64,000 nucleotides of DNA from NCBI GenBank assembly GCA_015066525.1, contig SVOG01000042.1, positions 1 to 64,000 on the forward strand, read 5' to 3'. Positions 1 through 64,000 of the stretch are shown piece by piece (the stretch's first letter is position 1; each line of letters opens with the position of its first letter). This DNA is from Oscillospiraceae bacterium (lineage in GTDB: Bacteria; Bacillota; Clostridia; Oscillospirales; Acutalibacteraceae). The notes beneath the pieces are model-generated. The model saw only the letters and a program-made list of their open reading frames with translations. It was not told the DNA's origin and made no database searches. The position numbers were made by a program, and so were the translations under genes.

Positions 1-38
1 CTGTGACTTTTATTCGTTCCACCTTTTGGTCGTCCCAT
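1..38 (-). CDS. 5' end of a small basic protein, cut by the window edge
   Basis: Only the first dozen codons are visible, reading MGRPKGGTNKSH. Basic starts of the form M-(G/A)-R-P-K-G are common in small helix-turn-helix proteins and in IS3-type transposase OrfA proteins, but nothing visible decides between them. The ATG ending at base 38 is preferred because GGAG lies 9 nt upstream of it; the in-frame ATG at base 47 touches the same Shine-Dalgarno sequence and is too close. The function cannot be assigned from this fragment. Confidence 0.4.
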   Translation of the reverse strand, partial: MGRPKGGTNKSH

Positions 39-70
39 TCTTTTCATCTCCTTTTTTCTATCTTACCACA

Positions 71-109
71 AAAAATGATGGCAGACACTTTTTTGTGTCT
101 ACCATCATT
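71..109 (-). terminator. Rho-independent terminator after yfbR
   Basis: On the minus strand a 15-bp stem (AATGATGGTAGACAC with its complement, one mismatch) closes an AAAAAA loop and is followed by TTTTT. It lies just downstream of the last gene of the hisS-aspS-yfbR run and separates it from the partial gene at the window edge. Confidence 0.8.
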
Positions 110-138
110 ATATCATTTCAGACATTCCGCAGCTTTTT

Positions 139-729
139 TTATTTCGTATGTTCGTCGAGGGTGAGGTAATAGGACGGGAGGAAATGCTCGCTGAAGTATT
201 GCACCTCGGGAAGGTCGATGGCGCGAATTTTCTCCTCCTGTGCTTTGAGCGCAAGGTCAAATTCGCGGTTGCCCATGCGGTTCTCCTCCACGCACTTAAT
301 CAGCGCGCTGATTTTATCCGCGGCTTTTACAAGTTTCCACAGTTCTCCGTCCGCTTCCTGCTGCTCAAACACAGGGCGGTAATCATCCCTGAATTCATCG
401 GGAAGCATCGCGAGGAGACGCTCTCCTGCCACAGCCTCAATATCCTTATATACATTTTTAATATTATCATTATAATATTTCACCGGCGTCGGCATATCGC
501 CCGTAATCACTTCGGTCGTATCGTGGTACAGCGCCAGCACCGCCGCGCGGTCGGCATCGTAATCCTTGCCGAATTTCTTATTACCGATGAGGGCAAGCGC
601 GTGGGCAATCACTGCCACGCTATGGCTGTGCTCGGCGATATTTTCCTTAGAAGTATTACGCATCAGCGCCCAGCGGTCAATCAGTTTCATTCGGTTGACC
701 ATAGCGAAAAAGTGATACTTACTCATCAT
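139..729 (-). CDS. yfbR: YfbR-like HD-domain 5'-deoxynucleotidase
   Basis: A 196-aa protein of the YfbR family, cytosolic metal-dependent phosphohydrolases that dephosphorylate deoxyribonucleoside 5'-monophosphates and so help balance the dNTP pool. HD-domain metal ligands are visible: the EHSHSV motif at about residues 33-38 and the YHDTTEV motif at about residues 68-74. The length is normal for the family (E. coli YfbR is 199 aa). The start overlaps the aspS stop by 4 bp (ATGA), so translation is probably coupled. A second ATG follows directly, so the first residue could be either Met. It is the last gene of the operon and is followed by a strong terminator. Confidence 0.85.
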   Translation of the reverse strand: MMSKYHFFAMVNRMKLIDRWALMRNTSKENIAEHSHSVAVIAHALALIGNKKFGKDYDADRAAVLALYHDTTEVITGDMPTPVKYYNDNIKNVYKDIEAVAGERLLAMLPDEFRDDYRPVFEQQEADGELWKLVKAADKISALIKCVEENRMGNREFDLALKAQEEKIRAIDLPEVQYFSEHFLPSYYLTLDEHTK

Positions 730-2507
730 TCCTCTTCCTTTGTCACCGCGATGGAGAGCTCTTCAAGCTGCACATCGTCGATAAAGGACGGTGCGCCGCT
801 CATCAGTTCGCTCGCATTTTGCACCTTCGGGAATGCGACGACATCGCGCAGCGAGTCCGCGCCGCAGATGAGCATCGCCAGTCTGTCGAGACCGATACCC
901 ATACCGCCGTGGGGCGGTGCCGCGTAGTGGTACGCATCTACAAGGAAGCCGAATTTCGCGTCGATTTCCTCCTGCTCCATACCAAGGAGTTCAAACATTT
1001 TCGTCTGCAGGTCGCAATCCGTGATACGCATCGAGCCGGAGGATAGCTCCGTGCCGTTGAGCACGAGGTCAAACGCCTGCGCCTTTACCTTGCTCTTATC
1101 CGTGTCGAGATACTGCACGCTCTCATCCATCGGCATCGTAAACGGATGGTGCGCCGCCACGTACTCACCCGTCTCCTCATCGAGCTCGAAGAACGGCATC
1201 TCGGTAATCCATAGATAGTTCCACTTGCCCTCGGGAATGATATCGAGTTCCTTGGCAACCATCAGACGCAGCGCGCCCATAATGGTCAGCGCCTTGCGCG
1301 TCTTGTCGCTGACGATAAGCACGACATCGCCCTGCTCTGCGCCGAGAGTTTCAATCAGCGCGCCGAGTTCGCCGTCCTTGAGGAATTTGGCAAACGAGCA
1401 GTTCGGCGTTTCATCCGCCCAGCGAATATACGCCAGTCCCTTGGCGCCGATTCCCTTTGCATGCTCGGTGAGTTTATCAATCTTCTTGCGTGTATAGTGC
1501 TGCGCCGCGCCCTTGGCAACAATCGCCTTAACGGCACCGCCGTCGGCAATCGCATTCTTAAAGACGACGAAGTCCGTCTTGTCCGCCCACTCGCTGATGT
1601 CCTCAATCAGCATATCGAAACGGGTGTCGGGCTTATCGGAGCCGTACCGATTCATCGCATCGGCAAAGGTCATACGCGGCAGTTTTTCGGGGACATCGAC
1701 ATTGATAGTCTCCTTCATCAGCGTCTTAATAAAGCCCTCCGCCATATCCATAATATCGTCGCAGTTAACAAACGACATCTCGAGGTCAATCTGGGTAAAC
1801 TCAGGCTGGCGGTCCGCACGCAAATCCTCGTCGCGGAAGCAGCGCGCCAGCTGGATATAACGGTCAAAGCCGGCAATCATCGTCAACTGCTTATAAATCT
1901 GGGGCGACTGCGGAAGCGCGTAGAATTTGCCCGCGTGAATACGCGACGGAACAACATAGTCCCTCGCGCCCTCGGGGGTGGATTTAATCATCATCGGGGT
2001 TTCAATCTCGATGAAATCATTGTCATAGAAATAGTCGCGCGCAATCTTTGCAATCTTATGGCGCATCAGAATATTCTGCGTCAGTTTCTCACTGCGCAGA
2101 CCGAGATAGCGGTATTTCAGCGTCGTCTCGTCGCCGACCGTATCAATCTTTTCAATCTCAAAGGGCGGCGTCTGCGCCTTGGAGAGAATGCGAAAATCGG
2201 TGACCATTACCTCAATATCGCCCGTGGGAATTTCCTTATTCTTGCTCTCGCGCTCAGCGACAGTACCGACTGCCGCTACGACGTATTCCGTTCTGACAGA
2301 CTGCGCCTTGGCAAAAATCTCGCGGTCCGTCTTGTCATTAAAGGAGAGCTGAATGATGCCCGTTCTGTCTCTGAGGTCGATGAAGATGAGGTTACCGAGG
2401 TCGCGCTGGCGCTGTACCCAGCCGAAAACGGTAATCTCCTCACCGACATTGTTCATATTGAATTCTGCGCAGTACGCAGTTCTCTTAAGTCCGCTAAGTG
2501 TATCCAT
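726..2507 (-). CDS. aspS: Aspartyl-tRNA synthetase
   Basis: Class II aspartyl-tRNA synthetase, 593 aa, charging tRNA-Asp in the cytosol. The N-terminal OB-fold anticodon-binding domain (FGWVQRQRDLGNLIFIDLRD), the catalytic core (ARCFRDEDLRADRQPEFTQ, motif 2) and the C-terminal motif 3 (GMGIGLDRLAM) are all present. A bacterial GAD insertion domain fits the length. The ORF track starts 9 codons earlier, but the ATG at 2507 (MDTLSGLK) is chosen because GGAGG sits 5-6 nt upstream and the hisS stop ends at 2509, leaving one base between the genes. The hisS-aspS pairing is typical of Firmicutes. Whether the enzyme also charges tRNA-Asn cannot be judged from this window. Confidence 0.96.
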   Translation of the reverse strand: MDTLSGLKRTAYCAEFNMNNVGEEITVFGWVQRQRDLGNLIFIDLRDRTGIIQLSFNDKTDREIFAKAQSVRTEYVVAAVGTVAERESKNKEIPTGDIEVMVTDFRILSKAQTPPFEIEKIDTVGDETTLKYRYLGLRSEKLTQNILMRHKIAKIARDYFYDNDFIEIETPMMIKSTPEGARDYVVPSRIHAGKFYALPQSPQIYKQLTMIAGFDRYIQLARCFRDEDLRADRQPEFTQIDLEMSFVNCDDIMDMAEGFIKTLMKETINVDVPEKLPRMTFADAMNRYGSDKPDTRFDMLIEDISEWADKTDFVVFKNAIADGGAVKAIVAKGAAQHYTRKKIDKLTEHAKGIGAKGLAYIRWADETPNCSFAKFLKDGELGALIETLGAEQGDVVLIVSDKTRKALTIMGALRLMVAKELDIIPEGKWNYLWITEMPFFELDEETGEYVAAHHPFTMPMDESVQYLDTDKSKVKAQAFDLVLNGTELSSGSMRITDCDLQTKMFELLGMEQEEIDAKFGFLVDAYHYAAPPHGGMGIGLDRLAMLICGADSLRDVVAFPKVQNASELMSGAPSFIDDVQLEELSIAVTKEEE

Positions 2508-2508
2508 A

Positions 2509-3858
2509 TTAGTCCTCCGTGATATCTGTGCCAAACAAAGTGCCGAAGTCGAACGCCTCGCCGTTAATCTCTAAATCCTTGAGCTGCTCGTCCATACTGA
2601 TGCGGTAAAAATCGTTCACAAAAGTCGTCAGAGAAATATCGCAGGACTCGCCGTTTTGCATATTTTTCAGCGTTGCCGCTTTATTTTCAACCTCGTTATC
2701 GCCGATGACGACATTAAAACTTGCATTCATCTTATCGGCATATTTCATCTGCGCGCGAAGGGAGCGCTCGTTGAGGTCATAAAGTACCGAAAATCCCTCG
2801 TCGCGCATATCCTTGGCGATTTCAACCGCCTTCAGCTTCGCCTTCTCGCCGAGTGCGACGATAAACAAATCGGGCTTTTCGGGTGCGGGGAATTCGCACC
2901 CCTGCGCCTCCATCACAAGTTGAAGTCTCTCGAGTCCCATACCGAAACCGAGGGAGGGCGTTTTCGCACCACCGAGTTCCTCAATCAGTCCGTCGTAGCG
3001 ACCGCCGCCGCAGACAGTGCCCTGTGCGCCGATGGAGTCGGCGACAAATTCAAACACGGTCTTTGTATAATAATCGAGTCCGCGGACAATCTGCGGATTA
3101 ATACGGTATGCAATTCCCATCGAATCAAGATATTTCTTCACGCTCTCAAAATGCTCGCTGCACTCCTCGCAGAGGTAGTCGAGCACAACGGGTGCCTTCT
3201 CGGCAAGCGCCTTGTCCTCGGGGCTCTTGCAATCAAGCAGACGCATCGGGTTGCGTTCCAGTCGCTCCTTACAGGTATTGCAAAGTTCGTCCCTGTGCGC
3301 GCCGAAGTATTCCTTAAGCGCCTCCTGGTACTTCGCTCGGCAGGTCGGGCAGCCGATGGAATTCAGCTCGAGGTGCAAATCCTTCACGCCGAGTTCGTCA
3401 AACACCTGCTTGGCAAGTGAAATCATCTCCGCGTCGGCAAGCGGTGAGGAAGCACCGAAGCACTCGATACCGAACTGATGAAATTCACGGAGTCTGCCCG
3501 CCTGGGGTTTTTCATAGCGGTAGCAGGAGGTGAAATAATATACTTTCTGCGGGAGCGCCTCGTTGCTCAGTCCGTTCTCAAGGAACGAACGCGCCGCGCC
3601 CGCCGTACCTTCGGGGCGAAGGGTAATCGAACGACCGCCCTTATCGTCGAAGGTATACATCTCCTTCTGCACGACATCGGTGGTATCGCCGACACCGCGC
3701 TGAAAGAGTTCCGTGTGCTCAAACACGGGGGTGCGGATTTCCTTGTACCCAAAGCGCTCCGCCGCACCGCGGCAAACCGCCTCTATGTAGTGATTCTTAT
3801 GCACCTCGGCGGGTAAAACATCCTTGGTGCCCTTAATTGCTTTTGTGATTAATGCCAT
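2509..3858 (-). CDS. hisS: Histidyl-tRNA synthetase
   Basis: Class II histidyl-tRNA synthetase, 449 aa, charging tRNA-His. Visible signatures are the N-terminal motif 1 region (IKGTKDVLP), motif 2 (SCYRYEKPQAGRLREFHQFG), the histidine-binding loop (VRGLDYYTKTVFEF) and motif 3 (GFGMGLERL), with the C-terminal anticodon-binding domain from about residue 330. The sequence shows a pair of CxxC-like clusters around residues 168-215 (CPTCRAKY, CNTCKERL), as in many clostridial HisS proteins; these could bind zinc. It is directly upstream of aspS, one base apart. The start has AGGAG 7 nt upstream. Confidence 0.96.
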   Translation of the reverse strand: MALITKAIKGTKDVLPAEVHKNHYIEAVCRGAAERFGYKEIRTPVFEHTELFQRGVGDTTDVVQKEMYTFDDKGGRSITLRPEGTAGAARSFLENGLSNEALPQKVYYFTSCYRYEKPQAGRLREFHQFGIECFGASSPLADAEMISLAKQVFDELGVKDLHLELNSIGCPTCRAKYQEALKEYFGAHRDELCNTCKERLERNPMRLLDCKSPEDKALAEKAPVVLDYLCEECSEHFESVKKYLDSMGIAYRINPQIVRGLDYYTKTVFEFVADSIGAQGTVCGGGRYDGLIEELGGAKTPSLGFGMGLERLQLVMEAQGCEFPAPEKPDLFIVALGEKAKLKAVEIAKDMRDEGFSVLYDLNERSLRAQMKYADKMNASFNVVIGDNEVENKAATLKNMQNGESCDISLTTFVNDFYRISMDEQLKDLEINGEAFDFGTLFGTDITED

Positions 3859-3884
3859 GTGTGTTCTCCTGTATATAATAGTAC

Positions 3885-3906
3885 AGGCGGAAACTACGTT
3901 CCGCCT
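3885..3906 (-). terminator. Hairpin between mgsA and hisS
   Basis: An 8-bp perfect stem AGGCGGAA/TTCCGCCT with a 6-nt loop follows mgsA. The downstream minus-strand tract is AT-rich (GTACTATTATATAC) but not a clean T-run, so it may be a weak terminator or a processing hairpin within a longer transcript. Confidence 0.4.
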
Positions 3907-3918
3907 CAGTATTTTCTA

Positions 3919-4332
3919 TTAGTCACGGTTATAGCGTGGGTTGACAATCTCGCGCCACTCAAAGTCGCCGCGCTCGACGCCGCGAATCAGCGCCTCGGCA
4001 GTCGCGATATTCGTCGCAAACGGAATGTTATGCACGTCGCAGAGCCGAAGCAAATCGTTGTCGTTGGGCTCGTGCGGTTTTGCAGTAAGCGGGTCTCTGA
4101 AGAAAATCAGAAGGTCAATCTCGTTGCAGGCGATACGGCTGGCAATCTGCTGACCGCCGCCCTGCGAGCCACTGAGGAAACAGTTAATTTCGAGTCCCGT
4201 TGCCTCTTTCACGAGCTTGCCGGTAGTACCCGTTGCACATACATCGTGACGACTGATGATGCCGCAATATGCAATACAAAACTGAACGAGTAATTCTTTC
4301 TTTGCGTCGTGGGCAATTAATGCGATGTTCAT
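3919..4332 (-). CDS. mgsA: Methylglyoxal synthase
   Basis: A 137-aa cytosolic enzyme converting dihydroxyacetone phosphate to methylglyoxal and phosphate, a bypass of lower glycolysis used when phosphorylated sugars accumulate. The family pattern is complete: N-terminal [17 protein letters not shown] around residues 33-39, [11 protein letters not shown] for phosphate binding, and [15 protein letters not shown] carrying the catalytic Asp and the key His. The length is typical. AAGGAG is placed well upstream of the ATG. It has its own promoter in the gap after the PBP2 gene, and is separated from hisS by a hairpin, so it may be transcribed apart from both neighbours. Confidence 0.93.
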
Positions 4333-4377
4333 AAAAACTCTCCTTTGGGAATGCGGGGGGATGTGCTTATTTATAAT

Positions 4378-4406
4378 ATAATAGCATAAAAAAGATTTTT
4401 AGACAA
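4378..4406 (-). promoter_or_regulatory. Promoter of mgsA
   Basis: On the minus strand TTGTCT, a 17-bp spacer and TATTAT lie in the 88-bp gap between the PBP2 gene stop and the mgsA start. This is a good sigma-A-type match. Confidence 0.6.
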
Positions 4407-4420
4407 CCCTCAATTTTTGT

Positions 4421-6460
4421 TTAGTCGAGGAGCGAAGAATAGTTCTGCGCCGTTTTCTCGTGTGCGTTATGGCTGTAATAATAGTTAATGACCGACTTCG
4501 TAATCTCTGCAGTCGAGGTACCCGAGCCCGCCATCTCGATAGCGGTGGCGACACTGATTTCGGGATTTTCATACGGTGCGAAGGTAATGAGGAAGCCGTT
4601 ATTATGCTTCACGCCCTTGATAACGACCTGGGAGGTACCCGTCTTGCAGGCAACCTTCGTCTTAAGGGAATTGAGTATATAGGACGGTCCGCCCTCGGTC
4701 GCAACAAGACGCATACCCTCCTGAACAATCTTGATATTCTTGCTCTTTACACTGATTTTGCCGAGAGATGCGTGCTCCGTCTCGCTGACAGCACCTGTCG
4801 CACGGGAAATCGTCGATTTCACAAAATGCAGACGGTACTTCGTGCCGCCGTTGGCAATCGTGGCGGTGTAGTTGCAAAGTTGCAGCGGGGTAAAGAGGTT
4901 GTCGGACTGACCGATGGCTGCCTGGACGGTATCACCGGGTGCCCAGAGCATACCGTAGCGCTTTCTGTACTCAGGTCCTGCAAGGATACCCTTTGCCTCG
5001 GGAATTTCGACGCCGGTTTTCTCGCCGAGGCCGACCATCTTGCCGTAAGTATTCATACGGTCGATTCCGAGTCTCTGCGCGCAGGTGTAAAAGAAAATAT
5101 TGCACGAATCCCTGAGTGCCGTGCGGACGGTTTCACCGCCGTGGTCCCAGGTGCATTTGAAGGTGTGGTCCGCGACCTTGAGATACTGGTTGCAGACAAT
5201 CACCGAGTTTTCGTCAATAACGCCCTCCTCGAGTGCCGCGAGGCTCATCATCGGCTTAAAGGTCGAGCCGGGAGCATATGTACCCATCGCAAAACGGTTA
5301 TAAAGCGGGGTGTTTCGCTCCTTGGTGAGCTCGTTATAATGCTCGTAATAATCATTGAGGTCAAAGGACGGATAACTCGCCGCTGCCAGCACCTCACCGT
5401 TATTACAATCCTCCACAACAACCGCGCCCGTCGAATGAGCAACACTGACCTGGCGGCAAATTTTTCGCAGGCGGTTTTGCACGAGTTTCTGCAAATCTTT
5501 ATCGATACTGAGGACAACCGTGTCTCCCTGGACGGGTTCCTTCGTTACCTCTTCGCTGACATTGCCGTCGCCGTCAATCGTCACAGTCTTTTCACCGGGA
5601 ATGCCGCGTAGATTGCCCTCCATCGCAGCCTCGATGCCGCTCTCGCCGATTTCATCGGTGATGCCGTAGCCCTCGCTCTTGAGACGCTCATATTCCTCGG
5701 CGTTAATCTTACGTACGGTACCGATAATATGGGGCGCAAGGGTGGAATCCGCATACTCGCGGTATGCCACCACGCGCACATCCGCGCCGCGGTACAGGCT
5801 CATATTCTCCTTTATCTGCGCCACGGTCTTATCGCTGACGTCGTCGGCAATCGTAACGGGATTGGACACCGAGAAGAGCAGGCGCGTCAGTTCATAACGG
5901 ATATTACCGAGTTCGAGCGCCGTCTTAATACCGTACTTTTCGAGATAGTCCTCGAGCTCGTACTTCTCTATCATCGCGTCAAAACAGTTCTGCGCCGTCG
6001 CGTAGGACTGGAGATTAAACATATCCTTATTCTTCATCGTGGCGATATCCGCCTCAAAATTTTCGTCGTCCTCTTCGGTGAAGAAAACAATCTTGCCCTT
6101 CTTCAGCTTTAGGGGCAGATTCCGGGCATACTCTTCCTTATTCTTCTTAAAGAGTTGAAGGAGGTTATAGACGATTTCGTTTCGTTTATCGTTTTCTTTT
6201 GTGGACGGGAAGTATGCCGCGTTGAGCACAATACTGTTGCCCTGACGGTTCGTCACAAGCGGGTTGCCGTTTCGGTCGACAATCTCACCGCGCGCCGCTT
6301 CCAGTTCGACCGTGTAGGTCTTGACGGTATTATTCTGCGCCGCATAGTATTCGTTATTCTTAATCTGGATATCGTACAGCTCGGCACAAAAGCCGAACAC
6401 CATCAGTATTACGAGAATAATCGCAAATGTTGTTCTCGCGCTCTTATAGATACTGCCCAC
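4421..6460 (-). CDS. mrdA: Penicillin-binding protein 2 (elongasome transpeptidase)
   Basis: A 679-aa class B penicillin-binding protein, the septum-independent (elongation) transpeptidase that crosslinks peptidoglycan with MreBCD. It has one N-terminal membrane anchor (about residues 10-28), a dimerisation/pedestal region beginning VELEAARGEIVDRNG, and a transpeptidase domain with SxxK (GSTFKPMM), SxN (SCN in DSCNIFFY) and KTGT (CKTGTSQ). The ORF track starts at ATG 6466, but GGAGG ends only 1 nt before that codon. The GTG at 6460, two codons in, has a 7-nt spacing and is the better start. It is the last gene of the mreBCD operon, 34 bp after mreD. Confidence 0.93.
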   Translation of the reverse strand: MGSIYKSARTTFAIILVILMVFGFCAELYDIQIKNNEYYAAQNNTVKTYTVELEAARGEIVDRNGNPLVTNRQGNSIVLNAAYFPSTKENDKRNEIVYNLLQLFKKNKEEYARNLPLKLKKGKIVFFTEEDDENFEADIATMKNKDMFNLQSYATAQNCFDAMIEKYELEDYLEKYGIKTALELGNIRYELTRLLFSVSNPVTIADDVSDKTVAQIKENMSLYRGADVRVVAYREYADSTLAPHIIGTVRKINAEEYERLKSEGYGITDEIGESGIEAAMEGNLRGIPGEKTVTIDGDGNVSEEVTKEPVQGDTVVLSIDKDLQKLVQNRLRKICRQVSVAHSTGAVVVEDCNNGEVLAAASYPSFDLNDYYEHYNELTKERNTPLYNRFAMGTYAPGSTFKPMMSLAALEEGVIDENSVIVCNQYLKVADHTFKCTWDHGGETVRTALRDSCNIFFYTCAQRLGIDRMNTYGKMVGLGEKTGVEIPEAKGILAGPEYRKRYGMLWAPGDTVQAAIGQSDNLFTPLQLCNYTATIANGGTKYRLHFVKSTISRATGAVSETEHASLGKISVKSKNIKIVQEGMRLVATEGGPSYILNSLKTKVACKTGTSQVVIKGVKHNNGFLITFAPYENPEISVATAIEMAGSGTSTAEITKSVINYYYSHNAHEKTAQNYSSLLD

Positions 6461-6493
6461 ACGCATACCTCCTTTCGTTTGAATGATTGCAGA

Positions 6494-7018
6494 TTACTCC
6501 GTGACGCCCTTATTGAGTTTCGCCTTCAGCGGAGAGAGCGCCGTAGCGAGCACTGCGCCAATGACGGCGGTATAGGCAAAGCTCGGCAGGTAAAACCACA
6601 GAAGGCTCATCACCGCGCCGTCTCCGCCGTGCGGCAGAACAATGACCAGCCAGTAGCTCACGCAGTAGAGAAAAGCGCCAACCGTCGCGGAGACGACCGC
6701 CACACTGAAAATATTGCGAAATACGAAATTCACAAACGCCGCCGCAAAATAGCAAAGAAACATCAGCACAATACAGTTAAATCCCATATGTGCCGCGCTG
6801 ACAGCGTCCCAAAGCAGCCCGCCGAACAATCCGAGCAGCGCCGCATTGCGTTCATCTTCGCCGAGCGAAAGCAGCACGACAACGGGCACGATGAAAAAGC
6901 AGCGCGCCCCGCCGATTTCAAACCACAGTCCGCTCACATTCTGCAGCAGCGCAGCCGCTGCAATGAGCAAACCGTAGACGGTATATTTAATTGTCAAATC
7001 ACGCTTTGACAGTTTCAT
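6494..7018 (-). CDS. mreD: Rod shape-determining protein MreD
   Basis: A 174-aa integral membrane protein with about five hydrophobic segments, matching MreD, which joins MreC and the PBP2/RodA machinery to the MreB filaments. Recognisable features are the N-terminal YGLLIAAAALLQ helix and the loop around FFIVPVVVLLSLGEDERNAALLG, typical of the family in length and layout. MreD sequences diverge widely, so the call rests on hydropathy plus its place between mreC and the PBP2 gene. AAGGA lies a normal distance upstream of the ATG. Confidence 0.88.
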   Translation of the reverse strand: MKLSKRDLTIKYTVYGLLIAAAALLQNVSGLWFEIGGARCFFIVPVVVLLSLGEDERNAALLGLFGGLLWDAVSAAHMGFNCIVLMFLCYFAAAFVNFVFRNIFSVAVVSATVGAFLYCVSYWLVIVLPHGGDGAVMSLLWFYLPSFAYTAVIGAVLATALSPLKAKLNKGVTE

Positions 7019-7027
7019 ATAAAATCC

Positions 7028-7861
7028 TTAATTCTTGAATTCAGTGAGAATAAAGACTGAGGTAATCTCGTCGATGTCCACGCCCGGTGTAATCACAGCG
7101 TAGGAGGAGATATCCGTCGATTCGTCGTCAATCTCGTCGACCGTGCCGATAATCAGTCCCTTCGGTACGGAGGTGCTCAGTCCTGCGGTACAGATAATCG
7201 AGCCGTAGGATACCTTCGTCGAGGAGGAGAGATTCGCCATTTTGCACTTGCCTTCGCGCGCGAGGCGGGCGTTGCCCGTGACATACGAAATTTCGCCCGA
7301 AAGCACCTCATAGGCTGAGATGTTAAAGGTGGCGTCGAGGACGGATTTTACTACACTGTAATCGGGATAAACCTTGTCCACCACGCCGACGAGATACTTG
7401 CCCCAGAGAACGGCATTGCCCTTCTTGACGCCGTTTACCGCGCCCTTGCTAATCGTAAAGGATTTATAAATATCCGCGCCGTCGCGACCGATGACCGATG
7501 CCTCGGCAAATTTGAAGTCGGAGTTTTCCTCTTTCAGTTCGAGGAATTCTTTATACAGTTCATTCTGGTTCTTGAGGTTTTCGTAATCGACAAGCTGCGA
7601 GCGCAAATCGCCGATTTCCTCATTCAGTTTCTCAATCTCTTTCTCATAACGGGCGTTGCCGCTGACGGTGCCGAATACACTGTCGACGCCGTTTGCAATC
7701 TTCTGCGCGACATAGTGGCAGGGCGCAAAAACAGTACCCACCACCGTGGACTGTACCGTTTCACCGTGACCTGCTACCGCCGCAAGAAACGCGCCGACAA
7801 GCAGCAGACCCACAATGCCCGATATTAACTTAAAACGGGTATTCTTAAACAAATTCTTCAT
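7028..7861 (-). CDS. mreC: Rod shape-determining protein MreC
   Basis: A 277-aa protein anchored by one N-terminal transmembrane helix (about residues 10-30), then a coiled coil (about residues 66-110, EKEIEKLNEEIGDLRSQL) and the extracytoplasmic beta-rich MreC domain (ASVIGRD, then KGNAVLWGKYLVGVV). It scaffolds the elongation complex at the membrane. The start codon shares its A with the last base of the mreB stop (TAATG), so the two genes are translationally linked. Length and order are standard. Confidence 0.93.
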   Translation of the reverse strand: MKNLFKNTRFKLISGIVGLLLVGAFLAAVAGHGETVQSTVVGTVFAPCHYVAQKIANGVDSVFGTVSGNARYEKEIEKLNEEIGDLRSQLVDYENLKNQNELYKEFLELKEENSDFKFAEASVIGRDGADIYKSFTISKGAVNGVKKGNAVLWGKYLVGVVDKVYPDYSVVKSVLDATFNISAYEVLSGEISYVTGNARLAREGKCKMANLSSSTKVSYGSIICTAGLSTSVPKGLIIGTVDEIDDESTDISSYAVITPGVDIDEITSVFILTEFKN

Positions 7862-8853
7862 TATTTTGCTCCGCTCATCGCTCTCTTAAGTTTAACGGAA
7901 GTGCCGAGCGCAACACAGTCGGCAGGGTTCTCGGGTAAGATAACGGGAATCTTGATTGCCTCCTCGATTGCTTCGCGCAATCCGCGCAGCTGAGCGCCGC
8001 CACCCGTCAGATAAATGCCGCGGTCGATAATATCCGCCGCGAGTTCGGGGAGCGTTACCTCGAGCGTCTCCTTAATGGCAAGGATAATCGCACTCACGCA
8101 ATCCTCAAGAATCAGACGCACATCCGAGCTTGAAAGCTCGACGCTGCCCGGCAGACCGTCGTTCAGATTTCTGCCCCTGACTTCCATGACTGCCTCGCCG
8201 TCATACTCCTTGGCAGAGCCGATTTTAATCTTGATATCCTCGGCGGTGTTCTCGCCAATCAGAAGGTTATGCTTGCGCTTCAGGTTCGCGATAATCGCCT
8301 CGTCAAATGCGCCGCCGCCCATCTTGATACTCTTGCTCGCAGCGATACCACCGAGGGATACGACTGCAATATCGCAGGTACCGCCGCCGATATCCACAAT
8401 CATCGAGCCCGTCGCCTCAAAGACGGGAAGTCCTGCGCCGAGGGCAGCCGCCATCGGTGCCTCAATCAGTTCGACTTCCTGAGCGCCCGCAGAACGCACG
8501 GCGTCCTCAACAGCGCGGCGCTCCACCTCGGTAACGCTCGACGGGACGGAGATGACGACCTTCGTCTTGGTAAAAATGCCCTTTCTGCTCGAGCGGTCGA
8601 TGAAGTCGTGCAGCATATCCGCCGTCATATCAAAGTCCGCGATAACGCCGGCAGTAATCGGTCTCACGGCAACAATCGAGCCGGGAGTTCTGCCAATCAT
8701 ATTCTTCGCCTCGCTGCCCGTGGCAAGGACGCGCTTTGATTTCACATCAACGGCAACGACACTCGGCTCGTTGATGATAATATGTCCCTTTTTGTCGGTA
8801 ACGACAGTATTGGATGTACCCAAATCAATTCCGATTTCCCTTGAAAAAATCAT
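7861..8853 (-). CDS. mreB: Cell shape-determining actin-like protein MreB/Mbl
   Basis: A 330-aa bacterial actin that forms membrane-associated filaments directing lateral wall synthesis. The nucleotide-binding motifs are clear: phosphate 1 (GIDLGTSNT), phosphate 2 (VDIGGGTCDIAVVSLGG), the adenosine loop (YLTGGGAQLRGL) and EAPMAAALGAGLPV. The ORF track begins 29 codons upstream; MIFSREIGIDLG at 8853 is the conserved N-terminus and is used here, although its Shine-Dalgarno (GTGAGAG) is weak. It is the first gene of the mreBCD-PBP2 operon, behind a strong promoter. No second mreB paralogue is in the window. Confidence 0.95.
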   Translation of the reverse strand: MIFSREIGIDLGTSNTVVTDKKGHIIINEPSVVAVDVKSKRVLATGSEAKNMIGRTPGSIVAVRPITAGVIADFDMTADMLHDFIDRSSRKGIFTKTKVVISVPSSVTEVERRAVEDAVRSAGAQEVELIEAPMAAALGAGLPVFEATGSMIVDIGGGTCDIAVVSLGGIAASKSIKMGGGAFDEAIIANLKRKHNLLIGENTAEDIKIKIGSAKEYDGEAVMEVRGRNLNDGLPGSVELSSSDVRLILEDCVSAIILAIKETLEVTLPELAADIIDRGIYLTGGGAQLRGLREAIEEAIKIPVILPENPADCVALGTSVKLKRAMSGAK

Positions 8854-8905
8854 ATATGTATCTCTCACTTTCGCGGTAATAATAAAATTTAAGAATTCAG
8901 TGAAT

Positions 8906-8934
8906 ATTATATAATATACCTCGACTAATCTCAA
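8906..8934 (-). promoter_or_regulatory. Promoter of the mreBCD-PBP2 operon
   Basis: TTGAGA, a 17-bp spacer and a perfect TATAAT on the minus strand, about 50 bp upstream of the mreB start. This is a sigma-A-type promoter for the cell-shape operon. Confidence 0.75.
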
Positions 8935-8971
8935 CAGCAAAACTCAAATTATTAAAAAATTTTTATTTCAT

Positions 8972-9000
8972 CAAAATATGGGGGAGAAACCCTCCCCCAT
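8972..9000 (-). terminator. Terminator after the deacetylase gene
   Basis: The stem ATGGGGGAG/CTCCCCCAT (minus strand) is followed by ATTTTG. It ends the deacetylase transcript before the mreB promoter. Confidence 0.7.
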
Positions 9001-9009
9001 CCACATAAT

Positions 9010-9858
9010 TTAGATATCGACTGTGAACTCGTAGCCCTGCTTGCGAATATCGTCAATCGCATCGCCGAGAATATCGGCGTTTGTCTTGCTGACGGCGTGG
9101 AGCAGGATAATTTCGCCCGGGTGGGTGCTCTCGGTAATATGCCTGAGCGCCTCCGCCTCGTCGGGCTGGCTTTCCGGCTCCCAATCGGCATAGGCAAACG
9201 ACCAGAACACGCTCGTGTAACCGAGGTCTCGCAGGATGCCGAGGCTCTGCTCGGAGAACTCGCCCTTCGGGAAACGGAAATAACTCATTGTATAATTATG
9301 CTTTTCTTTGAGATAGTCGTGGAGGAAGCGCACCTCCTCCTTCGCCGTGGAGACATCCAGCTCGTCCATCGCGTAGTGGTGATACGAGTGATTGCCGACG
9401 ATATGCCCCTCTTTAATCATCCGCTCAATCAGGGCGCTGTTTGAGGCGGCGAAGTCGTAGGTCACAAAGAAAATCGCCTTGACATTCTTTTCCTTCAATG
9501 TGTCGAGAATGCTTGGAGTAAAGCCATTTTCATACCCTTCGTCAAAGGTGAGACACACACTCTTTTCCTCACTCAGAAGCCACCGTGCCTCGAGGTCGAA
9601 GTAATTACTTTGCAGTTGGAGCGGCTCGCTCGGCTGCTTATGGTCGACGATGTTGCCGGGGCCCCATATCACCTTCTGCGTGGACATCGCCTCGACGCCC
9701 GCCACCGCCTCCGCCGTCGGCTCGGTCGCGGTATCGTCCGTCGTTTGTTCCTCCGTCGTTGTCTCAGAAATATTACTTTCCGTATTATCCGTGCCCACCT
9801 TTACCGTACATCCGCAGAGCAGCGCCAGGCAAAGGAGGGACAGCAAAAACTTTTTCAA
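9010..9858 (-). CDS. pdaA: PdaA-like polysaccharide deacetylase lipoprotein
   Basis: A NodB-fold carbohydrate esterase, 282 aa. B. subtilis PdaA deacetylates N-acetylmuramic acid as a step towards the muramic delta-lactam of spore cortex. NodB motifs are in order: TFDEGYENGFT, HSYHHYAM (metal His pair), FRFPKGEFSE, VFWSFAYADW and ILLHAVSKTNAD. The C-terminal HPGEIILLHAVS...KQGYEF block resembles PdaA rather than generic chitin deacetylases. The N-terminus is a lipoprotein signal, LLSLLCLALLCGC with Cys17 as the lipidation site, followed by a Thr/Glu-rich linker. Start choice: TTG at 9858, with AAGGAGG 8 nt upstream; upstream ATGs lack this. The Shine-Dalgarno is sequestered in a hairpin (see separate entry). 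Whether it acts in spore cortex or vegetative wall is not shown by the sequence. Confidence 0.78.
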   Translation of the reverse strand: MKKFLLSLLCLALLCGCTVKVGTDNTESNISETTTEEQTTDDTATEPTAEAVAGVEAMSTQKVIWGPGNIVDHKQPSEPLQLQSNYFDLEARWLLSEEKSVCLTFDEGYENGFTPSILDTLKEKNVKAIFFVTYDFAASNSALIERMIKEGHIVGNHSYHHYAMDELDVSTAKEEVRFLHDYLKEKHNYTMSYFRFPKGEFSEQSLGILRDLGYTSVFWSFAYADWEPESQPDEAEALRHITESTHPGEIILLHAVSKTNADILGDAIDDIRKQGYEFTVDI

Positions 9859-9864
9859 AATAAA

Positions 9865-9901
9865 AACCTCCTTCATCCATATTGTTTGAAAAAAGGAGGT
9901 T
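9865..9901 (-). promoter_or_regulatory. Hairpin masking the deacetylase ribosome-binding site
   Basis: On the minus strand AACCTCCTT, a 19-nt loop and AAGGAGGTT form a perfect 9-bp stem whose 3' arm is the Shine-Dalgarno sequence of the TTG-initiated deacetylase gene. A T-rich tract (TTTATTTT) follows. It could lower translation, act as an attenuator/terminator after prfB, or both. Confidence 0.55.
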
Positions 9902-9916
9902 ATCATTGATGTAAAA

Positions 9917-11032
9917 TTAATCCGCGTTTTCGATGCTCTTCATCTTCAGATACGCATTGATAAAGCCGTCGAGGTCGCCGTCCATCACCGCGGTAATATT
10001 TCCCATTTCAAAATTCGTGCGGTGGTCCTTTACCATCGTGTAGGGCATAAAGACATAGGAGCGAATCTGGGAGCCCCAGGCGATTTCCTTCTGGTCGCCC
10101 TTAATATCCTCGATTTTCTCGAGGTTTTCGCGCTCTTTGATTTCGACAAGTTTCGACTTGAGCATACGCATCGCGACCTCGCGGTTCTGATGCTGGCTGC
10201 GCTCAATCTGGCAGGAGACGACAATGCCCGTCGGCACATGGGTCAATCGGACGGCTGATGAGGTCTTATTGACCTTCTGTCCGCCCGCGCCCGAGGCACG
10301 GTACACATCCATCTTAATATCCTCTTCGCGGATTTCGACATCGACATCGTCATTGATTTCGGGCATAACCTCAAGTGAGGCAAACGAGGTGTGGCGTCTG
10401 CCCGACGAGTCAAACGGCGACACACGCACGAGGCGGTGAATACCCATTTCGCCGTGAAGATAACCGTACGCATTCTCACCCTCAATCAGAATCGTGGCGC
10501 TCTTAATACCCGCGACATCGCCGTCGAGATAGTCGAGCGTCGACACCTTATAGCCGTGGCGCTCGCCCCAGCGGGTATACATACGAAACAGCATTTCCGC
10601 CCAGTCCTGCGCCTCGGTGCCGCCGGCACCTGCGTGGAAGGTCAGAATCGCGTTATTATCATCAAATTCGCCGCTGAGAAGCGTGGAAAGCGTCAGGCTC
10701 TCAATTCTCTTTTCAATATCCTCGACGGACGCGGTGCAGTCCCCGAGAAGGTCGGCGTCGCCCTCTTCGTCGGCAAGTTCAATCATCACCATCGCGTCGT
10801 CATAATCATTCTTCAGTCCTTCGTAGGACTGTACCTTTGCTTTGAGCGAGCCAATCTTTTGCATCACCTTCTGGCTGTTTTCCATATCGTCCCAGAAGTC
10901 CGGCTTTGCGCTCTCGGCTTCAAGCGAGGCAATCTCTTCCTTAACGGAATCAATATTCAGTGCTTCCTTCAGATTGCCGATTGGCTGCTCGCTCTCGGCA
11001 AGGCGTTGCCTGAGTTCTTCATATTCTAACAT
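9917..11032 (-). CDS. prfB: Peptide chain release factor 2, without programmed frameshift
   Basis: RF2, 371 aa, which recognises UGA and UAA stop codons and triggers peptide release on the ribosome. The anticodon-like SPFDSSGRRHTS block, the GGQ catalytic motif (SGAGGQKVNKTSS) and the IRSYVFMPYTMVKDHRT C-terminus are all present. In most bacteria prfB has an in-frame UGA near codon 25 read through by +1 frameshifting. Here the region GNLKEALNIDSVKEEI is continuous in one frame, so the autoregulatory frameshift is absent. A good promoter sits upstream, divergent from the zinc-ribbon protein gene. Confidence 0.95.
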   Translation of the reverse strand: MLEYEELRQRLAESEQPIGNLKEALNIDSVKEEIASLEAESAKPDFWDDMENSQKVMQKIGSLKAKVQSYEGLKNDYDDAMVMIELADEEGDADLLGDCTASVEDIEKRIESLTLSTLLSGEFDDNNAILTFHAGAGGTEAQDWAEMLFRMYTRWGERHGYKVSTLDYLDGDVAGIKSATILIEGENAYGYLHGEMGIHRLVRVSPFDSSGRRHTSFASLEVMPEINDDVDVEIREEDIKMDVYRASGAGGQKVNKTSSAVRLTHVPTGIVVSCQIERSQHQNREVAMRMLKSKLVEIKERENLEKIEDIKGDQKEIAWGSQIRSYVFMPYTMVKDHRTNFEMGNITAVMDGDLDGFINAYLKMKSIENAD

Positions 11033-11059
11033 AATGTTCTCCCCATAATCTTTTTAATG

Positions 11060-11088
11060 ATTATATAGCAGATTGTAAGATTTTTCAA
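11060..11088 (-). promoter_or_regulatory. Promoter of prfB
   Basis: TTGAAA, a 17-bp spacer and TATAAT on the minus strand, 28 bp before the prfB start codon. It lies back-to-back with the plus-strand promoter at 11099. Confidence 0.7.
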
Positions 11089-11098
11089 GTTCTTAATA

Positions 11099-11127
11099 TT
11101 GATTTTTCTCTGTTTTATCAGTATAAT
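11099..11127 (+). promoter_or_regulatory. Promoter of the galU-tadA gene run
   Basis: TTGATT, a 17-bp spacer and TATAAT, 40 bp upstream of the ATG at 11168. It probably serves the closely spaced genes from 11168 to 15167. Confidence 0.7.
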
Positions 11128-11167
11128 AGAAATGATATATCTTTACGATGAAAAGAAGGAGGTCATT

Positions 11168-12133
11168 ATGCCTTTACTCGAAGGAATCCAATGCCCCGTG
11201 TGCGGCGCGGAATTTGCCGAGGGCGACGACGTCGTCTACTGCCCCGACTGTGGCACCCCGCACCACAGGGAATGCTATAAAATGGCAGGACACTGCGTCA
11301 ACGCAGGACTGCACCACACCGGTTATAATTTCTACGACGATAAAATTGCACCGAAAAAAGAAGAACAGCCGGAAAAACCCGTCGGCATCTTCACCCCGCA
11401 GGCGCAGGAGAAGCAGACGGAGGGCGAAACACCGTTTTCGGGAATGTTCGCGCCCATACAGCCCGAGGTTTACACGGAGTACGAGGGCGACAGTATCGAC
11501 GGCATCAGTACAAAGGACTATGCCGCGGCGGTGAATTCCAACGCCTCGCGTTTCATTCCGCTTTTCAAAGCGTTTGATAAGAAGGAGCGCAAAACCTCCT
11601 GGAACTGGGGCGCCTTTATCTTCGGCCCGTACTATCTGCTGTTTCGCAAAATGTACTCGCAGGGCATCGGACTGATTTGTATTCAGACCGTCATCAACTA
11701 TCTCGGCGGTTACTTCATCGCACTCAAAGCGCCGAAATTCAACACGGCAATGCAGACACTGATGGCATCCTCGGGCAAGGGCGGATTCAAGATGGAAGAC
11801 ATCCAGGCTGCCGCAACCGCGAGCGACGCGCAGATTGCCGCAAACATCACGATGATTGTGTTTGCTGCCTATATTATTATTCGCATTCTGACAGCACTTT
11901 TTGCGGACAAATTCTATTTTACGACAATTAAAAACCTCGTCAAAAATGTCAACGACAAGATTCGCGACGGCGCCACCTTTTCTGCCGCACCCGGTATGAT
12001 GGTACAGCCGATGCAGAATCTTGACAGCGACCAGATGAAATATCTCTACCTCGCACGGCGCGGCGGCGCGTCCTTTATGGCGCCGCTGATGGCGTATCTG
12101 GCGCTGAGTTTGATTCAAATGTTTTTGCAATAA
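11168..12133 (+). CDS. Zinc-ribbon/RING-like plus DUF2628-type membrane protein
   Basis: A 321-aa protein with no assigned function. The N-terminus carries a treble-clef/RING-like zinc module (CPVCGAEF, then CPDCGTPHHRECY, then GHC) within residues 9-46. A Pro/Glu-rich linker follows. From about residue 160 comes the segment SWNWGAFIFGPYYLLFRKMY, typical of the DUF2628 family, with about three to four transmembrane helices after it. The ATG at 11168 has AAGGAGG 6 nt upstream and is chosen over the ORF-track start 23 codons earlier. The combination of a bacterial RING-like domain with DUF2628 recurs in clostridia. A role in membrane protein handling or sensing is possible but not shown. Confidence 0.75.
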   Translation: MPLLEGIQCPVCGAEFAEGDDVVYCPDCGTPHHRECYKMAGHCVNAGLHHTGYNFYDDKIAPKKEEQPEKPVGIFTPQAQEKQTEGETPFSGMFAPIQPEVYTEYEGDSIDGISTKDYAAAVNSNASRFIPLFKAFDKKERKTSWNWGAFIFGPYYLLFRKMYSQGIGLICIQTVINYLGGYFIALKAPKFNTAMQTLMASSGKGGFKMEDIQAAATASDAQIAANITMIVFAAYIIIRILTALFADKFYFTTIKNLVKNVNDKIRDGATFSAAPGMMVQPMQNLDSDQMKYLYLARRGGASFMAPLMAYLALSLIQMFLQ

Positions 12134-12163
12134 TCACCGCATATCAATATAAGGAGTAAAATT

Positions 12164-13030
12164 ATGAAAATCAGAAAAGCAATTATCCCTGCCGCGGGGC
12201 TTGGCACAAGAGTGCTCCCCGCCTCCAAGGCAGTTCCGAAGGAAATGCTCAACATCGTGGATAAACCCGCCATTCAGTACATTGTGGAAGAGGCGTTTAA
12301 CAGCGGTATTGAAGAAATATTAATCATCACCAACCGCGGTAAGGGCGCTATCGAGGACCATTTCGACCACGCCTATGAACTCGAAACCAAGCTCGCGGGC
12401 AATCCGTCGAAGGCGGAAATACTCAAAGATGTAGCAAAGCCTGCCAATCTCGGCAATATCTACTTTTTGCGTCAAAAAGTAACGGGCGGTCTCGGTCACG
12501 CCGTCCTCTGTGCAAAGGGATTTGTCGGAAACGAGCCGTTTGCCATTCTCTACGGCGACGATGTGATTATTTCCGAAACCCCGGTTACGAAGCAGCTTAT
12601 CGACGCCTACGAAAAATACGGCAAGGGTGCCGTCGGCGTCAAGGAAGTACCCGATGCGGACATCGTGAAATATTGCTCGCTGAATGTCAAGCACCTCGAA
12701 GGAAACTGTTACGAATGCGACGATATGATTGAAAAGCCGAAAAAAGAAGAAATTATGAGCAATTTCTCCATTCTCGGCAGAGTTGTTATGCCGCCCGAAA
12801 TCTTTGACATTCTCGAAGAGACGGAAAACGGTGCAGGCGGCGAGCTCCAGCTCACTGACGCGATGAAAACCCTCGCCGAAAAAGAGGGCGTCATTGCCGT
12901 GGACTACGAGGGCACGCGCTACGATATGGGCAATAAACTCGGCATCCTCAAAGCAAATATCGAGGTGGGTCTCAACCATCCCGAAGTCAAAGACGAACTC
13001 AGAGAATATCTGAAAAACCTCGATATTTAG
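12164..13030 (+). CDS. galU: UTP-glucose-1-phosphate uridylyltransferase
   Basis: A 288-aa cytosolic enzyme making UDP-glucose from UTP and glucose-1-phosphate, a precursor for surface glycans and glycolipids. The nucleotidyltransferase signature AIIPAAGLGTRVLPASKAVPKEM is at the N-terminus. The metal/sugar motifs ILYGDDV and GAGGELQLTDAM are present, and the length is that of bacterial GalU. AAGGAG is placed well upstream of the ATG. It could feed the polysaccharide locus at 24-36 kb, which has no nucleotide-sugar genes of its own. The next gene starts 9 bp after its stop. Confidence 0.94.
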   Translation: MKIRKAIIPAAGLGTRVLPASKAVPKEMLNIVDKPAIQYIVEEAFNSGIEEILIITNRGKGAIEDHFDHAYELETKLAGNPSKAEILKDVAKPANLGNIYFLRQKVTGGLGHAVLCAKGFVGNEPFAILYGDDVIISETPVTKQLIDAYEKYGKGAVGVKEVPDADIVKYCSLNVKHLEGNCYECDDMIEKPKKEEIMSNFSILGRVVMPPEIFDILEETENGAGGELQLTDAMKTLAEKEGVIAVDYEGTRYDMGNKLGILKANIEVGLNHPEVKDELREYLKNLDI

Positions 13031-13039
13031 GAAAATACT

Positions 13040-13672
13040 ATGATTAAGATTGAAAGAACAAGCGTTATGAATTTCGATAACGCTATGCGCGGAGCAAGAA
13101 ATCCGCTCAATTCCTGGGGCAGGTACGATTCGTACTACGACGACGAGGGCAACTTCGTATTTGGTGAAAACGACCTCAGCCTCGCAAAGAGGCTCTGCAA
13201 AGCCGGCACCGACCACAGAAAATTCATCAGAATGATTATGGTCAGCGTGGATGTCACCGCGCCGATGTACTGGTGGAAAGAGTACGACACATATAAGGTT
13301 GCGACGGTGGCGAATTCCACCTCGACCATGCACAAGATTACATCCAAACCCTTCGAACTCTCGGACTTCTCGGTTGACCATATGAACGACGAGGGCATCA
13401 AGGCGATGGAGGCGGTCATCGAAACGCTCGAAAAGCTCCGCCTCGAATACCTCGAAACGAAGGATAAGACAATATGGTACACGATTATCCAGCTCCTCCC
13501 GAGCTCCTACAACCAGATGAGGACCTGCACGCTCAATTATGAGACGCTTTGCAGCATCTACTACGCACGCAGAAATCACAAGCTCGACGAATGGCACACC
13601 TACTGCGACTGGATTCTCGGCCTGCCGTATTTCAAAGAATTTTTCTTACAAGAGGAAGAAAACGAAACATGA
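13040..13672 (+). CDS. Conserved-looking protein of unknown function
   Basis: A 210-aa soluble protein I do not recognise with certainty. It has no signal peptide or membrane segment. A striking central block is rich in aromatic and Ser/Thr residues (APMYWWKEYDTYKV, then ANSTSTMHKI), followed by an acidic helix-rich half with EWHTYCDWIL near the C-terminus. The layout loosely recalls flavin-dependent thymidylate synthase-like proteins (an aromatic-charged stretch followed by a Ser/Thr loop), but the canonical ThyX RHR motif is absent, so I do not assign that function. It sits between galU and a CPBP protease gene, and its stop overlaps the next start by 4 bp (ATGA). That overlap argues it is a real gene. 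Confidence 0.75.
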   Translation: MIKIERTSVMNFDNAMRGARNPLNSWGRYDSYYDDEGNFVFGENDLSLAKRLCKAGTDHRKFIRMIMVSVDVTAPMYWWKEYDTYKVATVANSTSTMHKITSKPFELSDFSVDHMNDEGIKAMEAVIETLEKLRLEYLETKDKTIWYTIIQLLPSSYNQMRTCTLNYETLCSIYYARRNHKLDEWHTYCDWILGLPYFKEFFLQEEENET

Positions 13673-14727
13673 ATCAAAACTCCTACCACTATCCACCGCA
13701 GCAAAACGGTATCTATTACCACCCGCAGCAGCCTCAGCAACCGCAGCAATATTTACTGCAACAACAGATAAAGCGGGATAAAGCGCACGAAATGACCGAA
13801 ATTCTCACCGCAGGACTTGCACTCGGCGCCGCGTTGATTGCGACCCTGGTGCTCCAGGTAATCGGCGTATCATTCCTACAGTTGTCGGGTAAGTATGAAC
13901 TGTTTGAAAAATCGTTTTTATTTCAGCACTCGGCGAATATTATCATTGTCGATGTCATCGGGTTGATTATCCCCTTCGCCGTGATGTCGTTGCTGCTGAA
14001 AAACCGCTATACCACCCCCGTCATCCCGCGCGAAAAGGTAAAATTCGGTGTGACAGTCTCGTGGGTGGGCGTCGGACTTGCCATTTGTATGGGCGCCAAC
14101 TTCCTGACAAATTTCGTCATTCAGGTGTTTAAGCAGTTCGGCTACGAGCTAACGCAATTTGAGACGCTCAAACCGAATTCGGTTTTTGAGTGTATTCTGA
14201 TGATATTCTCCACCGCGATTGTACCCGCAATCTGCGAGGAATTCGCGATGCGCTGCACCGCGCTCGGCGCGCTGAGAAAACACGGCAAGGCATTTGCCGT
14301 CGTAGCGGTCAGCATCGTATTCGGTCTGCTGCACGGCAACGTGATTCAGTTTGTATTCGCTTTTATCATCGGACTGATTCTCGGCTATGTCACCATTGTG
14401 ACGGACAGCGTTATTCCCGCGATGTTCATCCATGGACTCAATAACGGCCTCTCCGTATTCCAGGACATTCTGGCGTATGCCATCAACAGCAAAAATACGC
14501 AGGACCTTATTGTCAGCATTGTAATGATTGCTTATATTGCTGCCGGGGTCGGCGGACTCATCTATCTGCTCGTAACGAAACAGTTTTTGCCAAAGAAGGA
14601 AGTAAAGCAGCCGAAGCCGTATAAAATTCATTTTTTGAGGAAATTAGTGCTGCTGATACCCGGGCTCATTCTTCCGTTTGCCATCCTGATTTATCTCACT
14701 TCTAAGACCATCGTACCGATATCGTAA
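13669..14727 (+). CDS. CPBP family intramembrane metalloprotease
   Basis: A 352-aa polytopic membrane protein of the CPBP/CAAX-protease (Rce1-like) family. The first 45 residues are a cytosolic tail very rich in Gln, Pro and Tyr, followed by about eight transmembrane helices. The catalytic pattern is complete: EEFAMR (paired Glu and Arg), then FGLLHGN, then HGLNNG. Substrates are unknown; family members process membrane-anchored peptides or prenylated proteins. The true start is ATG 13669, overlapping the preceding stop, not the ORF-track start 40 codons upstream. Its stop overlaps the tadA start (TAATG). Confidence 0.87.
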   Translation: MNQNSYHYPPQQNGIYYHPQQPQQPQQYLLQQQIKRDKAHEMTEILTAGLALGAALIATLVLQVIGVSFLQLSGKYELFEKSFLFQHSANIIIVDVIGLIIPFAVMSLLLKNRYTTPVIPREKVKFGVTVSWVGVGLAICMGANFLTNFVIQVFKQFGYELTQFETLKPNSVFECILMIFSTAIVPAICEEFAMRCTALGALRKHGKAFAVVAVSIVFGLLHGNVIQFVFAFIIGLILGYVTIVTDSVIPAMFIHGLNNGLSVFQDILAYAINSKNTQDLIVSIVMIAYIAAGVGGLIYLLVTKQFLPKKEVKQPKPYKIHFLRKLVLLIPGLILPFAILIYLTSKTIVPIS

Positions 14728-15167
14728 TGGAAAATAAGTATATGCGACGCGCGCTCACACTTGCCGAAGAATGCCAAAGCATCGGCGAGGTACCCGTGGG
14801 CGCAGTCATCGTCAGAAACGGCGAGATTATCGCCGAAGGTACCAACCGCAGAGAAACCGACAAAACCGCCCTCGGTCACGCCGAAATCGAGGCGATTCAA
14901 AACGCTTGCCGTGCGCTGGGAGGATGGCGGCTCGACGACTGCGATTTATATGTCACGCTTGAGCCGTGCCCGATGTGCGCCGGCGCCATTATCAACGCAC
15001 GGATAAAGACCGTGTATTTCGGCGCCTACGACAGCAAGGCAGGCTCCTTCGGCTCCGTGGAGGATTTCAGCCGCTTCAAGTATCCCTACACGCCCGAAAT
15101 TATCGGCGGCGTAATGGAAAAAGAATGTGAAAAAATCCTCACGGAATTTTTCAGAAAACTAAGATAA
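14727..15167 (+). CDS. tadA: tRNA-specific adenosine deaminase
   Basis: A 146-aa zinc deaminase that converts A34 to inosine in the anticodon wobble position of tRNA-Arg(ACG). The active-site motifs are HAE (GHAEIEAI, about residues 52-59) and PCPMCAGA for zinc binding and catalysis. The protein has the short length and C-terminal FFRKLR tail usual for TadA rather than cytidine deaminases. It is the last gene of the run begun at 11168 and is followed by a bidirectional terminator. Confidence 0.93.
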   Translation: MENKYMRRALTLAEECQSIGEVPVGAVIVRNGEIIAEGTNRRETDKTALGHAEIEAIQNACRALGGWRLDDCDLYVTLEPCPMCAGAIINARIKTVYFGAYDSKAGSFGSVEDFSRFKYPYTPEIIGGVMEKECEKILTEFFRKLR

Positions 15168-15170
15168 AAT

Positions 15171-15202
15171 AATCCCCCGACTGAGTCGGGGGATTTCATA
15201 TT
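15171..15202. terminator. Bidirectional terminator between tadA and leuB
   Basis: AATCCCCCGAC and GTCGGGGGATT form an 11-bp stem with a 3-nt loop. T-rich tracts lie on both sides, so it can end both the plus-strand tadA transcript and the minus-strand leuAB transcript. Confidence 0.85.
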
Positions 15203-15203
15203 T

Positions 15204-16274
15204 TTATAAGAGTTCTGCAACGAGGTCGCCCATCTCAGAGGTTGTTACAGCCTCAAAACCGTCCTCGTAAATATCGGGGGTGCGCGCCTTGGTGAGAGCG
15301 GCGTCAACAGCCTTTTCAATGGCGTCGGCTGCCTCGCTTTCGCCGAAGGTGTAGCGCAGCATCATCGCGCCGGAGAGGATGGTCGCAAGCGGGTTTGCCT
15401 TACCCTGTCCCGCGATATCCGGAGCGGAGCCGTGAATCGGCTCATAGAGTCCGAAGGTGCCCTCGGCAAGCGACGCGGACGCAAGCATACCGATGGAGCC
15501 GCTAATCATCGACGCCTCGTCGGAGAGGATGTCGCCGAAGATGTTGGAGGTGACGATGGTGTCGAACTGATTGGGATTGCGCACAAGCTGCATCGCGCAG
15601 TTATCGACATACATATAGGAAACCTCTACCTCGGGATAATCCTTCGCGGTCTCCTCCATCACCTTGCGCCAGAGACGTGAGGAATCGAGGACATTCGCCT
15701 TGTCGACACAGGTCAGTCGCTTCTCACGCTTCATCGCGTACTCGAAGCCCGCTTTAACGATGCGCTTAATCTCAGGGTAGGTGTAGCGCTCCGTGTCAAA
15801 GGCGCCGACCACGCCGTTTTCCTCGTAAGTGCCGCGGTCGCCGAAATAGATACCGCCGGTGAGCTCACGCACGATGAGAATATCCAGTCCGTCGCCGATG
15901 ATTTCCTCCTTAATTGGGGAGGCGCTCTTCAGCGGCGCAAAAATCTTCGCCGGGCGAAGGTTTGCAAAAAGACCTAAATCCTCGCGAATCGCAAGCAGTC
16001 CCTTCTCAGGGCGGTTGTTACCCGGCTGGCTGTCCCATTTCGGTCCGCCCACTGCGCCGAGCAGAACGGCATCCGATGCCTTGCACGCGTCCGCCGTTTC
16101 CTGCGGATAGGGTACTCCCGTCTCGTCAATCGCGCAGCCGCCGAGCAGCTGATAGTTATAATCGAAATGAAAGCCGAATTTCTCACCCGCTTTGTCGAGT
16201 ACTTTAATTGTCTCGTCAACAATTTCGGGTCCGATTCCGTCGCCTTTTAATACGGTAATATGATAATTCTTCAT
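15204..16274 (-). CDS. leuB: 3-isopropylmalate dehydrogenase
   Basis: A 356-aa NAD-dependent dehydrogenase that oxidises and decarboxylates 3-isopropylmalate to 2-oxoisocaproate in leucine synthesis. Signatures are the N-terminal [11 protein letters not shown], the arginine-bearing substrate loop ENLRPAKIF-type (here [11 protein letters not shown]), the [10 protein letters not shown] loop, the lysine/tyrosine pair [12 protein letters not shown] and the Mg-binding [13 protein letters not shown]. It lies 11 bp downstream of leuA and so falls under the same T-box control. leuC and leuD are not in this window. Confidence 0.95.
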
Positions 16275-16285
16275 ACTAATCTCCT

Positions 16286-18022
16286 TTAGCAGATGTCAAA
16301 GATGCCGGGCATTGTGTCGTCGCGGTAGGTATCGGGCTGGTCGCGGTTAATCGCGCAGATTATACCCTTCATCGACGCATAACTGATATTATGGCTCACG
16401 CCGATGCCGAACACGTCCTTACCTTCAGGATTCTTAAGGTGGATATAACTGATTGCCTTCGAGTCGGAGCCGACGGCAATCGCGTGCTCGCTGTAATCAA
16501 TGAACTCGTAACCCGTTACGCCGATTGCCTGAATCGCGGTGAAAAATGCACCGATGGGTCCGCTGCCCTCACCCGAAATATTAACAGGCTCGCCGCCCTT
16601 ATAGGTAATCGTGCCTTCGAACTTAACCTTGGAAAGCTCCTCGTCCTCAACCTTCTCCTCATACACCTTATAGTTGCGGAGTTTATAAGGGCCTGCGACA
16701 TTGCGGTACTCCTTCTGGAAGAGGTCGAATACCTCGCCGGCAGAAAGCTCCGTGCCCTTCTCATCGCAAGCTTTCTGGACAACCGCACCGAACTCGGGGT
16801 GCATAGCCTTAGGCATCTTGATACCGTAATCATTGGCAAGAATAAACGCCGTGCCGCCCTTACCCGACTGCGAGTTGATGCGGATAATCGGCTCGTATTC
16901 TCTGCCGACATCGGCGGGGTCGATGGGAAGATACGGAACTTCCCACATATCCGTTTTGCTCTCCTCCATATACATCTTGCCCTTATTGATTGCATCCTGG
17001 TGGGAGCCGGAGAAAGCGGTGAATACGAGTTCGCCCGCATACGGATGACGGGGCGGGACCTCCATCTTCGTGCAGCGCTCGTAAACCTCGCGGATTTTAT
17101 TAATATCGTGGAAATCAAGCTCGGGGTCGACGCCCTGTGTCCACATATTCAGCGCAAGCGTCACAACATCGACATTACCCGTTCTCTCGCCGTTGCCGAA
17201 GAGTGTACCCTCGACACGGTCGGCGCCAGCCATCAATGCAAGTTCGGTAGCCGCAACGCCTTCGCCGCGGTCATTATGCGGATGAAGGGAAATAATCGCA
17301 GCCTCACGGTTTGGCAAATGGCGGCAGAAATACTCAATCTGGTCCGCATAGCCGTTCGGGGTAGAGCACTCGACAGTCGACGGCAGGTTGAGGATAATCG
17401 GATTTTCCTTCGTAATATGGAGTTCCTCCATCACCCGACGGCAAATCTCAACCGCATTGTCCATCTCCGTTCCCGTAAAGGACTCGGGAGAATACTCAAA
17501 GCGGATATTCATATCGGGATTATTCTTCTTCTCTTCCTCGGTGAGCTCGTAGATGAGCTTGGCGCCCTTAACCGCGATGTCGATAACGCCCTGCATATCG
17601 GTCTTAAATACGACTTTACGCTGGAGGGTCGAGGTGGAATTATAAAAATGCACGATGACATTCTTCGCGCCGTGGATCGCTTCAAATGTTTTCTTAATAA
17701 GATGGGGTCTTGCCTGTACGAGCACCTGAATCGTCACGTCGTCGGGGATGTAACCGCCGTCGATGAGGGTGCGCAGAATCTCATACTCGGTCTCGCTCGC
17801 CGAGGGGAAACCGACCTCAATCTCCTTAAATCCGACATCCACAAGCGTCCGGAAGAACTCGAGCTTTTCCTGCAGATTCATCGGGTCAACGAGTGCCTGA
17901 TTACCGTCGCGCAAATCGACCGAGCACCATATGGGCGCCTTGGTAATCACATTGTTCGGCCACTGTCTGTCCGGAATCTGAATCGGAGTAAACGGTGTGT
18001 ACTTTTCAAAACCTTTTTTCAT
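16286..18022 (-). CDS. leuA: 2-isopropylmalate synthase (long, LeuA2-type)
   Basis: A 578-aa enzyme that condenses acetyl-CoA with 2-oxoisovalerate, the first committed step to leucine. The start [17 protein letters not shown] and the catalytic block [19 protein letters not shown] mark the longer form typical of actinobacteria and some clostridia. HPHNDRGEG holds the metal-binding His pair, and the [10 protein letters not shown] loop follows. The C-terminal 130 residues form the LeuA allosteric domain ([16 protein letters not shown]), where leucine feedback normally binds. AAGGAG precedes the ATG at a normal distance. It is preceded by a leucine-type T-box leader. Confidence 0.95.
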
Positions 18023-18046
18023 AATGTTCTCCTTCCTGTGCGGAGC

Positions 18047-18377
18047 ATAATAAAAGCCCCCACACTTGCGTATAGGGGCGTAATAACACGCGGTACCACC
18101 CTACTTCGGCAGAAGGTAAACTGCCCTTTAGCGTCAAACAACGCCTTAACCGATAACGAGGTTAAAGGTAAACTGCCCTTTAGCGTCAAACAACGCCTTA
18201 ACCGATAACGAGGTTAACCGTCTGCTCCTATTGATTTCTATTCAGAGCAGCGACTCCGCAGAGAGCTATACACTCAACACTTTGTATCGGCTCACACCAA
18301 CCGCCGACTCGCTGAAACGAAAATGAAGAATCTTTTTCTGCATCACAGTCTTTTGTAGGTACTGTTAAATTTTCAGT
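18047..18377 (-). promoter_or_regulatory. T-box leader RNA of leuAB
   Basis: The minus strand contains the T-box AGGGTGGTACCGCG at 18102-18089. Its TGGT would pair with an ACCA tRNA acceptor end, as expected for tRNA-Leu. A GCCCC/GGGGC hairpin followed by TTTTATT (about 18080-18049) is the terminator, and a long upstream part begins with a stem-I-like CAGCGA/TCGCTG pairing. Uncharged tRNA-Leu should stabilise the antiterminator and switch on leuA-leuB. The specifier codon could not be fixed by eye; a CTC lies in the expected part of stem I. The linker before the T-box carries a 52-bp tandem duplication. Confidence 0.88.
18113..18216. repeat. Perfect 52-bp tandem duplication within the T-box leader
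   Basis: Bases 18113-18164 and 18165-18216 are identical over 52 bp, directly abutting. Each unit contains three small potential hairpins (AACC/GGTT, GCGT/ACGC and AAGG/CCTT on the RNA strand). The duplication lies between stem I and the T-box/antiterminator. Confidence 0.95.
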
Positions 18378-18383
18378 AAAATT

Positions 18384-18411
18384 ATTATAGCAGATTAAAA
18401 ATATTTGTCAA
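18384..18411 (-). promoter_or_regulatory. Promoter of the leuAB T-box transcript
   Basis: A consensus TTGACA, a 16-bp spacer and TATAAT on the minus strand, placing the transcript start near 18377. Confidence 0.85.
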
Positions 18412-18422
18412 GTGTGAAATAG

Positions 18423-18640
18423 GTGCGACCGTATGAAAACGATGCGAACGCATGCGAACGGATGCGAACGCATGCGTTCGATGCCGATATAGATATAGAA
18501 ATAGATATAAATATAGAATAAGATAATGATATAGAATCAGATTTAGATAATGATAGTGATACAGAAAAAGAAGCAGTAAGGACTGCGGCGCCCGAACCGG
18601 CGATGGAACAAACAGATGACGGCATCAAAAAAAGCGGCAA
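18423..18640 (+). pseudogene. Decayed low-complexity coding remnant, possibly from a phage replisome organiser
   Basis: In one plus-strand frame the region reads VRPYENDANACERMRTHAFD, then an alternating Asp-Ile/Glu-Ile stretch, a TAA stop, then a continuing acidic Asp-rich stretch ending in TEKEAV and a Pro/Ala-rich segment. The DNA shows GAACGCATGC-type and GATATA hexamer repeats. Clostridial DnaD-like replisome organisers often carry just such dicodon-repeat linkers. There is no start codon, no Shine-Dalgarno and an in-frame stop, so this is not an intact gene. The assignment to a phage gene is inference; it could also be a simple microsatellite. It fills the gap between the leuA promoter and the ABC transporter terminator. 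Confidence 0.35.
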
Positions 18641-18653
18641 CGCCGCCTTTTTT
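18627..18653. terminator. Terminator of the ABC transporter operon
   Basis: AAAGCGGC/GCCGCTTT-type stem with a GTT loop, flanked by A- and T-runs, so active in both directions. It directly abuts the stop codon of the minus-strand ATPase gene. Confidence 0.8.
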
Positions 18654-19449
18654 ATTCTGCCAGAAGCATTCTGTCGTTTTCGAGGTCCTCGCCCGCGCCC
18701 GTCTTGAATTTCTCAAGCAGGTCGGATTTATGGAGAGCCTTCTTTTCCTCGCCCGACACGTCGTAAATAATCTTGCCGTCGTTCATCATAATCAGACGGT
18801 TGCCGATATTGATAGCGTCGCGCATATTATGGGTAATCATAATCGTAGTGAGGTTATTCTCGCTGACAATTTTTTCAGTAAGGTCGAGCACCTTCTTCGC
18901 CGTCTTGGGGTCGAGGGCAGCGGTGTGTTCGTCAAGTAAAAGGAGTTTGGGCTTTTTAAGCGTCGCCATAAGCAAAGTGATTGCCTGGCGCTGACCGCCC
19001 GAAAGGAGTCCGACCTTGGAAGTCAGTCTGTCCTCAAGACCGAGGTCGAGATGGGCGAGCATTTCTCTGAGCTGTTCCTTTTCCTTGCGGCGTACGCCGG
19101 GAGCAAGTCCTCTGCGCTGACCTCTGCGGGAAGCGAGCGCGAGATTCTCGAGAATCTGCATATTCGCAGCCGTACCCGTCATCGGGTCCTGGAATACTCT
19201 ACCGATATATTTCGCTCTCTTGTGCTCGGGAAGTTTGGTCACATCCACGCCGTCGATGGTGATCGTGCCGCAGTCGACGGGATACACGCCCGCGACCATA
19301 TTCAGCATCGTGGATTTGCCTGCGCCGTTGCCGCCAATAACGGTAACGAAATCGCCCTCATTGAGCACGAGGTCGATGCCACGCAGCGCCTTTTTCTCAT
19401 TTATCGTACCGGGGTTAAAGGTTTTGTGAACATTCTTAATTTCGAGCAT
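18652..19449 (-). CDS. ABC transporter ATP-binding protein
   Basis: A 265-aa ATPase that powers the importer formed with the permease and binding protein upstream. Walker A (GGNGAGKST), Q-loop (GRVFQDPMTG), signature (LLSGGQRQA), Walker B (LLLLDEHTAAL) and the switch His (ITHNM) are all in place. It resembles the ATPase partner of PF04392-type binding proteins (for example TrpXYZ systems). Its start overlaps the permease stop (TAATG), so translation is coupled. The substrate is not deducible from the ATPase. Confidence 0.9.
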   Translation of the reverse strand: MLEIKNVHKTFNPGTINEKKALRGIDLVLNEGDFVTVIGGNGAGKSTMLNMVAGVYPVDCGTITIDGVDVTKLPEHKRAKYIGRVFQDPMTGTAANMQILENLALASRRGQRRGLAPGVRRKEKEQLREMLAHLDLGLEDRLTSKVGLLSGGQRQAITLLMATLKKPKLLLLDEHTAALDPKTAKKVLDLTEKIVSENNLTTIMITHNMRDAINIGNRLIMMNDGKIIYDVSGEEKKALHKSDLLEKFKTGAGEDLENDRMLLAE

Positions 19450-20351
19450 TATTCCTTAACCTCCTTTACCTTGACTGTCTTGGAGGCAATCTTATTCTTC
19501 CAATACGGAACGCCGAGGAAGATTGCCACAACGAGTGCAATAAAGAGCTTGAGGTCGTTCGGGTTGAGACCGAGACGAAGTACAAGCGTAATCACCACAT
19601 AGTAGATAACGCCGCCGATAGCCACCGCAACAAGTTTGAGCGCAAAATTCTTGAAAATCTTGCCGAACAATACTTCTCCGATGATGACTGCAGCAAGACC
19701 GATAACAATCGCGCCACGGCCCATATTGACATCCGCATAACCCTGGAACTGGGTCAGCATTGCGCCGGAAAGTGCAACGATACCGTTGGAAAGCACGAGA
19801 CCGATAACCTTATTCGTATCGGTATTGATACCGTTTGCGCGGGACATCGCCTCGTTATTACCCGTTGCTCTGAGCCCGAAACCGAGCTCCGTGCCGAAGA
19901 ACCAGTACAAAACGCAGACGACGACAACCACGAAGAGCGCGCCGATAATCAGCGTCTTAGGTACCTCGCCGAGTGAGAACAAAAGGTGATAGTTGCGTGC
20001 GCTGATGGGCTGATTCGCCTTGTTGCCGAGCAGTCGCAGATTCACGGAATACAGCGAAAGCTGGGTCAGAATACCCGCGAGGATGGCAGGAATACCGAAT
20101 TTCGTATGGAAAATACCCGTCGCAAGACCCGCAATGCATCCTGCGCAAAATGCTAAAATCATACTGATATAGACATTCATGCCGTGCGTCATACAGAGCA
20201 CGAGCATCGCGCCGCCCGTACCCATCGAGCCGTCGACGGTCAGGTCGGCTACGTCGAGAACTCTGAAAGTGATATACACACCGATTGCCATGATGCCCCA
20301 AATAAGTCCCTGGGCAGCGGCTCCCGGCAGTGCAGCTAAGAATCCACTCAT
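19449..20351 (-). CDS. ABC transporter permease
   Basis: A 300-aa BPD_transp_2-type permease with about eight to nine hydrophobic helices. The conserved start GAAAQGLIWGIMAIGVYITFRVLDVADLTVDGS is typical of permeases partnered with PF04392 binding proteins. The loop LGFGLRATGNNEAMSRANGIN would contact the ATPase. It lies between the binding protein and the ATPase genes. A terminator and a 167-bp palindromic element separate it from the binding-protein gene, so it is likely transcribed by read-through. Substrate is unknown; amino acids such as tryptophan or tyrosine are known for some relatives. Confidence 0.9.
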   Translation of the reverse strand: MSGFLAALPGAAAQGLIWGIMAIGVYITFRVLDVADLTVDGSMGTGGAMLVLCMTHGMNVYISMILAFCAGCIAGLATGIFHTKFGIPAILAGILTQLSLYSVNLRLLGNKANQPISARNYHLLFSLGEVPKTLIIGALFVVVVVCVLYWFFGTELGFGLRATGNNEAMSRANGINTDTNKVIGLVLSNGIVALSGAMLTQFQGYADVNMGRGAIVIGLAAVIIGEVLFGKIFKNFALKLVAVAIGGVIYYVVITLVLRLGLNPNDLKLFIALVVAIFLGVPYWKNKIASKTVKVKEVKE

Positions 20352-20438
20352 AATGTATCTCCTTAAAGATAATTTTTATTAATAGTTATAAAATCAGCAA
20401 TATATAGAATATCAAAAAAGTGTCAAAAGGTCAAGAAG

Positions 20439-20605
20439 TTTTTTAGGCTCAAGGCTCAAGGATTGCCCTGCGGGCAAAAGGCTCAAGAGAAACGGCGGGC
20501 GTTGCCCGCACCCAGAATTAAAATTGCCGTGCGCAACACCCAACACCTTGAGCCTTGCGTGCGCCAGCGCGCTCCTTAAGCGCAGCGCTCCTTGAGCCTA
20601 AAAAA
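20439..20605. repeat. GC-rich intergenic palindromic element
   Basis: Outer arms TTTTTTAGGCTCAAGG and CCTTGAGCCTAAAAAA (16 bp, perfect) enclose about 135 bp of further hairpins (TTGCCC/GGGCAA, CGGGC/GCCCG, AGCGC/GCGCT) and repeated GGCTCAAG words. It has no coding capacity. It interrupts the ABC importer operon between the binding-protein terminator and the permease. It could be a REP/MITE-like element or a very stable RNA structure. Confidence 0.75.
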
Positions 20606-20639
20606 TTACAGCCGCTCATCGAGCGGCTGTAATTTTTTG
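20602..20639. terminator. Terminator after the ABC binding-protein gene
   Basis: AATTACAGCCGCTC/GAGCGGCTGTAATT is a perfect 14-bp stem with a 3-nt loop, followed by TTTTTT on both strands. It lies immediately after the binding-protein stop codon. Partial read-through would give more binding protein than permease and ATPase. Confidence 0.88.
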
Positions 20640-20645
20640 ATTGAA

Positions 20646-21674
20646 TTATTCAGCGTCGAGCGCCAGCTCCTCATAATCATCGGGAACGGTGATGCCGAGT
20701 GCCTTTGCACGCTCGGGAACATACTTAAAGATAACATCGTCCTTCGTCGGAATCATAATATCCATCGTTGCCGGGTCTTTGCCGTCCTTGAGGATTTCGT
20801 AAGCCATCTTGCCCGCATTTCTGCCGATAGCGTCATAGCTGATGGAAAGTGTTGCAAAACCGCAACCCTTGCAGATACCCTCTTCGCCGGCGATAACCGG
20901 GATATTCGCCTTGGAAACGATGGGTTCGATGGTGCCGGTAGCCTGTGCCATTGTGTTATCCGTCGGGATATAAAGTGCGTCACAGGTATCGCAAGCGGAC
21001 TGTACAACCGATGCGATATCGTTGGTGTCAGCAGCAGTGAATTCCTTAGCCTCGATGCCGAGCTTCTTCAGTTCCTCACCGACTACCTTCGCCTGGTAAA
21101 CAGAGTTTGCCTCGGCGGAGCAGTAAATGATGCCGACTTTCTTGGCATTCGGGGTAAGGGTCTTAAACATGGCAGCCTGCTCGGAAAGCGGTGCGAGGTC
21201 GGAGGTACCGGTTACATTGATACCGGTAGCGCCCGTCCACTTGTCCTCGGGGATATCAAGCGCACTTGCGAAATCAGTAACAGCGGTAGCCACAATCGGA
21301 ATGGTTGTGGTCGACTGAGCCGCAGCCTGAAGAACAGGTGTCGGGTTTGCGAGAATGAGGTCAACGCCGTCCGCTGCAAAGCCGTTTGTGATGGTAGCGC
21401 AGGTCGGGATGTCGCCCGCTGCATTCTCTTCTACGAATTCAATCTTGTTTCCGTCAGCCTCAGCAAGCTTGGTAAGCTCTTCTTTGAAGCCGTTGGTTGC
21501 TGCGTCAAGCGCAGGGTGCTGTACGAGCTGAGCAACACCGACCTTCCAGGTCTTACCTTCCGCCGTGCTCGCATTTTCTGTCTGTGTTCCGCCGTTGGCG
21601 CATGCTGCGAAGATGCCGCCTACCATTGCAACCGCGAGTCCAACGCCGAGAACTTTCTTTACAACTTTATTCAT
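20646..21674 (-). CDS. ABC transporter substrate-binding lipoprotein (PF04392 type)
   Basis: A 342-aa lipoprotein of the ABC_sub_bind family. The signal MNKVVKKVLGVGLAVAMVGG ends in the lipobox FAAC, placing the lipidated Cys near residue 25, followed by a Thr/Ser/Glu linker. The Rossmann-like lobes show KWKVGVAQLVQHPALDA-type and GVDLILANPTPVLQAA-type segments, and the second half includes KKVGIIYCSAEANS and PVIAGEEGICKGCGFATLSISY, usual in this family. ATG at 21674 has AAGGAG upstream and is chosen over the ORF-track start 15 codons earlier. Ligand unknown; no T-box or other riboswitch was found upstream. Confidence 0.9.
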   Translation of the reverse strand: MNKVVKKVLGVGLAVAMVGGIFAACANGGTQTENASTAEGKTWKVGVAQLVQHPALDAATNGFKEELTKLAEADGNKIEFVEENAAGDIPTCATITNGFAADGVDLILANPTPVLQAAAQSTTTIPIVATAVTDFASALDIPEDKWTGATGINVTGTSDLAPLSEQAAMFKTLTPNAKKVGIIYCSAEANSVYQAKVVGEELKKLGIEAKEFTAADTNDIASVVQSACDTCDALYIPTDNTMAQATGTIEPIVSKANIPVIAGEEGICKGCGFATLSISYDAIGRNAGKMAYEILKDGKDPATMDIMIPTKDDVIFKYVPERAKALGITVPDDYEELALDAE

Positions 21675-21719
21675 CTGTAAAATCTCCTTTATGTATTTTT
21701 CGATTTTGTTGCAAGTCAC

Positions 21720-21748
21720 AGTTTAGCACATAAAAGCGCTAAAGTCAA
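21720..21748 (-). promoter_or_regulatory. Promoter of the ABC importer operon
   Basis: TTGACT, a 17-bp spacer and TAAACT on the minus strand, 46 bp before the start codon of the binding-protein gene. Confidence 0.65.
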
Positions 21749-21824
21749 CACTTTTTTTGGCGAAACTTCCGTCATCAAAATGTTATCAATTTGTAAACAT
21801 CTCCCCGATTGGGTCCATAATTCC

Positions 21825-21853
21825 TTGACAAGTACAAGATATTGTTGTAATAT
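21825..21853 (+). promoter_or_regulatory. Promoter of the RNase Y gene
   Basis: A consensus TTGACA, a 17-bp spacer and TAATAT, about 130 bp upstream of the coding start. The 312-bp gap between this gene and the divergent binding-protein gene otherwise holds only the opposing promoter and an untranslated leader with no clear structure. Confidence 0.65.
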
Positions 21854-21987
21854 AATATGGAAATTCTATATGCCGAGTATTTTGTGATGGCAGATAGGAC
21901 TTTATATTGCATAAAACTGTACCTTTTCTGATGAAATTTTGAGTGAATGCTATTAAAAAATCTAAACAGAAGGAGGTGCTATTGATT

Positions 21988-23544
21988 ATGGTAAAAATTC
22001 CCGTATTAGTGATATTAATAATCGTCGCTCTTGTGATTGGCGGAGCTGTCGGCGCTGTTATCGGCTCTCTTATAAAGGAAAAGAAAGCGCTCAACGACAA
22101 GGAATCCGCTCAGCAGCAGGCGCGCAAGATTATTAATGATGCCTTAGCCGAGGCGGAGTCATCTAAAAAGGCTCAGCTCCTCGAAGCCAAGGACGAAATA
22201 CACAAACTTCGTTCAGACGCCGACAAAGAAATTCGCGAAAGACGAAATGAAGTCCAGCGTCAGGAAAAAAGACTCAATCAGCGCGAGGAATACCTCGATA
22301 AAAGAGCTGATACTCTTGAAAACAAAAGTGAACATTTAAGCGAAAAGCTTAAGCAAGTTGATGAAAGATTACTTGAAATCGATGGCATCAAGAAAAGCCA
22401 GTTTGATATGCTTGAAAGAATCTCGGGTCTCTCCCAGGAGGACGCCAAGAAGCAACTTATGCAGTCCCTCGAGGCAGAGCTCGACGTAGAAAAGAGCAAG
22501 CGTATTCTCGAATACGAGCAGATGATTCGCGACCAGAGCGATGTTCTCGCAAGAGAAATCATCGGCACCGCGATTCAGCGCTGCGCGGCTGACCACACAG
22601 CCGAGACCACCGTTTATGTCGTATCCCTGCCCTCGGATGATATGAAGGGCAGAATCATCGGCAGAGAGGGCAGAAATATCCGCTCCATCGAGCAGATTAC
22701 GGGCGCCGAACTCATCATCGACGATACGCCCGAGGCAATTACAGTCAGCGCCTTCGACCCCGTAAGACGAGAGATTGCACGGCTGACTCTCGAGAAACTC
22801 ATTCAGGACGGCAGAATCCATCCGACCCGAATTGAGGAAATGTACGAAAAGTCCAAAAAAGAGGTCGAGCAGACCATCCGCGCAGAGGGTGAAAAGGCAG
22901 TCATCAGTGCAAACTGCGGCTCCATCCACCCCGAGCTCGTCAAGCTGCTCGGCAAACTCAAATACCGTACCTCCTACGGTCAGAGCGTACTCAAGCACTC
23001 GCTTGAGGTGTCCTATATCGCAGGTCTTATGGCGGCTGAACTCGGCGTAGACGAGAAACAGGCACGCCGTGCAGGACTTCTCCACGATATCGGTAAAGCG
23101 GTCGACCACGAGATGGAAGGCGGTCATATCGCACTCGGTGTCGAGTACGCGCGTAAGTACAAGGAGAGCGAGGCAATCGTTCACGCTATCCAGGCGCACC
23201 ACGGCGACGTGGAATGTAAGACCGTTGTCGCTGCGCTCGTACAGGCAGCGGACGCTGTTTCCGCAGCGAGACCCGGTGCAAGACGCGAAAATATTGAGAA
23301 CTACATCAAGCGCTTACAGCAGCTTGAAGAAATCTCATCAAGTTTCGAAGGTGTTGAAAAGGCTTACGCCATCCAGGCAGGCAGAGAAGTGCGTGTTATG
23401 GTTAAGCCTGAAATCATCGACGACAGCAAGATGCCGCTTATTGCCCGCGAGATTGTGAAGAGAATCGAGGACGAGATGGACTATCCCGGCCAGATTAAGG
23501 TCAACATCATCCGCGAAAGCAGAACATCGGACATCGCAAAATAA
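21988..23544 (+). CDS. rny: Ribonuclease Y
   Basis: A 518-aa membrane-anchored endoribonuclease that starts mRNA decay in Firmicutes. One N-terminal transmembrane helix (about residues 4-25) is followed by a long charged coiled coil (to about residue 195), a KH RNA-binding domain with the [15 protein letters not shown] motif, and an HD domain with [12 protein letters not shown]. The C-terminal RNase Y tail ([15 protein letters not shown]) is conserved. Start: ATG 21988, with AGAAGGAGG 11 nt upstream; a TTG at 21982 has a tighter 5-nt spacing and remains possible. A terminator follows. Confidence 0.95.
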
Positions 23545-23552
23545 AACTTTGA

Positions 23553-23577
23553 GGGGCGGAGCAATCCGCCCTTTTTT
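23553..23577 (+). terminator. Terminator after rny
   Basis: GGGCGGA, loop GCAA, TCCGCCC, then TTTTTT, nine bases after the rny stop. Confidence 0.85.
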
Positions 23578-23590
23578 GAAAGGAATTACT

Positions 23591-23884
23591 ATGATTAAAC
23601 ATATTGTATGTTTCAAATTGAGCGACAATTCCCCCGCCGAGGTGCAAAAAGCGGCGGACATCCTCCGCTCAATGGAAGGCAAAGTGCCGCAAATCAGGGA
23701 CATCGAAGTCGGATGCGACTTCCTTCACTCGCCTCGCTCCTTCGACATTATTCTGCAGGTCGTGCTCGACGACGCCGCATCACTCGACGACTACCAGAAC
23801 GACCCCTATCACTGTGAAGTGGTCAAAACGCATATGCACGCCGTCGCAGAGCGTTCTGTCGCGCTCGACTATAACCTCGACTGA
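23591..23884 (+). CDS. Dabb (stress-responsive A/B barrel) domain protein
   Basis: A 97-aa single-domain protein of the Dabb family, dimeric alpha+beta barrels of the ferredoxin-like superfamily. The pattern IKHIVCFKLSD at the start, RDIEVGCDF in the middle and DYQNDPYHCEVVKTHM near the end matches the family, and the length is typical. The biochemical role of most bacterial members is unknown. ATG at 23591 has AAAGGA 7 nt upstream and is chosen over the ORF-track start 14 codons earlier. It is flanked by terminators, so it depends on read-through from rny or on an unseen promoter. Confidence 0.88.
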   Translation: MIKHIVCFKLSDNSPAEVQKAADILRSMEGKVPQIRDIEVGCDFLHSPRSFDIILQVVLDDAASLDDYQNDPYHCEVVKTHMHAVAERSVALDYNLD

Positions 23885-23887
23885 TAC

Positions 23888-23921
23888 AATACCAACCGTT
23901 TCCTCGGTTGGTATTATTTAT
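23888..23921 (+). terminator. Terminator after the Dabb gene
   Basis: AATACCAACCG, a 6-nt loop, CGGTTGGTATT, then a T-rich tract. The 11-bp stem is perfect. Confidence 0.75.
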
Positions 23922-23946
23922 TTATAATATATTTAATTATTTATAA

Positions 23947-23975
23947 TTGACTTTGAATTATATAGTTGCTATAAT
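23947..23975 (+). promoter_or_regulatory. Promoter of the polysaccharide locus
   Basis: TTGACT, a 17-bp spacer and TATAAT, about 48 bp before the first gene of the locus. No other strong promoter or terminator was seen until 36280, so a 12-kb transcript is likely. Confidence 0.75.
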
Positions 23976-24022
23976 ACATTATGTATCATTATGGGCATCG
24001 TCTGCCCGAATGGAGGTTAAAC

Positions 24023-24841
24023 ATGGAAGAGAACAGAGAAATCGAAATCGACCTGAGAAAAATTGTATATATGATGAGGGACAAGCTGATATATATCTTC
24101 CTCATCACGATTCTGGGCGGTGTTTTGCTGGGCGCATTTACACAGCTCTTTATTACGCCGACTTATACCGCGACGGTAAAGTTCTTTGCCAAGAGCAGCA
24201 CAAGCCAAATCAGCACCTCCTCGACCAAAACCGAGGCGGAACTCAACGCCGAGGAAAAACTCGCCGAGCTCTATGTATACATCATCCAGAGCGACACGGT
24301 GGTGGACAAGGTTGCCAAGGAATTACAGATTAACAACGCCAAGGAAATCAAGGAATCCATCAAGGCAAAGGCAGTTGAGGGCATCCAGGCGTTCACCGTA
24401 ACGGTCACCCATCCCAACCCCGACACGGCGGAAAAAATTGCCAACGCCATCGCGCGCATCGCGCCCGACGAAGTCGTCAAGATTGTCGAGGGCGGCGGCA
24501 TCAAAGTCATCGACTACGCCAAGGTGCCGAAGAAACCTTCGTCACCGAATCTCAAGCGTAATATCCTCATCGGCGCGCTTGCCGGTTTTGTGCTCTCATT
24601 TGCGGCATTCTTCATCTATGAAGTATTCGACACCTCGATTACCGAGACGAAGGACCTCGTCAGAGAGTTCGACATTCCCGTACTCGGTACCATCCCGCGC
24701 CTCGATTCCAAGAGCAATGCGGACAAGTCCTCCCGCACGGAGGCGCCTGTTTCGGCAAAAACAGAGGTGCAGCCGAGCGATTCCCTGTTAAAAAGTATTC
24801 AGTCTGTGAAAGGAGAAGTGTCAAATGAGCAAAAGAAATAA
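24023..24841 (+). CDS. Chain-length determinant / kinase adaptor (CpsC/YveK-like)
   Basis: A 272-aa Wzz-family membrane protein. Two transmembrane helices (about residues 25-45 and 180-200) bracket an extracytoplasmic domain, the arrangement of CpsC/CapA-type proteins that set polymer length and activate the partner tyrosine kinase. The segments EIDLRKIVYMMRDKLIYIFLIT and VPKKPSSPNLKRNILIGALAG (the Pro-rich motif before the second helix) are diagnostic. ATG 24023 with GGAGG upstream is the start. Its end overlaps the kinase gene by 17 bp. It opens the locus. Confidence 0.9.
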   Translation: MEENREIEIDLRKIVYMMRDKLIYIFLITILGGVLLGAFTQLFITPTYTATVKFFAKSSTSQISTSSTKTEAELNAEEKLAELYVYIIQSDTVVDKVAKELQINNAKEIKESIKAKAVEGIQAFTVTVTHPNPDTAEKIANAIARIAPDEVVKIVEGGGIKVIDYAKVPKKPSSPNLKRNILIGALAGFVLSFAAFFIYEVFDTSITETKDLVREFDIPVLGTIPRLDSKSNADKSSRTEAPVSAKTEVQPSDSLLKSIQSVKGEVSNEQKK

Positions 24842-25580
24842 GAGAAGAAAGCTTGCGGAAAACAACGGTTTTAACCGCGCTGACCCGAATAAAATCCTCA
24901 GTGCCGACACCTCCTTCCAGGTAAAAGAGGCATATAACTCCATCCGAACGAATCTGCTCTTCAGCCAGCAGGGTGAGAAGTGCCCCATATTCGTCATCAC
25001 CAGCCCGACAGCAAATAACGGCAAGACGATTAACACGATTAATCTCGCCGTCAGTTTCGCACAGATGGGCAAAAAGACGCTGATTATCGACTCCGATATG
25101 CGTAACCCCACGATGCACAGAATGTTCTCCATCCCCGTGAAGAACGGACTGAGCGAAATTCTCGCGGGTCTCACCGACAGCATCTCAGTCTCCAAGACAC
25201 AGATTGAGAATCTCTCCGTGCTCACCGCGGGCAAGATTCCCCCGAACCCGGCGGAGCTCCTCTCCTCGAGCCGTATGGATAAGCTTCTCGATTTCGTCAA
25301 GGAGCATTACGACTGCGTGTTCATCGACACGCCGCCGATTAATATTGTCACCGACTCCACTCTCTTTGCACAGAAGGTAACGGGTTACGTACTCATCATC
25401 AAGACGGATACGACGAATATCAACGATGTCAAAACCACCGTATCCAACCTCGAGAAGGTGGACGCCGACATCCTCGGCTTTATCCTCAACGATGTCAGCT
25501 CGGACAAGAAGAAGTACTACTATTCTTATTACCGAAAGTACAACTATAATTACAATTACAACTATAACTACAACTATTAA
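24825..25580 (+). CDS. Bacterial tyrosine kinase (CpsD/CapB-like)
   Basis: A 251-aa cytosolic BY-kinase that would autophosphorylate on a C-terminal tyrosine cluster and regulate polysaccharide assembly with the CpsC-like adaptor. EAYNSIRTNLLF is the usual start, Walker A' is TLIIDSDMRNPTMH and Walker B lies at DCVFIDTPP. Two oddities: the Walker A reads PTANNGKT instead of the usual (A/G)xxxxGK(S/T), and the C-terminus is an extreme Tyr tail, YYYSYYRKY followed by six Asn-Tyr dipeptides. The GKT lysine and threonine are retained, so activity is still likely. No CpsB-type phosphatase gene is present in the locus. Confidence 0.9.
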   Translation: MSKRNKRRKLAENNGFNRADPNKILSADTSFQVKEAYNSIRTNLLFSQQGEKCPIFVITSPTANNGKTINTINLAVSFAQMGKKTLIIDSDMRNPTMHRMFSIPVKNGLSEILAGLTDSISVSKTQIENLSVLTAGKIPPNPAELLSSSRMDKLLDFVKEHYDCVFIDTPPINIVTDSTLFAQKVTGYVLIIKTDTTNINDVKTTVSNLEKVDADILGFILNDVSSDKKKYYYSYYRKYNYNYNYNYNYNY

Positions 25581-25592
25581 TCAGGTGATAAA

Positions 25593-27071
25593 ATGAACAG
25601 AAAGGGTAAGGTGCAGTTCTGGCTCGAATTCATCTTCGACCTGGTGTGCCTGGTGATAGCAAACGCGCTGTCCTTCCTTGTATTTCATTACATATATGTC
25701 AAAATCGGCTACTATCCTCCAAGCGAATGGTTGCGCTATTTTCTCGCGCTGCTGCTGGCATTCATCGTCGTATTTACAGGTTTTTACTCCAGCATTGACA
25801 TCAAGCAGCGCAACCGCAAAAACGAAATGATCTCGCTGATACGCAACTCCTCGCTGACCTATCTGATATTCTCGGCGTTCATCCTGCTCATCAAGAGCCC
25901 GATTATCGAATCGCGCTTTATGCTGCTTGGCAGTTTCCTCTTCTACACAGCCCTGCTCGCGCCTGAGAAATATTTTCTCAAGCGCTGGATTACGGGATTC
26001 TTTACGCACAGCAAAACCGCTTCTCTCGTCGGTATTATCACGACGAGCGACATCGCCGAAGAATTCGTCAAGGGTATCAAGGAGGACTGGTCGCTGAACG
26101 TATCGGGTATTATCCTCGCTGACAAAGTGTTTTCCCGCTCCACTGTCACGACAAACGGTGCGGTAATTCCCGAAGAACGCGTGGTATTTCCCAAAAGCAT
26201 CTGCGACATTCCCGTCGTCTCGAGCGACGATACCTTTATGGATTGGGTGCGTTCAGCGCCGCTCGACGAGGTATTCATCAATCTCGACCACGCATCCAAC
26301 GATGAAATCCAGGAAATCATCGAGGAACTCGAGGATATGGGCATCACGGTCCACCTCAACATTCCCCGACTGACAAAAATGCTCGACCAGAGCAAATTCA
26401 ACAACATCAACTGCCGTGTTTACGCGGGTTACCCGATGGCGACCTTCGCGGCAACGCAGTATAACACCGCGTCCCTCGCGGCAAAGCGCATCTTCGACAT
26501 CTTCGCGGGGTTCATCGGCTGTCTCGTCGCACTCATCGCGATGGCAATCGTGGCAATTCCGCTCAAGAAAGAATCCGAAGGACCGCTGATATTCAAGCAG
26601 CAGCGCGTCGGCAAAAACGGCAGACTCTTTAACATCTATAAAATCCGCTCGATGTACGCCGACGCTGAAGAGCGCAAGGCGGAACTGATGAAAGAAAATG
26701 AAATGGACGGGCTGATGTTTAAGATGTCCGACGACCCGCGCATTACGAAGGTCGGCAAATTTATCCGCAAGTACAGCATCGACGAACTGCCGCAATTTTT
26801 CAACGTCATCAAGGGCGAGATGAGTCTCGTCGGCACAAGACCGCCGACCATCGAAGAATTTGAGGCATACGAGAGCCGCCACAAGCGCCGCCTCTCGATG
26901 CGCCCCGGCATCACGGGAATGTGGCAGGTCAGCGGACGCAGCGACATCACCGACTTTGAAGAAGTGGTGGAACTCGACTGCAAATACATCGACGAATGGT
27001 CCGTCGGACTGGATATTAAAATCCTGTTCAAGACCGTATTCGTCGTATTAACGCACAAGGGAGCAGAATAA
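25593..27071 (+). CDS. Undecaprenyl-phosphate sugar phosphotransferase
   Basis: A 492-aa initiating transferase that loads the first sugar phosphate onto undecaprenyl phosphate. Four N-terminal transmembrane helices (residues 10-125) and a CoA-binding-like middle domain precede a fifth helix near residue 300. The C-terminal bacterial sugar transferase domain then shows KRIFDIFAG, GPLIFKQQRVGKNG, YKIRSMYADAE, RKYSIDELPQFFNV and GTRPP. The architecture is WbaP/CpsE-like. The sugar specificity (glucose or galactose likely) cannot be read from the sequence. It is 12 bp after the kinase gene. Confidence 0.92.
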   Translation: MNRKGKVQFWLEFIFDLVCLVIANALSFLVFHYIYVKIGYYPPSEWLRYFLALLLAFIVVFTGFYSSIDIKQRNRKNEMISLIRNSSLTYLIFSAFILLIKSPIIESRFMLLGSFLFYTALLAPEKYFLKRWITGFFTHSKTASLVGIITTSDIAEEFVKGIKEDWSLNVSGIILADKVFSRSTVTTNGAVIPEERVVFPKSICDIPVVSSDDTFMDWVRSAPLDEVFINLDHASNDEIQEIIEELEDMGITVHLNIPRLTKMLDQSKFNNINCRVYAGYPMATFAATQYNTASLAAKRIFDIFAGFIGCLVALIAMAIVAIPLKKESEGPLIFKQQRVGKNGRLFNIYKIRSMYADAEERKAELMKENEMDGLMFKMSDDPRITKVGKFIRKYSIDELPQFFNVIKGEMSLVGTRPPTIEEFEAYESRHKRRLSMRPGITGMWQVSGRSDITDFEEVVELDCKYIDEWSVGLDIKILFKTVFVVLTHKGAE

Positions 27072-28184
27072 GTGAAAATCGCTATGTTAGGTCACAAGAG
27101 AATACCCTCGCGTGAAGGCGGCATCGAAATCGTCGTGGGCGAACTGTCGCAGCGTATGGCAGCGCACGGTCACACGGTTTGCGCCTACAACCGCAAGAGC
27201 GACCACATAGCGGGCAAACAATACGAAAAAATCAACGAGTATAACGGCGTTCGCATTAAATGGGTAAAAACCCCGAACGCGTCGAAGCTCAACGCCATCG
27301 TGTACAGCTTCTTTGCGACAGTGCGCGCGATATGCGGCGGCTATGATATTCTGCATTACCACGCCGAAGGACCCTGTGCCATGTTACCGCTGGCAAAACT
27401 CTGCGGCAAAAAATGCGTCGCAACCATTCACGGGCTCGACTGGCAGCGCGCGAAATGGGGCGGCTTTGCAACAAAATTCTTAAAGTACGGCGAAAAATGC
27501 GCCGCAAAATATGCCGACGAGGTCATCGTGCTGTCCAAAAATGTGCAGCAGTATTTCCTTGCGACCTACGGCAGAGAAACAAAATATATTCCAAACGGCA
27601 TCTCCGCTCCCGAGCATATCGGCGCGGAGATTCTCCACGAGAAGTACCGTCTCGACAAGGACGGATACCTCCTTTTCCTCGGCAGACTGGTGCCCGAGAA
27701 GGGAGTGCACTATCTCATTCATGCCTACCAAACTCTCGACACCGATAAAAAACTCGTCATCGCCGGCGGCGCAAGCCACACGAACGAATATGAACGCGCC
27801 CTGCACGAAATGGCGGGCGACGATGTCATTTTCACAGGGTTTGTCCAGGGAGATGAACTCGGCGCGCTGTATTCCAACGCGTATCTCTATTGCCTGCCGA
27901 GCGACCTCGAGGGAATGCCCATCAGCCTGCTCGAAGCGATGAGTTACGGCTGTGCGTGCCTGACCTCGGATATTCCCGAATGCACTGAAGTGTGCGGCGA
28001 AAACGCCGTTTATTTCCAAAAGGGCAACGAACGTGACCTCGCAGAAAAGCTCGCCGCCCTGCTTGCGGACAGCGCGACTGTCGAAAGGCTCCGCCGCGAC
28101 AGCGCCGCCTATATCTGCGACAAATTCAACTGGGACGAGGTCACCGCAAAAACACTCGAACTTTACGAAGGACTGCTGTCATGA
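27072..28184 (+). CDS. GT4-type glycosyltransferase with DUF1972 N-terminus
   Basis: A 370-aa cytosolic, retaining GT-B glycosyltransferase. The N-terminal MLGHKRIPSREGGIEIVVGEL motif is the DUF1972-type start found in rhamnosyl- and related transferases of capsule loci. The C-terminal Glycos_transf_1 domain carries LGRLVPEKGVHYLI and PSDLEGMPISLLEAMSYG with the E(x7)E donor-binding pattern. The start is GTG at 27072, directly after the previous stop, with AAGGGAG about 9 nt upstream. It overlaps the next gene by 4 bp. Confidence 0.9.
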   Translation: MKIAMLGHKRIPSREGGIEIVVGELSQRMAAHGHTVCAYNRKSDHIAGKQYEKINEYNGVRIKWVKTPNASKLNAIVYSFFATVRAICGGYDILHYHAEGPCAMLPLAKLCGKKCVATIHGLDWQRAKWGGFATKFLKYGEKCAAKYADEVIVLSKNVQQYFLATYGRETKYIPNGISAPEHIGAEILHEKYRLDKDGYLLFLGRLVPEKGVHYLIHAYQTLDTDKKLVIAGGASHTNEYERALHEMAGDDVIFTGFVQGDELGALYSNAYLYCLPSDLEGMPISLLEAMSYGCACLTSDIPECTEVCGENAVYFQKGNERDLAEKLAALLADSATVERLRRDSAAYICDKFNWDEVTAKTLELYEGLLS

Positions 28185-29359
28185 AAATCTTAATGGTCAA
28201 CAAATTTCTCTACCCAAACGGCGGGTCGGAGACCTATATCTTCAATCTCGGCGAGCAGCTCATGTCACTCGGACACGAGGTGCAATACTTCGGGATGGAG
28301 CATGAGGGCAGATGCGTCGAGAACCACGCACAGCAGTACACGACCGATATGGATTTTCACGGTGGGAGCAAACTGAAAAAACTGACCTACCCTGTCAAGA
28401 CGATTTACTCCGCCGAGGCAAAGCGCAAGATGAAAATCGTGCTCGATGATTTTCAGCCTGACGTCATCCATATCAACAACTTTAACTATCAGCTCACGCC
28501 GAGCATTCTCTACGCCGCGCAACACTACAAAACACGCGCCGGAAAACCGGTGAAAATCGTCTACACCGCGCACGACCACCAGCTAATTTGTCCGAATCAT
28601 CTGATGTTTGATGCCGACGGCAATCCCTGCACGGCGTGTATCGGCGGTAAGTTTTCGCACTGCGCCAAAAAGAATTGTATCCACGCTTCCAAGGCGAAGA
28701 GCCTCATCGGAACTGCCGAGGCAACACTCTACAAGATACTCGGCACTTACCGGTATCTGGATACCATCATCTGCTGCAGCGAGTCGCTGAAAGACAAAAT
28801 GGACACCAATCCCATCTTTGCCGGCAAAACCGTGGCACTGCATAATTTCATTGAAAAGCAACCGAAAAAAGAGGTCAAAAAAGAGAATTATGCCCTCTAC
28901 TTCGGCAGGTACGGCAAGGAAAAGGGCGTTGCCTTAATTCCGCAAGTCAGCGATATTTCATTTATCTGCGCCGGTTCGGGCGAACTTGAGCCTCTGTTGG
29001 ACAGCGCACCGAATGTGAAAAATGTCGGCTTCAAAACCGGTGAAGAGCTCGAAATGCTCATCCGAAAAGCCGCCTGTTCTGTCTGTCCGAGCACCTGCTT
29101 TGACAACTGCCCGTTCTCCGTAATGGAAAGCATTATGTACGGCACGCCCGTCGTTGGCGCCGACATCGGCGGTATTCCCGAGCTGATTGAGAAGGGCAAA
29201 ACGGGCGTCCTCTTTGAAAGCGGCAACAGCGCCGACTTTGAACGCGCGATAAAAGAAGCAATGCGACATTCCGAAGAAATGAGCAAGCACTGCTTTGCGG
29301 CAGAATTCGACACCGCACAGACCTACTGTGATAAACTGATAGAAATCTATACTTCGTAA
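28181..29359 (+). CDS. GT4-type glycosyltransferase
   Basis: A 392-aa GT-B glycosyltransferase. The N-terminal acceptor domain starts MKILMVNKFLYPNGGSETYIFNLG, and the C-terminal donor domain has LYFGRYGKEKG and PSTCFDNCPFSVMESIMYGTPVVG with the conserved glutamate pair. A Cys-rich insert (CPNHLMFDADGNPCTACIGG, then CAKKNC) in the middle is typical of a clostridial subgroup and could bind metal. The start overlaps the previous gene by 4 bp (ATGA). Donor and acceptor unknown. Confidence 0.9.
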   Translation: MKILMVNKFLYPNGGSETYIFNLGEQLMSLGHEVQYFGMEHEGRCVENHAQQYTTDMDFHGGSKLKKLTYPVKTIYSAEAKRKMKIVLDDFQPDVIHINNFNYQLTPSILYAAQHYKTRAGKPVKIVYTAHDHQLICPNHLMFDADGNPCTACIGGKFSHCAKKNCIHASKAKSLIGTAEATLYKILGTYRYLDTIICCSESLKDKMDTNPIFAGKTVALHNFIEKQPKKEVKKENYALYFGRYGKEKGVALIPQVSDISFICAGSGELEPLLDSAPNVKNVGFKTGEELEMLIRKAACSVCPSTCFDNCPFSVMESIMYGTPVVGADIGGIPELIEKGKTGVLFESGNSADFERAIKEAMRHSEEMSKHCFAAEFDTAQTYCDKLIEIYTS

Positions 29360-29372
29360 GAGGTAAACACAA

Positions 29373-30506
29373 ATGACAAAAAAACTGAACGGCACTGTCA
29401 TCGTCACCTACCGCTGCAACGCGCGGTGCACGATGTGCAACCGCTACAAAGCCCCCTCGACTCCCGAGGAGGAAATCACGCTCGACACAATAAAGAAACT
29501 CCCCCCGATGTATTTCACCAACATCACGGGCGGCGAGCCCTTTATCCGCACGGACCTCAAGGACATCGTGCGCGAGTTATATAAGAAAAGCGACCGCATT
29601 GTTATCTCGACAAACGGGTTCTTCACCGACCGTATTATTGACCTCTGCGAGGAATTCCCCGAGGTCGGTATCCGCATTTCCATTGAAGGACTCGAGGACA
29701 CGAATAACGCCATCCGCGGTCTCGACGACGGATTCAACAAGGGTTATACCACGCTGAAGAAACTTGTGGAAATGCATCACCCCGATGTCGGTTTCGGTAT
29801 GACGGTACAGGACGCAAACGCAAAGGACCTCGTACCGCTCTATAAACTCAGCGACGAGATGCATATGGAATTTGCGACAGCATCGCTGCACAATTCCTTC
29901 TACTTCGTCGAGGCGAAGAATATCATCCACGACCGACAGATGGTCGCGGAAAATTTCGAGGAGCTGATTAACGAACTCCTCAAATCAAACGAACCGAAAA
30001 AATGGTTCCGTGCTTACTTCAATCACGGACTGATTAACTATATCTACGGACAAAAGCGCCTCCTCCCCTGCGATATGGCATTCGACACCTTCTTCATCGA
30101 CCCGTACGGCGACGTAATGCCCTGCAACGGCACGAAGGAAAAGGAGGTTATGGGCAACCTCACTGAGCAGGACTGGGACACGCTCTGGAACAGTGAGCAA
30201 GCGGAAAAGGTGCGCGAAAAAGTGCGCCACTGCGACCGTCAGTGCTGGATGATAGGCTCTGTTTCCCCCGCGATGCACAAGTATATCCGGGTGCCCGCAG
30301 CGTGGGTCATCAAGCATAAATTCCTGCGCTTTTTTAAGGAGCAAAAGTACTCGATGTACGAAAATCAAATTTGCCGCGATTTGCGCGACGGCAAGGTCAC
30401 GAAGGAAGAACTCGACCGGCTCTCGACCTGCGACTTTGACGCTGTGGCAAGCGACGGCTTGTCCGCAACCTCAAAATCCGCACTCGGCACAGAGGCATCA
30501 GAATGA
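29373..30506 (+). CDS. Radical SAM/SPASM-like protein in the glycan locus
   Basis: A 377-aa radical SAM enzyme. The [4Fe-4S] motif is CNARCTMC (residues about 14-21), followed by the SAM-binding TGGEPFIR. A C-terminal SPASM-like region has LPCDMAFDTFFIDPYGDVMPCNG and CDRQC, giving ligands for an auxiliary cluster. Such proteins modify peptides, sugars or lipids by radical chemistry. Its place between glycosyltransferase genes, with a 4-bp overlap to the next gene, suggests it acts on the glycan, a sugar intermediate or an attached lipid. No precursor-peptide gene was found nearby. The substrate is unknown. Confidence 0.88.
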   Translation: MTKKLNGTVIVTYRCNARCTMCNRYKAPSTPEEEITLDTIKKLPPMYFTNITGGEPFIRTDLKDIVRELYKKSDRIVISTNGFFTDRIIDLCEEFPEVGIRISIEGLEDTNNAIRGLDDGFNKGYTTLKKLVEMHHPDVGFGMTVQDANAKDLVPLYKLSDEMHMEFATASLHNSFYFVEAKNIIHDRQMVAENFEELINELLKSNEPKKWFRAYFNHGLINYIYGQKRLLPCDMAFDTFFIDPYGDVMPCNGTKEKEVMGNLTEQDWDTLWNSEQAEKVREKVRHCDRQCWMIGSVSPAMHKYIRVPAAWVIKHKFLRFFKEQKYSMYENQICRDLRDGKVTKEELDRLSTCDFDAVASDGLSATSKSALGTEASE

Positions 30507-31579
30507 AAGTATTAATTGTAAACGCCATCCTTTATACCAGCGAAACACACTGCGTCAAGAAGGTATCGTCCATCGACGACTGCATGATTTACGACCTATG
30601 TCTCGCGTTTCAGAAAGCGGGGCACGAGGTAACGCTCTTTGCCGCCGAGGATTACCGCCCGACTGAGCAGACGGAGTTTCCGTTTGAAATCGTCTGGGCG
30701 AAAACAAAACTGACAAAGCTGTTCCCCGCCAACGTACTGCCTTATTGTCCGTACATTCGTAAACTACTCAAAGACAGGGACTTTGACTTAGTGATAACGA
30801 GCGAGGTATTCTCCCTCCTGTCGCTTATGGTGGTGCGGCACGCGCGCTGCAAGGTCATCGTATGGCAGGAACTCGCCAAGCATAATAACCTGCTGCACAA
30901 ACTGCCGTCAAAGTTCTGGTACAATATCATCGCAAGGCTGTTTTTCCGTGATGTTACCGTGGTGGGCCGCAGCAACAACGCGAGGGAGTTCATTTCTCAC
31001 TACTGCAACAATGTTGCCTCCACCTTCATCGACCACGGCGTCAATCCCGATAAATTCAGACCGCGCGCGGACAAGGAAAAATTCTTCATCATTCCGTCGC
31101 AGCTGATTCAGCGCAAGCAGATTGACCTGTCAATCCAAGCGTTTTCGGAATTTGCCGCGGAGAACGGGGACTACTCCCTCTATATCTTCGGCGAGGGCGA
31201 GGAACGGGAGAATCTCGAGACATTTGCCGCTATCTGCGGGGTCTCGGACAGAGTAAAATTCTTCGGCAAGGTGCCGCACGACACCCTCACGGAGTATCTC
31301 GCCAAAGCATCGGCGATGCTGGTTTATACGCGCAAGGACAACAATATGATTTCCGTTGTCGAATCCATCGCCTGCGCTACCCCCGTAGTTACGACCAGCG
31401 TGCCCTATAATGCAGCATACATTAAAAAGTATCAGCTCGGTATTGTCAGCGACAACTGGGGCAAGGACGAACTAAACGAAATTATCAATAGCAACAGCTT
31501 TTACATCAATAACTGCATCAATTACAGAGAGGAACTCTCTGACGACAGACGTGTAAAACAGTTTTTGGAGTTAAGATAA
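30503..31579 (+). CDS. GT4-type glycosyltransferase
   Basis: A 358-aa GT-B glycosyltransferase with N-terminal MKVLIVNAILYTSETHCVKK and C-terminal donor domain IPSQLIQRKQIDLSIQAF, IFGEGEERENLE and a conserved E-x7-E-like region in YTRKDNNMISVVESIACATPVV. The protein ends about 20-30 residues after the donor site, which is normal for the family. It overlaps the radical SAM gene by 4 bp and is immediately followed by the next gene, so it belongs to the same transcript. Confidence 0.88.
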   Translation: MKVLIVNAILYTSETHCVKKVSSIDDCMIYDLCLAFQKAGHEVTLFAAEDYRPTEQTEFPFEIVWAKTKLTKLFPANVLPYCPYIRKLLKDRDFDLVITSEVFSLLSLMVVRHARCKVIVWQELAKHNNLLHKLPSKFWYNIIARLFFRDVTVVGRSNNAREFISHYCNNVASTFIDHGVNPDKFRPRADKEKFFIIPSQLIQRKQIDLSIQAFSEFAAENGDYSLYIFGEGEERENLETFAAICGVSDRVKFFGKVPHDTLTEYLAKASAMLVYTRKDNNMISVVESIACATPVVTTSVPYNAAYIKKYQLGIVSDNWGKDELNEIINSNSFYINNCINYREELSDDRRVKQFLELR

Positions 31580-32581
31580 ATGTATTCCATCGCATATGTA
31601 ATTCCCTACTTTGGTAAATTTCCGAAATATATGAAACTGTGGCTGATGAGCACAGGCTGTAATCCCACGGTCGATTTCCTGATATTTACTGACGATAAAA
31701 CAGAATATGACTACCCCGAAAATGTCAAGGTCACCTATATGAGCTTTGACGAGATGAAAAGCAAGGCGCAGTCTGTATTCGACTTTGACATCTGTCTTGA
31801 AAAGCCGTATAAAATCTGTGACTTCAGGCCGGCGTACGGTCAAATATTCAAAAGTGAGCTGGAGGGCTACGACTTCTGGGGACACTGCGATATTGACTTA
31901 ATCTGGGGTAACATCCGCAAATTCTATACGGACGAAATATTGAATCAGTACGAGCGTATCGGCTTTAACGGTCACTCGACACTTTACAGAAACACACCCG
32001 AGGTAAATGCAAGATACCGCCATATTTCGGAAAAATTCGAGAATTATATCGAAGTGTTCTCCACCGACAGGGGCTACGCCTTTGACGAGCCGTATATGCA
32101 GTCGATTTACGAAGAACGCGGCATACCCGTCTATATGGGGATTGACTTTGCCAACCTCGCAAAATACGACTATTCGTTCAATCTCTCGTGGCAGACTGAA
32201 GAAGAGAAATACAAAAACGAGCACCAGATATTTACCTGGCAGAACGGCACTCTCCTCAGACGCTATGTCCACAAGGGCAAGCTTTTCAGCGAGGAAATGA
32301 TGTATCTGCACTACTGGTGCAGACCGACAACACTGAAAATGAAGCATTACGACAAAAGCCGTATGCTCACCATATACCCCGATGTCACCACGGACAAGCC
32401 GTACGACATCACTGCGGATTTCGTGCTGAAAAAGAGCAGGCAGAATAAGATCGTCTACTATGCAAAAAGCATCTGGAAAAACCGCAAAAAAATCACCCTT
32501 GAACGCATTATTTTTAACATCAAGGGTATGACAAAATACAAAACCACCGATTACAATACCTACAAGCCCAAACAACCATAA
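31580..32581 (+). CDS. DUF6625-like putative glycosyltransferase
   Basis: A 333-aa soluble protein. The N-terminus SIAYVIPYFGKFPKYMKLWLMS and the block GYDFWGHCDIDLIWGNIRKF match the DUF6625 family common in Firmicutes capsule loci, thought to be GT-A-like glycosyltransferases. The DID in CDIDLIW resembles a DxD metal motif. The start codon follows the previous stop without a gap. The function is inferred from family and context; the sugar transferred is unknown. Confidence 0.8.
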   Translation: MYSIAYVIPYFGKFPKYMKLWLMSTGCNPTVDFLIFTDDKTEYDYPENVKVTYMSFDEMKSKAQSVFDFDICLEKPYKICDFRPAYGQIFKSELEGYDFWGHCDIDLIWGNIRKFYTDEILNQYERIGFNGHSTLYRNTPEVNARYRHISEKFENYIEVFSTDRGYAFDEPYMQSIYEERGIPVYMGIDFANLAKYDYSFNLSWQTEEEKYKNEHQIFTWQNGTLLRRYVHKGKLFSEEMMYLHYWCRPTTLKMKHYDKSRMLTIYPDVTTDKPYDITADFVLKKSRQNKIVYYAKSIWKNRKKITLERIIFNIKGMTKYKTTDYNTYKPKQP

Positions 32582-32602
32582 TACAAGGAAAGGAGCATGG
32601 AA

Positions 32603-33997
32603 ATGAAATTCAAGTTTCATCATATCTTGGCGTTTATCACCACTGTGCTGTTTCTGATTGCTCCTTTATTCAAAAGCACCGTCAGATATGCCCTGCTCGG
32701 TGCCACGCTTGCCATGTGCTTACTCTGCATTGTCTTGATAAAAAAGGCTTACATAGGCGTTATATTCTTTTTAATGGCAATGCAAAATGCGCTTCAGATG
32801 ACAGTGCCGAAATCCATGCTTACCGTCGTGACGTATTATGATGAGGTTTTTCAGATTGTCATTGTGCTGTATCTTTTATATGTCATGCTGCAAAAGCGCA
32901 TTACCATCAGTTATACGGAACGAATCCTGATGATGTTCTACGGTTTGTATCTGCTGATGTGCTTTTTATCCTCCGTATTCAACAACTATGCGACCATCAC
33001 GGTTATCGTGCTTGACGCCTTTGTGTGCATCAAATTCTTCCTCTTCTACCGCGGCGGATTTGAACTATCGCGGCAAGGTGTTGCGGATACCAAAACCTTC
33101 TACGAGCACACCAATGCTGTGTGTAAAATCATAACGGTGGGACTCTTTTTATATGCGCTGCACGAATTATTTTTGACACCGTTTTTCCCAAAATACGATT
33201 TCAGATATTTCACCGAATCGCTGCAGCTCTTCTTCTTCCACCCGACATACCTTGCGGCGTTCAGTATTCTGATGATATCCGTGCTGATACTGAATCTGAA
33301 ATACGACAAAAGTAATATGGTTTTCATCGTGATGATGTCGTTTGTGACGCTGACCACCCTGCGCACAAAGGCGATTGCCGCCATACTCATCATCTTTCTG
33401 ATTTATTTCGCGTTTGTCAAATACAACCTTCCCTTCAAGGGTCTAATCATTATAGGAGCGATAGGTGCGGCGCTGTACCTGGGTCTTGACCAGATTGAAC
33501 TGTATTTTACCGAAAGCGCGGGACGGTATGCGCCCATCCGTCTCAAAATGATGCGCGACGGTATCGGAATTGCCAACGACCACTTCCCGCTCGGTGCGGG
33601 CTTCGGCACCTATGGCACTACGGTAGCATATGACTACGGCTCATCGTTCTACTACAATCTCGGCTATATGGGCGGTCACTATAAGGACCAGCCCGTGGGC
33701 GATGTGTTCTGGCCGGGCATCTTTGCCGAAGCAGGCTGGATCGGCACCGTATTCTTTGCGCTCACCGTCATTATTATGATTATCATAGGCGTACAGAAAA
33801 TCAAAGTGGATAAATATGCAGGCTGGTGTATGCTGTCCATTATGACGTATGCACTTTCCTCCTCCACATCGGAGACCGGTTTCTTCCACCCGGCTGTCGC
33901 CATTATGTTTATTGTGTACGGCATCGCCGCCGGCTCTACGGCTAACGAAAACGAGAATCCCAAGCAGACAGGATTGAAATTCAAAATAAAAATCTGA
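32603..33997 (+). CDS. O-antigen polymerase/ligase-like membrane protein (Wzy-type)
   Basis: A 464-aa polytopic membrane protein with roughly eleven to twelve hydrophobic segments and a large extracytoplasmic loop near the C-terminus (about residues 300-370) containing FPLGAGFGTYGTTVAYD, the pattern of Wzy polymerases and WaaL ligases. The protein probably polymerises lipid-linked repeat units outside the membrane. The start is ATG 32603, with AAAGGAG 7 nt upstream; the ATG two codons earlier abuts the Shine-Dalgarno. The loop is the least conserved part of the family. Confidence 0.85.
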   Translation: MKFKFHHILAFITTVLFLIAPLFKSTVRYALLGATLAMCLLCIVLIKKAYIGVIFFLMAMQNALQMTVPKSMLTVVTYYDEVFQIVIVLYLLYVMLQKRITISYTERILMMFYGLYLLMCFLSSVFNNYATITVIVLDAFVCIKFFLFYRGGFELSRQGVADTKTFYEHTNAVCKIITVGLFLYALHELFLTPFFPKYDFRYFTESLQLFFFHPTYLAAFSILMISVLILNLKYDKSNMVFIVMMSFVTLTTLRTKAIAAILIIFLIYFAFVKYNLPFKGLIIIGAIGAALYLGLDQIELYFTESAGRYAPIRLKMMRDGIGIANDHFPLGAGFGTYGTTVAYDYGSSFYYNLGYMGGHYKDQPVGDVFWPGIFAEAGWIGTVFFALTVIIMIIIGVQKIKVDKYAGWCMLSIMTYALSSSTSETGFFHPAVAIMFIVYGIAAGSTANENENPKQTGLKFKIKI

Positions 33998-34008
33998 CGG
34001 AGTTTGAT

Positions 34009-35472
34009 ATGGCAGGCAACAAAAAGATAGCCAAAAATTATATATTTAATACGAGCTATCAGCTTCTTGCAATTATCGTGCCGCTCGTCACGACCCCGTA
34101 TATTTCGCGCGTGCTTGGGGCTGAGGGAATCGGTATCAATAGCTATACCTATTCCATCGTCAGTTATTTTGTCATTTTTTCCATTCTCGGCACCGCCACC
34201 TACGGCAACCGCCAAATCGGGATTCTCCAGGATGACCCCGTGAGCAGGACACAAAAGTTCTGGGATATACTTACGCTCAGAATCCTCACTTCGGGCAGTG
34301 CGCTGATACTGTATCTCTGCTATGCTTTACTGTTTGCTAAACACAAGAGCATTGCTCTGCTGCAGACCTTTTATCTGCTCGCCACACTCTGCGACACCGC
34401 GTGGTTCTTCCAGGGAATGGAGGACTTCCGCCGCATTGCGGTGCGTAATTACGCTATCAAATTGCTCAATGTGGCAGGAATATTTCTCTTGATTCATAAT
34501 CCCGACGATTTATGGAAATATGTACTGATGTTCACCGGGCTGAATTTCGTTGGTAATTTATCTATCATACCGTATCTCAGGAAGTATCTCGTCAGAGTCA
34601 AGGGATATAAACCGCAGCCCTTCAACGATATCATAGTGGTGCTGCAACTCTTTATTCCGGCAACGGCTCTGTGGCTCTATGAAATGTTTGACAAGACGAT
34701 GATTGGCGTTATCACCCAGAGCGCCGCGCAAAATGGCTACTACGAGCAGAGTAACAAAATCATCAAGATGGCGCTCATTCTCGTCACCGCACTCAACACA
34801 GTGTTGCTGCCGAAAAGCTCCAAGGCGTTCGCCGAGGGAAAGCTCGGGGAAATGAAGGAATATCTGTATCAGTCCTACCGCTTCGTCTGGTTTCTCGGTG
34901 TGCCGCTGATGTGCGGCGTCATCGGCACGGAAAGCGTGCTCGTGCCTGTTTTCTTCGGCAAAGGCTACGAGCCTGTCATAACAGTACTGTGCATTATGTC
35001 ACTGCTCTTTATTCCTATTTCGCTCAATTCCACCTCGTCGGCGCAATTCTTCATCTCAACCGGCAGACAGAATATCTATACCCGTTGTGTTCTCATCGGC
35101 GGCGGGGTGAATATCCTGCTGAATGCGCTGTTAATACCGCATTTTCAGGCAAACGGCGCGGGTATTGCTTCCGTTACGGGCGAAACCGTCATTATGGCCT
35201 GTATGCTATGGTATATGGGCAAAAACGGGCATATTAAAGTATCCGAGGTGTTCAGAATCAGCCCCAAGTATTTGATTGCAGGCGGCGTAATGCTTTTATG
35301 TCTGCTATTTGCAGCGCGCTATCTTCCGCTTCGGGTATGGAGTCTGGCAGCGCTTATTATCGGCGGCGCAGCGATATATTTTGCTGTGCTGCTCGTAGAA
35401 AAGGAATATTTTGTAGTGACCGGTATACATCACGCGGTATATTTCGCAAAAAAGCGAAGGGCGAAAAAATAA
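34009..35472 (+). CDS. Polysaccharide flippase (Wzx/PST family)
   Basis: A 487-aa membrane protein with about fourteen helices. The start KIAKNYIFNTSYQLLAIIVPLVTTPYISRVLGAEGIGINSYTYSIVSYF is diagnostic of Wzx-type flippases of the MOP superfamily, which move undecaprenyl-linked oligosaccharides outward. Together with the Wzy-like protein it defines a Wzx/Wzy-dependent pathway rather than an ABC-exporter one. Its stop shares bases with the licD start (TAATG). Confidence 0.92.
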   Translation: MAGNKKIAKNYIFNTSYQLLAIIVPLVTTPYISRVLGAEGIGINSYTYSIVSYFVIFSILGTATYGNRQIGILQDDPVSRTQKFWDILTLRILTSGSALILYLCYALLFAKHKSIALLQTFYLLATLCDTAWFFQGMEDFRRIAVRNYAIKLLNVAGIFLLIHNPDDLWKYVLMFTGLNFVGNLSIIPYLRKYLVRVKGYKPQPFNDIIVVLQLFIPATALWLYEMFDKTMIGVITQSAAQNGYYEQSNKIIKMALILVTALNTVLLPKSSKAFAEGKLGEMKEYLYQSYRFVWFLGVPLMCGVIGTESVLVPVFFGKGYEPVITVLCIMSLLFIPISLNSTSSAQFFISTGRQNIYTRCVLIGGGVNILLNALLIPHFQANGAGIASVTGETVIMACMLWYMGKNGHIKVSEVFRISPKYLIAGGVMLLCLLFAARYLPLRVWSLAALIIGGAAIYFAVLLVEKEYFVVTGIHHAVYFAKKRRAKK

Positions 35473-36281
35473 TGAATCATGAAATTTTGACAAATGAACA
35501 ACTGAAAAAAGCGCTTCTTGACATCACACTCGACGTGGCAAAATACTGTGATGAAAACGGCTTGAAGTATATGATGGTCGGCGGTACGCTGCTCGGCGCC
35601 GTGCGTCACAAGGGTTTCATTCCTTGGGATGACGATGTGGACCTTGCGATGCCGCGCGAGGATTACAACCGACTGCACGAGCTTGTGAAGACAAAACCAA
35701 TCGGCGAAAACTATCAACTTGTCAGCATCATGGCAAATAATTCTCCGTATCCCTTTGCAAAAGTGCTTGATAGGAACACCAAAATCATCAATTCAAGAAC
35801 CTCTCTTCACACAGAACTGTGGGTTGACATTTTCCCGATTGACGGGCTGGACGACCTGAGCGAGGGCGCTCTGTCAAAAAAAATAAAGCGTCTCAAAAAA
35901 GACGCCTTTTTGCTGGAAAACGCGTGCTGTGAATACGGCAGCGGTAAAACCGTGCTGCGCAAAATAGTAAAAGTGCCAACCATTGCATACTCCCGTATCA
36001 AAGGAGCTTACTACTATGGCAGAAAAATAGACGAGGAGGCACAGTCCTGCCCGCTCGAAAGCTCAAAAACAGCCGCTTTGACCGTATGGGGCGGCGTTCA
36101 TGCCGGAATACCCAAAGAAAAAATGCTCACAACCTGTGAACTGGAATTCGAAGGCGCTATGCTGAAGGCACCCGTCGGATATGAGGAGTATCTGACCAAA
36201 ATGTACGGCGACGATTATATGACCCCACCGCCCGAAAATCAGCGCATCAATCATAACATCAAAGCCATTAAAATTAATTAA
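35472..36281 (+). CDS. LicD-family phosphotransferase
   Basis: A 269-aa cytosolic nucleotidyltransferase-fold protein of the LicD family, which transfers phosphocholine or similar phospho-substituents onto glycans. The catalytic region YMMVGGTLLGAVRHKGFIPWDDDVDLAMPREDY has the GG and DDD metal motifs intact. The C-terminal PPPENQRINHN motif is typical. The true start is ATG 35472, overlapping the flippase stop, not the ORF-track start inside the flippase gene. No choline uptake or licABC genes are in the window, so the transferred group is uncertain. It is the last gene of the locus. Confidence 0.9.
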   Translation: MNHEILTNEQLKKALLDITLDVAKYCDENGLKYMMVGGTLLGAVRHKGFIPWDDDVDLAMPREDYNRLHELVKTKPIGENYQLVSIMANNSPYPFAKVLDRNTKIINSRTSLHTELWVDIFPIDGLDDLSEGALSKKIKRLKKDAFLLENACCEYGSGKTVLRKIVKVPTIAYSRIKGAYYYGRKIDEEAQSCPLESSKTAALTVWGGVHAGIPKEKMLTTCELEFEGAMLKAPVGYEEYLTKMYGDDYMTPPPENQRINHNIKAIKIN

Positions 36282-36310
36282 ACGGACGGCGGCGCCGTCC
36301 GTTTCTCTTT
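36280..36310. terminator. Terminator closing the polysaccharide locus
   Basis: AAACGGACGGC/GCCGTCCGTTT, an 11-bp stem with a GGC loop and a T-rich tail (TTTCTCTTT), between the convergent licD and TetR genes. Confidence 0.85.
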
Positions 36311-36839
36311 ATCTTCTTTTGATGACATTAACCATAATCTTCTCGATTTCATCACGGTTGAAATTCGGCATCATACGGATGATAACATCCGCACAGCCGC
36401 CCACTAAGAAGGTTACCTTCGCCACCTCGTGGTAATTATCGACCACATTAATATCGTTCGCCTTGCAAATCGACTGGATGAAGCTCTCCTTAAGCGATTT
36501 AATCGCAGAATCATAAATTACGCTATTCTTAAACCGCTCAAAATATTTCAGATTCTGCTCGACGACATCGAGGATGGAAGCGACCGTCTTTTCGGGAGCG
36601 ACGGACATATCAATATAATTAATGCCCTTGCTCAAATCGAGAATTCTGCCCGCGAAGTAATCAAAGCATTGCTGAAAACAGTCGTCAATACTCCGATAGT
36701 GCAGATAGAAGGTACTCTTATTAATCCCCGCTCTGGCACAGAGTTCGACCACTGTTATCTTGTCGAGTTCTTTTTCCGTCGACAGGTCAAACACCGCATT
36801 AAACACGGCAAGCCTTGTCTTCACAATTCTTTTATCCAT
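36309..36839 (-). CDS. TetR/AcrR-family transcriptional regulator
   Basis: A 176-aa regulator with an N-terminal TetR helix-turn-helix (DKITVVELCARAGINKSTFYLHYRSIDD, residues about 25-52) and a C-terminal ligand/dimerisation domain like TetR_C_11 proteins. It is divergent from the SDR-transporter operon, the usual arrangement for a local repressor. Between them, the inverted AATAAT/ATTATT just upstream of the SDR promoter's -35 hexamer is a possible but weak operator. The ligand is unknown. Confidence 0.88.
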   Translation of the reverse strand: MDKRIVKTRLAVFNAVFDLSTEKELDKITVVELCARAGINKSTFYLHYRSIDDCFQQCFDYFAGRILDLSKGINYIDMSVAPEKTVASILDVVEQNLKYFERFKNSVIYDSAIKSLKESFIQSICKANDINVVDNYHEVAKVTFLVGGCADVIIRMMPNFNRDEIEKIMVNVIKRR

Positions 36840-36959
36840 AATCTTTCACCCCATGGCGTATATCATACCATATAAAAATACATTTAGCAAATTTTTTATC
36901 AATTTTTATGCATTTTTTATTCACTTTTGTATACCTGACCAAATAATCGCAACAAATTA

Positions 36960-36988
36960 TTGTAATATATTTGCTTTTATTGTATAAT
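36960..36988 (+). promoter_or_regulatory. Promoter of the SDR-transporter operon
   Basis: TTGTAA, a 17-bp spacer and TATAAT, 37 bp upstream of the SDR start, in the divergent region shared with the TetR gene. Confidence 0.7.
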
Positions 36989-37025
36989 TAAATAGAAAAT
37001 ATGCATTTACCGGAGGTAACAGAAA

Positions 37026-37865
37026 ATGGCTGAATGTTGGCTTACAGGAAAAACCGTTATCGTAACGGGCGCATCGGGAGGTATGGGCGCAGGAATTGCC
37101 GCCACCCTCATCAAAAAACACGGATGCACCGTAATCGGCGTGGCACGTAGCGAACCGAAAATGCTGAAATTCATTGAGGAACTCGGTGACGAATACAGGG
37201 AGCAGTTTTCCTACAAGCTCTTCGATGTATCGAGCCGCGAGAACTGGGAGACCTTTGCCGAAGAGCTCAAGGCAAACGGCACCAAGGTGGATATCCTCAT
37301 CAACAACGCGGGTATTCTTCCGAAATTCAAGCGTTTTGACCGCTACTCCTACGAGGAAATTGAGCAGGCAATGAATATCAATTTCTTCTCCTGCGTATAC
37401 TCGATTAAAACACTGCTGCCGATGATTCTCGAATCGGACACACCGGCGATTATCAATATCGACTCTGCGGCGGCACTGATGACGCTTGCCGGAACCTCCG
37501 TCTACTCCGCGTCAAAATCGGCGCTCAGAAGTCTGACCGAAGCGCTGCGCAGCGAATACAAGGGCAAAATGTTTGTCGGACTGGTATGCCCCGGCTTTAC
37601 CAAAACGGATATTTTCCGCAACCAGGGCCCCGAAACCAATGACAAGGGGCAGAAGATGATTGATATGGTCTCCACGGACTGCGATAAGATGGTGCGCCTG
37701 ATTATGCACGGTATCGAGCGCAAGCACCACCTCCAGGTGCACGGTTTTGACTCCTTTGCAATGTCGGCATTTAACCGTATGATGCCGGTACACGGCTCCA
37801 TGCTCTTCAGCGCCGTGATGAAAATGGCAAACGTGGATATCTTCAAGGAAGTATTTGACGATTAA
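37026..37865 (+). CDS. Short-chain dehydrogenase/reductase
   Basis: A 279-aa classical SDR oxidoreductase. The cofactor motif TGASGGMGAGIA (residues about 13-24), the structural NNAG, and the active-site Tyr-Lys pair in YSASKSAL are present, with the catalytic Ser in INIDSAA. Arg/Ser residues after the first strand (VARSEPK) favour NADP. AGGAGG-like GGAGG lies upstream of the ATG. It forms an operon with a GPH-family transporter 17 bp downstream, under a divergent TetR regulator, which suggests uptake and reduction of one small molecule. Hydroxysteroid, keto-sugar or polyol substrates are all possible and cannot be told apart here. Confidence 0.88.
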   Translation: MAECWLTGKTVIVTGASGGMGAGIAATLIKKHGCTVIGVARSEPKMLKFIEELGDEYREQFSYKLFDVSSRENWETFAEELKANGTKVDILINNAGILPKFKRFDRYSYEEIEQAMNINFFSCVYSIKTLLPMILESDTPAIINIDSAAALMTLAGTSVYSASKSALRSLTEALRSEYKGKMFVGLVCPGFTKTDIFRNQGPETNDKGQKMIDMVSTDCDKMVRLIMHGIERKHHLQVHGFDSFAMSAFNRMMPVHGSMLFSAVMKMANVDIFKEVFDD

Positions 37866-37882
37866 TCTTAAGGAGTAAAATT

Positions 37883-39325
37883 ATGTCAAACGAAATCACC
37901 GATATCACCAAGCAGAAACATCTGAAATTCAAGGAAATCCTCGCGTATTCCCTGGGGCTCTTCGGATTCCAGGCAATCGTGGGACTCCTCTTTACCTATC
38001 AGGCAGAGTTCTCGGGCTCGATTCTCGGCGCAAATGTCATCGTGGTCGCCATTCTCGTGCTCGTGGCAAAGATTGTATCCGCTGCCGCTGACCCGATTGT
38101 CGGCAACCTCGTCGACCGCTCGCAGAGCAAACTTGGCAAGTTCAAATCCATGATTGTCTACTCGCTCGCACCCCTGCTGATTGCGACCGCCATCATCTTC
38201 GTCAAGGTGCCGTTTAAGGGTGTCGGACTGTATGTCTGGATTTTCATCGTGAGCCTCATCTGGTCCATCGCAATGACGATGGGCGATGTGCCGTCGCAGG
38301 GTATTGCTGCGGCGCTCACACCAAACCCGACCGAGAGAACGAACGTCGTTTCCATTTCCAACACGGCGAAGCAAATCGGTTTTTCCGCGTGTGCGGTTAT
38401 CGTGCCGATTGTCTGCCTCATCGTGCCGCAGGGCTCTCAGGTCATCGGTTTTGAAGGCGACCAGGACACCCCGATGAACGCAACGGAATTCCTCTTCGTC
38501 GGCATTCTCACCGCCGTTCTCGGCTGCGTACTCTTTGCGCTGATTCCGCTGATAAATAAAGAGCGCGTAACGAATGCTTCCAGTGAAACCGTCGGTTTCA
38601 AGGAGATGTTCGCTGCGCTGAAATCAAACAAACCGTTTATGCTCGTCATCATTTCCTACTTCCTCGGCTTCGGCCGTCAGATGGCAATGGGCATCCAGGT
38701 ACAGGCGGCTACCATCATCCTCGGCAGCCAGAATCTCGTTGTCGTGCTCGGCATTGTCACCGCTATCGGCTCGATGATCAGTATGGCAATCTGCCCGTTT
38801 TTGATTAAGAAACTCAATGAAAAGAAGGCATACATCCTGCTGTCGGTTTACGGTTTTGCAGCCTCCATCTTCTCGTTCATCATCGGACATTTCTGGTTCG
38901 ACAATCCGAAGAATATGGTACTCACCGTTCTCTTCTACGCATCGCTCTTCCTCATCGGCTTACAGTTCGGTGCGGTAACGCTGATGCCGATGATTATGAC
39001 AGCGGACTGCGTGGACGCTTACGAATACGAAACGGGCAAGAGAAATGAGGGCGCTTGCTACTCCATTCTCACCCTCACTATCAAGGTTTGCCTCGCGCTC
39101 GGTATGGCAGTCGGTCTCGTCTTTGTCGGCGCTTCGGGTTATTACGAGGCACTCAGCGCGCAGAATTTTGAAGCGTGCAACAAGGACGTCATCTTCTTTG
39201 CCTACACGGCGCTGCCCGGTATCCTCGCCCTTCTCTCCATCATCCCGATGCTCAAATACGACATCGTGGGCGAGAAGAAGGCAAAAATTTCCGCGGCACT
39301 CGCTGCCAGAAGAACCGAAAACTGA
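37883..39325 (+). CDS. GPH-family (MFS) cation:substrate symporter
   Basis: A 480-aa membrane protein of the glycoside-pentoside-hexuronide family with about twelve helices. The N-terminal LAYSLGLFGFQAIVGLL, the loop DPIVGNLVDRSQSKLGKFK and the middle motif TADCVDAYEYETGKRNEG are characteristic. Relatives import sugars or sugar-like acids with Na+ or H+. It is 17 bp behind the SDR gene with AAGGAG before the ATG. A paralogous transporter lies at 54932. The substrate is not deducible. Confidence 0.87.
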   Translation: MSNEITDITKQKHLKFKEILAYSLGLFGFQAIVGLLFTYQAEFSGSILGANVIVVAILVLVAKIVSAAADPIVGNLVDRSQSKLGKFKSMIVYSLAPLLIATAIIFVKVPFKGVGLYVWIFIVSLIWSIAMTMGDVPSQGIAAALTPNPTERTNVVSISNTAKQIGFSACAVIVPIVCLIVPQGSQVIGFEGDQDTPMNATEFLFVGILTAVLGCVLFALIPLINKERVTNASSETVGFKEMFAALKSNKPFMLVIISYFLGFGRQMAMGIQVQAATIILGSQNLVVVLGIVTAIGSMISMAICPFLIKKLNEKKAYILLSVYGFAASIFSFIIGHFWFDNPKNMVLTVLFYASLFLIGLQFGAVTLMPMIMTADCVDAYEYETGKRNEGACYSILTLTIKVCLALGMAVGLVFVGASGYYEALSAQNFEACNKDVIFFAYTALPGILALLSIIPMLKYDIVGEKKAKISAALAARRTEN

Positions 39326-39336
39326 TAAACTACAAA

Positions 39337-39364
39337 TGGGCGGTCTTGTGCCGCCCGTTGTTTT
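39337..39364 (+). terminator. Hairpin between the transporter gene and fumC
   Basis: TGGGCGG and CCGCCC form a stem followed by GTTGTTTT, ending just before the fumC Shine-Dalgarno. It is probably a terminator or attenuator. Confidence 0.6.
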
Positions 39365-39375
39365 AGGAGATACTT

Positions 39376-40752
39376 ATGGATTATCGTATTGAACACGACT
39401 CAATGGGCGAGGTAAAGGTACCCGCCGACAAATACTGGGGCGCCCAGACGCAGCGCAGCAAGGATAATTTCAGAATCGGCGCCGGAATTGAGACAATGCC
39501 CAAAGAGATTATCACCGCATTCGGAATGCTCAAGAAAGCGGCAGCGCTCGCCAATCATCAACTGAAAAGCGAGAAGATGACCGACGAAAAATGCGCCGCT
39601 ATTTGTAAGGCGTGCGATGAAGTCATCGCGGGTCAGCTCTCTCAGCATTTCCCGCTCGTTGTATGGCAGACGGGCTCGGGCACGCAGTCAAATATGAACG
39701 CCAACGAAGTCATCGCCAACCGCGCAAACGAAATCGCGGGCAAGGCGCTCTGCCACCCGAATGACGACATCAATATGAGCCAGAGTTCCAACGATACCTT
39801 CCCAACCGCAATGCACATCGCAGCGGCAAAGATTATCAAGGACGCGGTATTCCCCGCGCTCGACGGACTTATCTCCACCTTTTGCCGTCTCGAAAAAGAG
39901 AACGAGGGCATTGTCAAGAGCGGCAGAACGCATCTCCAGGACGCGACGCCGATTACCTTCTCGCAGGAAATCAGCGGCTGGCGCAGCAGTCTCCAAACAG
40001 ACAGACGTTTGCTTGAGACGGCGCTCGACGAGCTTTCGGAAATCGCACTCGGCGGCACGGCAGTCGGTACGGGACTGAACGCCCCCGCAGGATTCGACAC
40101 CACGGTCGCAGAAAAACTCAGCGAAGTGGCAAATATGCCCTTCCGAAGCGCAGCGAATAAATTTCACGCGCTGACCTCGAAGGACGAAATCGTCTTTGCC
40201 CACGGTGCGCTCAAAGCGCTCGCGGCGGACTTAATGAAAATTGCCAACGATGTGCGCTGGCTCGCAAGCGGTCCGCGCCTCGGTCTCGGGGAAATCAAAA
40301 TTCCCGAAAACGAGCCGGGCTCATCGATTATGCCGGGCAAGGTCAATCCCACACAGTGCGAGGCGCTGACGATGGTCGCCGTGCAGGTCATGGGTAACGA
40401 CGCGGCAATCGGCTTTGCGGCAAGTCAGGGCAATTTCGAACTCAACGTGTTTATGCCCGTGACGATTTATAATTTCCTGCAGTCGGCAAGGCTACTCGCC
40501 GACGCGATGCAGTCATTTAATAAAAACTGTGCATCGGGCATCAAAGCGGACAAAGAAAAAATGCACCATAACCTGCACAATTCGCTGATGCTGGTCACGG
40601 CACTCAATCCCTATATCGGCTACGAAAACGCGGCAAAAACCGCCAAGAAAGCGTACGCCGAAAACATCTCGCTCAAAGAAGCTTGTCTCGCTCTCGGCTT
40701 CCTCACCGAAGAGGAATTCGACAAGGCATTCAAGCCCGAAGAAATGGTATAA
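39376..40752 (+). CDS. fumC: Class II fumarate hydratase
   Basis: A 458-aa oxygen-stable homotetrameric enzyme interconverting fumarate and malate. Family signatures are [13 protein letters not shown] at the start, [24 protein letters not shown], the substrate site [10 protein letters not shown] and the class signature [13 protein letters not shown]. Length is normal. TTAGGAG precedes the ATG. Finding the iron-free class II enzyme in a probable strict anaerobe is unremarkable. It follows the transporter gene after a hairpin, and a terminator ends it. Confidence 0.95.
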
Positions 40753-40754
40753 GA

Positions 40755-40780
40755 AAAAGGCTGTCAACGACAGCCTTTTA
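40755..40780. terminator. Terminator between fumC and the broken lipase gene
   Basis: AAAAGGCTGTC/GACAGCCTTTT with an AAC loop. It is symmetrical, so it can serve both convergent genes. Confidence 0.85.
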
Positions 40781-40783
40781 CTA

Positions 40784-41957
40784 TTATAAACTGTTAATCA
40801 TACTGAGGTGCTGCGTGTAGAAATCGCGGACATCCATCGTTTTCATCAGACCGCCCTGGAGCGACATATGGTCGCCGTCGAAGGTCGGCATAATGTTCCA
40901 CTCGCCCGCTTTCACCTTGCCCGCCACATACTCCGTCTGCGGTGCGCTAAAGGGTGCGCGCTGAAATCGTGTTGACAAGTCCGTCGTTTTCGTACCAGCT
41001 CTCGTCGGCTTTGATACCGCCTTCGGACTCCTCGGTGAACTTACCCATCAGGCGCGAAGTCTTAATGAAGAGGCTCTCCATCTTGCTCTCGTCGGGGATA
41101 TAAGTACCGTCGTCCTGCTTCACCGTCGCAGTGCAGGGTACTGAGAAATAATACACATTTTTGAGGGTGCTGATACTGTCGTTGAGCGCCTTTGCATTAT
41201 CGAGGAGCATATCGAAATTCGCATTGTCGAAATCCGCTCTGCCGTCGTCCTTTTCCTGATTGGCGGACGCCATCATTTTATTCAGCACATCCTGCATCTT
41301 ATTTTTCGCGGTATCGGGCACATCGTCCTCAACGCCGCCCACATCGTACGCCGTCGTGCCGTTATGCGGTGAGGCAAGCGCCGTAATGCTGTAAATCCAG
41401 TCCGCCTTGCCGCCGGCAAAAAGCGGGGACAAATCGTCCGCGTCGGTCGCCTTTCGCTCCGCTTCACTACCGTTTGCCATCAATTCACTCAGCAGACGCA
41501 CTGTCGCGCCGCCGAAGGAGTGCCCGAGCAGGTTAATCTTATGCTCGCTATCCCATTCTTCAATCAGCGGTTTCTTTGTAAAGTCCGTGCCGTAGCGCGC
41601 GTGGTGGCAGCGCTCGCTATGCTCCTTGCCGTAATCCACGACGCTACCCGTCAGCTGCGCATAGAGTTCGCACGCTCTGTCCCACGCGCTGCCGTGGGGT
41701 GCGACCGAAGCACTGACGCAGTCGAAGCCCTGCTTGTTGAGATATTTCATCAAATCGCCGCCGCGCATTCCCCAGTATTTGAGAAAATGATTCTGAAAAT
41801 CATAACTGCCCCAGCCCGACAGTCCGTGCACAAAGACAAAGGTGTAATTTGTCTTGAAGTTCTCCGGCTCCGCCTTGGCTGTCGGCTCACTCTTCGCGCA
41901 GGAAGAAAAGAGCAGGGTCAACGCTAAAACAAGTACTAATAATCGAGACTTTTTCAT
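40784..41957 (-). pseudogene. Family I.5-like secreted lipase, split by a frameshift
   Basis: Two overlapping minus-strand ORFs (349 and 64 aa in the track) together make one lipoprotein lipase resembling Geobacillus thermostable lipases. The first carries a lipobox (LLFSSC, Cys20), FVHGLSGWG, WDRACELYAQLTGSVVDYG, the nucleophile elbow GHSFGG (Ser147) and the acid region ENDGLVNTIS. It then runs into a TAG. The other frame continues with APFSAPQTEY, KAGEWNIMPTFDGDHMSLQGG (catalytic His) and DVRDFY. The junction is a GCGCGC tract at 40956-40961 that appears to lack one base. It is either a true mutation, a phase-variable tract or an assembly error. The start is MKKSRLL at 41957; its Shine-Dalgarno is weak. 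Confidence 0.85.
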
Positions 41958-41965
41958 AATCATAC

Positions 41966-41993
41966 CCAAAAGGGCGCCCGTTAAGGCGCCCGA
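41966..41993 (-). terminator. Terminator after trxA
   Basis: GGGCGCC, a 6-nt loop, GGCGCCC, then CTTTT on the minus strand, ending the gpx-reductase-trxA operon. Confidence 0.7.
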
Positions 41994-42004
41994 CATTATT
42001 TTAA

Positions 42005-42310
42005 TTAGCTGATAGCCGCTACAATATTTTCCTTCGGGGTTACGCCGATGAATGTCTCGGCAACCTCTCCGTCCTTAATCACAAGGATGGTCGGGATGGA
42101 CATTACCTGGTACTTCTCAGCCAGGTCGTCGTTCTCATCCACATCCACCTTGCCGACAACAATATCCGGATTCTCCGCTGCAATCTCGTCAATAACGGGG
42201 GACATCATCTTGCAGGGACCGCACCATACTGCGTAAAAGTCGATAAGGCAGGTCTTGCCCGAATTTAATACTTCGTTTTCAAAATTTGCTTCTGTGATTT
42301 CTTTAACCAT
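42005..42310 (-). CDS. trxA: Thioredoxin
   Basis: A 101-aa thioredoxin, the small dithiol carrier that reduces cytosolic disulfides and peroxidases. The active site is WCGPCK (residues about 30-35) and the cis-proline lies in MSIPTILVI. The length is typical. It is 2 bp downstream of a thioredoxin-reductase-like flavoprotein gene and is the last gene of a three-gene redox operon, so the flavoprotein is probably its reductant and the glutathione-peroxidase-like protein a client. Confidence 0.95.
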   Translation of the reverse strand: MVKEITEANFENEVLNSGKTCLIDFYAVWCGPCKMMSPVIDEIAAENPDIVVGKVDVDENDDLAEKYQVMSIPTILVIKDGEVAETFIGVTPKENIVAAIS

Positions 42311-42312
42311 AA

Positions 42313-43164
42313 TTAGTTCTCCTTGGATTTCAGATATTTTACAGCCGACAGTCCAGCCTCGGCGCCCTCGTAGACCGCCTTGCAGACCTGGAGGAGTCCG
42401 CCCGTCACATTACCACAGGAGTAAACTCCCGGGAGGTTGGTGGACATATCGGGATTCACCTTAATACTGTCGCCGTCAAGCGCGATGCCAAGCTTCTTCG
42501 CAAAATCCGCACCGCCCGCTACGCCGAGCGCAACGAAGAGTCCGTCAAGTTCGAGTTCGCTGCCGTCCTCAAATACCACGGAGCCGACTTTGCCGTCGCC
42601 TTTGATTTCGGCAATCTTCTTCGTAATGACTTCGTACTTATCGGTCTCGGGCGCGTCCAGTCCGTCCGTAAGGACATAAAGCTTTGCCACGATGTTCTCA
42701 AGGTCGCCCGCCTCGCTGAGCGCATAGTCGCCGTTTCCGAGCACGGCTACCGTCTTCTTGCGGTAAAAGAATCCGTCGCAGATGGCGCAGTAGCTGACGC
42801 CCCTGCCCTCGAAATCGACGGCACCCTTAATATTCGGGCGCACTTTCTTATTACCCGTGGCGAGAATGAGTGTCTTGCCCTCGTAGCCGTTGACCTGATA
42901 GGTCATCGAGGCGGTCATCGCGATATGCGTAACCTCTTCCTCGATTACCTCGACGCCGAGTTCCCTCGCCTGAGCGATACCGTCACGGTATAAATCCGTG
43001 CCGGTGATACCGCCCTTGAAACCGTAGTAATTATCAATCATATGCGCCTTTTCGAGCTGCGACTCGCCGTGATAGAGCACGAGCACGCTCTTATTGGCAC
43101 GCTTTGCGTAGAGCGACGCGGAGATTCCCGCAGGACCCGCTCCTATTATTATAACATCATACAT
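42313..43164 (-). CDS. Thioredoxin reductase-like flavoprotein lacking the NADPH arginine motif
   Basis: A 283-aa FAD protein of the thioredoxin reductase fold. The FAD motif VIIIGAGPAGISAS is at the N-terminus, the redox-active CAICDG is at residues 126-131, and the C-terminal FAD site reads LPGVYSCGNVTGG. Compared with NADPH-dependent TrxB, the second nucleotide motif is altered (GNGDYALSEA) and the HRRxxxR element that binds the NADPH 2'-phosphate is replaced by LYVLTDGLDAPETD. This pattern is known in clostridial ferredoxin-dependent flavin thioredoxin reductases and in other unusual reductases, so the electron donor may be ferredoxin or NADH. The genes on both sides encode a peroxidase and thioredoxin. 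Confidence 0.88.
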   Translation of the reverse strand: MYDVIIIGAGPAGISASLYAKRANKSVLVLYHGESQLEKAHMIDNYYGFKGGITGTDLYRDGIAQARELGVEVIEEEVTHIAMTASMTYQVNGYEGKTLILATGNKKVRPNIKGAVDFEGRGVSYCAICDGFFYRKKTVAVLGNGDYALSEAGDLENIVAKLYVLTDGLDAPETDKYEVITKKIAEIKGDGKVGSVVFEDGSELELDGLFVALGVAGGADFAKKLGIALDGDSIKVNPDMSTNLPGVYSCGNVTGGLLQVCKAVYEGAEAGLSAVKYLKSKEN

Positions 43165-43182
43165 CAGGAATTACCACCGTAA

Positions 43183-43647
43183 TTATAAAATAGCCTCTAC
43201 CTTAGCCTCGATTTCCTCGGGAGTAACCTTGGAGCCGAAACGCTCGACAATATTGCCGTCACGGTCAATGAGGAATTTCGTGAAGTTCCAGCCGATTTTT
43301 GCGCCGCCCGTCTGCTCCACAAGATATTTGTAAAGCGGGTCTGCGTCCTTGCCGTTAACCTTAATCTTCTTAAATCTCGGGAAGGTTGTGCCAAACTTAC
43401 GCGAGCAAACCTGGTTGATACCCTCGTCGCTTTCGCGTGCCTGGAAAGCAAACTGATTGCAGGGGAAGTCGAGAATTTCAAATCCCCGGTCCTTGTACTT
43501 CTTATACATTGCCTCAAGTCCGTTGTACTGAGGTGTGAAGCCGCAGTGTGTTGCCGTGTTGACGATAAGAAGCACCTTGCCTCTGTACTGGTCAAGCGCA
43601 ACTTCTTCACCCTTCTGTGACATTACTTTGAAATCTAATACGTTCAT
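43183..43647 (-). CDS. Glutathione peroxidase-family thiol peroxidase
   Basis: A 154-aa peroxidase of the GPx/BsaA family. The peroxidatic residue is Cys in NTATHCGFTPQY (about residue 36; no selenocysteine TGA). The other family blocks, FPCNQFAFQ and IGWNFTKFLIDRDG with the catalytic Gln/Trp/Asn partners, are in place. Such short bacterial forms usually take electrons from thioredoxin, which matches the operon: this gene, then the reductase-like flavoprotein, then trxA. AAGGAGG precedes the ATG. Expression is probably peroxide-linked (see the promoter entry). Confidence 0.92.
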   Translation of the reverse strand: MNVLDFKVMSQKGEEVALDQYRGKVLLIVNTATHCGFTPQYNGLEAMYKKYKDRGFEILDFPCNQFAFQARESDEGINQVCSRKFGTTFPRFKKIKVNGKDADPLYKYLVEQTGGAKIGWNFTKFLIDRDGNIVERFGSKVTPEEIEAKVEAIL

Positions 43648-43703
43648 TTCTGCTTCCTCCTTGATTTTGTAAAATTAAATTGTGTACAATTCATTTCGTT
43701 ATC

Positions 43704-43732
43704 ATTATAACAATATCATTTCCATTTGTCAA
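43704..43732 (-). promoter_or_regulatory. Promoter of the gpx-reductase-trxA operon with PerR/Fur-like overlap
   Basis: A consensus TTGACA, a 17-bp spacer and TATAAT on the minus strand. The bases across the -10, TTATAATGATAACGA, match 11 of 15 positions of the PerR consensus (TTATAATnATTATAA, counting n as no match). A short palindrome ATTGT-GT-ACAAT follows about 15 bp downstream. Promoter confidence is high; operator assignment is inference. Confidence 0.75.
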
Positions 43733-43801
43733 GCATTTTTTCAAAATAATTGATTTGCACAAATACGCAAATGGAGGGACAAGAGTCCCTCCATTACATT
43801 A

Positions 43802-45370
43802 TCATTTTACTTTGATTGTAACAGTCACGGTCTTTGTAGCTGGTTTGTAGTTTGCGTTACCTGCCGCTGTAACCTTAACTTTTACTTTGTAAGCGCCTTT
43901 TTTCAGACCCTTTTTAACGGTAATCTTGCCGTTTTTAGCAACCGTGATTTTCTTGTTGCCGCTTGCTTTTTTGTAAGTAACCGCGCCCTGCGCCTTGCTG
44001 ATAGCAAACGCCTTTTTTGCGGTAACGGTCTGGTTTTTCTTTTTAAGACTTGCAAACTTAACGGTTGCGGTCTTGCCCTTTGCAACAAGTGTATTCGCCG
44101 CTTTCGTTATTCTGAAATTCAAGTTTAAACTGCCGAAATATAATCCGCTGAAAGTAACAGTTGCTGTCGCCGTGCCGACTTTAATATTATTTGTATACTT
44201 AACAGTATAATACTTGCTGTTAACAACGTTGCCCTCAACATCCTTGACTGTAACGGCAGGAGTTTTTGCGCTGCCACTGTATGTGTACGACGTTGCTGAA
44301 AGTGTAACGCTTTTGAGTGCAGGAATGTACTCAGCAGAAATATTGCCGCAGATTGGGCATTTGCTCAGATACACGCCGTTGTGGTTAAAGCCTGCGGCTT
44401 TTGTAACCTGCCAAATATCAGTTGTAACGTGTACTTTGCCGACAATACGCTTGAACTGGATGAGTGAAAGCAAAGCGTCCTTTGTGGCATAAGTATCGTC
44501 TTTACCGTTTACGGTGAACGCACCTGTTTCAGAATTATAGAAATTGTCAATCAGCTTTTGATAGTACCAATAAGCGCTATTTGCGTCAAGCGCCGAGGAG
44601 AAGCCAAGCATTGCAAGCGCAGTTGAGTCTGCGTTTACTGTTGTAACGTAATTATTGTCGGCATACGCGCCGTCCTCTTTTGTATATGATTTAAGAACAC
44701 CGCAAGCGTCGTCAATATACTCGTTATAAAGACCTGAAATCGCTGTCGGATACAGCGCAGCAAGGAAGTGTCCAGTGTTGTCGCACGAATAGCCGTAGTA
44801 GTTCATGCCGCTGCCTTTGGTGTAAAAACGGGCAATCAAATCGTCTGCGAGCGTTTTTGCAAATTCATCCTGAACTGCTGCCCAGATTGCGAGCCTGTAA
44901 GAATATGGGTTTGAAATTGTAGTAAGGTCAAAACTCTCAAATGCCGCAGTGATGTCAAAGCCTTCAAAATCTGCGGGGTCAAGTTTCATACTGCGAAGGG
45001 TGAGGATAACAGCGCCGTAAACGCCGATATCTTCATAACTGTAGGAATATGACTTCCAGTCGCCGTTTTCGTCCTGATACCATTCTGTGCCTTCGATAAT
45101 AATTTTACCATCGTTTTTGGTAAGATTTGCCTTCAGGTTTTCAAGATAATTCGCCTTGTAAGCGCTCATATCGTAACCTGCGTCAGTCAAAAGCCAGTAG
45201 TCGCCGTAACTGAGCGAACTCATATCGCTGTTGTTTGCAATATAATTTGCCGCATTTGAAATCTGGTTGCTTAACTGACTTACTCCGCTTGTTTCTGCCT
45301 GTGCGGTAAAAGTGCCGAAGCAGGAAAGCAGCATTACAAGCGCCAGTGTGAGTGATAATACTTTTTTCAT
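43802..45370 (-). CDS. Exported toroid-domain surface protein under cobalamin riboswitch control
   Basis: A 522-aa exported protein. A Sec signal (MKKVLSLTLALVMLLSCFGT, cut after AQA near residue 25) is followed by about 290 residues of helical repeats (YWLLTDAGYDMSAYKANYL, VYGAVILTLRSMKLDPADFEG, NTGHFLAALYP, ADSTALAMLGFSSA, YATKDALLSLIQF). This resembles the alpha/alpha toroid shared by terpenoid cyclases and the transcobalamin/intrinsic factor alpha domain. A CPICG pair lies at residues 338-342. Residues 350-422 are an Ig-like module, and residues 425-522 form a Lys/Thr/Val-rich beta module common in Ruminococcus surface proteins. No sortase motif or lipobox is seen. ATG 45370 has GGGAGG upstream. 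Together with the upstream cobalamin riboswitch this suggests corrinoid binding at the cell surface. That function is inference. Confidence 0.9.
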   Translation of the reverse strand: MKKVLSLTLALVMLLSCFGTFTAQAETSGVSQLSNQISNAANYIANNSDMSSLSYGDYWLLTDAGYDMSAYKANYLENLKANLTKNDGKIIIEGTEWYQDENGDWKSYSYSYEDIGVYGAVILTLRSMKLDPADFEGFDITAAFESFDLTTISNPYSYRLAIWAAVQDEFAKTLADDLIARFYTKGSGMNYYGYSCDNTGHFLAALYPTAISGLYNEYIDDACGVLKSYTKEDGAYADNNYVTTVNADSTALAMLGFSSALDANSAYWYYQKLIDNFYNSETGAFTVNGKDDTYATKDALLSLIQFKRIVGKVHVTTDIWQVTKAAGFNHNGVYLSKCPICGNISAEYIPALKSVTLSATSYTYSGSAKTPAVTVKDVEGNVVNSKYYTVKYTNNIKVGTATATVTFSGLYFGSLNLNFRITKAANTLVAKGKTATVKFASLKKKNQTVTAKKAFAISKAQGAVTYKKASGNKKITVAKNGKITVKKGLKKGAYKVKVKVTAAGNANYKPATKTVTVTIKVK

Positions 45371-45382
45371 CTTAATCCTCCC

Positions 45383-45412
45383 AATAAAAAAGCTCTGCCT
45401 CGGGCAGAGCGA
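45383..45412 (-). terminator. Intrinsic terminator of the cobalamin riboswitch
   Basis: GCTCTGCC, loop CGA, GGCAGAGC, then TTTTTTATT on the minus strand, ending directly before the GGGAGG ribosome-binding site. It is the likely expression platform. Confidence 0.85.
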
Positions 45413-45617
45413 AAATGAGTACGACGAAAAAGCCGCAAACACCCATCCCTCTTCCGCTTGCCCAAGAGTATGAATTAACGCTGAAACTCGTCTCCCGACT
45501 TATGACAACACAAATCGCCTTCTCAGTTTCCCGATGGCTGATGATTTGCTCTCCCGTCAAATACGGTAATGGCGGTTGTGCAGGATTCGCACCTGCTTCC
45601 GTTAGTTTCAGATTTGC
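45385..45617 (-). ncRNA. Cobalamin riboswitch
   Basis: About 230 nt of leader RNA upstream of the exported toroid protein. Conserved cobalamin-aptamer elements appear in order on the minus strand: GGTGCGAATCCTGCACAACC near the 5' end (45571-45600 region, the closest relative of the B12 box partner), AGCCATCGGGAAACTGAGAAGGCG in the core, AGTCGGGAGACGAG (the conserved AGTCxGGAGAC element), and a final terminator hairpin. When cobalamin is bound, transcription should stop. The sole downstream gene is the 522-aa exported protein. Whether the ligand preference is adenosyl-, methyl- or hydroxocobalamin cannot be read by eye. Confidence 0.92.
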
Positions 45618-45623
45618 AAAAAC

Positions 45624-45651
45624 ATTATAGCATATTCAGTAAAAAATACAA
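45624..45651 (-). promoter_or_regulatory. Promoter of the riboswitch transcript
   Basis: TTGTAT, a 16-bp spacer and TATAAT with an upstream TGC (extended -10) on the minus strand, placing the RNA start near 45617. Confidence 0.75.
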
Positions 45652-45707
45652 CCCCCAGTCGCATAAATGCAACAACTCCCCTTACACAGAGGAGCTGTAC
45701 CATATCG

Positions 45708-46187
45708 TTATTTGTGATATTTGGCATTGTTTGAAATGGAGAGCGCGCGGTAAACCTGCTCGAGAAGGATGACGCGCATTAACTGATGCGGGAAGGTCAT
45801 CTTTGAAAACGAGAGTTTCAGTCTGCCGAGGCGTTTCACCTCGTCCGACAGACCGAATGAGCCGCCGATGATAAAGGTAATCTCGCTGGTTGACAGCGCA
45901 ATCTTTTCGATTTCCGCCGAAAACTCCTCACTCGTTTTCTGCACGCCTTCAATACACATCGGGACAACAAATGAGCCGCGCGGAATCTTTGCAATAATCC
46001 GCTCGCCCTCTTTTTCGAGTACCTGCTGAATTTCCGCAGGCGAGGGATTGTCGGCACACTTATACTCGTTTACCTCAACGACATCAATTTTGGCATAGGC
46101 GGAAATGCGCTTCGTGTATTCCGCCACGGCATCGCGCAGGTATTTCTCCTTCAGCTTGCCGACGGTGATAATATGTATCTTTATCAT
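45708..46187 (-). CDS. rlmH: 23S rRNA pseudouridine-1915 N3-methyltransferase
   Basis: A 159-aa SPOUT-class methyltransferase that modifies pseudouridine 1915 in helix 69 of 23S rRNA. The start KIHIITVGKLKEKY, the SAM knot FIIGGSFGLSDEV and the end KMTFPHQLMRVILLEQVYRALSI are family-diagnostic, and the C-terminal HK is conserved. It overlaps the upstream walJ-like gene by 4 bp, the same pairing seen in many Firmicutes. Confidence 0.95.
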   Translation of the reverse strand: MIKIHIITVGKLKEKYLRDAVAEYTKRISAYAKIDVVEVNEYKCADNPSPAEIQQVLEKEGERIIAKIPRGSFVVPMCIEGVQKTSEEFSAEIEKIALSTSEITFIIGGSFGLSDEVKRLGRLKLSFSKMTFPHQLMRVILLEQVYRALSISNNAKYHK

Positions 46188-46972
46188 AATATAATCGCTC
46201 TCTCGCTGTTTTCGGGCGCGGACACACGCAGCCGAAAATCATATCCCTCGTGGAATCCTGCCTCGCCGAGCGCTGCAAGCGTCGTCTGGCGCGCGATATC
46301 GGGATGGTTATTGTCCCGCGACAGATGCGCGAGCACCAGCCGCGTTGTACCGCTTTCGAGGAGTTCGCGCGCAAACACGCTGCATGCCTCGTTTGAGAGG
46401 TGTCCCCTGTCGGAGAGGATGCGGATTTTCAGGTGATACGGATAGCTGCCGTTCTGGAGCATACGGATTTCGTGGTTGGACTCGAGAAATACGAGGTCGC
46501 TGCCTCTGACGGTAGCCTTCGCATCGTCGGTAATATAGCCCGTGTCGGTACAGACCGCCACGCTGCGCTCGCCGCAGAGGTTAAAGCGGTAGCCGAGACA
46601 CGCCGCACTGTCGTGGCTGTTTTCAAACGGCAGAACTTCAATTCCGTTCAGTTCCATCCCGCGGGTTACCGCATCGGCGTGCATCTTATCCGTCACATCG
46701 CCGCTGCCGCGCATCGCATCGAGAACCCGCGCATCCGCAAATACGGGAATATCATAGCGCGAGGCAAGCACGCGCAGCCCCTTAATATGGTCGGTGTGCT
46801 CGTGTGTGACAAAAATCGCCGAGAGGTCGGACGCGTTCTCACCGATGTCGGAGAGCGCATTTTCAATCCGTTTGGCGCTCACGCCCGCGTCAACCAGAAT
46901 CTTCGTCTCGCCCGAGGAGATAAATATGGAATTTCCGCTGCTGCCCGAAAAGAGCTGACAAAGTTTTGGCAT
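46184..46972 (-). CDS. walJ: Metallo-beta-lactamase-fold hydrolase (YycJ/WalJ-like)
   Basis: A 262-aa MBL-fold protein of the YycJ/WalJ family, implicated in coordinating cell division and DNA replication in Firmicutes; its nuclease activity has been reported in some members. The start LCQLFSGSSGNSIFISSGETKILVDAG and the metal motif THEHTDHIKG are typical, followed by FENSHDSAACLGY and later LAHLSRDNNHPD. It precedes rlmH with a 4-bp overlap. The usual walRK two-component genes are not adjacent. Confidence 0.87.
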   Translation of the reverse strand: MPKLCQLFSGSSGNSIFISSGETKILVDAGVSAKRIENALSDIGENASDLSAIFVTHEHTDHIKGLRVLASRYDIPVFADARVLDAMRGSGDVTDKMHADAVTRGMELNGIEVLPFENSHDSAACLGYRFNLCGERSVAVCTDTGYITDDAKATVRGSDLVFLESNHEIRMLQNGSYPYHLKIRILSDRGHLSNEACSVFARELLESGTTRLVLAHLSRDNNHPDIARQTTLAALGEAGFHEGYDFRLRVSAPENSERAIIL

Positions 46973-46982
46973 TTGAACTCCT

Positions 46983-47014
46983 AATAAAACGGAGCGATGT
47001 GGTCATCGCTCCCT
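46983..47014 (-). terminator. Terminator after murA
   Basis: GGAGCGATG/CATCGCTCC with a 4-nt loop, then GTTTTATT on the minus strand, between murA and the walJ-like gene. Confidence 0.75.
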
Positions 47015-47023
47015 GATTATTTA

Positions 47024-48310
47024 TTAACCTGCTGTGGGTACGGCATTCTTTTCCTTCACCTCGACGCGCTTAATATCAGCACCAAGCGAGGAAAATTTTG
47101 TGACGACGTCCTCGTAGCCTCTGTCGATATAATTAATATTCTCAACCGTGGTTACGCCGTCCGCCACAAGTCCCGCGATAATCATCGCAGCACCGGCACG
47201 CAGGTCGGTCGCCTTGACATTCACACCCGTGAGTCTGTCGACGCCTTCAAACACGGCAATCTTACCGTCCACCTGCACCCGGGCACCCATTCTCAAAAGT
47301 TGTCCGATATACTGATAACGGTTATCCCACACATTCTCGGTCAGGATGCTCGTACCGTTTGCGACGGAGAGGATAATCGCCATCTGCGGCTGCATATCCG
47401 TCGGGAAACCGGGATGGGGCATCGTCTTGACATTACATTTCGTCAGCGGCTTGAAGCGCGTCACACGCACCGCGTCATCATACTCGATAATCTCAGCGCC
47501 AGCCTCGATAAGCTTCGCGCTGATGGACTCGAGGTGCTTGGGAATGACATTTTTCACGAGCACATCACCGCCGCAGGCTGCTGCTGCCACCATATAGGTG
47601 CCCGCCTCAATCTGGTCGGGGATAATCGAATAGGTGCAACCGTGCATCTTCTCCACACCGCGGATTTTAATCACGTCCGTACCCGCGCCTCTGACATCGG
47701 CGCCCATGGAGTTGAGAAAGTTTGCAAGGTCAACGATATGCGGCTCCTTGGCTGCATTTTCAATAACGGTGAGGCCGCGCGCAAGCACTGCTGCGAGCAT
47801 CACGTTAATCGTCGCGCCGACGGATACGACGTCCATATAAATGGAGGTGCCGACGAGTTTATCCGCCTTGGCACACACCATACCGTCGATAATGTTTACA
47901 TCCGCACCGAGCATCTCGAAACCCTTGATATGCAAATCAATCGGGCGCACGCCGAAATTACATCCGCCAGGCATTGCCACCTGCGCCTGCTTAAATCTGC
48001 CGAGCATAGCGCCAATAAGGTAATAGCTCGCTCTGAACTTAGAGCTGAGCTCATACGGCACCGCCTGGTACTGCAGATTCGTCGAGTCAATCTCGATGGT
48101 GTTCTTATTAATCATTTTAATACCCGCGCCCATACTGTCGAGTATTTCGATAATCAGATGTACATCGCTGATTTGCGGGATATTTTCAATTCTGACAACG
48201 TCGCCGGCTAAAATTGCCGCGGGGATAATCGCCACCGCCGCATTCTTGGCGCCGCTGATATTCACTTCGCCGAACAATTCGTGTCCGCCGGTAATCACAA
48301 AATTTTCCAT
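47024..48310 (-). CDS. murA: UDP-N-acetylglucosamine 1-carboxyvinyltransferase
   Basis: A 428-aa enzyme adding enolpyruvate from PEP to UDP-GlcNAc, the first committed step of peptidoglycan synthesis. The start ENFVITGGHELFGEVNISGAKNAA, the active-site loop PGGCNFGVRPIDLH with Cys117 (the residue alkylated by fosfomycin in sensitive enzymes), and HPGFPTDMQPQM are diagnostic. Many Firmicutes carry two paralogues (MurAA and MurAB/MurZ); which one this is cannot be decided here. GGGAGG precedes the start. Confidence 0.95.
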   Translation of the reverse strand: MENFVITGGHELFGEVNISGAKNAAVAIIPAAILAGDVVRIENIPQISDVHLIIEILDSMGAGIKMINKNTIEIDSTNLQYQAVPYELSSKFRASYYLIGAMLGRFKQAQVAMPGGCNFGVRPIDLHIKGFEMLGADVNIIDGMVCAKADKLVGTSIYMDVVSVGATINVMLAAVLARGLTVIENAAKEPHIVDLANFLNSMGADVRGAGTDVIKIRGVEKMHGCTYSIIPDQIEAGTYMVAAAACGGDVLVKNVIPKHLESISAKLIEAGAEIIEYDDAVRVTRFKPLTKCNVKTMPHPGFPTDMQPQMAIILSVANGTSILTENVWDNRYQYIGQLLRMGARVQVDGKIAVFEGVDRLTGVNVKATDLRAGAAMIIAGLVADGVTTVENINYIDRGYEDVVTKFSSLGADIKRVEVKEKNAVPTAG

Positions 48311-48702
48311 GGTTCGTCCTCCCGTTGTGGGATTTTATATAAAAGAAGATAATATCAAATTAATTCTTTAGTATTATAGCAAAAGATGCACGCAAATGAA
48401 ACAAAACACTATTTATTTTATCCAAAATGTAACTTGCGTATACAACAAAATAGCAGGATTTTTCAAAAAACCAGCACCATATATTGTGCACCGACAAAAA
48501 TATGTTTGAAGCTCACAAAATATGGACTTTTGCGTGGGTAACAAAAAGGTAACATATAATTACAAATTTGTCAATAGTTTGCAGGGCGTTTCGTCAATTT
48601 TTTATAACCCGCCAAAAAACGCGCTTAAGTATTGACTTTGGCGCAAATTTTTTATATATTAGAATAAGTCTAACTAATTATATATTAATTTAGGTACGCA
48701 AA
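48311..48702. other. Divergent murA-nadB intergenic region (392 bp)
   Basis: AT-rich, no ORF of note. It holds a probable murA promoter on the minus strand (extended -10 TGCTATAAT, with TATAAT at 48378-48373 and a poor TTTCAT -35) and the nadB promoter on the plus strand. A GGTAACA pair (GGGTAACAAAAAGGTAACATATAAT) and a CCATATATTGTGCAC segment lie between them with no assigned role. Confidence 0.6.
48632..48660 (+). promoter_or_regulatory. Promoter of nadB-nadC
   Basis: TTGACT, a 17-bp spacer and TATATT, 42 bp upstream of the nadB start. No clear NiaR-type operator was recognised by eye. Confidence 0.7.
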
Positions 48703-50028
48703 ATGGAAAAAGAAAGTTATATTAAAACGCAAATCGTCATCGTCGGCTCGGGTGTTGCCGGACTTTTCACAGCGCTCTGCCTCCCCGAGGACAAAGAGAT
48801 TCTGATTATCACCAAGGAGGACCTCAAGGACGCGGACTCCTATCTCGCGCAGGGCGGCGTCTGCGTGCTCAAAAGCGTAGACGACTATAACTGCTACTTC
48901 GAGGACACGATGAAGGCGGGACACTACGAAAACAATCCCGACGCGGTACGCGTAATGATTGAATCCTCCCCCGAAATCATCGGCACGCTGGTACAACTCG
49001 GCGTTCAATTTGACACCAATGACGGCGGCGAATTCGACTACACGCGCGAGGGCGCCCACCGTCAAAACAGAATTCTGCATTTCAAAGACGAAACGGGCAA
49101 ACAGATTACCGACACCCTGCTCGCCATCGCGATGCAGCGACCGAATATCACCTTCGTCACCCGCACCACGATGATTGACTTCATTGAGCGCGACAACGAG
49201 TGCTTTGGCATCGTCTGCGAGGACGAATACGGCGAGATGGGTGCGATTATTGCAAACGACATCATTCTCGCGACGGGCGGCATCGGCGGGCTCTTCCTCA
49301 ATTCCACGAATTTCCCGCATATCACGGGCGACTCCTTTGCGCTCAGCCTCAAGCACGGCGTTGAGCTGCAGGATATGAACTACATCCAGATTCACCCGAC
49401 CACCCTTTACAGCAAGAAGAAGGGCAGGCGCTTCCTCATTAGCGAAAGTGTCCGCGGCGAGGGCGCTATCCTGCTCAACGAAAACGGCGAACGCTTCACG
49501 GACGAACTCCAACCCCGCGATGTTGTCACGAACGCCATCGTCGAGGAAATGAAGAAATTTGGCACCGACCATGTGTATCTCACACTCCCGACTATGTCGA
49601 GCGAGGAGGCGGCAGAGCGTTTTCCCAACATCTACGAAGCGTGCAAGGAGGAAGGCTACGACCTCACGAAAGACCGCGTACCCGTCACCCCTGCGCAGCA
49701 CTATATGATGGGCGGTGTCAAGACGGATATCAACGGCGCGACCTCGATGAAACATCTCTGGGCAGTGGGCGAAACCGCCTGCAACGGCGTACACGGCAAG
49801 AACCGTCTCGCCTCCAACAGTCTGCTCGAGAGTCTCGTGTTCGCAAAGCGCGCGGCTGACTTAATCGGCGCTGACAAGAGCGAAAAAGGTGCCGATTTTC
49901 CCGAAGTTGACCTCGCATCCTACCCGAATAAAACCGAAATTCAGAAAGAGTTTAAGCAGCTCATTATGAATGAAATCAGAAGAAAGGACGAGCAGTTCTA
50001 TGATAAATGGTGTGACAATGAAAATTAA
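48703..50028 (+). CDS. nadB: L-aspartate oxidase
   Basis: A 441-aa flavoprotein oxidising L-aspartate to iminoaspartate, the first step of de novo NAD synthesis. The FAD motif IVIVGSGVAGLFTAL, the SYLAQGGVC segment, the catalytic region HPTTLYSKKKGRRFLISESVRGEGAIL and the C-terminal YMMGGVKTDINGAT and GENRLASNSLLE-like HGKNRLASNSLLESLVF match. The protein is shorter than the roughly 530-aa form because the C-terminal helical domain is abbreviated, as in many clostridia. In anaerobes fumarate replaces oxygen as acceptor. It is followed by nadC with overlap; nadA is not adjacent. Confidence 0.94.
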   Translation: MEKESYIKTQIVIVGSGVAGLFTALCLPEDKEILIITKEDLKDADSYLAQGGVCVLKSVDDYNCYFEDTMKAGHYENNPDAVRVMIESSPEIIGTLVQLGVQFDTNDGGEFDYTREGAHRQNRILHFKDETGKQITDTLLAIAMQRPNITFVTRTTMIDFIERDNECFGIVCEDEYGEMGAIIANDIILATGGIGGLFLNSTNFPHITGDSFALSLKHGVELQDMNYIQIHPTTLYSKKKGRRFLISESVRGEGAILLNENGERFTDELQPRDVVTNAIVEEMKKFGTDHVYLTLPTMSSEEAAERFPNIYEACKEEGYDLTKDRVPVTPAQHYMMGGVKTDINGATSMKHLWAVGETACNGVHGKNRLASNSLLESLVFAKRAADLIGADKSEKGADFPEVDLASYPNKTEIQKEFKQLIMNEIRRKDEQFYDKWCDNEN

Positions 50029-50857
50029 TGTTGACGATTATATCATCAACACACTTAAAGAGGATATTACCAGCGAAGATGTGTCCACCAACGCCGTAAT
50101 GCCGGAAAATAAAAACGGCAAAGCCGACCTCATCTGCAAGCAGGACGGTATCGTGTGCGGGCTCGATGTATTTGAGCGCACCTTTAAGATTCTTGATGAT
50201 AATTCCCGCTTCGAAGCGAATTTTAAGGACGGCGACGCCGTAAAAAAAGGTGATTTAATCGGTGTCATCTACGGCGACATCAAAGCAATTCTCAGCGGCG
50301 AGCGCACGGCGCTCAACTATCTGCAGAGAATGAGCGGTATCGCGACAATGACGCGTGAATATGTCAACGAGCTTGCGGGCTACAAGACAGTCCTGCTCGA
50401 CACAAGAAAAACAACGCCGAATATGCGCCCCTTTGAAAAGCACGCGGTGACTGTCGGCGGCGCAACCAACCACCGCTACAACCTCTCCGACGGCGTCCTC
50501 CTCAAGGACAACCACATCGGCGCGGCAGGCTCGGTAACAAAAGCAATCAAAATGGCAAAGGCTTACGCCCCGTTTGTCAGAAAAATCGAGATTGAGACCG
50601 AGACGCTCGACCAGGTGCAGGAGGCAATCGACGCGGGCGCGGATATAATCATGCTCGATAATATGGACAACGACACGATGAGAAAAGCGGTCGAAATGAT
50701 TGGCGGCAGAGCTGAGACCGAGTGCAGCGGAAACGTCAACAAGGCAAGGCTGAAGGAAATCGCCGAAATCGGTGTGGATTTCGTATCCTGCGGCGCACTC
50801 ACCCACTCGGCACCGATTATGGATGTGAGTCTGAAAAATCTCGCTCCGCTCGATTAG
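50018..50857 (+). CDS. nadC: Nicotinate-nucleotide pyrophosphorylase (carboxylating)
   Basis: A 279-aa quinolinate phosphoribosyltransferase making nicotinate mononucleotide. Family blocks are LKEDITSEDVST near the start, ALNYLQRMSGIAT, DTRKTTPNMRPFEKHAV, HRYNLSDGVLLKDNH and the end FVSCGALTHSAPIMDVSLK. The start is placed at ATG 50018 (MKINVDDYI) by similarity, overlapping nadB by 11 bp; ATG 50000 is an alternative that has a better-placed AAAGGA. A repeat-bearing gap follows before iolB. Confidence 0.93.
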   Translation: MKINVDDYIINTLKEDITSEDVSTNAVMPENKNGKADLICKQDGIVCGLDVFERTFKILDDNSRFEANFKDGDAVKKGDLIGVIYGDIKAILSGERTALNYLQRMSGIATMTREYVNELAGYKTVLLDTRKTTPNMRPFEKHAVTVGGATNHRYNLSDGVLLKDNHIGAAGSVTKAIKMAKAYAPFVRKIEIETETLDQVQEAIDAGADIIMLDNMDNDTMRKAVEMIGGRAETECSGNVNKARLKEIAEIGVDFVSCGALTHSAPIMDVSLKNLAPLD

Positions 50858-50911
50858 CTAAGAGCTACAAGCTAAGAGCTAAGAGCTTGCGGTTTACTCG
50901 CTACGCTCAAA
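50856..50911. repeat. Short degenerate repeat cluster after nadC
   Basis: Four overlapping AGCTAAGAGCT-like words (AGCTAAGAGCTA, AGCTAAGAGCT, CTAAGAGCTT) start at the nadC stop, followed by TGCGGTTTACTCGCTACGCTCAAAC. The TCGCTACGCTCA word recurs inverted as TCGCTGCGCTCA in the element at 59431. Confidence 0.6.
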
Positions 50912-50933
50912 CAATTATTTTAAGGAGATAACT

Positions 50934-51707
50934 ATGTTGTATAAACCGAACTATGACGAAAACGGAAAAAAAGTACTGTGCGAAATGAACGGCGTCAACG
51001 CCGATATGCTGATGGATATCTATGTCAAGAAACTCGCAAAAGGCGAGGTACTCGACATCGATGAAACCGAAAACGAGACAGCGATTCTACTGCTCTCGGG
51101 CAAGGTGAATTTCCACATCGGCGACACGATTGACGAGACCTGCGCGCGCGAAAATCCGTTTCAGAAAACGCCCTACGCCGTGCACTTTTCCCACGGCACG
51201 CACGGTGTCGTAACGGCGCTCGAGGACAGCGAAGTGCTCGTGCAGATGACCGATAACGACAGAACCTGGGAGCCGCAGTTTTATAACCCCGAAAACTGCC
51301 TCTATCAGCACTTTGGCAAGGGACAGTGGGACGGCACGGGATACCGCATCGTATCCACCATGTTTGACCTCGAAAACGCACCGTACTCCAATATGGTTAT
51401 GGGCGAGGTGTTTAACCAGCAGGGCCGCTGGTCCTCCTACCCGCCGCACCATCACCCGCAGCCGGAACTGTATTATTATCAGTTCAACCCGTCGCAGGGA
51501 TTCGGCGCAGGATTCGAGGGCGACACCCCCTATAAGACTGAGAACGGCACCTGCCTTTGCATCCGCGGCGGCAACGCTCACCAACAGGTAACCGCTCCGA
51601 TGTACGAGATGTACTATGTGTGGCTCATCCGTCATCTCGACGGCGACCCGTGGGAGAAAACGAGAATCAACGACCCCGACCACGAATGGATACTGGACGC
51701 TGAATAA
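50934..51707 (+). CDS. iolB: 5-deoxy-glucuronate isomerase
   Basis: A 257-aa double-cupin enzyme of inositol catabolism, converting 5-deoxy-D-glucuronate to 5-deoxy-2-oxo-gluconate. The metal-binding motif YPPHHHPQPELYYYQF is in the second cupin, with VWLIRHLDGDPW near the end, as in IolB. The window has no other iol genes, so its substrate here may be different or the pathway may be scattered. AAGGAG lies upstream of the ATG. A PHP-domain gene follows after one base, suggesting a joint role. Confidence 0.9.
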   Translation: MLYKPNYDENGKKVLCEMNGVNADMLMDIYVKKLAKGEVLDIDETENETAILLLSGKVNFHIGDTIDETCARENPFQKTPYAVHFSHGTHGVVTALEDSEVLVQMTDNDRTWEPQFYNPENCLYQHFGKGQWDGTGYRIVSTMFDLENAPYSNMVMGEVFNQQGRWSSYPPHHHPQPELYYYQFNPSQGFGAGFEGDTPYKTENGTCLCIRGGNAHQQVTAPMYEMYYVWLIRHLDGDPWEKTRINDPDHEWILDAE

Positions 51708-51708
51708 G

Positions 51709-52377
51709 ATGCAATATAAATACGAAATGCACTGCCACACCAAGATGGTGAGTCAGTGCGGACAGGTGGAACCCGAGGAAGTGGTGAAACTCTATAAAGA
51801 AAAGGGTTACAGCGGTATCGTTGTGACCGAGCATTACTCCCCGCTCACCTACGGACTCGACAGTTATTACAAACCCGAACGGCGCATCCATTTCTACCTT
51901 TCCTCCTATCGTAAGATGAAGGAGTACGAGGACGAGAATTTCAAGGTGTTCCTCGGAATGGAACTGCGCCACTACGCCACCGCAAACGACTATCTCATTT
52001 ACGGTGTAACGGAGGAGTGGTTGCTGGGGCAAAGCAATCTGATGCTCCTCTTTGAGCGCAGTATGTATAAAAAAATGCACGAGGCAGGTTTCCTCGTGTA
52101 TCAGGCGCATCCGTTTCGCCCGTTTATCCGCCGCTGCAACCCGAAATATGTGGACGGTATTGAAATCTATAACGGCAAAACGGACAGATACCGTAACTAT
52201 AAAGCACTTAACTGGGCAGCGACGCATAAGAAGCTGATGATTTCAGGCTCGGACTTCCACGAGAAAGAGCACCTTGCCCGCGGCGGTATCATCACGACGC
52301 GCCCGATTAAAGACAACGCCGACCTCGTCAGAATCCTCAAGGCGCAGGATTTTGAAATGATACGGACTTTTGACTAA
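51709..52377 (+). CDS. PHP-domain phosphoesterase
   Basis: A 222-aa PHP-fold metal-dependent hydrolase. The metal ligands appear in order: MHCHTK near residue 8, VTEHYSP, FLGMELRHYA, QAHPFRP and SGSDFHEKEH, which together form the trinuclear PHP site. Substrates in the family range from histidinol phosphate to nucleotides and capsule kinase phosphotyrosines. The short sequence and the motifs do not match CpsB. The start is ATG 51709, one base after the iolB stop; the ORF-track start lies inside iolB. Confidence 0.85.
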   Translation: MQYKYEMHCHTKMVSQCGQVEPEEVVKLYKEKGYSGIVVTEHYSPLTYGLDSYYKPERRIHFYLSSYRKMKEYEDENFKVFLGMELRHYATANDYLIYGVTEEWLLGQSNLMLLFERSMYKKMHEAGFLVYQAHPFRPFIRRCNPKYVDGIEIYNGKTDRYRNYKALNWAATHKKLMISGSDFHEKEHLARGGIITTRPIKDNADLVRILKAQDFEMIRTFD

Positions 52378-52388
52378 TATCCAACACG

Positions 52389-52425
52389 AAAAAATGTGTA
52401 AGGCATATGCCTTACACATTTTTTA
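52389..52425. terminator. Palindromic bidirectional terminator
   Basis: AAATGTGTAAGGCATATGCCTTACACATTT is a perfect palindrome flanked by A- and T-runs. It ends the iolB-PHP transcript, and the stop codon of the convergent hydrolase lies in its right arm. Confidence 0.85.
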
Positions 52426-53890
52426 TATGCTGCTTTTCGTCCGTTTGGATAAACTGAGAAAAGCCGTATTTCTTTTTCACCGATTTCACGCTGAGTTTTT
52501 CGCGACGGACAATCATTTTTGCAAGCAGTTTCGTCGCCTGCGTGTTATAGCGATAGAGCCCGTGCGACGCATATTTCACAAACCAGGTATTATCGGGCAG
52601 GGTACAGGTCGACGCGTCGATAATCTTATCGGGCGAGACATATCTTCCCTTACTCTTCAACTTCTTGCCGTACTGCGCCACGGTAGCACCCGCCGACGCA
52701 TATTTTGTGTCGATAATGAGGTCGGTATGGTTATTCGTCTTGGAGGTGAGCGGCAGTGCGCGGGTGCCGTAATTGGCGATAATCATCACATCGGCGCCGT
52801 GCTGCTTCACCCACTTGAGATTGCGCTTAAATCTGCCCTGTATCTTATGATAACGGGTGATTTTCCGATACAGTCCGCTCTTTTTATCGAGAATGCCGAG
52901 TTTGCTCATCTGCTTGACACAGGCGTCAAATTCGCCGTAAGGAATGCACTCCCACGGGGACGGGCAGTTCGTCATCCATGGTTTCAGCGCCGTGAGATAG
53001 AATTTTTTGCGCATCTTCGGGTTATGCGCGACTTCTCGGTTGAGTTTCTCTACGGCGGTACCGATACGGGCATCGCCGAGCGCGAGAATCGCACGAATCG
53101 TATCGCGCTGCGCACCGCCCTCAAAGGCGGTCTCAAGGTGTTTCAGATAGGAGAGCACACTCTTCTTGTCCATCGTGAAATCGAGACGGAACAGGCGTGC
53201 CGTATCCAGTCCGAGCTGCGCACCGTTGAGAAAGACGTAGCGCGCGACATCCTGCTTTTCCTTATACGCGTCCATATAGGCGCTGATGACCGCACCGCCG
53301 AGCGACATACCGACAATGGTAACTTTCTTTGCGCCCGTCTGCTTCTTCACCGCGACGACGAGTTTTCGCAGTTGCTTCGCCGTCTCGTGTACATCGAGTC
53401 GCCAGTCATAATTAAATGCGTAAAGATTCTTTGCACCGATAAGGTCGCGCATCTGCTTGGCAAAGGAATTAATCGAAAAATTGCGTAGTTCGAAATACGC
53501 GGGGTGGTATTTCAGCGAGTCGTCCCACGCGCAGTCAATGCCCTGCCCCGGCTGGGGATTACCGTCGGGGGTGCAGTTAAATCCCGTCGCGCCGAGAATT
53601 TTGCCGAGTGCGGCAAAGAGTTTATCGTAGTTCACCTTACGCCCCTTGTCGAGGAGCTTGAGCGCTTCCTGCATCACGGTCGGATTTCTCAGCATCGCCG
53701 ATGTATCGAGTCCGTACTGGGCAATCATACTCTCGTTTTCGGTGCCGAAATTGTTAAACAAATCGCTGCCGCCGAGTCCGTGCATCACGATGACGGGGGT
53801 GACCTTTTCCTTGGCAAACGCGACGCTTGCCGATGAGAAAACCGTCACAAAGGCGAGGAGAACACAGAGGATTTTTCCTAATCTTTTCAT
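52412..53890 (-). CDS. Secreted alpha/beta hydrolase, LCAT/lipase-like
   Basis: A 492-aa exported protein. A signal peptide (MKRLGKILCVLLAFVTVFSS, cleaved near ASVAFA) is followed by an alpha/beta-hydrolase core: VIVMHGLGGSDLF (oxyanion loop), YAFNYDWRLDVHETAKQL and the nucleophile elbow VGMSLGGA (GxSxG). The NYDWR motif and length resemble lecithin:cholesterol acyltransferase-type enzymes (PF02450) rather than small lipases. A membrane-lipid or glycolipid acyl hydrolase/transferase role is plausible. The catalytic Asp and His cannot be fixed by eye (candidates include HTDLIIDT and YASHGLYRY). AGGAAAG precedes the ATG. Confidence 0.82.
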   Translation of the reverse strand: MKRLGKILCVLLAFVTVFSSASVAFAKEKVTPVIVMHGLGGSDLFNNFGTENESMIAQYGLDTSAMLRNPTVMQEALKLLDKGRKVNYDKLFAALGKILGATGFNCTPDGNPQPGQGIDCAWDDSLKYHPAYFELRNFSINSFAKQMRDLIGAKNLYAFNYDWRLDVHETAKQLRKLVVAVKKQTGAKKVTIVGMSLGGAVISAYMDAYKEKQDVARYVFLNGAQLGLDTARLFRLDFTMDKKSVLSYLKHLETAFEGGAQRDTIRAILALGDARIGTAVEKLNREVAHNPKMRKKFYLTALKPWMTNCPSPWECIPYGEFDACVKQMSKLGILDKKSGLYRKITRYHKIQGRFKRNLKWVKQHGADVMIIANYGTRALPLTSKTNNHTDLIIDTKYASAGATVAQYGKKLKSKGRYVSPDKIIDASTCTLPDNTWFVKYASHGLYRYNTQATKLLAKMIVRREKLSVKSVKKKYGFSQFIQTDEKQHIKNV

Positions 53891-53901
53891 AACACTTTCC
53901 T

Positions 53902-53937
53902 AATAAAATACTGCCCCGAAACGGGGCAGTGTTTTTA
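53902..53937 (-). terminator. Terminator after the membrane-anchored protein gene
   Basis: ACTGCCCCG, loop TTT, CGGGGCAGT, then ATTTTATT on the minus strand. Confidence 0.85.
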
Positions 53938-53939
53938 AT

Positions 53940-54929
53940 TTACTGAGCGAGATAGAGCGGACGGGTGCTGATGTTGGTATTGTCCACATACCAGCTTCTG
54001 CCGATTTTTACGACGAAAACCGTCTGAGTTAAATCAATCTTGCCGCTCTCATCCTTAACGGCTACGGTAACCTCGGCAACCGACTCAATCTCATCTGCGT
54101 GATTGAGTGCTGCGAAGGTATCGACCATAGCGGTCTTGTTTTTATTTTTCTCATCCACATCGGTAACGCCGAGTGCGTCAGCGCGACCCTCGCCGCTCTC
54201 TGCAACGGGAGTAATGCGCGCCTTGTACTGCTCTACGTAAGCCTTCGTTTCGTCAGCCGTGTATTCCTTGCAGTCGGTAACGGTGCAGGTGATTTTATAA
54301 TCCTTGCCGAGCATCTTCTGATAAGCGCCCTGTGTCGCCTCGGCGAGGACGGTCTTATTATCCGCTGCGAGCACCTCTTCGGTACCGGTCAGGGAGTCGG
54401 CATAGGTCTGGACATTCGCCTCGAGCGCGCCGAACATATACTCCATACTCATATACTCGTCACCGTAAACCGCGTGTCTTACCTCAACGAGTTTGTCGAA
54501 GTACTTGGTGAACATACTGTCATAATCGTCCCAGCCGTAAGTCTTGAGGAGTTCTACATAGTAATCGTACATCGTCGAATAAACCGTGTCGATTGCCTTT
54601 TGCTCTTCCTCATTACCCTTGCCGACGAAGTCAGCCTGCTTCACATCGTCGCCGTCATTCACATAGGCAATCATATACGCCTTGCGGATGAAGTCGCCGT
54701 ACTTCAGTTTACCGTTTTTGGAAACGAGGGTGGTCTTATAGGAATTGTAGCCGTCGCCCGTCTGGACAATACCGTCGACATAAGACTGCGCGACCTTTTC
54801 AGGGGAGAAAGCAGTGTATCTTGTCGTGTAAGCGAAGATAGTCAGCAAGACAAGAACGACTGCCATTACAATGCCGACACACACGGCATAAGCACCGGGT
54901 CTGAAGCCCTTCTTTTCTTTATCAGCCAT
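53940..54929 (-). CDS. Membrane-anchored protein of unknown function, transporter partner
   Basis: A 329-aa protein with one N-terminal transmembrane helix (about residues 14-34, VCVGIVMAVVLVLLTIFAY) and a large, acidic, probably extracytoplasmic domain. I recognise no family. It contains repeated YVDG/YGDF/YGDEY-type acidic-aromatic motifs and ends in a beta-rich segment (KIGRSWYVDNTNI) that looks like an NTF2/DUF4878-type fold. It is 2 bp downstream of the GPH transporter gene, which suggests an accessory subunit or sensor. The pairing looks like a functional unit. Confidence 0.8.
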   Translation of the reverse strand: MADKEKKGFRPGAYAVCVGIVMAVVLVLLTIFAYTTRYTAFSPEKVAQSYVDGIVQTGDGYNSYKTTLVSKNGKLKYGDFIRKAYMIAYVNDGDDVKQADFVGKGNEEEQKAIDTVYSTMYDYYVELLKTYGWDDYDSMFTKYFDKLVEVRHAVYGDEYMSMEYMFGALEANVQTYADSLTGTEEVLAADNKTVLAEATQGAYQKMLGKDYKITCTVTDCKEYTADETKAYVEQYKARITPVAESGEGRADALGVTDVDEKNKNKTAMVDTFAALNHADEIESVAEVTVAVKDESGKIDLTQTVFVVKIGRSWYVDNTNISTRPLYLAQ

Positions 54930-54931
54930 TA

Positions 54932-56524
54932 CTACCCCTCCTTACTTTCAAGTTGCTCGCCGTTTTCATTCGCCTCTACTGCCTGCGCCTCTACTGCCTC
55001 GGCAACCTCTTCGACAACGGATGTATCATCATTGTCAGCGGCGCCTTCGGCTGCTCTCTTTTCCGCAAGAGCAGCAGTGATTCTGTCCTTCTTCTCGCCT
55101 ACCATATCGTAGAAGAGAATCGGTACGAACTGAAGCACAACGAAAATAGCGGGGATAATCGTATAAATTGCGAGGAATTTATTGAGCGTTGCGTCCGTCT
55201 GGGTTGCGTAAGCGATATTGGCACTCTTGGAGAACTGATAGCCCGACCAGGTGTAAACAAGGAACGGAGCAAAATACTTCGTGCCTGCCGACGCAATCTT
55301 GGAAAACAGACCGTAGCCCGCATATGCAAGACCTTCCTGGCGCTTGCCCGTCTTGTATTCCATCTCGTCAACGCAGTCCGCAATCATAATATTCGGCGTT
55401 ACGTTCGTATTACCGTGCTGAATGCCGCAGAAGAAGTTGAGGATAAGGAACGGAACGATAAGCGTGCTGTTAAAGCCGATACCGCGCGATACGAAGTAAA
55501 GAATCGCGAGCGAGGTAGCGCCGTAGCAGCAGAAGAGGATAAAGGTCTTCTTGGTGGAGAACTTCTTAAGTACAAAGTTTACGAGCAGCGTACCGACCGC
55601 CGTACCGATACCCATCGGGAGCATCAGCGCGAGCTTCAGTCCCTTGGAACCGAGGAGATAAACGGCGATATAAAGCGATACCGTACCGTAAACGCCACGT
55701 CCGAAACCGCAGAGTTTGGTAAGCGATACCATCAGAAGGTTTTTATTGGTAAATACGAGTTTGATGGACTCGATAAGCGAAACCTTCTCGGTGGTGTACG
55801 GAACACGCTCCTTATTATTCGCGAAGAAAATCATCACGAAGATAATCATACCGAGCGCGCAGACCGCGGTGGAGATAATCAGGTCGAGACCCTGACCTTC
55901 CGCATTCTTGTACTGCTGCTGACCCATCAGTGCCTTCATAATTGCGGGCACAACGATGATGATAACCTGACCGCCCGACTGTCCGACGGAGCGCAGGAAG
56001 GACGCAATGGAAATCGCGCTCGACCTTTCCTTGGGATTCGGTGAGCAGAGCGCGCCGAAGCAGTTTGACGGTGATTCCACCGCGCACGAAACCGCCGTAT
56101 ACAGCGCATAAATCACAAACATCCAGATGGTCGCGAAAGTAAAGTTATTGGTATTCGGTGCGACAAATACGAGCATTGCGATAATCGCAAGCGGAATCGC
56201 GCCGAAACCTACCCAAGGCTTTACCTTACCGAGCGGCGTTCTCGTTCGGTCGACGAGAATACCGATAACCAGTTCCATCACTGCGCCGACAACGCCTGCC
56301 ACACCGAAAACGGATGCGACAACCGATGCCAGTTTCGCAGAATCGAAACCCTGACCCTTGAAGGCGAAGTCAGCAAAGAAGGTCATCGTATAATCGGGCA
56401 TCCAGCCGGTGAGCAATGCGACACCGAAGAGTCCGATACCAAAGGTGACAATCTCGGATGGCTTCATATACTTCTTTTCCGCCGGTGCAGCCGATACCGC
56501 AGCGGCGGCTTTCTTTTTAGCCAT
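54932..56524 (-). CDS. GPH-family (MFS) transporter with long cytosolic tails
   Basis: A 530-aa membrane transporter of the glycoside-pentoside-hexuronide family with about twelve helices. The loops LVDRTRTPLGKVKPW and MIADCVDEMEYKTGKRQEG are family signatures. Compared with the paralogue at 37883 it has an Ala/Lys-rich N-terminal extension and an acidic C-terminal tail (AEGAADNDDTSVVEEVAEAV) of about 40 residues, which may bind the adjacent membrane protein. Substrate unknown. It heads a two-gene operon. Confidence 0.87.
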   Translation of the reverse strand: MAKKKAAAAVSAAPAEKKYMKPSEIVTFGIGLFGVALLTGWMPDYTMTFFADFAFKGQGFDSAKLASVVASVFGVAGVVGAVMELVIGILVDRTRTPLGKVKPWVGFGAIPLAIIAMLVFVAPNTNNFTFATIWMFVIYALYTAVSCAVESPSNCFGALCSPNPKERSSAISIASFLRSVGQSGGQVIIIVVPAIMKALMGQQQYKNAEGQGLDLIISTAVCALGMIIFVMIFFANNKERVPYTTEKVSLIESIKLVFTNKNLLMVSLTKLCGFGRGVYGTVSLYIAVYLLGSKGLKLALMLPMGIGTAVGTLLVNFVLKKFSTKKTFILFCCYGATSLAILYFVSRGIGFNSTLIVPFLILNFFCGIQHGNTNVTPNIMIADCVDEMEYKTGKRQEGLAYAGYGLFSKIASAGTKYFAPFLVYTWSGYQFSKSANIAYATQTDATLNKFLAIYTIIPAIFVVLQFVPILFYDMVGEKKDRITAALAEKRAAEGAADNDDTSVVEEVAEAVEAQAVEANENGEQLESKEG

Positions 56525-56556
56525 AAAGAAACCCCTTTTCTAAATATATTCAATTA

Positions 56557-56585
56557 ATTATATCAAATAATATTAGGTAATACAA
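56557..56585 (-). promoter_or_regulatory. Promoter of the GPH transporter operon
   Basis: TTGTAT, a 17-bp spacer and TATAAT on the minus strand, 33 bp before the start codon. Confidence 0.7.
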
Positions 56586-56640
56586 GTAATTATTTACATA
56601 TTAATTGCATTTTTTTATATATTTTATGGCAAATTAAACA

Positions 56641-56666
56641 AAAAAGAGGGCGGAAATTCCGCCCCC
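56641..56666 (-). terminator. Terminator after the Rrf2 gene
   Basis: GGGCGGAA/TTCCGCCC stem followed by TCTTTTTT on the minus strand. Confidence 0.75.
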
Positions 56667-56677
56667 ACATGAAATAC

Positions 56678-57076
56678 TCAGAATAAATCCGCCAGCGTTT
56701 TGGAATTGAGGAAGTCCATAATGACCTCGTTGAGCTCGTTCCACATCGGTCGCGTGAGACAGGAACCCGCCTTAGAGCACTCCTGCTCACAGTCAACACA
56801 GGCGACGGGAGCGAGCGATTTTTCGGTCAGTATCAGAATTTCGCCGACTTTGTACTCGCAAATCTTACGGTTCAGTTTATAGCCGCCGCTCTTGCCGCGG
56901 GCACTGTCGACCAGTCCGCCCTTAGAGAGTTTGGCGATAATCGCCTCGAGATATTTCATACTGATTTCCTGGCGTTCGGAAATATCCTTGAGCGAAATAT
57001 AGGTGTCCTCCCCGCTGTGCTGCGCGAGGTCGAGCATAATGCTCAGGGCGTATCTGCCCTTGGTTGAAATCATCAT
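56678..57076 (-). CDS. Rrf2-family (IscR/CymR-like) regulator
   Basis: A 132-aa winged-helix regulator. The start MISTKGRYALSIMLDLAQHS and helix-turn-helix (LKDISERQEISMKYLEAIIAKL) are classic Rrf2. The cysteine cluster CVDCEQECSKAGSC (residues about 92-105) is compatible with [2Fe-2S] binding as in IscR, though the spacing has an extra Cys. In Firmicutes this family controls iron-sulfur assembly or cysteine metabolism. The start is ATG 57076 with AGGAG 7 nt upstream. It lies close behind metH on the same strand, 28 bp from its stop, and is followed by its own terminator. Confidence 0.88.
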   Translation of the reverse strand: MMISTKGRYALSIMLDLAQHSGEDTYISLKDISERQEISMKYLEAIIAKLSKGGLVDSARGKSGGYKLNRKICEYKVGEILILTEKSLAPVACVDCEQECSKAGSCLTRPMWNELNEVIMDFLNSKTLADLF

Positions 57077-57104
57077 AGCTTTTCTCCTGACAGTGGTATT
57101 AGGG

Positions 57105-59414
57105 TCAGTCCCCGATAGCACTAAAATATTCCTGCGCGATGCGGACGCTCTCCATCGCGTCCTTCGCATAATAATCGGCGTCAATCATCCGCGCGTACTC
57201 CTTCGTCAGGACGGCGCCGCCGACAAACACCTTCGCATCCGTGTTTTCGTGAATTAAGTGAATCGTCTTTTCCATATTCGGCACCGTCGTCGTCATCAGC
57301 GCCGAAAGTCCCACGAATTTCGCGCCGTGCTCCACCGTCTTTTCGAGCACGGTTTCGCATTTGACATCCTTGCCGAGGTCGATGACGTCAAAACCGTAGT
57401 TTTGCAGCAGCACCTTGACGATATTCTTGCCGATATCGTGGATGTCGCCCTCGACCGTGGCGATGATAATCTTGTCGCCCTTTACCTGGGGCGTACCTTT
57501 TGAGGCAAGGCACGCCTTAATCTCATCAAATGCCGCCTTTGCCGCATCCGCAGCCATCAGCAGTTGGGGCAAAAACAGTTTATTTTTCTCAAATCCGTCT
57601 CCCACGATGTCGAGTGCAGGGATAATATGCGCATTGATAACCTCGAGCGGTGCGGTATCCTGCAACAGCACGCGTGCACAGGAGGCGCTCTCGTCCTTCA
57701 TACCCTTAATAATTGCGTCCTTGAGCGTCACATCGGCGCTCGCCGTTTGCGCGATTTCGACCGCGGTTGCCGAAGCAATGTACTCCGTACAGTTATCGTC
57801 AAGCCCCGCCAGCGCGTTAAACGAATAATAGGCGTTCATCATACTCTGTGACTTCGGATTGATGATACCGCCGCTGAGTCCTGCGCCGAGCGCCTGCGTG
57901 TAAAAGGCAGTATTAATCACTTCTCTATTCGGCAGACCGAAGCTGATATTCGACACGCCGAGTACGGTATTCACACCGAGGGTGTTCTTACAGTAGTCAA
58001 CGACCTTCAGCGTTTCGACCGCATTTTGCTGATTCGTGCTGATCGTCATCGTCAGCGCGTCGATAACAAGGTTTTTCTTGTCAATGCCGTACTCTTTGGC
58101 AGTCTCGATCATCTTCTCGGCAATCTTAATTCTGCTCTCGGCATCCTCGGGAATGCCGCTCTCATCGAGACAGAGACAGACGACCACGCCGCCGTATTTC
58201 TTCGCAAGCGGGAAAATCTCCGCCATGGACTTCGCCTTGCCGTTGACGGAGTTAATCATCGCCTTACCGTTATAGATACGCAGCGCCTTCTCGAGCGCGA
58301 GCGGGTCGGAGGAGTCGAGCTGCAAAGGCGTCGGCAGCACCGACTGGAGTTGATAAACTGCGTCGGTGAGCATCTGTACCTCATCAATCTCAGGCAGTCC
58401 TACGTTGACGTCGAGAATGTGGGCGCCGCAGTCACGCTGCGTAATGCCCTCCTTGAGAATATAATCCATATCGCCGTTTCTCAGCGCTTCCTTAAGCAAT
58501 TTCTTGCCCGTCGGGTTAATGCGCTCGCCGATAACGGCGCTCTTTTTTCCGAGTTCCACGCACTCGCTGTAACTCGACACGAGGGTGGTATGCTTAAAGG
58601 AGGGAGCGCAGTCGGGAATATCTTTTGTCGCGGCAATCAGCGCGCGGATATGGTCGGGATTCGTTCCGCAGCAACCGCCGAGATACGACACGCCGAGGGC
58701 GGCAATCTCCTTCATATATCCCGCAAACTCGTCGGGAGTTACGTTATAGACCGTCTCGCCGTTCACACTCTCGGGCAGTCCCGCGTTCGGGTTTACCATA
58801 ATCGGCGTGGATGAAACGCTGACGAGCTCCTCCACGAGCGGTATCATCTGTTTCGGACCGAGTCCGCAGTTAAAACCGATAACATCGACGCCGAGTCCCT
58901 CGCACATGGCGACCGCCGTTTTCACATCGGCGCCTGTAAGCAGTCTTCCCTTTTCGTCAAAAATCATCGAGACAAAGACGGGCAGGTCGCAGTTTTCCTT
59001 AGCCGCGAGCACAGCCGCCTTGATTTCATAGGTGTCTCCCATTGTTTCAATCAAAACGAAATCCGCGCCGTCGGCTCCCGCCTTGACCACCTCGGCATAA
59101 AGGGACACGCAATCCTCAAAATCGAGGTCACCCATCGGTTTCAGCAGTTTTCCCGTCGGTCCGAGGTCGAGCGCAACCTTTTTGCCTGCCTTCTTCGCGA
59201 GGGCAACGCCCGCGCGCACAATCTCGGCACAGTTTTCGTATTTCAGCGGATTCGCGCCGAAGGTGTTGGCGGTAATAATATCCGCGCCCGCCTCGGCGTA
59301 TGCCCGATGCACGCGCAGGACACGCTCGGGGTCGGTGATATTCAGTTGTTCGGGAAGCTCTCCCGCTGCCAGCTGCAACATCGTTCCCATTCCGCCGTCA
59401 AAATACTGTATCAT
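57105..59414 (-). CDS. metH: Cobalamin-dependent methionine synthase, without activation domain
   Basis: A 769-aa B12 enzyme that transfers a methyl group from methyltetrahydrofolate to homocysteine. Domains: homocysteine-binding (about 1-285, zinc ligands in FNCGLGP and LGGCCGTNP), folate-binding (about 310-560, beginning VIGERINPTGKK and including LDVNVGLPE), and the cobalamin cap/binding part (about 580-769) with the His ligand motif EGDIHDIGKNIV. The C-terminal AdoMet activation domain of E. coli MetH is missing here and is encoded by the gene before it. GGAGA sits at a good distance from the ATG. It works with metF in the same transcript. Confidence 0.94.
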   Translation of the reverse strand: MIQYFDGGMGTMLQLAAGELPEQLNITDPERVLRVHRAYAEAGADIITANTFGANPLKYENCAEIVRAGVALAKKAGKKVALDLGPTGKLLKPMGDLDFEDCVSLYAEVVKAGADGADFVLIETMGDTYEIKAAVLAAKENCDLPVFVSMIFDEKGRLLTGADVKTAVAMCEGLGVDVIGFNCGLGPKQMIPLVEELVSVSSTPIMVNPNAGLPESVNGETVYNVTPDEFAGYMKEIAALGVSYLGGCCGTNPDHIRALIAATKDIPDCAPSFKHTTLVSSYSECVELGKKSAVIGERINPTGKKLLKEALRNGDMDYILKEGITQRDCGAHILDVNVGLPEIDEVQMLTDAVYQLQSVLPTPLQLDSSDPLALEKALRIYNGKAMINSVNGKAKSMAEIFPLAKKYGGVVVCLCLDESGIPEDAESRIKIAEKMIETAKEYGIDKKNLVIDALTMTISTNQQNAVETLKVVDYCKNTLGVNTVLGVSNISFGLPNREVINTAFYTQALGAGLSGGIINPKSQSMMNAYYSFNALAGLDDNCTEYIASATAVEIAQTASADVTLKDAIIKGMKDESASCARVLLQDTAPLEVINAHIIPALDIVGDGFEKNKLFLPQLLMAADAAKAAFDEIKACLASKGTPQVKGDKIIIATVEGDIHDIGKNIVKVLLQNYGFDVIDLGKDVKCETVLEKTVEHGAKFVGLSALMTTTVPNMEKTIHLIHENTDAKVFVGGAVLTKEYARMIDADYYAKDAMESVRIAQEYFSAIGD

Positions 59415-59430
59415 AGTGTTTTCTCCAAAA

Positions 59431-59518
59431 ACAGTTTTGAGTTGCTAAACATTAGTATCTTCTCGATGCCTTGCGCAGCTCAAAACTCAATGCTCAAAAC
59501 TTGTGAGCGCAGCGAACT
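59431..59518. repeat. Intergenic inverted repeat between metH and its activation-domain gene
   Basis: AGTTTTGAGTTGC and GCAGCTCAAAACT form an imperfect stem across about 30 bp, followed by CAATGCTCAAAACTTGTGAGCGCAGCGAAC. The reverse complement contains TCGCTGCGCTCA, related to TCGCTACGCTCA in the element at 50856. It interrupts the metF-metH transcript. Confidence 0.6.
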
Positions 59519-60077
59519 ACTCATCGGCAATGCCGATGATTGCCGTAACGCTTTTAGTCGGTATCATTTCAAAGGTATCGGTCAGGGTAACGCCGATACG
59601 CTTGGTTATCTCAATCAGGTCAAAAACCTGCTTCTGCGCTGAAATATCGAGGTCAAAATATCCCGGTGAGTACCGCTGACGCAGGGCGACGCCCTCCGTC
59701 TCTTTTATCTGCTCCTCGAGTGCGTCGCAGACTTCCTCAATCTTACACGCCGCAGCCGCCTGCAGTGCCATCGCGAGCGCCACATCGGTAGCGGACGCGC
59801 GCTGAATCAAGCGGTCGCACGCCGTGCCGAGCGTCGCGCCGAATACCACCGCGCGCTGACACCCTCTGAGATTGTCAGCGAGATGGCTGCTGCGAAATAC
59901 CGCGCCGCCGATGGTACAAACGTCGCCCTCCACCGTGCAGGCAAAAATGCGGCTGAGCGTTTTCGGCTGTGCCTCATTTTCAATCATCTGAGCCGCCTTG
60001 TCGGCGAGGGCAAGGATATGCGCGTCGGTCGTGTGACTGTTCGTGCGCATATAGCGCAAAATCTCCGCCCTATCCAT
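59517..60077 (-). CDS. Stand-alone methionine synthase activation domain protein
   Basis: A 186-aa protein matching the C-terminal AdoMet-binding activation domain of MetH, which helps reductively remethylate oxidised cob(II)alamin. Shared blocks are the core AAAACKIEEVCDALEEQI and the substrate motif RQRYSPGYFDLDISAQ followed by IGVTLTDTFEMIPTKSVTAI. Splitting it from the catalytic chain is common in clostridia. It lies between metF and metH in one transcript. The start is ATG 60077, overlapping metF by 8 bp; TTG just upstream is possible. The electron donor (ferredoxin or flavodoxin) is not in the window. Confidence 0.9.
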   Translation of the reverse strand: MDRAEILRYMRTNSHTTDAHILALADKAAQMIENEAQPKTLSRIFACTVEGDVCTIGGAVFRSSHLADNLRGCQRAVVFGATLGTACDRLIQRASATDVALAMALQAAAACKIEEVCDALEEQIKETEGVALRQRYSPGYFDLDISAQKQVFDLIEITKRIGVTLTDTFEMIPTKSVTAIIGIADE

Positions 60078-60936
60078 CAATGATATCCGACAACCCGTTC
60101 ATAATCGCCGCGGCGACATCGGGCTTGTTCATCGTATAAATATGGATATTATTGACACCGTTTGCCATCAGGTCGATAATCTGCTCGGTTGCATAGATGA
60201 TGCCCGCCTGCTTCATTGACTTCGGGTCGTCGCCGAAGCGCTCCATAATGCGATAAAACTTCTTCGGCACGGAGCAGTTGGACAGTTCGATGCTGCGCAT
60301 AATCTGCTTCGCATTCGTAATCGGCATAATGCCCGCGATAATCGGCACATTGATACCCTTAATGCGGCACATCTCATAGAAATTCAGAAATTTGTCGTTA
60401 TCAAAAAACATCTGCGAGGTCAGAAACTGCGCGCCGCAGTCGACTTTATATTTCAGATAACCGATATCCTCCACGCGGTCGCGGCTCTCGGGATGAATCT
60501 CGGGATAGCATGCGCCGCCGATACAGAAATCGCCCATTTCCTTAATCTCGTTAATCAGTTGATAGGCATGCTCGAAATACTGCTTGTCGGGAAAAACAAA
60601 GCCCTCGGGAATATCGCCGCGCAGCGCAAGGATATTCTCAATTCCGTTTTCCTGGAGTTCATTCACCACATGATGAATCTTGTCGCGGGTGGAGGTAAGG
60701 CAGGTGAGATGCGATAGGGGTGCCACGCCGCTATTCTTAATCTCGTTGGCAATCTCGGTCGTAAATCCCGACTGCGTGCCCGCTGCACCGTAGGTCACGC
60801 TCATAAAAGACGGCTTTGCGTCGCACATCTCGCGCACAACCGTCTTCGTGCTCTCGATCTTGTCCCACTGCTTGGGAGGGAACACCTCGAAGGAAACCGT
60901 CACTCTGCTTTTTTGAAGAATCTCGCTGATTTTCAT
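60070..60936 (-). CDS. metF: 5,10-methylenetetrahydrofolate reductase
   Basis: A 288-aa flavoprotein reducing methylenetetrahydrofolate to methyltetrahydrofolate, the methyl donor of MetH. The TIM-barrel motifs VSFEVFPPKQWDK, MSVTYGAAG, LTCLTSTRDKI, ALRGDIP and FLTSQMFFDNDKF are all present. The start is ATG 60936 (AGGGTG upstream); the ORF track begins at a GTG three codons earlier. It is the first gene of the metF-activation domain-metH transcript. In anaerobes such enzymes may use reduced ferredoxin or NADH. Confidence 0.94.
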   Translation of the reverse strand: MKISEILQKSRVTVSFEVFPPKQWDKIESTKTVVREMCDAKPSFMSVTYGAAGTQSGFTTEIANEIKNSGVAPLSHLTCLTSTRDKIHHVVNELQENGIENILALRGDIPEGFVFPDKQYFEHAYQLINEIKEMGDFCIGGACYPEIHPESRDRVEDIGYLKYKVDCGAQFLTSQMFFDNDKFLNFYEMCRIKGINVPIIAGIMPITNAKQIMRSIELSNCSVPKKFYRIMERFGDDPKSMKQAGIIYATEQIIDLMANGVNNIHIYTMNKPDVAAAIMNGLSDIIDG

Positions 60937-60965
60937 ACAAATCACCCTAAATTGATATAAAATAA

Positions 60966-60993
60966 ATTATAGCACGAATTCCTACTTTGTCAA
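60966..60993 (-). promoter_or_regulatory. Promoter of the metF-metH transcript
   Basis: A consensus TTGACA, a 16-bp spacer and TGC-TATAAT on the minus strand, 29 bp before metF. There is no room for an S-box, T-box or cobalamin riboswitch between this and the start codon. Confidence 0.8.
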
Positions 60994-60999
60994 TATGAT

Positions 61000-62370
61000 T
61001 TAACTGAGGATGGCGGTGACAATCGTATCGGCAGGGACAAAAAGCGTTTGGCAAAACGCACCGTCGTAAACGGTCGTCAGTTTCTCCTGCTGATTCGAAG
61101 AAATCACCCGCATCGTGCTGAAATCGCCCGCGATGTCGAGCGTGTTATCCGCGCCTTCATTCACCGCGACAAGCACCGTTTTACCCTCGGGTGTGCGGAA
61201 AGCGAAGGCGTTAAAGTCGTTATTGTCCTCCGTCGGGCGCAGACCGATATCGAGCGCCACGGAACCCTTCGGAACATATTTAGAGAAATGCGCGTAGCCG
61301 TAGTAACGCTCGGCAACGCTCCACTCGCTGAAGTCCGCACTCGCGGAAATCAGGCTGTCGGCATAGTCAAGACCGTCCTCGTGTTTTGCAATCCCGTTTA
61401 CGGCAACCCACGAGGTCCAGGTAACCGCCCGGCAGATGGTCATATCCTGCCCGATAATGCGCGCGGTAATCAGCGCGCCCTTGAAGTCACGCGTATGATG
61501 CTTACACGGCAGCTCGCACCACTCCGTCATATCGAAACGATACTGCGGGTGCGCCATCACAATCTGCTTGCAGAATTCGCGGCGTGATTCGGGAGAATGA
61601 TCCACATGGTAGGAATGATACGCGATAATATCCGTCACGCTCATAATCTCGTCGTCCGCAAGAATTGCCCAGAGATATTTCGGTGTGGTCTGGAGCAGCT
61701 CACCGCTCTCGGGAATGCAGAGCTTTACGGGCATATTGCGGCGCTTAATCTCCGTGGCGAAAATATGCAGCACCTCGGCAACCTCCTCGGGCTCATAGTG
61801 ACAGCCCTCCTGCCACACGACGTCGCCGCCCCATTTCCACTGCGGCTCGTTAATCGGGCTGATATAATCGACGGGCAGTCCCTCGTCGAGGAAGTGCTGC
61901 GTCACTGTCAGAAAATAATCGGCAAATGCCTTATATTTCGATTTGGGGATATTGCAGGTATGCATCAGCAGTCCGCCCGACGCCTGCCCTGTCGCGGTCT
62001 GGGAGTAATGCGGCGAATTCGCAAAGAGAATCAGGGTGTCAACATTACCCGTCGCCACCGCTTTTTTCATCACCTCGACGGCAGTTTTATCGCGCGAGAA
62101 ATCCCACGAGGTCTCCTCCTTCTCCTTATCGAAGAGCATCATCGACTCCGTTCTGCGCCACGGGTCGGGCACGCGGCAGTTCGTCTCGTCCGTGCCGCCG
62201 CCGACATTATAACGGTAGATATTCAGACCGAGTCCGTCGTCGCCGTAGAGCAAATCAATAATCTTGTCCTGCGTGTCACTGTCCGCGCACGCCTGGCTCC
62301 ACCAGCACGCCGATGTGCCCCAGCCTTTAATAGTCTGTAAATCCTTTGCTGCGTCTAAATGAATTTTCAT
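61000..62370 (-). CDS. GH30-family glycoside hydrolase, probably cytosolic
   Basis: A 456-aa (beta/alpha)8 glycosidase resembling GH30 enzymes (endo-galactanase, glucosylceramidase-like). The start KGWGTSACWWSQACADS, the region YRYNVGGGTDETNC, and SPHYSQTATG match. The acid/base Glu lies in ISPINEPQWKWGG and the nucleophile is probably Glu in FDMTEWCELP. No signal peptide follows the chosen start (ATG 62370, AAAGGCGG upstream), unlike many GH30 enzymes, so imported oligosaccharides are the likely substrate. The ORF-track start is 20 codons earlier. It is divergent from a HAD phosphatase gene. Confidence 0.85.
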   Translation of the reverse strand: MKIHLDAAKDLQTIKGWGTSACWWSQACADSDTQDKIIDLLYGDDGLGLNIYRYNVGGGTDETNCRVPDPWRRTESMMLFDKEKEETSWDFSRDKTAVEVMKKAVATGNVDTLILFANSPHYSQTATGQASGGLLMHTCNIPKSKYKAFADYFLTVTQHFLDEGLPVDYISPINEPQWKWGGDVVWQEGCHYEPEEVAEVLHIFATEIKRRNMPVKLCIPESGELLQTTPKYLWAILADDEIMSVTDIIAYHSYHVDHSPESRREFCKQIVMAHPQYRFDMTEWCELPCKHHTRDFKGALITARIIGQDMTICRAVTWTSWVAVNGIAKHEDGLDYADSLISASADFSEWSVAERYYGYAHFSKYVPKGSVALDIGLRPTEDNNDFNAFAFRTPEGKTVLVAVNEGADNTLDIAGDFSTMRVISSNQQEKLTTVYDGAFCQTLFVPADTIVTAILS

Positions 62371-62401
62371 AGGACTACCGCCTTTACATTTCAATGAATT
62401 T

Positions 62402-62430
62402 ATTATAAAATTATATTCATAATAAGTCAA
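62402..62430 (-). promoter_or_regulatory. Promoter of the GH30 gene
   Basis: TTGACT, a 17-bp spacer and TATAAT on the minus strand, 31 bp before the GH30 start, in the divergent region with the HAD gene. Confidence 0.7.
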
Positions 62431-62445
62431 ACAAAAGGTGCAAAT

Positions 62446-63276
62446 ATGTATAAAAAAATTGAATTAATCGGCACGGACCTCGACGGCACGCTCCTCACCG
62501 ACGACAAAACCCTGTCGCCCGCTACGGTAAATGCCGTCAAAAAAGCCTACGCCGCAGGCATTCATATCGTGCCCATCACGGGCAGACCGCTGAAAGGGAT
62601 TCCCGCCTGCGTGCGCGAACGCGAAGAAATTGAATATATTATCGCCAGTAACGGCGCGCATATCTACGATGTCAAAAATGACAGGGACATCTACTCCGGC
62701 GCCATCGACAGCGAGAAAAGCCGCGCGCTGATTGACCGGCTGCGAAAACTCGACTGTATGTTTGAGCCATTTGCGGATGGCGCGGGATATGCAGAAAAAG
62801 ATGTATTTGACTATTACATCAAAACCTTTCGCGGCACGCCGCTCGAGGATTACTTCTTCTCGTCGCGCATTGTCTGCGAACGCTACGAGAAGTTATTTGA
62901 CGGGAAAAGCCGTCGGGCGGACGAAATCTTCATCAACTGCGCCGACGAAGCAATACGCGAAAGCGTCATTAAAATCACAAATGACCTCGGCGGACTGCAG
63001 TACTGCAATCTCGGCGACCGGTTCATCGAGGTCACGAAGGCAGGCACCGACAAGGGCACGGCACTTGCAAAAATCTGCGCGCATCTCGGCATTTCTGTCG
63101 ACAACACCATCGCCTTCGGCGACGGCGAAAACGATTTACAGTTTATGCAGACGGCGGGCATCTCCGTCGCAATGGAAAACGCCTTCCCCGTCATCAAAAA
63201 CGCCGCCGACATCATCACAAAATCCAATAACGACGACGGCGTGGCAGCCATCCTGAACGAAATACTGCGCCCATAA
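62446..63276 (+). CDS. HAD-superfamily (Cof-type) phosphatase
   Basis: A 276-aa cytosolic HAD-IIB hydrolase. Motif I is GTDLDGTLLTDD (nucleophile Asp with DxD), motif II is VPITGRP, and motifs III/IV lie in TDKGTALAKIC and AFGDGENDLQFM. The cap covers roughly residues 90-190. Family members dephosphorylate sugar phosphates, flavin precursors or pyridoxal phosphate; the actual substrate is not evident. The divergent GH30 gene may hint at sugar phosphates, but this is weak. An AAAGG-like Shine-Dalgarno precedes the ATG. Confidence 0.87.
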   Translation: MYKKIELIGTDLDGTLLTDDKTLSPATVNAVKKAYAAGIHIVPITGRPLKGIPACVREREEIEYIIASNGAHIYDVKNDRDIYSGAIDSEKSRALIDRLRKLDCMFEPFADGAGYAEKDVFDYYIKTFRGTPLEDYFFSSRIVCERYEKLFDGKSRRADEIFINCADEAIRESVIKITNDLGGLQYCNLGDRFIEVTKAGTDKGTALAKICAHLGISVDNTIAFGDGENDLQFMQTAGISVAMENAFPVIKNAADIITKSNNDDGVAAILNEILRP

Positions 63277-63277
63277 T

Positions 63278-63308
63278 AAAAAGGACAAGATTATTTCTTG
63301 TCCTTTTT
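63278..63308. terminator. Bidirectional terminator at the right end
   Basis: AAAAAGGACAAGA/TCTTGTCCTTTTT, a 13-bp stem with a 5-nt loop, between the convergent HAD and DUF2238-like genes. The stop of the latter lies inside it. Confidence 0.88.
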
Positions 63309-63971
63309 CTGATTGCGCACCACAATCATAAATATCATACCGATGACGCCGCCGATGGTATTCATCATCATATCCGTCACCGTATCAAACAATCCGAGGT
63401 AACCGTACTCGTTTCGAAAACGCGTAATATCGTACGCTGCAGTCTCCTCGCCCGCCTTGGCGAGCTGGAGATTCGTGCCATGCAGGGTATCCATCAGAAA
63501 TTCATAAAACTCCCAGCCCACTGCGATGGAGAGCGCAAACATCAGGCTGAAAATCGCGGCAAGCGTCGCGGCGCATTCCCCCTTCTTGCGCTGGATAATC
63601 ACCGCAAAATCGTAGCCGAACACGGCGCACACCATACCCGACATAATATGCATAAATTCATCAAACCATTTATAGTGGTCAAAAAGCCCGAGATACGAGC
63701 CAAAGACGATGCCGATGAAAATGATGATATTGAGCATCGTCTGATTCAGCGGAGGCACCTCTTCAATAAAGGAGCCGTTGCCGAGTATCTGGAACAAATC
63801 CCACAGATGCGTGAAGATAAAGCAGAACACACTCTCAAATCCCATCACCAAATCGCCGTGGACAAACGAGTACGCGGCGCAAACAATCATCGCCGCGCGC
63901 ACGATAATCCAGAAGATAAGCTGCGCTGCGGGCACGTCCTTATAATTTACTTTTTTCACCTTGTAAGTCAT
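63291..63971 (-). CDS. DUF2238/YjdF-like integral membrane protein
   Basis: A 226-aa membrane protein with about six helices. The block FDHYKWFDEFMHIMSGMVCAVFGYD and the GWEFYEFLMDTLHGTN and YDTVTDMMMNTIGG-like (FDTVTDMMMNTIGG) motifs match the DUF2238/YjdF family, whose conserved Asp/His/Glu residues suggest a membrane-embedded metal or lipid-active site. The function is not established. AAGGCGG is upstream of the start. Nothing recognisable lies in the last 29 bases. Confidence 0.8.
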   Translation of the reverse strand: MTYKVKKVNYKDVPAAQLIFWIIVRAAMIVCAAYSFVHGDLVMGFESVFCFIFTHLWDLFQILGNGSFIEEVPPLNQTMLNIIIFIGIVFGSYLGLFDHYKWFDEFMHIMSGMVCAVFGYDFAVIIQRKKGECAATLAAIFSLMFALSIAVGWEFYEFLMDTLHGTNLQLAKAGEETAAYDITRFRNEYGYLGLFDTVTDMMMNTIGGVIGMIFMIVVRNQKKDKK

Positions 63972-64000
63972 ATCTGTATCCGCCTTGCACTATATTAATG

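Follow-up and report, generated by a model that had tools for sequence, protein, structure and literature searches.

A perfect 52-bp tandem repeat in the linker of a leucine T-box leader, probably a recent and near-neutral duplication

Two parts of T-box riboswitches, the IIA/B pseudoknot and the motif RRRxG-stem III-AA, have been described as needed (PMC7583486). The stem II region spans 10 to 200 nt across T-boxes (PMC7583486), so added length is tolerated there in general. Duplication is also known in this family: the tandem or double T-boxes of Firmicutes are recent duplications found in several amino acid operons, they repeat whole riboswitches, and they may act cooperatively (PMC9413887). 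The leader described here resembles the double T-boxes in carrying what appears to be a recent duplication within a T-box leader. In contrast, only the segment from IIB through a linker hairpin (here, hairpin X) to half of stem III is repeated, with no second specifier, antiterminator or terminator; a double T-box reading was rejected, since the leader has a single RF00230 match and a single UGGU bulge. A literature search on partial tandem duplication within T-box leaders found no matching paper.

The window (the whole 64,000-nt stretch of DNA that was analyzed) comes from a gut-type Clostridia genome assembled in 66 contigs and estimated to be 73.9% complete. The first-pass annotation had spoken of a leuAB leader, and both genes are borne out by NCBIfam models above their cut-offs (Table 1). 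The leader is a genuine T-box (RF00230), its match lying above the gathering cut-off of 93 bits. Like a class I transcriptional leucine T-box, it presents in order stem I, a CUC specifier, stem II, IIA/B with its F-box, stem III, the T-box/antiterminator and a terminator. The antiterminator and terminator share a GCCCC strand and hence compete with each other. The predicted specifier, CUC at 18265-18263, is assigned by position and sequence context only; read in this way it is a leucine codon, in accord with the downstream leuA-leuB, and the surrounding AGCTCTCTG / AACTC context is kept among leuA leaders. The recognition of this leader as a T-box draws on the covariance match, the specifier, IIA/B with the F-box, the RRRxG-stem III-AA motif, and the opposition of antiterminator and terminator. 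Both promoter hexamers are kept in aligned relatives. Among the six tRNAs in the sampled part of the genome (the lesser share of it), none is tRNA-Leu-GAG. The same genome has five other T-boxes, and no such repeat is present in those recovered by a core-motif scan; one of them (L006) has a hairpin similar to X (GCATATTGTCAGATATGC).

Table 1. Coordinates of the leuA-leuB operon, its leader and the elements of the repeat, in window positions
Feature	Coordinates	Strand	Evidence
leuB, 3-isopropylmalate dehydrogenase	15204..16274	-	TIGR00169 507 bits, cut-off 353
leuA, 2-isopropylmalate synthase, 578 aa, leuA_yeast-type family	16286..18022	-	TIGR00970 748 bits, cut-off 697
Intrinsic terminator GCCCCUAUACGCAAGUGUGGGGGC + U run	18052..18079	-	predicted pairing probability 1.0, one or two copies
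T-box leader, whole RF00230 match	18071..18355	-	cmscan 109.5 bits, E 2.6e-23, model 1-219 complete
Antiterminator with T-box AGGGUGGUACCGCG; UGGU 18098-18095	18074..18102	-	Rfam alignment
Functional stem III with flanks, 3' AA	18105..18129	-	RRRxG-stem III-AA motif fit; predicted pairing 0.90-0.93
Purine string AAAGG; stem III GGCAG/CUGCC	18129-18125; 18125-18121 with 18112-18108	-	
Copy 2 of 52-nt unit	18114..18165	-	repeat detection; 1 more matching base at 18113
Linker hairpin X, copy 2	18130..18145	-	identical to copy 1
Spare IIB arms + F-box in copy 2	18146..18165	-	sequence; predicted pairing probability 0.64-0.83
Copy 1 of 52-nt unit (5' copy in transcript)	18166..18217	-	repeat detection
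Orphan purine string AAAGG + 5' half of stem III, copy 1	18166..18181	-	sequence
Linker hairpin X, copy 1 (GGCGUUGUUUGACGCU)	18182..18197	-	covariation in aligned modules
IIA/B pseudoknot	18198..18221	-	IIB covariation, 112 aligned modules
F-box TCGTTA	18211-18206	-	
IIB UUAACC/GGUUAA	18217-18212 with 18203-18198	-	
IIA ACG/CGU	18221-18219 with 18210-18208	-	
Stem II, CTGCTC ... GAGCAG	18222..18250	-	Rfam alignment; compensatory changes visible among relatives
Stem I	18259..18355	-	Rfam alignment
Leader promoter: TTGACA 18411-18406, 16-nt spacer, TATAAT 18389-18384	18384..18411	-	read in sequence

Several neighboring features may be mentioned here. Directly upstream of the leader promoter, 18424-18555 holds two tandem tracts (AACGCATGCG repeats and GATATA-like repeats), the aligned part of which differs from the leuA leader of the nearest relative compared (L007). 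The next operon on the same strand, at 18652-21719, encodes an ABC ATPase, a permease and a substrate-binding protein; the last resembles TrpX, with a score of 232 bits that is below the cut-off of 390. A cobalamin riboswitch (62.5 bits) lies on the minus strand at 45468-45644.

The repeat itself is as exact as a repeat can be. Tandem Repeats Finder reports, at 18113-18217, a period of 52, 2.0 copies, 100% match, 0 indels and a score of 210, which no other tandem repeat in the window approaches. At period 52 the exact run is 53 nt, giving an array of 105 nt in which the unit ends share 1 nt; the copy-copy junction reads TTTACCTTTAACCTCG. Apart from this one, the longest exact self-match is 11 nt among some 132 distinct segments taken around T-box-like cores in this genome and its relatives, and the 53-nt self-match is not a product of chance. 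The perfect 52-bp tandem duplication first proposed at 18113-18216 is thus placed correctly to within 1 nt. The stated location between stem I and the T-box holds too and can be narrowed: on the minus strand, the repeat follows stem II, opening in the IIA/B pseudoknot loop and closing in the stem III loop. In the Rfam alignment, most of it is handled as inserted sequence separating IIA/B from stem III. Exact tandem duplications of such size are rare, with two arrays in 393 kb of this genome (the sample for tandem arrays, window included) and one in 470 kb of relatives. The other array in this genome (L169, contig C40, 17651-17900) is an intergenic 83-nt unit (GCTTCACCGAGTTCGATGAACTTTGTTAAAAAGGCTCAAGG...) in nearly three, almost identical copies.

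What was doubled? In transcript order, the unit consists of the IIB 5' strand, the F-box, the IIB 3' strand, hairpin X, the purine string AAAGG, and the 5' half of stem III with its loop. Covariation supports IIB and hairpin X across 112 aligned modules, a set that includes a few chance segments that are not leaders. IIB covaries (for example, one AT/GC pair is standard in 104 of the 112 modules versus 79 by shuffle), and the CGTTA of the F-box is kept in most modules. In hairpin X, four core pairs are standard in 111 of 112; A-U, C-G, U-A and G-C exchange at one position, and for the most variable pair the shuffle gives 50 of 112. More broadly, most leuA T-boxes of these Clostridia have hairpin X between IIA/B and stem III, with a loop-side UUG-NNN-GA motif and strong covariation; the RF00230 consensus is without a hairpin at that position.

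Alignment to single-copy leaders places one breakpoint in the IIA/B loop and the other in the stem III loop. With both breaks in loops, IIA/B and stem III each survive once in full in the two-copy leader, stem III by the antiterminator, where the RRRxG-stem III-AA motif reads AAAGG-GCAG/CUGC-CGAA, drawn from copy 2 and its 3' flank. The spare IIB of copy 2 has no 5' IIA strand, so only a simple UUAACC/GGUUAA hairpin is possible there. A stem III built from the 5' half in copy 1 and the 3' strand was considered and rejected, its long-range pairing probability being 0.01.

We propose a mechanism in which copy 1 and the upstream ACG would complete the IIA/B pseudoknot, which would stack on stem II, and copy 2 and the downstream CUGCC would complete the purine string-stem III element abutting the antiterminator. 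The added 52 nt would then amount to a spare module (one half of stem III, an IIB hairpin with no IIA strand, and a second X) sitting where T-boxes tolerate changes in length. In this model, uncharged tRNA-Leu would still stabilize the antiterminator and leucine would still cause termination; any shift in timing or in the entropy of tRNA capture would be small at most.

The first-pass annotation had suggested that extra hairpins could change antiterminator folding. The prediction does not bear this out: with one copy or two, stem III pairing and terminator formation are alike (Table 1), and cross-copy pairings reach at most 0.08 in the predicted ensemble. Both copies are predicted to form the IIB and X hairpins, though to different extents. 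The folds concern secondary structure only, the pseudoknot and the tRNA-bound state lying outside the prediction. As modeled, the switch probably still works, its tether lengthened by 52 nt that must be transcribed ahead of the T-box. Later transcription of the T-box follows from that length, and an effect on the timing of leucine-dependent termination, the other consequence suggested at first, is possible.

Comparison with related leuA leaders, which had been proposed as a check, found one copy in every other leader compared, in the genus and beyond, and two in none. The nearest relative compared, L007, has a LeuA 96% identical and a single copy; its sequence is identical to that of L088 in genome G068. 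Unlike the usual leucine T-box, the present leader has 52 nt of its linker doubled, and its spacing from the CGTTA of the F-box to the T-box is 110 nt versus mostly 54 to 66 nt in about 130 leaders. Five other leaders have 72 to 91 nt; three of these have a longer hairpin X or stem III, and two were counted from an unrelated upstream CGTTA. The leuA leaders L042 and L082 (larger hairpin X) and L074 (larger stem III) have a longer path from F-box to T-box by these routes and not by tandem repetition. The tight hold on linker length within the genus hints that an additional 52 nt might carry a cost. Across 398 genomes of the family, a double TCGTTA before the T-box occurs only in this genome. 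Double CCGTTA matches in L173 and L174, from the same search, were rejected: each is CCGTTAGCGG lying upstream of the usual F-box region, with no tandem repetition. The same duplication was also sought in viral contigs, where a 22-mer internal to the unit was not found.

The copies differ at 0 of 52 positions, and they share the marks of their lineage. Both read GCGUUG...GACGC in hairpin X, and L007 reads GCAUUG...GAUGC, a compensatory change (GCG..CGC versus GCA..UGC); the window form is also found in L089, L092 and L093. Since both copies carry the window form, the doubling arose after that state. Identical copies that share the substitutions of their lineage imply either a recent duplication or a misassembly. 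The suggestion of a recent event thus agrees with the single-copy relatives and the lineage-specific bases. An active slippage site, also suggested, finds no support as the source of the doubling, the single-copy ancestor having only 1 nt of match at the unit ends. Slippage on the imperfect ends GTTAACCT/GTTTACCT was rejected as well, for these lie 45 nt apart, not 52.

Could the second copy exist in the assembly alone, as the first-pass annotation also allowed? The genome would then be one-copy, and the assembler would have placed two overlapping ends side by side, with the overlap left in twice. The fragmentary state of the genome, the perfection of the copies and the single copy in every relative would all fit such an error. 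However, short-read assemblers collapse tandem copies more often than they create them, and 52 to 53 is not a usual k-mer size. The repeat is internal to an 84-kb contig, about 18 kb from one end, and the sole other near-exact array in the 393 kb has an 83-nt period with imperfect further copies; the different sizes (52 versus 83) speak against one systematic overlap length. We consider an artefact unlikely, though by no means far-fetched. Our preferred reading, which we hold to be probable with moderate confidence, is a recent, lineage-specific, near-neutral 52-bp duplication in the linker of a leucine T-box riboswitch that is ordinary in other respects, in a single genome; that both needed parts are intact was counted in its favor. 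We infer that the cells do carry the repeat, that it is near neutral, and that slippage will tend to collapse it again.

If the repeat is real, might it do something? The second module could have been kept because it alters the response to leucine. For instance, a T-box emerging later behind RNA polymerase might leave more time to capture tRNA, or a longer tether might separate the part that binds the tRNA anticodon from the part that binds the tRNA end. An insertion in the transcribed linker that adds two predicted hairpins, where linker length is otherwise tight in relatives, is what such tuning might look like, but the repeat occurs in one genome, with no conservation and no sign of selection, and the predicted switch hairpins are unchanged; we regard adaptive tuning as improbable. 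It is also conceivable that copy number varies within the population, from one to two or more, through ongoing slippage, as a weak contingency locus. A perfect 52-bp direct repeat, once formed, is prone to slippage and is a substrate for the RecA-independent kind, and two other tandem tracts lie just upstream; against this, no relative has any other copy number, and the family genomes searched hold no other leader with a tandem double F-box, making such a polymorphism quite doubtful. A more speculative idea is that a self-compatible cassette has doubled the tether between sensor and discriminator. Since one end of the unit lies in one loop and the other end in a second loop, the switch would go on working after every further copy, and copy number could serve as a reversible tuning dial for the leucine response; we give this very little credence.

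In total, the leader is best described as an ordinary leucine T-box to which a partial duplication, private to it, has been added. Existing knowledge of T-boxes is unchanged by it, and one genome without replication offers little basis for claims about function. Nonetheless, if the duplication is real, it would provide a clean natural experiment on the amount of extra RNA that a T-box can tolerate between its tRNA-anticodon part and the part sensing aminoacylation, with the one-copy sister leaders as the comparison.
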